26,564 bases of DNA from a virus, in the IMG/VR virus record IMGVR_UViG_3300025131_006154, positions 1-26,564 of that record; one strand, given 5' to 3'. The notes under the pieces are model-generated. The model saw only the letters and a program-made list of their open reading frames with translations. It made no database searches and was not told the origin of the DNA. Position numbers and translations under genes: made by a program. Positions 1-26,564 of this stretch are shown in pieces. The stretch's first letter is position 1; every line of letters begins with the position of its first letter.

Positions 1-263
1 ATAAAGCCAAACCGATAGAGGTAAAGATCAAGACCGAAGTCATTGAAGAAGGGGAATCGCGGATTGTTAACGCTGTAATCCTCTCTGCCACAGAAATTAA
101 AACCCAGGCGTCCATGAAGCCACGAATAACTACAACTCAAGTGCCAGTCAAGGGCCTCGCTGCTATCAAATCGGGGGAGGTAGAGACTCGTCTACTTGCT
201 GTTGGAAAGAATGTGACTTGGGACCTAGGGAAAGTAAAGATTGAAGGAGAAACGAATGATTGA
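1..263 (+). CDS. 3' end of an unknown protein (5' cut by window edge)
   Basis: An open frame enters from the left edge (first full codon at 3) and stops with TGA at 261-263, giving 86 residues. The sequence is lysine- and glutamate-rich with alternating hydrophobic residues (for example VKIKTEVIEEGESRIV), which suggests beta structure; no family was recognised. Its last codons overlap the ATG of the next gene at 256, so the two are probably translationally coupled. Its codon use and strand match the genes that follow. Confidence 0.6.
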   Translation, partial: KAKPIEVKIKTEVIEEGESRIVNAVILSATEIKTQASMKPRITTTQVPVKGLAAIKSGEVETRLLAVGKNVTWDLGKVKIEGETND

Positions 264-387
264 TCTACTTATTGGAGGCGGTGCGCTCCTTGTAACCGCA
301 AAGATTGGGGTCGTAGTCTTAGCTGTTGCAGCAATTGGTGTCATAGCCACACAAGCATCAAAGATTCCAAGGAGAGTAAATGTCTAA
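256..387 (+). CDS. small single-pass membrane protein, 43 aa
   Basis: ATG at 256 lies behind a good ribosome binding site (aaggaga at 244-250). The 43-residue product is nearly all hydrophobic: from about residue 3 to 33 it reads as one long membrane segment rich in Gly, Ala, Val and Ile, followed by a short basic tail (SKIPRRVNV). It overlaps the previous frame by 8 nt and the next gene by 8 nt. Small membrane proteins of this kind are common in phages (holin-like, superinfection or host-takeover peptides), but nothing shows which this is. Confidence 0.6.
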   Translation: MIDLLIGGGALLVTAKIGVVVLAVAAIGVIATQASKIPRRVNV

Positions 388-1564
388 ACTCTGGCAAGAT
401 GAAGAATTACAAATCCTAGAGGCACTTCGCTCCACATGTAGTACGATTGAGATCCAGACGGTGTTGTACAGCTCAGGGTTCACCCGGACACTAGAAGCAA
501 TCGCTAAGAAAGCTCGCAAGAACCGTTGGTACTTCGTAGACTATAGTTCACCACTAACCAACAATCTCACGGCGACAGCAACAGCAGCTGTACGAACCCT
601 GCTTGAAGCTCGTAACGAAGGAGAAGATCGCCCGTCACCGGAGGTACCGTCTACATCAAGCGCGAAAGGCCGCAAGACAATGAAGATGAATGAGGAGCTC
701 TCTGTGCTACATCGTGAGCTCGAAGAGATTCGTCTGAAGGTACCTCGCACGTCTTCAAAGGCGAGCTATGTAGCAGCAGACAGCATGAGCCTGGTACTTG
801 CCCTATCGGACTTCCATGTCGGAAAAACCATCCGTGATGAACATGGTACCACCACATACAATGCCGAGATTGGCTGTCGTCGTATCGAGGATACACCGGA
901 GCTAGCATGGAGCTACCTGACAGCTGACCAACAAAAGAACATCAGTGAAGTCGTCGTCCTTCTTATGGGAGATCATGTCGATGGAGAAGGGATATACCCC
1001 GGCCACGACCTGACACTCGATAAAGGAGTGCCAACACAGGTCAAGATGGTTACCGAAGCTACCTGGAAGATGCTCCAGGACATCCGCAGCCGTGTGCCTC
1101 TCGTACGTGTCGTAACCGTTAAGGGAAACCACGGGCGATCTGGCCAGAACCCAGAATCAAACTTCGATAACATGTACTTCTGGGGCCTCGAGATCCTCGC
1201 TGACATGCATGCTGACCCAGGTCTCGTTATCAAGAATCGTTTCGGTGACTACAACATCTTTACTGCACAAGGATATCGTGGTCTGATCCGACACAAGGCA
1301 CCAGTACAGGCTGATACAGCAGGTGGAGCCAAGACGTTCATTGCATGGAAGGATATGCACAATCTGGACATGGTCGCATATGGTCACTACCACCACTGGG
1401 GTGCCTTCACCCATAATGGTCTGTTCATCCTCCGGAATGGTAGCCTCCCAGGTGGAGACGACTACGCAGAAGGCTTCGGAGCATGGGATGCACCTACCCA
1501 GATGATGTTCGGCGTGACTGCAGACGAGCTGCCCACCTTTATTACTGCACTCAAGTACGAATAA
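380..1564 (+). CDS. calcineurin-like metallophosphoesterase with N-terminal helix-turn-helix
   Basis: Residues 135-360 carry the metallophosphoesterase signature in order: D144-x-H146 (SDFHVG), G197-D198-H199, G249-N250-H251, a lone H305 and G335-H336-Y337-H338. These are the di-metal ligands of the calcineurin-like superfamily, whose members hydrolyse phosphomono- or diesters, including Mre11/SbcD nucleases and cyclic-nucleotide phosphodiesterases. Residues 4-50 (LWQDEELQILEAL ... KKARKNRW) look like a SANT/Myb-type helix-turn-helix, joined by a low-complexity linker of about 75 residues. A DNA substrate is therefore attractive but not proven. Start: ATG at 380 with ribosome binding site aaggagag at 368-375. 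There is no Rad50/SbcC-type partner next to it. The next gene starts on its stop codon. Confidence 0.85.
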   Translation: MSKLWQDEELQILEALRSTCSTIEIQTVLYSSGFTRTLEAIAKKARKNRWYFVDYSSPLTNNLTATATAAVRTLLEARNEGEDRPSPEVPSTSSAKGRKTMKMNEELSVLHRELEEIRLKVPRTSSKASYVAADSMSLVLALSDFHVGKTIRDEHGTTTYNAEIGCRRIEDTPELAWSYLTADQQKNISEVVVLLMGDHVDGEGIYPGHDLTLDKGVPTQVKMVTEATWKMLQDIRSRVPLVRVVTVKGNHGRSGQNPESNFDNMYFWGLEILADMHADPGLVIKNRFGDYNIFTAQGYRGLIRHKAPVQADTAGGAKTFIAWKDMHNLDMVAYGHYHHWGAFTHNGLFILRNGSLPGGDDYAEGFGAWDAPTQMMFGVTADELPTFITALKYE

Positions 1565-1980
1565 TGTGGGAGATCGGAGCCAACTCACCAGATATACTGA
1601 TCAAGCGGGCCATGGGGTTCCTGCTTAGGCATCCTGCTTGCAAGATCCGAGTTGGGGACCACGAACAACTTGCCAAGCTGGTATCACTCCACCACCGACA
1701 TCATGATTTTGGCGCGGATATTCTGAGTGGACGCCTACGCACAGGGGAGGACTTCACGAACGTTCCATGGAACAAGGAGTTTGAGCTAATCTTCTTCGAA
1801 GATGGAGAGGTGATGGCAGCACATGTCAAATTTGCTTGCTTCACAGATACCCATCTGGACCAGCACTCCAAAACAGTAGATATAGATTTTGTTGCTGAAG
1901 TAATATGTATAGCTGACGGAATGATATCTGATGCACTAGTCCCTCTACGGATAGCAGCTGTGGCAGAAAGAGTTCGGTGA
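1564..1980 (+). CDS. unknown protein, 138 aa
   Basis: The ATG at 1564-1566 shares its A with the TAA of the metallophosphatase gene, a coupling arrangement seen many times in this window, so this start is preferred to an in-frame ATG 81 nt upstream inside that gene. The product MWEIGANSP... is rich in histidine near residues 35-42 (SLHHRHHDFG) and mixed alpha/beta in character. No family was recognised. The TGA stop at 1978-1980 forms the TGn element of the promoter that precedes the PhoH gene. Confidence 0.65.
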   Translation: MWEIGANSPDILIKRAMGFLLRHPACKIRVGDHEQLAKLVSLHHRHHDFGADILSGRLRTGEDFTNVPWNKEFELIFFEDGEVMAAHVKFACFTDTHLDQHSKTVDIDFVAEVICIADGMISDALVPLRIAAVAERVR

Positions 1981-1993
1981 TATAATAGAGACA
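1978..1993 (+). promoter_or_regulatory. extended -10 promoter for phoH-like gene
   Basis: A perfect TATAAT lies at 1981-1986, preceded by TGA, giving the extended -10 form TGn-TATAAT. No good -35 is visible at the right distance (ctgtgg at 1958-1963), as is usual for extended -10 promoters. Transcription would start near 1993, giving a leader of about 25 nt before the TTG start of the PhoH-like gene. It is a clear sigma70-type match, so the host polymerase could read it. Confidence 0.6.
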
Positions 1994-2016
1994 CACACTT
2001 CATAGGAGGTAATTTC

Positions 2017-2874
2017 TTGGGTAAATTCACTGGGTTTGTTAAGCTAGAAGTTGCTGATGATGTAGTCGAAACCCTACATACGGACGGAAAGGTGCTGCCG
2101 CCCGATAAGAGGTTTAGGTATCACCCCAACACATATTTTGAGCTCATCAGTAAATCCAATGAGAAGAAGACAGGGTTGGGTAGGGTCATTCTTAACGATC
2201 AGGACCATGCCCGCATCGAAAAGATAACCAGCCGTTCTGTATCTGGTCAGACAAGTCGGAACCGTGAGCAGGTTTATTATATTGATGCTCTGACTAGACC
2301 TGATATCACAACAATTGTAGCAACAGGTAGAGCAGGTACTGGAAAGACATATCTTGCTCTTGCCGCTGCAATGGATGCAGTAGATAAGGGGATATACAAG
2401 AAGGTAATCATCACCAGACCGATGAGTCAGGTAGGGAAATATCAACTCGGCGCTCTCCCCGGAGATGCTGACGAAAAATTCGGACCCTACCTCTCGAACT
2501 ACATGACAAACTTCGAGCAGTTTGTTGGGCGAGGTAGAACAGAAGAACTCATGCGCAACTACGGCGTCGAAGTTGTGCCTCTCCAGCTGGTACGCGGGGC
2601 ATCATTTGAAGAGACGCTTTTGATTGCTGACGAGGTCCAAGTATTGGGTCCAGTTGAAATCCTCACACTAGGTAGTAGGATTGGAAAGAACAGCAAGATT
2701 ATCCTCATGGGAGATCTGGGTCAAAGAGACGAGAACATTGCTATTGAAAAAACTGGGCTATACAAACTCACCAATAGCCCAATTGCTCAAGCCTCCCCAC
2801 TAGTCGCGGCAGTTGAACTTCAAAAATGTGAGAGGAGTGAAACGGCTCGCTTATTCAGTCGCGTCTTCGAATAA
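2017..2874 (+). CDS. phoH: PhoH-like P-loop ATPase
   Basis: The 285-residue product has a Walker A motif at 104-111 (GRAGTGKT), the PhoH-type segment VIITRP at 130-135, a Walker B motif at 201-206 (LLIADE) and a sensor-like MGDLGQRD at 231-238. These match the PhoH/NYN-PhoH ATPase core, an RNA-helicase-like family very common in phages, especially marine ones; its role in infection is not settled. The first 90 residues are less conserved. The start is a TTG at 2017 with a strong ribosome binding site (aggaggt, 2004-2010) six bases upstream; no better ATG exists. Its own promoter lies just upstream. Walker B continues as DEVQV where many relatives have DEAQN. Confidence 0.92.
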   Translation: MGKFTGFVKLEVADDVVETLHTDGKVLPPDKRFRYHPNTYFELISKSNEKKTGLGRVILNDQDHARIEKITSRSVSGQTSRNREQVYYIDALTRPDITTIVATGRAGTGKTYLALAAAMDAVDKGIYKKVIITRPMSQVGKYQLGALPGDADEKFGPYLSNYMTNFEQFVGRGRTEELMRNYGVEVVPLQLVRGASFEETLLIADEVQVLGPVEILTLGSRIGKNSKIILMGDLGQRDENIAIEKTGLYKLTNSPIAQASPLVAAVELQKCERSETARLFSRVFE

Positions 2875-2885
2875 ATAGGAACCAC

Positions 2886-3242
2886 ATGGAAGAAATAACA
2901 GAAGCCTATCTTTTCACAGATGATGGGAATATTATTCCTGTCTCTGAAGTTGGAGTACGTTCTATCACGGGAGATCCAAAGGTCTTTCAACTCCACATAA
3001 CCCTACAGCATGGTCTCAACTCCAAACGGATATACTGGTTTGTGCTTCGTAGTATGAAGGGGTGGGGCCTCCCTCCGATTACTCTTGACGTAACACAGTT
3101 TGTGAAAGATAGACTTTGGAAGAAAGATCTACTTGCTTTTTATATTGAGGGAACTATCTCGGAACGGGAAACATCAGGACTGCTACTCGCTGTTGACGAA
3201 CCAAATCAATCAGCATGGACATTCGTCGAAGAGGAACTATGA
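2886..3242 (+). CDS. unknown protein, 118 aa
   Basis: ATG at 2886 follows an AGGAA element 11 nt after the PhoH stop, so it is likely cotranscribed with phoH. The product begins MEEITEAYLFTDDG and is acidic with several predicted beta strands (for example KRIYWFVLRSM). No family was recognised. Its TGA stop overlaps the next ATG in the form ATGA at 3239-3242, which indicates translational coupling to the following gene. Confidence 0.7.
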   Translation: MEEITEAYLFTDDGNIIPVSEVGVRSITGDPKVFQLHITLQHGLNSKRIYWFVLRSMKGWGLPPITLDVTQFVKDRLWKKDLLAFYIEGTISERETSGLLLAVDEPNQSAWTFVEEEL

Positions 3243-3961
3243 AGATAGAACACACAACAGTATTCGGATTTGAAGCAGCCCTACGTGGCATGCGTAATGC
3301 TCTCAACAGCTGGGACAAGTCTGATAGCTTCTACGGCCCACAGGGACAGAGTCGCGGAGCCTTCCAGGTTTATGGGCCCAGAGACACCCCCATCTCAGCT
3401 CCCGAATCCCCTTGGATAGGGAAGAAGGATATGGCGCTGGCATGTAAGCTCACCCGTGCAGGCTCTGACCACCGCAAGTTCCTCCGTCAGATCATGATCT
3501 GGGTAGACCTAACCATCCCCCGCTATGGATGGCAGGAGCTGGACACCTACAAGGTAGCGACCGTCCGTAATAGCTGCAGCACCATGCACAAGTTGGGGCA
3601 TACGGATCTGACTCCCGACGACTTCGAAGACTGCGCAGTAGAGAAGCATACCCTGCGCCTTCTAAACGACCTAGCCAAAGCCTACAGAGAGAAGGCTGAG
3701 CACCGCATCTGGGGAGGGAAAATCTCAGGGTATGACCTTGTCCGTTTTATGAAGGGTGTTCTGCCCGAGTCCTTCCTACAGAAGGCGACCTACACAATGA
3801 GCTACGAGACGGCCCTGGCAGCATACTTCGCCCGGCGCAACCATCGTCTAGACATTTGGAGGGAAGAAGTCGTACAACCTGATGGCGGGCCTTCTATCAC
3901 TAGTTGGATTCGCTCCCTACCCTACATGGAAGACTTCATTCTCGCAGCCGAGAAGAACTAA
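3239..3961 (+). CDS. conserved phage-type protein, faint ThyX-like motif
   Basis: The start is the ATG of the ATGA overlap at 3239 (ribosome binding site agaggaac at 3229-3236) rather than an ATG 24 nt upstream, giving 240 residues. The central block, residues 80-120, contains SDHRKFLRQI, then IPRYGWQELDTYKV and NSCSTMH. From memory this type of block (His-Arg-Lys, a Pro-aromatic pair, DTYKV, NSxSTMH) recurs in proteins of phages and Firmicutes. Its spacing recalls the flavin-dependent thymidylate synthase region with the H...R-H-R-x-x-S signature, although the exact RHRxxS motif is absent. A nucleotide-metabolism role is possible but unproven. The C-terminal half is helical and basic. Confidence 0.7.
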   Translation: MKIEHTTVFGFEAALRGMRNALNSWDKSDSFYGPQGQSRGAFQVYGPRDTPISAPESPWIGKKDMALACKLTRAGSDHRKFLRQIMIWVDLTIPRYGWQELDTYKVATVRNSCSTMHKLGHTDLTPDDFEDCAVEKHTLRLLNDLAKAYREKAEHRIWGGKISGYDLVRFMKGVLPESFLQKATYTMSYETALAAYFARRNHRLDIWREEVVQPDGGPSITSWIRSLPYMEDFILAAEKN

Positions 3962-4185
3962 TGGATGGCCACCTTTGTCCAGAACCCATAAGGTTAGGCA
4001 CTCCAGTTGCAAGCCCCTACTGGGGGAACCAAGTGTCACTACAACAACCTTTCTTCATCGAAGACGTAAGGATAGCCGCTAGCGGCAGCGTTGAATTCCT
4101 GGCAAGTGGTCAGTGGTACTATTCTCACGAATTGCTACACTACGACCACTACAAGAACAACATCGCTCCGAAATTGAAAGACTAG
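3961..4185 (+). CDS. unknown protein, 74 aa
   Basis: The ATG at 3961 shares its A with the preceding TAA (TAATG), so this start is chosen over an upstream in-frame ATG at 3904. The product MDGHLCPEPIRLG... is small with aromatic residues near the C-terminus (QWYYSHELLHYDHY) and a single Cys. No family was recognised. It sits in the same plus-strand run as its neighbours. Confidence 0.5.
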   Translation: MDGHLCPEPIRLGTPVASPYWGNQVSLQQPFFIEDVRIAASGSVEFLASGQWYYSHELLHYDHYKNNIAPKLKD

Positions 4186-4205
4186 GACTTGCTTCGCCCA
4201 GACTC

Positions 4206-4230
4206 CCTTGTTATTGTTGTGACAAGGAGA
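4206..4230 (+). promoter_or_regulatory. hairpin overlapping a ribosome binding site
   Basis: CCTTGT at 4206-4211 can pair with ACAAGG at 4222-4227 around a 10-nt loop. The 3' arm contains the first bases of the ribosome binding site aaggaga (4224-4230) of the 71-residue protein that starts at 4236. If the hairpin forms in the mRNA, it would lower translation of that gene. Six base pairs with a large loop is weak, so this is only a candidate. Confidence 0.25.
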
Positions 4231-4235
4231 AACAT

Positions 4236-4451
4236 ATGAGCTTTGAAGATCCATATGATGTTGCTAGACGTCGTGCTGGCCAAGAGAAATACGAGGTCAC
4301 CGTCAAACTAGTAGTCTGGGCACTAGGCGAAATTGCATCTGAAGAGAAAGCAGAAAAGATAATCCAGGGAGGACAAATCGCCCTAGTAGAAGACGGAGAG
4401 GACATTTTAGATGATTACGAGATCGAGGACACTAACCCGGCAGGCCTTTAA
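4236..4451 (+). CDS. unknown acidic protein, 71 aa
   Basis: ATG at 4236 has a strong ribosome binding site (aaggaga, 4224-4230), which sets the start; the frame is open further upstream but without a good start. The product MSFEDPYDVARRRAG... is helical, with a very acidic C-terminal third (VEDGEDILDDYEIED). No family was recognised. Its 3' end overlaps the UDG gene by 41 nt. Confidence 0.65.
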   Translation: MSFEDPYDVARRRAGQEKYEVTVKLVVWALGEIASEEKAEKIIQGGQIALVEDGEDILDDYEIEDTNPAGL

Positions 4452-5103
4452 TCCCACACTCATTACCAACCTGTTTACTCCCGATAACATCCGGGAGCGC
4501 CTCCGTGCTAACAGGTGCGACGGGTGTAGCCTTGGCCAACAAGAAGGATATATAGGACCCGTAATATATAGAGGGAACCCAGAGTCACGTCGGATGATCA
4601 TTGGGGAGGCTCCTGGACTAACTGAAGATCAAGGCGGCATACCATTCGTTGGACCGGCAGGCAAGAAACTAGATGCAATCCTTGCTTCACAGGACTGGAC
4701 AGAGAATGACTGGTACATTACGAATACTATCAAATGTCGACCAATCGCCCCTCCTGGTAGTGGGAAGCAAAACCTTACCCCCACAGTGGGACAAAGGAAG
4801 GCATGCAGGCCTGTTATTGAACAAGAGATCCGATGGATAGAACCCTACCTGGTGTTGCTGCTAGGGAAAAGCGCCGTCACCTCGCTACTACCAAAAGAAG
4901 CAGTAAATATGAGTATGCAAGAACTAGCAGGACGTACTATTGCTAACCGAAGATATCCTAACATTGCGTTCTACGTAATGTATCACCCAGCCTACCTTAT
5001 CCACACACAGAAAGATCCAGAGAAGAATCAGGAAGTGCGTGCGAAGATGTGGGAAGATATCCAGAAACTGAAAGTACTGGATGAAGAACTGAGGAGCATT
5101 TAA
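4411..5103 (+). CDS. family 4 (Fe-S) uracil-DNA glycosylase
   Basis: Residues 65-82 read GEAPGLTEDQGGIPFVGP, the motif A of family 4 uracil-DNA glycosylases; the general motif B histidine appears as H192-P-A-Y. Four cysteines (C36, C39, C109 in TIKCRP and C132 in ACRP) sit where this family binds a [4Fe-4S] cluster. The enzyme removes uracil from DNA by cutting the N-glycosidic bond. Length (230 aa) is normal. Start: ATG at 4411 behind a GAGAGGA element, overlapping the previous gene by 41 nt. In a phage it could repair deaminated cytosine or help in replication; the sequence does not decide. Related DNA-processing enzymes could share motif A, but the cysteine set favours family 4. Confidence 0.92.
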   Translation: MITRSRTLTRQAFNPTLITNLFTPDNIRERLRANRCDGCSLGQQEGYIGPVIYRGNPESRRMIIGEAPGLTEDQGGIPFVGPAGKKLDAILASQDWTENDWYITNTIKCRPIAPPGSGKQNLTPTVGQRKACRPVIEQEIRWIEPYLVLLLGKSAVTSLLPKEAVNMSMQELAGRTIANRRYPNIAFYVMYHPAYLIHTQKDPEKNQEVRAKMWEDIQKLKVLDEELRSI

Positions 5104-5618
5104 TGGCGAAAAGAACAGACCAGGCGGCCGAGAAGCTAATGGCACAGGCACTTGAAGTAAACACACCAAATCCCGCAGACAGTATGATTTCGGGTAAGAA
5201 CAGGGATGACGCGTTTGAGGCTAGTGGGGAGCATCTTGCAGAAGCACTGAAGACAATCAGCACTCTAGACGAAGGGCCTGTGCGCGAAATCATGCTAGCT
5301 CACGATCAGGCTCTACGTGAGCAACTTCGTGTCCTACGTGAGCTCTCGGAGATGCAGAAGGGGACCACACATGACATTCCTATGCTAGGGGTGGGTCTCC
5401 AGGCGGTCGAGCGTCAGATGACCCTGATGGTCCACAAGACGGAGACCACCATGCGCACACTCGTGAACAAAGAAGTTGTAACCGAGGCTGATCTCGAGAA
5501 GACCTTCAAGGAAGAGATTGCGCCAGAGTATATAGCCGCAATGCAAGCAAGAGCCAAAGAACTTGGGGTTGAAGTTCCGGCAGTGCCTGGAGAATCAGAC
5601 GGAGGAGAGGTTAACTAG
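5103..5618 (+). CDS. unknown helical protein, 171 aa
   Basis: ATG at 5103 overlaps the UDG stop (TAATG) and has GAGGAG upstream. The product MAKRTDQAAEKL... is almost entirely helix-forming, rich in Ala, Glu, Leu and Arg, with a possible coiled coil near residues 60-110 (REQLRVLRELSEMQK). It ends in an acidic, Gly-rich tail. No family was recognised. It is the last gene of the plus-strand run; its TAG stop overlaps the stop of the convergent gene. Confidence 0.7.
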   Translation: MAKRTDQAAEKLMAQALEVNTPNPADSMISGKNRDDAFEASGEHLAEALKTISTLDEGPVREIMLAHDQALREQLRVLRELSEMQKGTTHDIPMLGVGLQAVERQMTLMVHKTETTMRTLVNKEVVTEADLEKTFKEEIAPEYIAAMQARAKELGVEVPAVPGESDGGEVN

Positions 5619-5626
5619 CGGCTAGT
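5614..5626. repeat. short inverted repeat at the convergent gene junction
   Basis: ACTAG-cgg-CTAGT is a perfect 5-bp inverted repeat with a 3-nt centre. It contains both stop codons of the two convergent genes (TAG at 5616-5618 on plus, and TAG read on minus from 5617 to 5615). It has no T tract on either side, so it is not a convincing intrinsic terminator. Confidence 0.3.
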
Positions 5627-6076
5627 GTCGTGTGTTACCCAGAAACGGCCTTCCATACCTTTATCACGACCGGTCTCACTGACACTAGCGGTGATATGAT
5701 CGGCCCCAATTCCCCACTCAACTCCTACCACTTTCGTATCCTGAGCGAACACGTTAATGAGAGCAGTAGCAATCTCCTGACGTGACTGTCCCACTAGATT
5801 CTCGATGCCACGCCAACGAACACTCCGGGTAGCAAACTCTGTATGCTCATCCTGATCAGGAGAGAGAAGCTTCCATTTAACACGCGTAATGACCCGGCGG
5901 CTCTTGAGAAGGGTCTCTAGGTACTCCGCCATGTCTGTTGCATCACGTTCATGCATCTTGGCAATACCGATTGCTTCAAGTTCTTCTTCGAAGATCGGGT
6001 CGCCATCATATTTTGCAACGTATTGTTCAACTAGTTCTGCTTGGTTCTTCGCGGTTCCGGTTCCAGGAAAAGACAT
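5615..6076 (-). CDS. unknown protein, 153 aa
   Basis: The start ATG at 6076 has a good ribosome binding site on the minus strand (aaggaga). The N-terminal 60 residues are acidic and helical (LVEQYVAKYDGDPIFEEEL); the C-terminal 90 are more beta-like (TRVKWKLLSPD, DTKVVGVEWGIG). No family was recognised. It is the last gene of the long leftward run, overlaps the 3' end of the gene upstream by 46 nt and shares stop bases with the convergent gene. Confidence 0.7.
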   Translation of the reverse strand: MSFPGTGTAKNQAELVEQYVAKYDGDPIFEEELEAIGIAKMHERDATDMAEYLETLLKSRRVITRVKWKLLSPDQDEHTEFATRSVRWRGIENLVGQSRQEIATALINVFAQDTKVVGVEWGIGADHITASVSETGRDKGMEGRFWVTHDTSR

Positions 6077-6657
6077 GGAATCTCCTTTCTCAGTCGTGCC
6101 AACTCGTTATATACCTGGCGACGATCTTGGTTAATTAATATAGCTAACTGAGAGATAGTATACCCCATACTTACACAATAAAGCAAATACCTATCGTAGG
6201 TTGGGAGTTTTATTCTCTCATCGAAGAGGACATACGGCCGGGGCAATCTCTCTTCCAACTCATGGCTCTCATCCATTATTGGATAAAGCTTTTCCCACTC
6301 AATCTGACGTGAGAATACACGTTGTGTGAATAGATACTTGGTTAGAGAATAGCCCAAAAACCTAACAGTTCTGGCATCATTGAAGGGGAATCTCAGTAAA
6401 ACTGAATAGAGAAACTGAGTGACATCCTCGTCCTCTACCCACCAGGCTGAACGTAGCTTCTCTTGTGCCTCAAAGACATCAAGAGGAGACCCCATGTACC
6501 GAGACTCATTAACCAGTCCCTGGTAGAATCGACGTGCAAGATGATCGTATGCGCGGCCCTTGGCGAGCTCTACATAACGGGGGATGCAAGCTTCGCCTAC
6601 CCCTCCCAGCCCACGATGCGCTTTCTCCATCTCTTTTGGAATGTTGGGTAGTACCAT
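6031..6657 (-). CDS. helix-turn-helix protein, sigma-like C-terminus
   Basis: The 208-residue product is helical and basic. Residues 153-192 (YDRYLLYCVSMGYTISQLA ... RRQVYNELARLRKEI) have the pattern of a helix-turn-helix like region 4 of sigma factors or a helix-turn-helix transcription regulator: a leucine-rich helix, a Gly-Tyr-Thr turn and a recognition helix with Arg and Asn. No catalytic motif is visible. It could be a phage transcription regulator or a sigma-like factor, but region 2 of sigma was not found. No strong ribosome binding site precedes ATG 6657; it overlaps the nuclease gene upstream by 61 nt, which may supply coupling. Confidence 0.7.
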   Translation of the reverse strand: MVLPNIPKEMEKAHRGLGGVGEACIPRYVELAKGRAYDHLARRFYQGLVNESRYMGSPLDVFEAQEKLRSAWWVEDEDVTQFLYSVLLRFPFNDARTVRFLGYSLTKYLFTQRVFSRQIEWEKLYPIMDESHELEERLPRPYVLFDERIKLPTYDRYLLYCVSMGYTISQLAILINQDRRQVYNELARLRKEIPCLFLEPEPRRTKQN

Positions 6658-7208
6658 CTGATTGGAATGTTCTCGCTCTTGAAAAAAGTAGCTACCTTGG
6701 TTGTCTTACCTGGTGTAAGAGCCACAAGATTTGCTGCCTCCTCCGGATAGTATTTCTTGAAGCGCCTAATCTTCGTCTTGTCTTTGGGCGGCATCATCCC
6801 ACCCTTCACTTCTACCCAGATGTAACTGCCATCTCGGAAAGTAATTTTGAAGTCAGGAGTATAGGAGAGTGTTCCTCGTTTGTACCAATCAGTAAAGAGG
6901 AAGGTTCTTGGTTCATACTCTACGCTGGCTACGTCCTTACGGTGTTGTTTCAAATACCGATAGAAGTTAGCTTCCCAGCGTGAGCGCATGAAGAGGTTGT
7001 CGCAATCCTTCCTGCGATGACTGTAACTGATACGGCCCTTACCAGCACCCTGTTTCTTAGAAATCTTTCCGTCAAACTCGTCCAGTTTTTTCTTGATGGC
7101 ATTGCGGGACTTAGCTAGAGCGATACACAATTGATCTCTAGGGTCCTTCCTGTGTTTCCGGAGGTACTCTTCTTCTATTGGTGACCACTTTACTTTTGCG
7201 AATCTCAT
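6597..7208 (-). CDS. PD-(D/E)XK endonuclease with N-terminal SANT-type domain
   Basis: Residues 75-137 show a complete PD-(D/E)XK site: SRWEANFYRYL with E79, YTPDF with D119, and WVEVKGG with E133 and K135, preceded by VEYEPRTFLF. The layout matches small phage nucleases of the DUF1064/TnsA-like type, which cut or resolve DNA. Residues 7-46 (KWSPIEEEYLRKH ... NAIKKKLDEF) look like a SANT/Myb helix-turn-helix for DNA binding, similar in style to the repeats of the homing endonuclease nearby. It could be a structure-specific resolvase or a mobile endonuclease. Start: ATG 7208 with a GGAG element five bases upstream on the minus strand. Confidence 0.85.
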   Translation of the reverse strand: MRFAKVKWSPIEEEYLRKHRKDPRDQLCIALAKSRNAIKKKLDEFDGKISKKQGAGKGRISYSHRRKDCDNLFMRSRWEANFYRYLKQHRKDVASVEYEPRTFLFTDWYKRGTLSYTPDFKITFRDGSYIWVEVKGGMMPPKDKTKIRRFKKYYPEEAANLVALTPGKTTKVATFFKSENIPIRWYYPTFQKRWRKRIVGWEG

Positions 7209-7359
7209 CCAGTCTCCAGGACACTATACACTTCAGAACAAATAATGTTACAAAAACGAGAACCCCCACTGTACCTGCAAACCAACTACCAATGGCTCCT
7301 AATGCAATAATAGGAAAGATCCAGTGATAGATAATTTCATAGCAGGTACTAACGGGCGA
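7138..7359 (-). CDS. possible small membrane ORF after the endolysin
   Basis: Between the endolysin and the nuclease, a minus-strand frame is open from 7359 to a TAG at 7138. It encodes about 40 mostly hydrophobic residues (HWIFPIIALGAIGSW, then GVLVFVTLFVLKCIVSW), enough for two membrane segments, followed by a basic tail. Its position right after an amidase suits a holin or similar lysis protein. The problem is the start: no ATG lies in frame, and the first standard start is a GTG at 7269, which would give 43 residues with one membrane segment and has only a weak ribosome binding site. It also overlaps the nuclease gene by 71 nt. Confidence 0.35.
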   Translation of the reverse strand, partial: SPVSTCYEIIYHWIFPIIALGAIGSWFAGTVGVLVFVTLFVLKCIVSWRLDEIRKSKVVTNRRRVPPETQEGP

Positions 7360-8017
7360 TCACCTTCTCGCGAAGTGTATTGGGATCAAATCTCTTCAAC
7401 GCCTCTCGGCTATTGGGTCCAAAGCTACCGTCAATAATATCCTTATAGTAGCCATGGTCTCTCAGTAACTGTTGGACGCGGATAGTCACCAGGTGGCGTA
7501 CCACCGCAAGGTCGACTCCCATCCCTGGACACTTCTTCTTGTACCTGACTGGACCCTTTCCAAGAATCATCATCCCTGGAGCCTCGCGGTGACCTCTGAC
7601 TCTCTTCGGAACGATCTTGAAGAGCAGACATAGTCTTGCTACATGTTTGATCATGGCTTCGAACTGAGCGGCTTGCGGGAGCTCACCTGTCTGGCCCCTA
7701 AAGGCCATAGTGACTCCGACGCCCTTCCCATTCTGTCCCTTTGTATGCCACGTGATATCGTTGTAGTTATTGCAGTGGTAGACTGTCCCGAGCTTCGTGA
7801 TGAAGTCGTGATAACAGAGACCGGGCGCTCCCTTCCTACTGATGTGATTGCCAGGACCTATACTGGAATGATATCGGGCGGTTTTGTCGGGGTCTTGATT
7901 GTTGGATGCAGTAGTGTGAATCCAGATATACTGGATGGCAGAAGAGTTGCGCTTACGCCACTTGCGGGCAGGGTGCTTGGTAATTGTTGCTCGAATATCG
8001 ATGGTCTCATTTGCCAT
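7349..8017 (-). CDS. N-acetylmuramoyl-L-alanine amidase endolysin
   Basis: Residues 25-165 form an Amidase_2 domain: IWIHTTAS with zinc ligand H34, RGHREAPG with H143 and KKKCPG with C163. This T7-lysozyme/PGRP-like fold cuts the amide bond between MurNAc and L-alanine in peptidoglycan. Residues 180-215 (LRDHGYYKDIIDGSFGPNSREAL) resemble a C-terminal peptidoglycan-binding repeat with the typical DGxFG core. No signal peptide is seen, so a holin would be needed. The start is ATG 8017, seven bases after GGAGG; a GTG two codons upstream is too close to that site. A good promoter lies immediately upstream. Confidence 0.92.
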   Translation of the reverse strand: MANETIDIRATITKHPARKWRKRNSSAIQYIWIHTTASNNQDPDKTARYHSSIGPGNHISRKGAPGLCYHDFITKLGTVYHCNNYNDITWHTKGQNGKGVGVTMAFRGQTGELPQAAQFEAMIKHVARLCLLFKIVPKRVRGHREAPGMMILGKGPVRYKKKCPGMGVDLAVVRHLVTIRVQQLLRDHGYYKDIIDGSFGPNSREALKRFDPNTLREKVIAR

Positions 8018-8035
8018 TGTCACGCCTCCAAACTT

Positions 8036-8064
8036 ATTCTACCCACTAGTAAACCTATTGTCTA
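8036..8064 (-). promoter_or_regulatory. sigma70-type promoter upstream of endolysin
   Basis: On the minus strand TAGACA (8059-8064, 5 of 6 to TTGACA) is followed by a 17-nt spacer and TAGAAT (8036-8041, 5 of 6 to TATAAT). Transcription would start about 10-15 nt before the endolysin ribosome binding site. The -35 box overlaps the last codons of the homing endonuclease gene, so the endolysin would not depend on read-through across it. Confidence 0.6.
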
Positions 8065-9182
8065 GCTTTTGCTTTCCGGTATTGTTTCTTCCGATATTCT
8101 CTCTGTTTTTGTAGTTCATTCTGGTGTCGATCAGATTTCAGATACTGTTGTCTTCGTTCACGTGTAAGGAGTTTTTGTTCTTGTTGATGTTCTCTTAACC
8201 TCAAAGTCGACTTGGTCAACATGCCACCATTCACTTTCCCGTCTTCGAGTTGTATTGTTCCGGGACCAGGACCCACCTCTTGAATCTTTTGGTCTACGAG
8301 ATCGACAGTCAGTTCCTCTTGGAATCCAATACGGATGAGATGAATGCCGAGTCGAGAACAAAGGTCTTCCTTTAACCGGTCAAGACCTTTGGCATGTTGA
8401 AAAGCCTCTTCCGACTTATGGAAATGAGAATTGAATCTAAAATGTTGTTCTCCGTCATACTCCCACCCTAAATTCAATTCAGGGACAAAGAAATCAAGCC
8501 TAAGTTTTTCCCCTACAAGGAATTGCTCCATCACTTTGTCAAATTTCTTATTAAGAAGATGGCCTAGTATCTCTTCTCCCCTAGACTTGCTTTTCTTGAT
8601 CTTTCTTGTCCATCCTCGGTAAGAACATGTACCTGATATCTGAGAAGGAGACGCGTTTAATTCAGTAGCAATATCAACGTAAGTAAACTTACCTAGAGAC
8701 GCCATAGATTCTATCGTATCTAGTTCTTTGTCAGTCCATCTACGGATAGACGAAGTAAGACCAAGCTGGATTAGCATGTAATGAATACCAGACTCTGTCT
8801 TGCTGAGAGCGATGGCCATTTCTTTATAAGAGGATCCAGAAAGTCGAAGTTGGATTAATTCGTTCTTCTCTAGATCAGTCCACCATTGGTCCTTCCCTAG
8901 CCCTAGGCTAGAAGCTTTAAATTGAATGGCGTCCTCTGATCGTTTGAGAGTTGTTCTCAATTCTTCATTAGATACAGAACTATAATGAGTCTTGAGAATA
9001 TGAATCTCTTCTGGAGACCAATAGTTCGCGTGAGTAGAAATTCCCTCTTGTTTGAGAATGCAATAAAGACTACCAACCGGCTTGTCAATCTCCCTTGCGA
9101 TTGTTGCGATTGGTTTGTCCCCGTAGTCTTCGAGGAGTTGATTAACTTGTTTTTGAGACCATCTTTTGTATTTGCTTTTCAT
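8055..9182 (-). CDS. EDxHD (Vsr-like) homing endonuclease with HTH repeats
   Basis: Four helix-turn-helix units of the same style stand in a row at about 5-47, 54-94, 100-140 and 148-192, each with a Trp-Ser/Thr start (RWSQKQ, YWSPEE, WWTDLE, RWTDKE). Residues 200-290 form a Vsr-like nuclease domain: D230-F-F-V-P, W240-E241-Y-D243-G-E-Q-H247 and D268 in LDRLKEDLC, ending in HLIRIGF. This is the EDxHD signature of phage homing endonucleases. The tail from 325 to 375 is a highly charged coiled coil (RERRQQYLKSDRHQN). ATG 9182 is chosen because it lies 4 nt after the upstream stop; the frame extends 22 codons further without a ribosome binding site. The intruder is free-standing, not in an intron that can be seen. 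Confidence 0.88.
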   Translation of the reverse strand: MKSKYKRWSQKQVNQLLEDYGDKPIATIAREIDKPVGSLYCILKQEGISTHANYWSPEEIHILKTHYSSVSNEELRTTLKRSEDAIQFKASSLGLGKDQWWTDLEKNELIQLRLSGSSYKEMAIALSKTESGIHYMLIQLGLTSSIRRWTDKELDTIESMASLGKFTYVDIATELNASPSQISGTCSYRGWTRKIKKSKSRGEEILGHLLNKKFDKVMEQFLVGEKLRLDFFVPELNLGWEYDGEQHFRFNSHFHKSEEAFQHAKGLDRLKEDLCSRLGIHLIRIGFQEELTVDLVDQKIQEVGPGPGTIQLEDGKVNGGMLTKSTLRLREHQQEQKLLTRERRQQYLKSDRHQNELQKQREYRKKQYRKAKARQ

Positions 9183-9186
9183 ATGG

Positions 9187-9606
9187 TTAACCCAACAGCA
9201 CAAATACAAGTCCCTTTGTAAGCGGAAAAGAATCATAAATTCGATCAAGTGCTTTTCTGCTTACAAGAGAGGCGCAGTCTACAATAATCATATCTACCTG
9301 TTTGCCACGAAATTTTTTGAGTGAGATAGATCGAGTATCACTTGTTCGACCATGACATTCGAGCGGACAAAGATTTTTATTCGGTGCGATAAAGACCGAA
9401 TTAGGATTCATAAATAATTTATTGGCTATCGTGGTATGACCAGATGAGCGAGGAAGTCTCAAATGGATTGTAAGGAATTCCTTTTTGAGAGATTTCTCGT
9501 CAAGGTGTTTAAAAAAGAAAGAGAAGGTAGGGTCGGTTTGTAAATCTCGGACATACTTGACCATATCTCGAATATAAATTTCAAACTTATCGCGTGGATC
9601 TGACAT
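9187..9606 (-). CDS. small P-loop-like protein with altered Walker A
   Basis: Residues 48-62 (HLRLPRSSGHTTIAN) look like a Walker A loop in which the key Lys of GKT is His58 (SGHTT). Residues 104-112 (VDMIIVDCA) resemble Walker B. At 139 residues the protein ends soon after a third strand (GLVFVLLG), much shorter than helicases or terminases, and its stop is 4 nt from the start of the homing endonuclease. It may be a complete small family or an ATPase truncated by the insertion. ATG 9606 has AGGAGA upstream. Nucleotide hydrolysis should not be assumed. Confidence 0.65.
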   Translation of the reverse strand: MSDPRDKFEIYIRDMVKYVRDLQTDPTFSFFFKHLDEKSLKKEFLTIHLRLPRSSGHTTIANKLFMNPNSVFIAPNKNLCPLECHGRTSDTRSISLKKFRGKQVDMIIVDCASLVSRKALDRIYDSFPLTKGLVFVLLG

Positions 9607-9649
9607 AGGAACATCTCCTGTTGGGCTTAACGTGCCCCTTGGCTACTGC

Positions 9650-9970
9650 CTAGTGAATTAGCGCTTGTACTCCCTCTGGAAGCGACTCGTTTTCATCGGG
9701 TGCCTTGTAGTTCTTCCAAGCATCTGGGAGGAGTGGGCTACCGTCGAGAATGCCCTTGATAGTGAGGAACGCCACAACGTCTTCGTGCCTTTCTCGTGGC
9801 TCGATCGTTTCTAGGTGACCTCCTGTCACTTCCTCTACATATATCTTTCCTGTGAGAGATAGATAGAATGCGAGGTATTCATGGACTCCATCCTTGGCAG
9901 TCGCTAGATGCAACATCCCCCCGTCCCCCTGTAACGGAAGGAGGAATCGGTTGGAGTTGACTATCTTCAT
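9650..9970 (-). CDS. unknown protein, 106 aa
   Basis: The product MKIVNSNRFLLPLQGDGG... has several likely beta strands (LAFYLSLTGKIYVEEV) and an acidic C-terminal third with Pro. No family was recognised. The ATG at 9970 overlaps the TGA of the upstream gene (ATGA), which supports the start and coupling. The 43-nt gap downstream of its stop contains only the leader and ribosome binding site of the next gene. Confidence 0.65.
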   Translation of the reverse strand: MKIVNSNRFLLPLQGDGGMLHLATAKDGVHEYLAFYLSLTGKIYVEEVTGGHLETIEPRERHEDVVAFLTIKGILDGSPLLPDAWKNYKAPDENESLPEGVQALIH

Positions 9971-10314
9971 ATAGCCTCCCCAGTCAAAGACTTCTTGGAA
10001 CCGTCTAAACGAGCGTTCTCGTCAATGAATTCGTCGAGCTTCTTGCTGCGGACATCCTGCTGGCCATAAATAACCTGCGGAATAATTACATCGCCACAGC
10101 GGATACACTTCATGACGTTGAAAGTAATACCATCATAGGGTGGCATACTCATCCCAACGGCAATGTTATGTACACGAGGAAACTGTTGGGCTACGATCTC
10201 CTGGAAGTAGGTAGAGCCACAGTCACACACGACCTTCTCTACTTCTGGTTTGCGAGTTGGAAAGGGGCTAAGTCCTTCCTTGTTAGTCGTCTCGTTCAGT
10301 TGTTTGATTGGCAT
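9967..10314 (-). CDS. zinc-ribbon protein, 115 aa
   Basis: Two knuckles, C30-D-C32-G and C70-I-R-C73-G, about 38 residues apart, form a likely zinc ribbon. Between them is a beta-rich stretch; the C-terminus is a charged helix. Such proteins bind nucleic acid or act as adaptors; the partner is unknown. It overlaps the small acidic gene upstream by 32 nt and the next gene by 4 nt. Confidence 0.65.
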   Translation of the reverse strand: MPIKQLNETTNKEGLSPFPTRKPEVEKVVCDCGSTYFQEIVAQQFPRVHNIAVGMSMPPYDGITFNVMKCIRCGDVIIPQVIYGQQDVRSKKLDEFIDENARLDGSKKSLTGEAI

Positions 10315-10423
10315 CTTCTTCCTCTTCCTCTGCTTCTGGTTGTTCTACGGGCTGTGGGGCTGTGTCGTCATCGTTGAGAATAAACTTCTTTTTCCCATCG
10401 CCATCAACAATTGTTAGTGACAT
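10283..10423 (-). CDS. small acidic protein, 46 aa
   Basis: ATG 10423 follows a strong ribosome binding site (aggagga) on the minus strand. The product begins MSLTIVDGDGKKKFILNDDD and then becomes Pro/Gln/Glu-rich with a run of acidic residues (EAEEEEEDANQ). The TAA stop is at 10283-10285. It overlaps the zinc-ribbon gene by 32 nt. Short acidic proteins are common phage host-takeover or DNA-mimic candidates, but no function is shown. Confidence 0.55.
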   Translation of the reverse strand: MSLTIVDGDGKKKFILNDDDTAPQPVEQPEAEEEEEDANQTTERDD

Positions 10424-10431
10424 GCTTCCTC

Positions 10432-11130
10432 CTAAAATTTACACTGAGGGCGCACAATGCACCCCTCACAGTGCTGACTAACAGAGGGGTAGTAGATACC
10501 AGCTACCATCCCCCTAGCAGCATGAAGGACCGCTTGCTCAGTCCTTGCTAGCTCCTGTTCTCTAATTCTATACCCAACTCTTGTCACTGAGTGGGGACTC
10601 AGACAATATCGAGAGTACCTCGTGGGCATCTGGTCAAAGACCTTGTTGAATGCCCAAACTTTAATATGGGTCAGCGTGTCCCGGTAGAGCCAATGACTGG
10701 CCGCGCTATTAATACTATCTATCCATCCAGAGTCAGTGAGCGTAATACTGTCATCTAACTCAATTATATCGATGATGTCATGGAACACAACCCCTACTCC
10801 GAGGGGTATCACCATAGGAACACTGACGATTACATGGTTGGGACCTATGATATAGATCTCATGGTACCACTTATAGAGACGAGATAGAAGAGAAATTCCC
10901 TCTCCCCATTCATCTGAACTACGAGCAAATACCTTGAGTTCTCGATTAAGCCAGGTACTCATGCGCCTCCATGGAGCATGGTGCTTCTTCTTTACCTGGT
11001 ACTGGAGAGCCAACTTGGTCACCCGATCAAACAGCTCTAGCTGAATGAACCGAGGTGTGAAATGCGAGAGCTTTGTCTTAGCCGGGCAGTCTAGGTAGGA
11101 AACAATCTGGCGTGCATCAAGTTCGACCAT
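10432..11130 (-). CDS. degenerate Cas4/RecB-like Fe-S protein
   Basis: The 232-residue product has one N-terminal Cys (SYLDC15P) and three at the C-terminus (C221-x2-C224-x5-C230), the layout of the Fe-S cluster in Cas4- and AddB-type nucleases. The middle has HDIID (D121) and LTDSGW (D133) where active relatives have GxxD and D/E-x-K; the catalytic Lys appears to be missing. A helix resembling the QLxxY motif follows (DTLTHIKVWAFNKVF). It may bind DNA ends without cutting. ATG 11130 overlaps the stop of the gene upstream (TAATG), so it is preferred over an earlier in-frame ATG. A second, intact member of this fold is encoded at 14999-15973. Confidence 0.65.
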   Translation of the reverse strand: MVELDARQIVSYLDCPAKTKLSHFTPRFIQLELFDRVTKLALQYQVKKKHHAPWRRMSTWLNRELKVFARSSDEWGEGISLLSRLYKWYHEIYIIGPNHVIVSVPMVIPLGVGVVFHDIIDIIELDDSITLTDSGWIDSINSAASHWLYRDTLTHIKVWAFNKVFDQMPTRYSRYCLSPHSVTRVGYRIREQELARTEQAVLHAARGMVAGIYYPSVSQHCEGCIVRPQCKF

Positions 11131-12092
11131 TAGAACACTACCGATAGACCAAGGCCACCACCCCATTCATTGGATAGTGGCTGATAGACAACAGTTGGTG
11201 TAATCCACAGGTTAGATATAAGAGGTAGCGGCTTGCCTACATTGTACATGACAGGAGAGATAGAGAGTGAGAGCTCATCGAGTCCCACTGCGCCAATCCC
11301 AACCCGGAGGAACCTCCATGTCATATCGTCTGCTGTCTTACCATAACTCATAACTGACACCCCCACTTCTACGTGGGGGACTACAGCTGGCTCTCCAGTT
11401 ACCACGAGTCCACCAAGTAGGTCTATGTGAGGGTTCCACCACCACATGTGTGGAGCCAACTCGTCAGTTTTAACAATCGAGAAACTAGTGAGAGAGAGTT
11501 TCTTCTCGTCCTTCCCCTCCTCGGAGAGCTCCCAAAGAGTGGCATAGTGGTTGTACCCTCCTCCTGGGAGTTTGCTTTCTACTACTGTTGCTCGGAATTT
11601 CTGATGGAGTCGATAGGATAGCGTCCCCTTGATGGCATCACCCGTGATAGTAATACGATGGTCCTTGTAGCTGTAGGACATGTTCTCAACGGGCAGATAC
11701 TTACCGTCCTTCTCGACAAAAATCTTGCCTTTCGGAAGGTCAACCTCGACCCTCTCAACAGAGTTCCTGTAAATTACACGGGTTCTCACCTTCACGTTCT
11801 TCTTCTCTATATCTAGTTTAGCTTGAAGCTCGGCTACCATCGTCAACGAAGCGCGTCTCTTGACTACCTCTTCATGCACCTCTTTTGCTAGCACCTCTAA
11901 TCTCTTGTTGGCATCAGCGATGGTCGTCTTACCACGGCCAATCGTCAAGTTGGCTTGCTGGAGTTCCACGCGAGAGGCTGACAGGAGAGATGCCTGGTCT
12001 TGTGAGATATTCCAGAAGTGAAAAGCGCCACCCGCTGACAGTGCCAGCAAGAGAACTAGTATGATATTGATGACGATGTGCCGAGGCTTCAT
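11130..12092 (-). CDS. membrane-anchored coiled-coil, beta-rich protein
   Basis: Residues 5-27 (HIVINIILVLLLALSAGGAF) are a signal anchor or signal peptide after a basic start. About residues 30-100 are a coiled coil (SRVELQQANLTIG, ANKRLEVLAKEVHEEVVKRR). The last 200 residues are beta-rich with many alternating hydrophobic strands. The protein ends in GGGLGLSVVF, a terminal Phe with alternating hydrophobic residues like the signal read by the outer-membrane BAM complex. It could be a spanin-like or other envelope protein; a membrane-linked tail component is also possible. The start is ATG 12092, 2 nt after the upstream stop. Confidence 0.6.
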   Translation of the reverse strand: MKPRHIVINIILVLLLALSAGGAFHFWNISQDQASLLSASRVELQQANLTIGRGKTTIADANKRLEVLAKEVHEEVVKRRASLTMVAELQAKLDIEKKNVKVRTRVIYRNSVERVEVDLPKGKIFVEKDGKYLPVENMSYSYKDHRITITGDAIKGTLSYRLHQKFRATVVESKLPGGGYNHYATLWELSEEGKDEKKLSLTSFSIVKTDELAPHMWWWNPHIDLLGGLVVTGEPAVVPHVEVGVSVMSYGKTADDMTWRFLRVGIGAVGLDELSLSISPVMYNVGKPLPLISNLWITPTVVYQPLSNEWGGGLGLSVVF

Positions 12093-12094
12093 CG

Positions 12095-12325
12095 CTAACC
12101 CACCATCCCTTGGCTATTCCATGCCGCGAAAGACGAATGTACTCCATGACAAGGTGGACCATTCTTGATCTTCATGACCGCACCACATGTACAGAGCGCT
12201 TCTTCGTCGCCGATGGCGTTGTTATCTTTATCGACATAGCGCTCTATCATTTCATTCTTCTCTGTCTCCCCACACGAGGGGCACACAAGATCGACATACC
12301 GATACACCTTCGTTGAACCATTCAT
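12095..12325 (-). CDS. zinc-ribbon protein, 76 aa
   Basis: C15-P-S-C18-G and C45-T-C47-G make a four-Cys zinc ribbon, with an acidic loop between them. The pattern is FmdB-like in size but the family is not certain. ATG 12325 shares its A with the primase TAA (TAATG), so it is probably translated with the primase-helicase. Nothing shows its target. Confidence 0.65.
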   Translation of the reverse strand: MNGSTKVYRYVDLVCPSCGETEKNEMIERYVDKDNNAIGDEEALCTCGAVMKIKNGPPCHGVHSSFAAWNSQGMVG

Positions 12326-14850
12326 TATTTAGCTCCCCATCCATCATCATTGGCCATCGAAGACGAAGATGTCCTCTGATAGTTCTTAGCATCTGATGCT
12401 ACCTGATGCTGTGGGACTGCACAGTAGTCGCTGCTCGGTGGCCAGAAGTCGTAGAAGAGTGTTCCCTTCTGTTCGGTGATCTTGTTCTTGTCAATGAGTA
12501 CCTCTACACGAGGAAGGACTACCGGCTCACCCTTCCAGTCTACACTATGGTGGCAGACAGAGAAACTCTCGGGTACATCTGTTACCTCAGAGTAAAGATG
12601 GGCAATGAAGTTGGTGTCGTACTCAATCTGTACCGACTCGGCGATGTTGTTTTTGGTCGGCTTGATGCCAGGAGCGATCTTCGTATATTCGACAGTCGAA
12701 AGGACCGGGATGTGTAGCCTAGTTGCCAAGTCCTTAACCGCTGAAGAGAGCTGCTTGATACGGACACGTTCATCCTTATTGGGAAAATCAGCCAGCTTGT
12801 GGAAGTTATCAAGAAAGTAAACCACTCGCTTATCAGGGTTGCGTTCCTGGTGGTACGCAATCAGGTTCTCAGCGAAGGCCAGTGAGGAGCCATGCGTCAC
12901 ATCTTTGATAATCAATCTCCCTTCGCGAGCTAGATCGGTCACGGCCTGATACCCAACGCTACGTCTTGCTTCTAGATTGGGTATGTGTTCCTTCCAGTAC
13001 TTCGGAGCGCGAACGTGGTTGATAGCGATCTCGTGACTTGCCTCCGCAATACAGACAAAGCGCGGTAGTAACTGAGCAAGAGTGTCGTCAATTGTATGGA
13101 AGATGACAATAGCGTCATCGTTGTTCGCAAGAATCTCATAAGCGAGCTTACACAAGAAAGAACTTTTACCAACATTAGGCTTTCCTCCAAACACCATGAA
13201 CGTGTCACGCCATTCACCCCGTAGCCATTCCCGTAGGGCACCCATGTCGGGACCAAGATCGAAACTACTATCTGTACCGTCGTTGTCCTCTTGCTCCTTC
13301 TTCTGTTCTTGGATGTCCTTCATGAATCCTTCTGAAGACATAGCATCTGAGTTGAACTGACGGTCGAACTCTTGTAGCTCTGCTTTTGCATGCATCATGA
13401 TTTGTTCGGCATCGATTGGGTTTTTGCCAATCTCGAACTTCATGCGACCAATAATCTCGTCACGGATTCTGCTACGCTCGCGGGCCTTCTTGTCTAGGAG
13501 AGCAGAGAGGTCTTCTGAGATAGCGCGGAAGGACATACCTGTGCGGTTAGCTAGCTGGCGTACCAGCTTCTCTCTAACAACTGCTGACTTCTCGTTCACG
13601 ATGAAGGGAATGACCGTCGCGCAGATTGATTCAGGTTCGGCATCCTCATCGAAGAGGTTCAGACGATACTGGAATGCAGACCATGTCCCGTTTGCCTTGA
13701 AGGCTTCGATGCCCTGTTCGTTGATCTGACTATCTGGGTCTTGGCCCTCTGGCATCTCCATGATACGGACGTTCAGGTCACGATGGCCAGCGAACTTAAC
13801 AAGGGCACCAGTCTCTTCGCCTCGTGCATTCTTTCCTAGGATCTTCTCCTTGCCAGCATGATCACCATCAAAGCAAATGATAATGTCATAGATGCCCAGC
13901 TTCTTGAGAAGAAGAACGTGGTCGTCTGTGACTGCTCCCCCTGCAATGGCAGCACAGTTACTTAGACCGTGGTGGCGGGCCGTAATGACATCAGCCTGGC
14001 CTTCAAAGAGATAGAGGGGAGGTGTGTCCTTCTTAGCTAGGTCGATGCCATACAGGCGACTACCCTTTTTGAAGATATTACACTTCATGCCAGTGACGCG
14101 ACGCTTCTTGTCTCTCTCTCCGAGAGTGTTGCGCTGGTTGTTATACTTGATAGCCTTCTTGTCACCCGCTGCCTTCTTCTCTTCGAAGTTGAGATCACGA
14201 GAAGTGAATCCAATAGGACGACCGTTCTCGTCACGCCAGGTGAAGATCATGTTCTCGGGAGTAAAGATGTCCTTGCGTCCCAAGTCGATCTCACCGAGGA
14301 ACTTAGCAGTGAAGCCATTAGAACGGAGGGCCTTGCTGAAGTCAGAGAACGAGGTCACTGTTCCTACACCATTCTCCTCCATCTTCTCGGGGTTCCAGCC
14401 ACGCTTGGTAGCTGCATCATTAAAGGTCTTGTACTTCTTATCCGTTAGATCTACTGATGTAATGAGGGCGGCGGCGAGACGATATGCACGGTATGTGTCA
14501 AGCTCATACACCTGTTCTGGTGTCATAGAACCGATCTCAATATCCACATCGTACTTCTCACAGAGATACTTGAGTGTGCCATCCACCCACTCCGGACCAA
14601 CTCGTGGTTTCTTTTCTAGGATAGCGACGGCATCGAAGATGTCCATGGATTTCCCACAGCCAAAGCAATGAACACGAGGGCTATCCGTATCTAGCCCAGC
14701 GATGCTGGCGGATGGGGTGCTATCTTCGTGGTCAGGGAATAGGCAGTTGAAGGTGTTGGTTGGATCGACGCCCAGCTTCTCAGCTAGGTATTCTGGTAGA
14801 AAAGGCTTAAGACGAGATACAGCCTCCTCGAAATTCTTGACGTTGCTCAT
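12325..14850 (-). CDS. bifunctional DNA primase-helicase
   Basis: The 841-residue protein joins a DnaG-type primase to a DnaB-like helicase, as in T7 gp4. Residues 36-66 hold the zinc-binding domain (C36, H41, C62, C65 in HCFGCG). The TOPRIM domain has E284-G and C327-F-D328-G-D330, preceded by a primase core at 180-260. The helicase domain follows a charged linker at 515-535: Walker A GGKPNVGKS (555-563), Walker B VVYFLDN (D681) and a RecA-like core to about 790. It makes RNA primers and unwinds the fork. ATG 14850 follows AGGAGGA. A promoter lies 20-50 nt upstream. The protein is longer than T7 gp4 (566 aa), with a Cys-poor C-terminal extension of unknown role. Confidence 0.95.
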   Translation of the reverse strand: MSNVKNFEEAVSRLKPFLPEYLAEKLGVDPTNTFNCLFPDHEDSTPSASIAGLDTDSPRVHCFGCGKSMDIFDAVAILEKKPRVGPEWVDGTLKYLCEKYDVDIEIGSMTPEQVYELDTYRAYRLAAALITSVDLTDKKYKTFNDAATKRGWNPEKMEENGVGTVTSFSDFSKALRSNGFTAKFLGEIDLGRKDIFTPENMIFTWRDENGRPIGFTSRDLNFEEKKAAGDKKAIKYNNQRNTLGERDKKRRVTGMKCNIFKKGSRLYGIDLAKKDTPPLYLFEGQADVITARHHGLSNCAAIAGGAVTDDHVLLLKKLGIYDIIICFDGDHAGKEKILGKNARGEETGALVKFAGHRDLNVRIMEMPEGQDPDSQINEQGIEAFKANGTWSAFQYRLNLFDEDAEPESICATVIPFIVNEKSAVVREKLVRQLANRTGMSFRAISEDLSALLDKKARERSRIRDEIIGRMKFEIGKNPIDAEQIMMHAKAELQEFDRQFNSDAMSSEGFMKDIQEQKKEQEDNDGTDSSFDLGPDMGALREWLRGEWRDTFMVFGGKPNVGKSSFLCKLAYEILANNDDAIVIFHTIDDTLAQLLPRFVCIAEASHEIAINHVRAPKYWKEHIPNLEARRSVGYQAVTDLAREGRLIIKDVTHGSSLAFAENLIAYHQERNPDKRVVYFLDNFHKLADFPNKDERVRIKQLSSAVKDLATRLHIPVLSTVEYTKIAPGIKPTKNNIAESVQIEYDTNFIAHLYSEVTDVPESFSVCHHSVDWKGEPVVLPRVEVLIDKNKITEQKGTLFYDFWPPSSDYCAVPQHQVASDAKNYQRTSSSSMANDDGWGAK

Positions 14851-14868
14851 GTTTCCTCCTGTCTGTCT

Positions 14869-14898
14869 GTAATATGGTCATTCTATGTCTGATGTCAA
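14869..14898 (-). promoter_or_regulatory. sigma70-type promoter upstream of primase-helicase
   Basis: On the minus strand a perfect TTGACA (14893-14898) is followed by an 18-nt spacer and TATTAC (14869-14874, 4 of 6 to TATAAT). The start of transcription would fall within about 10 nt of the ribosome binding site of the primase gene, leaving a very short leader. It lies in the 148-nt stretch 14851-14998, the longest gene-poor gap here, which otherwise shows only a weak GC-rich hairpin at 14941-14956. Confidence 0.55.
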
Positions 14899-14998
14899 GA
14901 GCCTACTACTTAACGTTCTCGAGTTTTGATGCTGGAACCTGGACCTGCGCTGGTCCTGCGATGAGATCTTGATGTTTGCCAAAACATACCTCACACCA

Positions 14999-15973
14999 TC
15001 AGCCGCCAAGTTGCAAGATTTCCTCGTCAGTCCTGGGCGAACACCCTTGAAAACATACAGGTTTCCAGCGGCAAAAATTGCACTGCCAGTCGCCAATTGG
15101 ATTGGCTGTGGGGTTACGCTTCCAGTTGTCATACCGAGTCTTGGCCACCTCTGTGTTACGGGAGCGGGCATTCTTTTTGAGGCTGTTCCCAATGGCATAC
15201 CTCCGTTCAATTTTCTTGGCGTCCCATGCCGCACTGTAATCAGCAGGAGGGATCTTGTTTTGTCTCTCATACTCGGCTAGTCTGTCGTACCGCTCATAGA
15301 TGTCTTCCATTGTGAAACGTTTATCAGGTACACCATTAATAGTAGGGCGGTGTAGTTCGACGCCTGTTGATGCGTCAGAGATCAAGTCGATATCGTATTG
15401 TGTGCGCTCACCACTATCGCGAGCATAGTAAATCATTTTAAAATATGGGAGTTGTCCATCGAACGCAGAGCGATAAACAAGCGTCTGGAGGTACTGGCTA
15501 TCTTTCGGTGTACCTGCAATAGTCTTGTTTCCCATAATGCCAACAGTTGCGTTATATCCCGCAAAGCTCTTGACCTCGACCCCGAAATCTTCGTCACGGA
15601 CTGGATCATGAAGGATAGCGTCGATCTCTCCGTGAATACCACGGTCGGGATCATAGAAGTCTACGTTGTTGGCAACCCAGATACCAGCTTCCTTCCACTG
15701 CTCGACAAGGATGTTCTCAACACCCTTACCTGTTGCGAAGATCCATTGGGTATAAGCATCATAGTCGGCAGCGACATCTCCGAACAGTTTCTTATATCGG
15801 AAGTAAGAGGCTCGGGCACATCCTCCTGCTACACGATGCTCTCCGTGCTCATCTACCCATTCTACAGAAGCTTCTGATGGATACCAGGAGGCTCGGCGAG
15901 GCATGTGAACCTTGCTCTGTCGTGTCATGTGTGCGTCAGTGTGGGCTATCAGGTCAAATTTGAGTGGTGTCAT
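14999..15973 (-). CDS. Cas4/RecB-like PD-(D/E)XK exonuclease
   Basis: The 324-residue protein has the full Cas4/RecB-like site: an N-terminal Cys region (GGC52ARASYFRY), H114 and D118 in HGEIDAIL, E133-V-K135 in GVEVKSF, Q160 in DSQYLQTLVY, and a C-terminal Fe-S cluster (C298, C301, C307, C311 in CNFCRWKPVCFQGC). Such enzymes trim DNA ends in recombination; in phages they often serve replication or repair. ATG 15973 overlaps the previous stop (TAATG). Next to the primase-helicase, a role in replication-linked recombination is likely. It is not linked to any cas gene or CRISPR array here. Confidence 0.88.
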   Translation of the reverse strand: MTPLKFDLIAHTDAHMTRQSKVHMPRRASWYPSEASVEWVDEHGEHRVAGGCARASYFRYKKLFGDVAADYDAYTQWIFATGKGVENILVEQWKEAGIWVANNVDFYDPDRGIHGEIDAILHDPVRDEDFGVEVKSFAGYNATVGIMGNKTIAGTPKDSQYLQTLVYRSAFDGQLPYFKMIYYARDSGERTQYDIDLISDASTGVELHRPTINGVPDKRFTMEDIYERYDRLAEYERQNKIPPADYSAAWDAKKIERRYAIGNSLKKNARSRNTEVAKTRYDNWKRNPTANPIGDWQCNFCRWKPVCFQGCSPRTDEEILQLGG

Positions 15974-16176
15974 TAAGCGATCTTATTCTGGAGGGTTTCT
16001 ACTTGGGCCTCGAGGTTGTCTACACGCGCCGAGAGTTCATCCACTTCGTTCTGCTTGATGAGGAGAAGCTGGCGCATTTGCTCCTTCGTCATGAGGTTCT
16101 GGACGGCGGTCCACATATCGTTGATGGCGGATTCAAGCGTCAGCATCCTTTGGACTTCAGCGTCTGTCATTGCCAT
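15973..16176 (-). CDS. small coiled-coil protein, 67 aa
   Basis: The product is one helix: after a short start it shows heptads through residues 20-66 (QLLLIKQNEVDELSARV, NLEAQVETLQNKI). ATG 16176 has AAGGAGAGG at a good distance upstream on the minus strand; the second Met, two codons later, is a less likely start. It probably forms a dimer or trimer; the partner is unknown. The stop overlaps the nuclease start. Confidence 0.7.
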   Translation of the reverse strand: MAMTDAEVQRMLTLESAINDMWTAVQNLMTKEQMRQLLLIKQNEVDELSARVDNLEAQVETLQNKIA

Positions 16177-16541
16177 TGTGGTTCCTCTCCTTCTGGTTCG
16201 TCGGCCACTTCTTCTTTCCCCTGCACCGGGGCTACCTGATATCCCAAGTAGGGAGGCGGTGTCTGCTGGGCGAGTAGATACCGATCAGGTTCAGGATTGG
16301 CTTCCATGTAACCAACTGCTTTTCCGGTAGCGTAGCGGTGAGCCACATTCCCTCCGAAGTAGAGACCTAGAATACCAAGTAGGCCACCTACGAAGGTGGG
16401 GAAAAGTGGGGCCATAGCTGCGTTCCCAGCTGCTAATATAGTCATTCCTATGAGGATAGCAAGAGACAAAATGGTAAGAATAAACTTCCTGCTCTTGACT
16501 CCTTTGCCGTCCAGTAGGCTCTGTTCACCATTAGACAACAC
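16167..16541 (-). CDS. holin-like two-segment membrane protein
   Basis: Two membrane segments (about 20-42, FILTILSLAILIGMTILAAG, and 48-67, FPTFVGGLLGILGLYFGGN) are followed by a Pro/Gln/Glu-rich soluble tail of about 55 residues. That is the shape of some phage holins, but the endolysin is 8 kb away, so the role is open. Start: GTG at 16541 lies five bases after AGGAGG on the minus strand; another GTG two codons earlier overlaps that site and is less likely. The 3' end overlaps the coiled-coil gene by 10 nt. Confidence 0.6.
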   Translation of the reverse strand: MLSNGEQSLLDGKGVKSRKFILTILSLAILIGMTILAAGNAAMAPLFPTFVGGLLGILGLYFGGNVAHRYATGKAVGYMEANPEPDRYLLAQQTPPPYLGYQVAPVQGKEEVADEPEGEEPQWQ

Positions 16542-16550
16542 GTCCACCTC

Positions 16551-16922
16551 CTAGGCGAATAGGAGAGGCCAACCCCACTTGATAATGGTACCCAATAGGG
16601 CAGTGGCGGCTACTCCAATGCCTCCCCACATGAGGCCGGTCTTCCAGGACAGCTTGGCCGTCTTCTTCTCGACAGTATCCAACCGCTCTCCATGTCCTTC
16701 GATCCTGTCGTCCTGTTTGTCAAGACGCTTCTCTACCTTCGACCCAAAGCTTTCCATAGCCTTAGTGGTCGCCGCGAACCCATCCTCAACCAACACCTTG
16801 AGATCCTCGTGTTCCTTTGCGTTCTGCACTTTGTACTCCTCAAAGTCTTTAGCATCACGACGGTCGCTTTGCTCGAGTAGGGCCATACGGGTAGGTAGGT
16901 CTTCGTTAGCTGATGGGGCCAT
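16551..16922 (-). CDS. coiled-coil protein with C-terminal membrane anchor
   Basis: Residues 12-90 are a charged helix with heptad patterns (LLEQSDRRDAKDFEEYK, KRLDKQDDRIEGHGERLDTV); residues 97-121 (GLMWGGIGVAATALLGTIIK) are a membrane segment, and the protein ends GWPLLFA. This is the architecture of XhlA-type holin helpers and other tail-anchored phage proteins. ATG 16922 follows GGAGG by six bases; it overlaps the GMD gene by 17 nt. With the gene after it, it may form a membrane pair. Confidence 0.7.
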   Translation of the reverse strand: MAPSANEDLPTRMALLEQSDRRDAKDFEEYKVQNAKEHEDLKVLVEDGFAATTKAMESFGSKVEKRLDKQDDRIEGHGERLDTVEKKTAKLSWKTGLMWGGIGVAATALLGTIIKWGWPLLFA

Positions 16923-17895
16923 GCTCCGCCTCCAGGAGGGCCAAATCGTTGACAACCATCTCTTCGATCAGGTCCTTGAATGTGGTACGAGGTTCCCATC
17001 CCAGGTCTTCCTGGATAGCTGAGTAGTTGCCGATGAGAACGTCCACCTCTGTTGGGCGGAAGAAGCGGGGGTCAACTTCCACATAGTTTTTCCAAACAAG
17101 TCCGACACGGCTAAAGGCCACATCGCAACACTCTTCCACGGAGTGTGTCTCCCCGGTAGCTAACACATAGTCCTTGGGTTGTGGTGCGTCCTCCATCATC
17201 ATGATCATACCACGGACGAAGTCCTCTGCATGGCCCCAGTCTCGCATAGCAGCCAGGTTCCCCAGGTAGAGCTTCTTCTGCATGCCACGACGAATCTTAG
17301 CAACTGCCATCGTGATCTTACGAGTCACGAAGTTGGACCCACGACGGGGTGATTCGTGGTTGAAGCAGATGCTATTCACCGCGAACATCTTGTAGGACTC
17401 CCGATAGTTTACGGTGTTCCAGTAACCAGCGAGCTTGGACACACCATATGGAGACTTCGGATAGAAAGGGGAACTCTCGTCACACTTATTGGAAGTGACT
17501 CCTCCGAAGAGCTCGCTAGTGGAGGCCTGAAGGAAGCGAGTGTGAATCCCTGAGAGCCTGATTGCCTCTAGACACCGTAGAACACCAATGCCATTAACAT
17601 CCTGCGTGAACTCAGGCTGGTCAAACGATGTCCCAACGTGGGACTGAGCAGCCATGTTAAAGAAAAGGTCAGGGGATGTGGTCTTGCAGAGGTGGGATAG
17701 GCAAGACTGGTCTGTGAGGTCGCCCTCTACGACTTCTAGATTGTCGCGGCCCTCGAGGTGCGCAGAACACCCTAAGTCCATCCCCTGACTAGAGCGGCGG
17801 ATCATACCATACACTTTGTATCCTTTATCGAGCAGCTGGTCTCCAAGATAGGAGCCATCTTGCCCGCGAAAGCCTGTGATGATTGCAGTTTTCAT
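16906..17895 (-). CDS. gmd: GDP-mannose 4,6-dehydratase
   Basis: The 329-residue protein is a short-chain dehydrogenase of the extended type: the NADP loop TGFRGQDGSYL (7-17), MAAQSHVGTSF, the catalytic set T126/E128 (STSELFG) and Y150-x3-K154 (YGVSKLAGYW), FNHESPRRGSNFVTRKI at 178-194, and RDWGHAEDFV near 218-227. Together these fit GDP-mannose 4,6-dehydratase, which makes GDP-4-keto-6-deoxymannose, the precursor of L-fucose, D-rhamnose and perosamine. No GDP-fucose synthase or other second enzyme is seen here, so the host or a gene outside the window would finish the sugar. ATG 17895 has AGAGGT upstream. Length is slightly below the usual 340-370. Confidence 0.9.
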   Translation of the reverse strand: MKTAIITGFRGQDGSYLGDQLLDKGYKVYGMIRRSSQGMDLGCSAHLEGRDNLEVVEGDLTDQSCLSHLCKTTSPDLFFNMAAQSHVGTSFDQPEFTQDVNGIGVLRCLEAIRLSGIHTRFLQASTSELFGGVTSNKCDESSPFYPKSPYGVSKLAGYWNTVNYRESYKMFAVNSICFNHESPRRGSNFVTRKITMAVAKIRRGMQKKLYLGNLAAMRDWGHAEDFVRGMIMMMEDAPQPKDYVLATGETHSVEECCDVAFSRVGLVWKNYVEVDPRFFRPTEVDVLIGNYSAIQEDLGWEPRTTFKDLIEEMVVNDLALLEAEHGPIS

Positions 17896-17939
17896 GTTAC
17901 CTCTAGTCTTGTAGTGTATTACTACGGGAGATTACTTCT

Positions 17940-17967
17940 ATTTTACACGGGTCAAGAAGAGAATCAA
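17940..17967 (-). promoter_or_regulatory. candidate promoter for gmd
   Basis: On the minus strand TTGATT (17962-17967) is followed by a 16-nt spacer and TAAAAT (17940-17945, 5 of 6 to TATAAT). It sits in the 68-nt gap before gmd and starts within the stop region of the gene upstream. The same -35 hexamer, TTGATT, is used in the candidate promoter at 19473-19501. Confidence 0.4.
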
Positions 17968-18623
17968 GGAGCAATTCTAACCCCTTGTAGAAAATTGAAC
18001 AAGCTCATTGACTTATCCCGCCATGTAGCGTCAAGGCGAATCAGCTTGTCTACGATCTCCTGTGGTTGTGTGGCGAATGAAACCTGAAGAATACCAGCCT
18101 TCACTCTATTAGCGTATGTGTCTTGAATCTCTCGACCTGCACGAAGACTCGTGATGAAGTCCAACATGCCCCCAATGTCCACCCACGACTCTCCGAAGAC
18201 AGCCATCATATCCTCTTTCTCATAGGTGTGGTGGGGCAGAACCGTCATCTTGCTGTTATCGAATGAGCGCTCACAAGCATAGAGAATAGCGGCACTTGGC
18301 CAGGTAGGAGCGGGGATGCCTCCCCAATTTCCAGTGGAGCCACCATCAATTCGTTTGGCTACATCATCAACCAAGCAAGTATCAAGCAGCCACATAAAAT
18401 TAGAGAGACGAATAATCCCCGAGGCATCGCCCATGTTGTCGGGGATCTGTTGGTGACCAACAGGGATATCCACGCCCTTCGGGAGAACCGGAGGGAGGTG
18501 ACCACTTGGTACATAGATGTACTGGTTAGTGTATCCTGCCCTATACAGGAGAGCTAGACTCTCACTGTTCCAGAGAAAAGGATGGAAGTGGGTTGTATGT
18601 ATGAGAAGGGTTGACTTGTCCAT
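17964..18623 (-). CDS. unknown protein in glycan cluster, 219 aa
   Basis: The product begins MDKSTLLIHTTHFHPFLWN and has no recognised fold. Several Trp, His and Gly-Asn pairs (GGSTGNWGGIPAPTW) suggest a carbohydrate-linked enzyme, but this is only impression. Start: ATG 18623; a GTG six bases upstream in frame is also possible. Neither has a good ribosome binding site, and a perfect hairpin ends 1 nt before the ATG. Its position between gmd and the sulfotransferases argues for a role in glycan synthesis. Confidence 0.6.
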   Translation of the reverse strand: MDKSTLLIHTTHFHPFLWNSESLALLYRAGYTNQYIYVPSGHLPPVLPKGVDIPVGHQQIPDNMGDASGIIRLSNFMWLLDTCLVDDVAKRIDGGSTGNWGGIPAPTWPSAAILYACERSFDNSKMTVLPHHTYEKEDMMAVFGESWVDIGGMLDFITSLRAGREIQDTYANRVKAGILQVSFATQPQEIVDKLIRLDATWRDKSMSLFNFLQGVRIAP

Positions 18624-18624
18624 G

Positions 18625-18637
18625 CCCACAATGTGGG
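18625..18637 (-). promoter_or_regulatory. hairpin abutting a start codon
   Basis: CCCAC-aat-GTGGG is a perfect inverted repeat of 5 bp with a 3-nt loop (6 bp if the loop is counted as one base). In the minus-strand mRNA it ends 1 nt before the AUG at 18623 and contains the alternative GUG start. There is no clear ribosome binding site, so the structure may influence which start is used. Confidence 0.25.
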
Positions 18638-18661
18638 TCTTCTAGGAACTATGTCAATAGG

Positions 18662-19453
18662 CTATTCCATTTCGAGAGAGAGAAAACTATAGAGAGGCAC
18701 GAGATCTTGGAGATCTTCGGGTTGAAGAGTGAAGAGATTGGCGTCACCTTCGCAAGAAGGAAGGGGGATCTCTTTGTCCGAAAGGACAACAACATAGAAG
18801 TCATCAAGAATGTCCGGAGCATCCCAATCGGCAAGCTTATAAGAAGGTACCTCAATGCATCCAACTGGCTTGGCTGATTTAGCTACAGCGGAGAGCTCCT
18901 CTGCACGAATCACAAGTGGGTTGCGTCCAGCTGTACGGAGAGATTTCCCGGTTGAGGAAAAGAGTGTGCCACGTAGCTTGGGGGCAAGGTCTTCCTGGCA
19001 GAGGATCAGGATCTTGCTTGGCACCTTACGCTCGACAACAGGCTCTTCCGGGAGCGGCTCAACCTCAAGCGCATGAGGATACTCATCTGAGACAGGAGTA
19101 GGCTCTTCGGGAGCGAAGTCTTCAATAGCAGGCACCATTGGAGCGGGGTGGGGTGGGCCTAGCTTCAGGAGGAGCTTCTCGACTGAGATAATGTTGTAGT
19201 TGTCCAGCTTCTCGGTCAGGCGCTTGACCTTGCGCAAGTAGGTCTCATCAGTTGAGAGACCTGTTACACGGTAGAACTTCCAGTCGGGACGCCTAAACCA
19301 TCCGCGCCAAGAAGCAAGATCGTCTGTAGAAACAACAGCGAATACTCCTTCCTGAGGCAACTTGCCAAGGCCGTCACAGGTTACACGTGTATGCTTCGGT
19401 AGTTTGATCTGGATATAATCTGCTTCGGTATCAAAGATGTATAGCTTAGGCAT
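18662..19453 (-). CDS. unknown two-domain protein with Pro/Glu linker, 263 aa
   Basis: Residues 1-98 (MPKLYIFDTEADYIQIKLP ...) and 145-263 (SKILILCQEDLAPKLRG ...) look like two alpha/beta domains, separated by a flexible linker of about 45 residues rich in Pro and Glu (PAPMVPAIEDFAPEE). No catalytic motif was recognised. ATG 19453 has GGAGAG upstream, and a candidate promoter lies 20-50 nt before it. It may start a transcript separate from the sulfotransferase genes. Confidence 0.65.
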   Translation of the reverse strand: MPKLYIFDTEADYIQIKLPKHTRVTCDGLGKLPQEGVFAVVSTDDLASWRGWFRRPDWKFYRVTGLSTDETYLRKVKRLTEKLDNYNIISVEKLLLKLGPPHPAPMVPAIEDFAPEEPTPVSDEYPHALEVEPLPEEPVVERKVPSKILILCQEDLAPKLRGTLFSSTGKSLRTAGRNPLVIRAEELSAVAKSAKPVGCIEVPSYKLADWDAPDILDDFYVVVLSDKEIPLPSCEGDANLFTLQPEDLQDLVPLYSFLSLEME

Positions 19454-19472
19454 TATTCACTCTCCATTGGTA

Positions 19473-19501
19473 ATCTTACCATGACATAAGTTGCTAATCA
19501 A
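19473..19501 (-). promoter_or_regulatory. candidate promoter before the 263-aa gene
   Basis: On the minus strand TTGATT (19496-19501) is separated by 17 nt from TAAGAT (19473-19478); the three bases before it are TGG, an extended -10 element. Each hexamer matches the consensus at 4 of 6 positions. It overlaps the last codons of the third sulfotransferase gene. Confidence 0.4.
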
Positions 19502-20285
19502 TTGGGTAACCTAGCCCAGTGTGTTCATTACGAGCGATTCTAACAAATGCCGCTTTCTCTTCAGGTGTCCAGCTGAGAGATCTCTTGTTGAACGACGTAT
19601 CCTTTGGAAAGGAGGTGTGCCGCCCGGCCTTGATAATCTTCTGTGATTTCTCAAACTTAGCCATGATAGCAGGTCGATCGATATCATAACCAACACGTCC
19701 GAAGATGCTAGCTAGCACTACGTCCGGTTCCTTCACCAGGTCCTCGAACTTATAGATGGAGTAGAGACCAGGGTACTCTTTGACACAGTCGAGTGCAACT
19801 CGAGCCTTGTTGCGGTATGACATACACAAACGGAGGAAGTAGTCATTAGCGTCGGCCTCGACTAGCTTCTGTTCTACGCCTCCCTTGAGCTTCCGGAAGG
19901 ATTCAATCTGGTTCCGTCCATCACGAAGTAGTTGTACGATCTTCCAACCATCATCAATATAGGGCCTGACCTCAGCTGGTCCGAATCTATTTTGACTGTT
20001 ACCAGCGTAGGGACCTGGTACGAAGCGGGATTCCAGACTTCCCCACCAGTCCCCCAGATGAGTCATAAGGACCATGTCTTCTTCTACGTTCTTCACTACA
20101 TCTAGGACAGCACCACTATGAGTATGAGTAGCAAGAAGAGGGGGTAGTGTCGGAAGATGATAGAACGTCTCTCCGGGGTTAGCCTTCTGGGACGGATCAA
20201 AGAACTGAGGGGTGTGTTGGCACAGTGTCTGGAAAAGAGTAGAGCCAGCGCGGTAATTAAGAAGGACTAGAAGTTTATTGGGCAT
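19494..20285 (-). CDS. PAPS-dependent sulfotransferase (third of three)
   Basis: Residues 9-18 (LNYRAGSTLF) form the 5'-phosphosulfate-binding loop and 119-130 (LLRDGRNQIESF, with R121 and S129) the 3'-phosphate-binding motif of sulfotransferases, which move sulfate from PAPS to a hydroxyl or amine. YKFEDLVKEP and the final EHTGLGYPI also fit the family. ATG 20285 has GGAGAG upstream and overlaps the glycosyltransferase gene by 11 nt; an in-frame ATG 78 nt upstream is rejected. The acceptor is probably a glycan given the neighbours. It is not closely similar to the other two sulfotransferases, so they were probably acquired separately or diverged long ago. Confidence 0.85.
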   Translation of the reverse strand: MPNKLLVLLNYRAGSTLFQTLCQHTPQFFDPSQKANPGETFYHLPTLPPLLATHTHSGAVLDVVKNVEEDMVLMTHLGDWWGSLESRFVPGPYAGNSQNRFGPAEVRPYIDDGWKIVQLLRDGRNQIESFRKLKGGVEQKLVEADANDYFLRLCMSYRNKARVALDCVKEYPGLYSIYKFEDLVKEPDVVLASIFGRVGYDIDRPAIMAKFEKSQKIIKAGRHTSFPKDTSFNKRSLSWTPEEKAAFVRIARNEHTGLGYPID

Positions 20286-21378
20286 TCGCTCTCTCCAGGA
20301 ACTCTTTGATGGTATGAGATTCAGACTCAAAATCAACAACGTCGTTAAATCTCTCGATAACATTGGTATGTATCTCTTGATATCTCTCTGTGTAATAGAT
20401 CAGATCTTTCACGACCTCATCTTTTGTACTGGATGAGACATCGATACATGTCTTACCATGCTCTAGTAGAGCACATGAGATGTTACCTCGCAAGTCATTT
20501 AGGTTAGTAATAATGGGTCTGCCACACGCAAAGGAATTATGGATAATGTGACCGTAGGATTCTCCCCCGGGCTTAATGTGCCAGGTCCAACCAGAGGCCT
20601 TGATCATAGTAGCGAGAAGACCTGTGTCTGCAATAACACCAGCTTGGGGACCACGAAAGTTACCCATGGATGTGAAGGTCCAGTCATCTGGTAGGGAACA
20701 AGCAACCTCTCCCATGAGTTCCATAGAGTCAGGGAAATGTACCCAGCTGACAACGTTCTTCGGATGCTCAATGGGAGTGGGACAGAAGACATCAAGATCG
20801 AACTCCTGGTGGTAGCTCACCCAGTTGATATCAGGCATACCTCCCCGAGGAGGGGAGTGGAGCATCACGTTCTTGGCTCCAGATGGGGGTGTCCAGGGGC
20901 CATCACTTCCTACTCCACCAAGATGAACAATATGTGGACAGCCTTGTTCCTTGGCGAGACGCTTGAATGGTTCATAGTGCTGTGGCATGGACGACAGGAC
21001 AAAATCGAACTTTGTCTGACGGAAGAGACCAAGAGTAATGCCCCGTTGAAGAGGGGCCCAGTGCTTACTCTTATCTTCTATACGATAAATACCTGTTTCA
21101 CCAAGAGTAACGGGACCAACCCGAAGCATCTCTACGAGATAGCGGGCCCACCCCGTATCCCCAAGTGGAGGCAATTCCGATAAAAGGGACTCGGCTTCTC
21201 CGTCTGTGGTGGAGAGATAGCATTCGGTCACCGGGCTCTCAGCGTAGACATCCCAATACCCTTCATCCTTCCAACCCATACCGATTGGTCGGTAGAGCTC
21301 AATCCCCAGCCTCTTCTCGAATAAGAGAAAGAAGGAATGGAACAGGTCAAAATGATGTAGGTCTGTCAGAATCTTCAT
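20275..21378 (-). CDS. GT-B-like glycosyltransferase (paralog 2)
   Basis: The 367-residue protein has, near residues 258-292, GWTWHIKPGGESYGHIIHNS followed by ACGRPIIT, the donor-binding region of GT-B glycosyltransferases; the usual E-x7-E pair is altered. The N-terminus (KILTDLHHFDLFHSF, LYRPIGMGW) is very like that of the gene at 22147-23199: 28 of the first 45 residues agree without gaps. The sugar donor cannot be read from sequence. ATG 21378 overlaps the sulfotransferase gene by 32 nt, and its own stop overlaps the next sulfotransferase, so the three are tightly linked. Confidence 0.75.
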   Translation of the reverse strand: MKILTDLHHFDLFHSFFLLFEKRLGIELYRPIGMGWKDEGYWDVYAESPVTECYLSTTDGEAESLLSELPPLGDTGWARYLVEMLRVGPVTLGETGIYRIEDKSKHWAPLQRGITLGLFRQTKFDFVLSSMPQHYEPFKRLAKEQGCPHIVHLGGVGSDGPWTPPSGAKNVMLHSPPRGGMPDINWVSYHQEFDLDVFCPTPIEHPKNVVSWVHFPDSMELMGEVACSLPDDWTFTSMGNFRGPQAGVIADTGLLATMIKASGWTWHIKPGGESYGHIIHNSFACGRPIITNLNDLRGNISCALLEHGKTCIDVSSSTKDEVVKDLIYYTERYQEIHTNVIERFNDVVDFESESHTIKEFLERANAQ

Positions 21379-22147
21379 GGATCTCTACTTCGCCTAGATT
21401 AATATTAGTTCTAGAGTGAGTGTGTGCCCAGTCCCATAACAAACTGTCGTGGTGGTTCATGCCCCAAATCTTATCTCGAAGCCCACTACCAACAGGTTCG
21501 CGGGCTGAAGGGTTGCACTTTTTCCCCACGAATCTCTTGTGTTGGCCAGGCACTCCGAACTTCTTTTTGAGGATTGGCCAACAAGTTGAAATCTCATGTT
21601 GCAAACCAATGTACGAGAAATAATGGAGATTGGCAATAGCATGTTTCAGATGTGCACCAGATAGCTCAGGTGACTTGCCAACCAAGTCGGCTCCCTTGAA
21701 GTACATAGGGACACCAGAGAATAACCGCACCTGGTAGTCGTAGAAGAGATTCGTCCAGCACTCACGCAAGAGTCTATTGCTTGGTCCATCAAGTACGACA
21801 TCAAGAGGGTTGTCTCTCATAAAGACATGGAGGGGATGCGCATGACACTTGGGGTCCCTCACATAGAAGTAGGTCGACAGCACTCTGTCTACCGGATCTC
21901 TCAGTGTGGTCATGAGGTAGTAGGGTTTAGTAACGATCGAGTGAACGTAGTCGAATGTCTTCTTATCACGTAGGTGGCCAGAGAAGAAGGTAATACCATC
22001 CCGGTCCCGCTGGTCAATGTAGTCTTTGTGTTCCGCATTGAGGTGCCAGGAGTAAAAGGACTTAGTCGTCTGCAGGCGGTGGTGGAGGGGGTTCCTGATC
22101 GAGGTCCCTGCACACTTGAACGGGTGAATGAAGACTAGGTTCTTCAC
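21347..22147 (-). CDS. sulfotransferase, family 2 type (second of three)
   Basis: Residues 6-17 (FIHPFKCAGTSI) match the 5'-PAPS loop of Sulfotransfer_2 and heparan 2-O-sulfotransferase-like enzymes (typically HIPKxGGTS). SGHL at 56-59 and TLRDPVDRVLSTYF at 81-94 (R83, S91) give the GH and 3'-phosphate motifs. These enzymes sulfate polysaccharides. The start is a GTG at 22147 sharing bases with the previous TAG (TAGTG), with GAGGA about ten bases upstream. No alternative ATG fits the N-terminal motif. Confidence 0.87.
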   Translation of the reverse strand: MKNLVFIHPFKCAGTSIRNPLHHRLQTTKSFYSWHLNAEHKDYIDQRDRDGITFFSGHLRDKKTFDYVHSIVTKPYYLMTTLRDPVDRVLSTYFYVRDPKCHAHPLHVFMRDNPLDVVLDGPSNRLLRECWTNLFYDYQVRLFSGVPMYFKGADLVGKSPELSGAHLKHAIANLHYFSYIGLQHEISTCWPILKKKFGVPGQHKRFVGKKCNPSAREPVGSGLRDKIWGMNHHDSLLWDWAHTHSRTNINLGEVEIHEDSDRPTSF

Positions 22148-23199
22148 TAGATTAGGTTCCTCACGAATCGTTCGATCTTCTCTCCTTCCTTCCCGAAGTC
22201 CACAACGTCACAGAAGCGCTTGTAAGCCGCTGCGCACATGGTTGCGTGTCTGGTAGGCTCACTCCAATACAGCAGCTTGTCGGCTACCTGGCGGGCTGAG
22301 AGACCATCGATATTAATACAGGTGACATCATCTTCAAGTAACTCGTTCCCTAGCTTCGAGGTGTAGAAATGACGAGCTATTACTGCTGGTCTCCCACAAG
22401 CATAGGAAGAGAAGAGGGTGTGGCCGTAACCATCTCCCTCTGGCTTGTAGTGCCAGGTCCATCCTGACTTAATTATCTCAGGAGCCACCTCGACTGCTCC
22501 TGCTAGGGCTCTGTCCATCCCGGCACCATATCTATTGGACTCCCATCCAGGAAGGAACTTCATCACCTGCCTGAAGAGTTCAGGGGCCTTCATGTAATGG
22601 ATATAGGAATTGATCGCAGTGCTCGTAGTTGGGGGCGTGTACTTGAATAGCTCCTGGTCGAACTCCTGATGGTAGTAACAGACCTTGGTGTTATGGGGTA
22701 GATGGAATCCCGCTGTTGAAGCAAGAACGTTATTCACTCCCCCTTGATGGCCCCATGCGTTCCCGATCTGGAAGATGTGTTTGCAGCCAGGCTGGCACTC
22801 CTGGATGAGTCGGTTGAAGGGACCAATGTGAGCAGGGATAGAAGACACGACGATACCGAACTTCATCTCTTGGAACTTGGGCAGGGTGATAGCCTTGTAG
22901 GTGGAGGCGAAGCCCTTGTCGTCGACAAGATAGATCCCGTCTCCCTCGTCTGTTAGAAGGAGATTCGGTAGCTCGTTCTTCCTGAAAGGCTTACCCTCCA
23001 TACCACGAGGCACCTTCTTTGCCTGGTCTAGCGAAAGGTACTGTTGGGCCGTTCCTGGGTGAGGGAAGACATTCCAGTATCCCTCCTTATACCACTCCAT
23101 TCCGATAGGACGATATAGGGTATGGCCGAGGCGCTCTTCAAACAAAAGCTGAAGTGATTTATAGAGAGCTTGGTGGTGGAAGTCGGCTAGGATGTTCAT
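22147..23199 (-). CDS. GT-B-like glycosyltransferase (paralog 1)
   Basis: The 350-residue paralog of the gene at 20275-21378 starts NILADFHHQALYKSLQLLF ... LYRPIGMEW and has GWTWHYKPEGDGYGHTLFSS followed by ACGRPAVI near the C-terminus. The region between the ends differs more than the two ends. The pair may add two different sugars, or the same sugar to different acceptors. ATG 23199 forms an ATGA overlap with the upstream stop, and its stop is shared with the next GTG. Confidence 0.77.
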   Translation of the reverse strand: MNILADFHHQALYKSLQLLFEERLGHTLYRPIGMEWYKEGYWNVFPHPGTAQQYLSLDQAKKVPRGMEGKPFRKNELPNLLLTDEGDGIYLVDDKGFASTYKAITLPKFQEMKFGIVVSSIPAHIGPFNRLIQECQPGCKHIFQIGNAWGHQGGVNNVLASTAGFHLPHNTKVCYYHQEFDQELFKYTPPTTSTAINSYIHYMKAPELFRQVMKFLPGWESNRYGAGMDRALAGAVEVAPEIIKSGWTWHYKPEGDGYGHTLFSSYACGRPAVIARHFYTSKLGNELLEDDVTCINIDGLSARQVADKLLYWSEPTRHATMCAAAYKRFCDVVDFGKEGEKIERFVRNLI

Positions 23200-23807
23200 A
23201 GGTAGCGCTCTCTATACTCTGCTAGACTCACACCCTGGAGTTGCTCTCGGATGTACTTCTGGGAGGAGGTAGACATAGTGTCCTTGTAGTTACCAGGTTT
23301 CCCTGATCTCTTGTTAGTATATCCAGCACTTACTTTTGTCTCAATAGCCTTAATCATAGCAGTGTCTAGATTATTTTCTACTCCCAGAATATCAGGAATG
23401 TTATACAGGAAGTGAGGGTCAAAGGCGTCATTATAATGAAGGAACCTCAAGTGATGTCGTTTCTTGAGGACAGAGATGACTCCAAGGAAATCTCTAACGC
23501 GCTTGACTCCAAGGTCACTGCGTATAAAGGGATCCAATTCTATGCCCAAGCCATATTGCTTCCGACAATAGAACCAATAGGAATTGATGAGGGCCTCGCC
23601 CTTTCTTAGAAGAACAGTAATATTGTCTGAGCTCCTTAGGCGATGCGTGAAGTTCTGTATGGCTGTTACGTTCTTGGGTGCATACCTTTCGAAACCAATA
23701 TGGGAGAATCTTACTGTATCTTTGATCCCGTGAAGTGCGCAAAAGTGTTTGACCCTTTGTCTCTGCCAGGTCCGGCCACTGCGCGGGTAGGAAAGAAAAT
23801 AGTTCAT
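23196..23807 (-). CDS. PAPS-dependent sulfotransferase (first of three)
   Basis: Residues 6-14 (SYPRSGRTW) are a classic 5'-PAPS loop of cytosolic-type sulfotransferases; VLLRKGEALINSYWFY at 65-80 (R68, S76) is the 3'-phosphate site, and RSGKPGNYK at 167-175 is the conserved C-terminal loop (usually RKGxxGDWK). At 203 residues it is shorter than typical members (250-300). It overlaps the UGD stop in the form TAATG and the glycosyltransferase start as ATGA. Confidence 0.88.
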   Translation of the reverse strand: MNYFLSYPRSGRTWQRQRVKHFCALHGIKDTVRFSHIGFERYAPKNVTAIQNFTHRLRSSDNITVLLRKGEALINSYWFYCRKQYGLGIELDPFIRSDLGVKRVRDFLGVISVLKKRHHLRFLHYNDAFDPHFLYNIPDILGVENNLDTAMIKAIETKVSAGYTNKRSGKPGNYKDTMSTSSQKYIREQLQGVSLAEYRERYL

Positions 23808-24592
23808 TAACTCTTGTTCCCTAGTCTCTTGTTACTGGCAAGCAATTCCTTGATGAATCCTGGTGAATAACCAGCTGCTTCGCATGCTTGAATAATACCG
23901 TTGATATCCTTAGGCAAACACTTGCCTCCAAACGGACTCTCGTTGTCAGCGAAGTACATGGTGTGTGACTTGTTGATCCGTGGGTCGAGTAACCACCCCT
24001 CGCGCACCTTGTGAAAGTCCGCGCCAAGTGTTTCACAGATTTTCTGCATCTCATATGTGAAGACAACCTTGGTGCCAAGGAACGCGTTCTCCATATACTT
24101 AATGATCTCTGCCTCTATAGCAGACACCTGATAATACACCTTGGTGGGCCCTGCTAATCTAGAGACGATTTGAGTTACAGCGGAGGTGTCTTCTGGGTTA
24201 CCACCAAAGACGTGGAAAGGTTCGTTGGCTGCGTTAGAGGCAAAGTTGTGACCAGGGTCGTAATCTGGTTCACCGCAGTACTCAGGTGAGAATACAATTC
24301 TCTTTCCGTACTTATTTATGAGCCGATCAGTAGTGCCTGGAGAAACAGTAGACTTGATAAGAATCAGTGGGGTATCAATCCATCCCACGACTTGCTCTAC
24401 GATAGACGTGTCACAAGCTCCGTCCTCTCCCATCGGTGTCGGGACACAAACAACAGCCATGTCACACTTGTTGATGTCAGCCTCCATACCAAGGCCCTTC
24501 GGACCATCAAACACGAAGACTTCATACTTAGACATGAAGAAGTTGCACATAGCCTCACCAACATAGCCATAGCCAACAATTCCAATTTTCAT
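23807..24592 (-). CDS. short UDP-glucose/GDP-mannose 6-dehydrogenase
   Basis: The NAD loop GYGYVG (7-12), VPTPMGEDG (50-58), STVSPGTTDRL (81-91), EIIKYMENAFLGTK (162-175, with K165 and N169) and the catalytic Cys225 in FGGKCLPKD are all present: this is the nucleotide-sugar dehydrogenase core that oxidises UDP-glucose or GDP-mannose to the uronate. At 261 residues it lacks the C-terminal domain of usual members (about 390-430 aa), which binds the nucleotide. It may be a shorter phage form acting on another substrate or an incomplete enzyme. The N- and central domains show no broken frame. ATG 24592 has AGGAG upstream. Confidence 0.85.
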   Translation of the reverse strand: MKIGIVGYGYVGEAMCNFFMSKYEVFVFDGPKGLGMEADINKCDMAVVCVPTPMGEDGACDTSIVEQVVGWIDTPLILIKSTVSPGTTDRLINKYGKRIVFSPEYCGEPDYDPGHNFASNAANEPFHVFGGNPEDTSAVTQIVSRLAGPTKVYYQVSAIEAEIIKYMENAFLGTKVVFTYEMQKICETLGADFHKVREGWLLDPRINKSHTMYFADNESPFGGKCLPKDINGIIQACEAAGYSPGFIKELLASNKRLGNKS

Positions 24593-24601
24593 TAGGGACT
24601 C

Positions 24602-25624
24602 CTAAAAACGAACCGGCTTAGCTGGGTCGAGGCCTTTTCTTCTCATAGAAGAAGCTAACTGGATGTTAGCCTCACTCTGAGTTTTTGATTCTCCCAGATA
24701 CACTGGGTTAGAAGCAGCAGGCTTGTAAGGCGCAGTAAGCGGAAAAGAAAAACGAGGAGGCAATTTGACTCTCTCGTTACGTGCCAGCCCCATCTTATCA
24801 TCTGCCCACGCACGTCCATAGAAGGCTTCTGTGAACCCGCCTATGTAGTCATATGTTGTCTTCGTCATAATATGATGGCCATGGTATGAAGGGGTCATCC
24901 GTCTCTTTCCTTGCTGACCCTTGTTGGCTAGTTTTGTAGCAAGTTGGCCTACCTTGTTAAAGAAGCTTGGATCAGCCACAAGGATGTGGAATGAGTTCTT
25001 GATGTCACTTACATACAGGTCTTCGATATTTGTCGAACGGCTTTTATCTCTACCATGGTGCTTGCTAGGAGGACAGGGGATGCCTGGAGGGAGATTGGTT
25101 AGTTTCACCCCACGTAGTGCGTTCGGCTTACCATAGAATAGTTCTCTCTTCTTTTGTTTCTTAATAAACTTATCTATCTGGTCTAGTTTGTAAAAATAGA
25201 TATAGTCACAGGGAGAGACGATCAGGTTGTCACCAGTTGAAATAGATACAGCCATGTTATATAGCCAGCCAGAGGAGAGCCAAAGAAAGGTCTTTGATTC
25301 GTCGAAGAGCTCTCCAGCTTCATAGGCATCTACGTCTGCCGTTAGTTCTTTACGAAACTGAGGAGTGAAAAAGCTGTAGCGCCCATAATAACTCAACATC
25401 TTTCGTAGGTACTGAATAGTGTTGGCCTTGGTGTTCCTGGCAACCTTCACGAATGGGTACTGCTTTTTGAGCTCATCAAAGTCCTTGCGTGAATCGTCAC
25501 AGTCCCGATTATCGTGAGTAATACAAAGTTCAAACTCATAACCGGGATTATGCAAGGCAAGAGCATCAGCGAACGCCTTCACATTTAGGAAGGAATCCAT
25601 TGCGCATGTGCAGACACTAATCAC
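24602..25624 (-). CDS. GT-A (family 2-like) glycosyltransferase
   Basis: The 340-residue protein opens with ISVCTCAMDSFLNV, then ITHDNRD; GDNLIVSPCDYIYF (131-144) holds a DxD-like metal site, and YIGGFTEAFYGRAWADDKMG (260-279) is the acceptor region typical of GT2/galactosyltransferase domains (GGFDExFxGWGxEDxD). The start is a GTG at 25624 with GAGAAG upstream; the N-terminal motif starts right there, so no ATG further in would leave it whole. The donor sugar is unknown. Confidence 0.8.
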   Translation of the reverse strand: MISVCTCAMDSFLNVKAFADALALHNPGYEFELCITHDNRDCDDSRKDFDELKKQYPFVKVARNTKANTIQYLRKMLSYYGRYSFFTPQFRKELTADVDAYEAGELFDESKTFLWLSSGWLYNMAVSISTGDNLIVSPCDYIYFYKLDQIDKFIKKQKKRELFYGKPNALRGVKLTNLPPGIPCPPSKHHGRDKSRSTNIEDLYVSDIKNSFHILVADPSFFNKVGQLATKLANKGQQGKRRMTPSYHGHHIMTKTTYDYIGGFTEAFYGRAWADDKMGLARNERVKLPPRFSFPLTAPYKPAASNPVYLGESKTQSEANIQLASSMRRKGLDPAKPVRF

Positions 25625-25625
25625 T

Positions 25626-25895
25626 CTACCACTTCTCGGGCTCTTCTACACAGTAGCGCTCATTGCTCCGCTTTTCTAGCTTGGCGGCATAGTCGGGATT
25701 TGCTTTCCACCAATCTGCATCCCACTGTTTGCTGTTTGCTGTCAGCTTACGCTGCATCTTCTTTGCCATCAGTTCACAGAGAGCTAGCTTACGACGGATA
25801 GTCAGATCGTGTTCATTATCGCCCTGGGCGAGATCGTTGATCTCTCTTGGTACTTCACAGATAGTTCTCTTGGGGTACGCGCCTTTTAGACTCAT
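25626..25895 (-). CDS. unknown small protein, 89 aa
   Basis: The product MSLKGAYPKRTICEVPREIND... is helical and basic with Trp-rich C-terminal part (WDADWWKANPDY). No family was recognised. ATG 25895 has a good AGGAGA upstream. It lies between the possible methyltransferase and the glycosyltransferase, without a role that can be read. Confidence 0.65.
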   Translation of the reverse strand: MSLKGAYPKRTICEVPREINDLAQGDNEHDLTIRRKLALCELMAKKMQRKLTANSKQWDADWWKANPDYAAKLEKRSNERYCVEEPEKW

Positions 25896-25904
25896 ATTCT
25901 TCTC

Positions 25905-26564
25905 CTATAGTAGGTGTGTTGGTGTATTGTCGTCGCCAGTGAACACAGAACCAGCTGTCATGAATGGTTTAATAGACTTGAAGAGTTTGGCATGCCAAAC
26001 GTTATCATGGATGGCATCTTCGTAGAAGTAGTCGATCTTCCCACGGAAAAAGAGTTGCTGCCGGTACTCTTTGTCTTTAACGATTGAGTCGGTCACTTTG
26101 TAGCAATCGTCGTTGATCCACAACCATCTTTTCTGTGCAACAGGATGGTCCATAAGTTCCATGCACCACTTATATTTTTTCCAGTAACGGTCTACTCCCC
26201 ACCAATACAATTCGTTGTAATCCTCGCATGCTCTCACGGCTGGAGGTGCAATGGGCATGTCGACAGTCACCAGGTAGGCGTCGTTCTTAACACACCACTT
26301 AAGAAGCTGGACTGTGGTGCCACCAAAGCCATATTCACAGAGCATGAGGGGTCTGCGCTTCATCTGTAGTACACGATCAATCTGTCGAAGCAGGGGTCGG
26401 TTGGTCGCCGTGTCCTTCACAAGATCTTCATAGAATGCGTCAAGCGATGAAACCTCGCTATCAGGCATAGCAAAGAGCTCGTGCCAGGAGCGAGTTTTGA
26501 TCTGCTCTGTAGAATTGTAGAGGTTCTCGCGGGCCTTAGGGTCCATTCCCTTGTCGACGATTTT
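25905..26564 (-). CDS. possible class I methyltransferase-like protein (5' cut by window edge)
   Basis: The frame is open from the right edge to the stop at 25905. CEYGFGGTTVQLLKW (70-84 from Met 26546) recalls the glycine-rich loop of Rossmann methyltransferases of the Methyltransf_24 type, and LVTVDMP (92-98) the following strand with an acidic residue; FTGDDN is near the end. The ATG at 26546 has AAGGGA directly against it, too close to be a normal ribosome binding site, and the frame stays open for six more codons (KIVDKG), so the true start may lie outside the window. SAM-binding is inferred and weak; the location suggests sugar or glycan methylation. Confidence 0.5.
   Translation of the reverse strand, partial: KIVDKGMDPKARENLYNSTEQIKTRSWHELFAMPDSEVSSLDAFYEDLVKDTATNRPLLRQIDRVLQMKRRPLMLCEYGFGGTTVQLLKWCVKNDAYLVTVDMPIAPPAVRACEDYNELYWWGVDRYWKKYKWCMELMDHPVAQKRWLWINDDCYKVTDSIVKDKEYRQQLFFRGKIDYFYEDAIHDNVWHAKLFKSIKPFMTAGSVFTGDDNTPTHLL

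What the first reader, a model, noticed from the sequence alone, without database searches (positions are those of the whole stretch)
17964..26564. Phage-borne sulfated-glycan cluster with three sulfotransferases
Three PAPS-type sulfotransferases with clear 5'- and 3'-phosphate motifs lie within 4.3 kb, next to two GT-B-like and one GT-A glycosyltransferases, a uronate-type dehydrogenase and, just downstream, GDP-mannose 4,6-dehydratase, all on one strand. Single sulfotransferase-like genes occur in some phages, but three alternating with glycosyltransferases beside nucleotide-sugar enzymes looks like a pathway for a sulfated polysaccharide. It could decorate virions or mask or change the host surface. 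The motifs are seen; the pathway is inference.
Basis: partly seen in the sequence, partly recalled or inferred. Interest (0 to 1): 0.75.

Follow-up and report, generated by a model that had tools for sequence, protein, structure and literature searches.

The report
Phage operon for sulfated glycans
An uncultivated bacterial virus carries a tightly packed set of genes in which three different sulfate-adding enzymes alternate with two sugar-adding enzymes, which suggests that it builds a sulfate-decorated sugar coat, most likely on its own particles or otherwise on its host's surface.

Summary
In 19494-23807 (minus strand) ST1-GTB1-ST2-GTB2-ST3 overlap end to start, inside twelve same-strand genes (16906-26564, gaps of at most 68 nt) that include GDP-mannose 4,6-dehydratase. 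ST2 and ST3 are sulfotransferases by profile evidence. ST1 is probable: motifs, residue spacing and predicted fold fit, but beyond the 5'-phosphate motif its sequence signal is weak. The three belong to different subfamilies. The two GT-B proteins are paralogs (36-37% identical) with a confident GT4-like GT-B model. The 'uronate' dehydrogenase lacks its C-terminal domain; the 'GT-A' protein could not be confirmed. No flippase, polymerase or membrane protein lies in the run, so a polysaccharide pathway is not supported; a short cytoplasmic glycan is likelier. The GT-B family recurs in 37 uncultivated viral contigs, in some beside capsid and head-tail genes; two further viral lineages have a sulfotransferase directly upstream of it. 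In Paenibacillus and Cohnella the same family sits with an ST2 relative and an adenylylsulfate kinase. Best reading: a phage glycan-decoration operon with three sulfation steps. Virion protein is the favoured acceptor, host surface the main rival; neither is shown. A new variant of phage glycosylation islands.

The parts
25905..26564 (-). possible SAM methyltransferase, first gene of the run, open at the contig end
   Evidence: weak Methyltransf_24 match, E 0.014, below cut-off; same-strand, 9 nt from the next gene
25626..25895 (-). small protein of unknown function
   Evidence: ORF in the run
   Evidence: phrog_1721 galactosyl transferase E 0.006 over 31 residues only; 33-35% identical homolog in the L015 glycan cluster; no PDB support
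23807..24592 (-). short UDP-glucose/GDP-mannose dehydrogenase-like protein without the C-terminal domain
   Evidence: PF03721 and PF00984 only; PDB UGDs align to residues 34-255; similar short relative in L044, 38% identical
23196..23807 (-). ST1, probable Sulfotransfer_1-type sulfotransferase
   Evidence: YPRSGRTW, H55, R68-x7-S76; 27.6 bits to a phage Sulfotransfer_1 protein; model Z 13.8 to SULT1C3
22147..23199 (-). GTB1, GT-B fold (GT4-like) glycosyltransferase
   Evidence: model pLDDT 89; Z 24.0 to TarM, 22.5 to BshA
21347..22147 (-). ST2, Sulfotransfer_2-type (HS2ST/HS6ST-like) sulfotransferase
   Evidence: PF03567 at cut-off; profile hit to heparan sulfate 6-O- and 2-O-sulfotransferases
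20275..21378 (-). GTB2, paralog of GTB1
   Evidence: 36-37% identity over the full length
19494..20285 (-). ST3, Sulfotransfer_3-type sulfotransferase
   Evidence: PF13469 E 0.005; 4gox and tyrosylprotein sulfotransferases; homolog beside GTB in L015
18662..19453 (-). unknown protein of the run
   Evidence: no family hit
17964..18629 (-). unknown protein of the run, faintly like an L015 cluster protein
   Evidence: BLASTP E 4e-4 over 33 residues in a single comparison
16906..17895 (-). GDP-mannose 4,6-dehydratase (GMD)
   Evidence: PF16363 E 1.2e-115; PDB GMDs E down to 2e-98

Best explanation
A phage-encoded glycan-decoration operon. Cytoplasmic GT4-like glycosyltransferases (GTB1, GTB2, perhaps the 24602-25624 protein) add sugars to an acceptor, using nucleotide sugars that GMD and possibly the short dehydrogenase help supply. 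Three PAPS-dependent sulfotransferases of three subfamilies then sulfate different positions of the product; a possible methyltransferase may add a further modification. PAPS and the remaining precursors come from the host. The product is most likely a short sulfated oligosaccharide on a virion protein, giving the particle a negatively charged sugar coat. Shown: gene arrangement and overlaps, GT-B fold of GTB1, GMD identity, sulfotransferase membership of ST2 and ST3 (ST1 probable), association of this GT-B family with sulfotransferases elsewhere. Inferred: enzymatic activities, order of steps, acceptor, purpose. (A sulfated glycan of any kind: about 0.75; on a virion protein: about 0.45.)
For: Overlapping gene block ST1-GTB1-ST2-GTB2-ST3; sulfotransferase evidence; GT-B fold; GMD. 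Sulfotransferase directly upstream of the same GT-B family in L003/L017/L038 and L015. GT-B family with an ST2 relative and APS kinase in Paenibacillus and Cohnella. GT-B gene beside head/tail genes in L005, L048 and L049. No membrane-spanning protein in the run.
Against: ST1 rests largely on one motif. The GT4 EX7E motif is altered to D-x7-N/S in this GT family. The dehydrogenase is truncated, the GT-A call unconfirmed, no PAPS-making enzyme is present. The cluster is not always in the virion module of relatives and occurs on bacterial chromosomes. No structural gene lies in this fragment, and a third Paenibacillaceae cluster shows no sulfotransferase.
Confidence: 0.5

Rival explanations
1. 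The same enzymes modify a host surface glycan (teichoic acid, LPS, capsule or S-layer glycan) during infection, to block superinfection or change the cell surface.
For: Same GT-B family in chromosomal glycan clusters of Paenibacillus and Cohnella with a sulfotransferase and APS kinase; GTB1 resembles TarM and HepE; cluster outside the virion module in several related viral contigs.
Against: Relatives with the genes beside head/tail genes; no export or membrane component in the run.
Confidence: 0.3
2. The enzymes glycosylate and sulfate modified DNA bases to protect the phage genome.
For: T4 alpha-glucosyltransferase is among the GT-B fold matches; some relatives lie near genes that look like replication and DNA-methyltransferase genes (read by eye).
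Against: No base hydroxymethylase or similar enzyme was recognised in the window; the fold match is generic (other GT-B enzymes score higher); bacterial clusters with a sulfotransferase point to glycans.
Confidence: 0.05
3. One or more of the three proteins is not an active sulfotransferase (ST1 a motif coincidence, or degenerate copies), so fewer than three sulfation steps exist.
For: ST1 has no family hit and its match depends mostly on the 5'-phosphate motif, which also occurs in LamG-like phage proteins. ST3 is below the Pfam cut-off.
Against: In ST1 the motif sits at an N-terminal strand-loop-helix, and H55, R68-x7-S76 and the predicted fold all fit. The ST3 two-member profile finds only sulfotransferases.
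Confidence: 0.15

Closest known systems
Glycan gene cluster of Moumouvirus australiensis and Cotonvirus japonicus (PMC10117803)
   Same: Viral cluster with glycosyltransferases, nucleotide-sugar enzymes and a sulfotransferase; the authors propose sulfated virion sugars
   Different: Giant virus of amoebae; one sulfotransferase plus its own SAT/APS kinase; the window has three sulfotransferases and no PAPS enzyme. The published proposal is itself not validated by experiment
Virion glycosylation by phage-encoded glycosyltransferases in mycobacteriophages such as Che8 (Freeman et al. 2023, as cited in PMC11256854)
   Same: Phage-encoded glycosyltransferases that decorate capsid protein
   Different: No sulfotransferases reported in the passage read; different gene families were not compared here
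Chromosomal glycan clusters of Paenibacillus prosopidis and Cohnella luojiensis (L045, L047)
   Same: Two paralogs of the same GT-B family with a Sulfotransfer_2 relative of ST2; adenylylsulfate kinase close by
   Different: Bacterial chromosomes, more glycosyltransferases, own APS kinase, one sulfotransferase; function unknown
Single sulfotransferase genes in phages of OM43 bacteria and cyanobacteria (PMC10580990)
   Same: Phage-borne Sulfotransfer_3 genes
   Different: Single genes, function stated to be unclear; not described as interleaved with glycosyltransferases

Membership tests
PAPS-dependent sulfotransferase (ST2, Sulfotransfer_2) | Score at or above the curated family cut-off and 5'/3'-phosphate motifs | tested here: met
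   22.0 bits against a cut-off of 22; KCAGTS and R83-x7-S91; heparan sulfate sulfotransferases by joint profile
PAPS-dependent sulfotransferase (ST3, Sulfotransfer_3) | Score above the curated family cut-off | tested here: not met
   17.6 bits against a cut-off of 27; motifs R121-x7-S129 and RAGSTLF present; only sulfotransferases found by the two-member profile
PAPS-dependent sulfotransferase (ST1, Sulfotransfer_1) | Sequence similarity beyond the 5'-phosphate motif | tested here: inconclusive
   masked ST1 keeps only 8.6 bits to its best relative, though ranked first of 49; predicted fold fits, on an alignment that holds known sulfotransferases
PAPS-dependent sulfotransferases | PAPS binding and sulfate transfer | not testable with these tools
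   needs expression and assay
GT-B glycosyltransferase, GT4-like (GTB1) | GT-B fold | tested here: met
   pLDDT 89; Z 24.0, 2.9 A over 287 residues to TarM
GT-B glycosyltransferase, GT4-like (GTB1, GTB2) | EX7E catalytic motif of GT4 | tested here: not met
   D-x7-N/S at the position I take as equivalent (the equivalence is my reading of the alignment)
GT-A glycosyltransferase (24602-25624) | Profile or structural match to a GT-A family | tested here: inconclusive
   only a 31-residue PHROG match, E 0.006; nothing in Pfam, NCBIfam or the PDB
UDP-glucose 6-dehydrogenase | NAD, central and C-terminal UDP-binding domains | tested here: not met
   NAD and central domains only, 261 aa
GDP-mannose 4,6-dehydratase | Full-length family match | tested here: met
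   PF16363 E 1.2e-115, PDB GMDs; the TIGR01472 equivalog score of 388 is below its cut-off of 415
Surface polysaccharide (Wzx/Wzy or ABC-exporter) locus | Flippase/polymerase or exporter in the cluster | tested here: not met
   no predicted membrane span in any of the twelve proteins; the contig is a fragment

The most novel reading that the evidence does not exclude
A tailed phage builds a multiply sulfated oligosaccharide on its own virion proteins, with dedicated sulfotransferases of three subfamilies interleaved with paralogous glycosyltransferases: a programmed sulfated-glycan coat on a bacterial virus, and an explanation for orphan phage sulfotransferases.
Probability: 0.35. Interest if true: 0.75.

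Novelty: new variant of a known kind. Interest (0 to 1): 0.52.

Why it matters
The function of phage sulfotransferases is stated to be unclear in the literature (PMC10580990). Here three of them overlap with glycosyltransferase genes, and the same glycosyltransferase family is found with sulfotransferases in other viruses and with a sulfotransferase plus APS kinase in two bacteria. This gives a concrete, testable role: sulfation of a phage-built glycan. A sulfated virion coat would affect surface charge, adsorption and recognition, and would extend virion glycosylation in bacterial viruses from sugars to sulfate esters.

Tried and rejected
Single-sequence back-translation scans for ST1, ST2 and GTB1 in viral contigs found nothing, nor did tblastn in the phage collection for ST1, ST2 and GTB1 or for three relatives; the ST3 hit there (E 0.9) is not significant. 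A scan with the ST3 alignment found no further relatives. A motif-only test for sulfotransferases was rejected: SYPRSGxTW also occurs in LamG-like phage proteins, and shuffling the rest of ST1 keeps most of its score. hhalign of the ST1-group profile to ST3 and ST2 was weak (probability 36% and 4%). Pfam sulfotransferase searches over the 37 viral records missed the L015 case, so absence there is not evidence. Promoter-like sites are at chance level; terminator-like sites are mildly above chance and were not interpreted. A universal virion-module location was rejected. A third Paenibacillaceae genome with the GT-B family shows no sulfotransferase or APS kinase in its 18-kb stretch, so the association there is two of three. 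The window's possible methyltransferase shows no BLASTP similarity to that of L003.

Full report
What the window is. The 26,564-base window is the whole of a linear virus record. Its other genes are phage-like: primase-helicase, PhoH-like protein, DNA-repair-type exonuclease, uracil-DNA glycosylase family protein, Cas4-like nuclease, Holliday junction resolvase-like protein and an amidase endolysin. The primase-helicase is only distantly related to known phages (no record covers 80% of it, all below 60% identity), and the cluster has no nucleotide match in 50,697 phage records. No structural gene was recognised in the window, so it is a fragment of an uncultivated phage whose host is unknown.

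The observation. Twelve consecutive minus-strand genes run from 26564 down to 16906 with gaps of at most 68 nt. In the core UGD-ST1-GTB1-ST2-GTB2-ST3 each start overlaps the preceding gene's end (by 1, 4, 1, 32 and 11 nt), which suggests translational coupling (inference).

Are the three proteins sulfotransferases? ST2 reaches the Sulfotransfer_2 cut-off exactly and hits a PHROG named Galactose-3-O-sulfotransferase. Two relatives in Firmicutes pass the Sulfotransfer_2 cut-off clearly, and the joint profile finds heparan sulfate 6-O- and 2-O-sulfotransferases; that profile leans on the two Firmicutes members. ST3 is sub-threshold in Pfam (E 0.005), but its best PDB match is a sulfotransferase with both motif regions aligned, and the profile with its L015 homolog finds only sulfotransferases. 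ST1 had no sulfotransferase hit in any library. A motif scan of viral contigs gave phage sulfotransferases to compare with; ST1 ranks them above the LamG-like proteins that share the motif, the best being a Sulfotransfer_1 protein (27.6 bits). A control showed the weakness of this: shuffling all of ST1 except its first 16 residues leaves a mean of 22 bits against the sulfotransferase profile (25.3 for the intact protein), and masking those residues leaves 3.5 bits (8.6 bits to the best relative). What supports ST1 beyond the motif is H55 at the position of the catalytic His (position known from SULT enzymes, aligned), R68-x7-S76 and the predicted fold (pLDDT 75, Z 13.8 to SULT1C3), though the fold was predicted on an alignment that holds known sulfotransferases. 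I hold ST2 and ST3 as secure and ST1 as probable.

The other enzymes. GTB1 and GTB2 have no glycosyltransferase hit in Pfam, PHROGs or NCBIfam but are paralogs, 36-37% identical. With 35 family members the GTB1 model is confident (pLDDT 89, pTM 0.88) and is a GT-B fold nearest TarM, BshA, MshA and HepE, with the protein glycosyltransferases SdgB and GtfA also listed. The EX7E motif typical of GT4 appears altered to D-x7-N/S, so the enzymes are GT4-like by fold. The 24602-25624 protein is conserved in one other viral glycan cluster, but no profile or PDB match confirms GT-A. GMD is certain. The dehydrogenase has NAD and central domains but no C-terminal domain; a similarly short relative sits in the L044 glycan cluster, so the short form recurs, with unproven activity.

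Context from relatives. The two-member GT-B alignment found 37 viral loci; the family alignment found only eight loci among 84,980 bacterial and archaeal genomes, and tblastn found none in the phage collection. L003, L017 and L038 (apparently one virus type) carry sulfotransferase-GTB-GMD in direct succession. L015 carries GMD, a methyltransferase-like protein, a homolog of the putative GT-A and a homolog of ST3 directly upstream of GTB. In Paenibacillus prosopidis and Cohnella luojiensis two GTB paralogs lie near a relative of ST2 and an adenylylsulfate kinase, the enzyme that makes the sulfate donor PAPS (established biochemistry). In Cohnella the sulfotransferase lies between the two GTB genes, though on the other strand. 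Only 21 of 297 genomes of that family have a Sulfotransfer_2 match, against 2 of the 3 with the GT-B family. By a hypergeometric count from those numbers p is about 0.014, before considering that the genes lie within a few kilobases. This is post hoc but independent of the window's own layout.

Virion or host surface? In L005, L048 and L049 the GT genes lie upstream of head-tail adaptor, neck and tail genes, and in L005 downstream of the major head protein. Another phage, L100, has a clear Sulfotransfer_1 gene near the end of a cluster with methyltransferase-like and sugar-enzyme genes, just upstream of genes that look like head/tail genes (the flanking genes were read by eye, not profiled). 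These placements favour virion decoration. On the other hand several relatives have the GT genes between DNA-polymerase-III-like and RecA-like genes (read by eye), and bacterial chromosomes have them apparently without phage genes. No cluster protein in the window has a predicted membrane span, which speaks against a complete surface polysaccharide pathway. I put virion protein first and host surface second.

Known systems. The nearest published parallel found is the giant-virus cluster with a sulfotransferase and a SAT/APS kinase, proposed to sulfate virion sugars and not validated (PMC10117803). Phage-encoded capsid glycosylation is reported for Che8-type mycobacteriophages (as cited in PMC11256854; the original paper was not held). 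Single phage sulfotransferases are known, with function stated to be unclear (PMC10580990). Three sulfotransferases of different subfamilies interleaved with paralogous glycosyltransferases was not found described in the searches made here, which cover open-licence papers only.

Verdict. A real cluster, a new variant of phage glycosylation islands; a sulfated-glycan function is likely, the acceptor uncertain.

Noticed in passing
L015 5382-9998 and 11711-12484 (IMGVR_UViG_3300038361_000164, 210 kb): Mosaic stop-codon use: six glycan genes, the ST3 homolog among them, carry 3-9 in-frame TGA codons each, several of them aligned with Trp, while flanking genes (GMD, GTB, ribonucleotide reductase-like) have none and use TGG; one neighbour ends in TGA. 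No tRNA in the 21 kb.
   Followed up: partly
L053-L110, for example L056 9719-10411: The sulfotransferase-like string SYPR[ST]GxTW recurs in LamG-like phage proteins (LDA..SYPRSGTTWxDLSG..NNG), a trap for motif-based annotation.
   Followed up: partly
L066 7072-7701 and L092 3073-3729 (IMGVR_UViG_3300010430_000003): Two sulfotransferase-like genes within about 15 kb of one 210-kb viral contig, in a region with tail-sheath-like genes.
   Followed up: no
L044 11232-11996 and window 23807-24592: A recurrent short UDP-sugar dehydrogenase-like protein (about 255 aa) without the C-terminal domain in glycan clusters.
   Followed up: partly
L048, L049 (contigs binned with Omnitrophota and Gottesmanbacteria genomes): Phage-like contigs with glycosyltransferase genes directly upstream of head-tail genes in MAGs of poorly known phyla.
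   Followed up: partly
window 8055-9248: Protein that combines a phage D5-like transcriptional regulator match with a homing-endonuclease-like C-terminal half.
   Followed up: no
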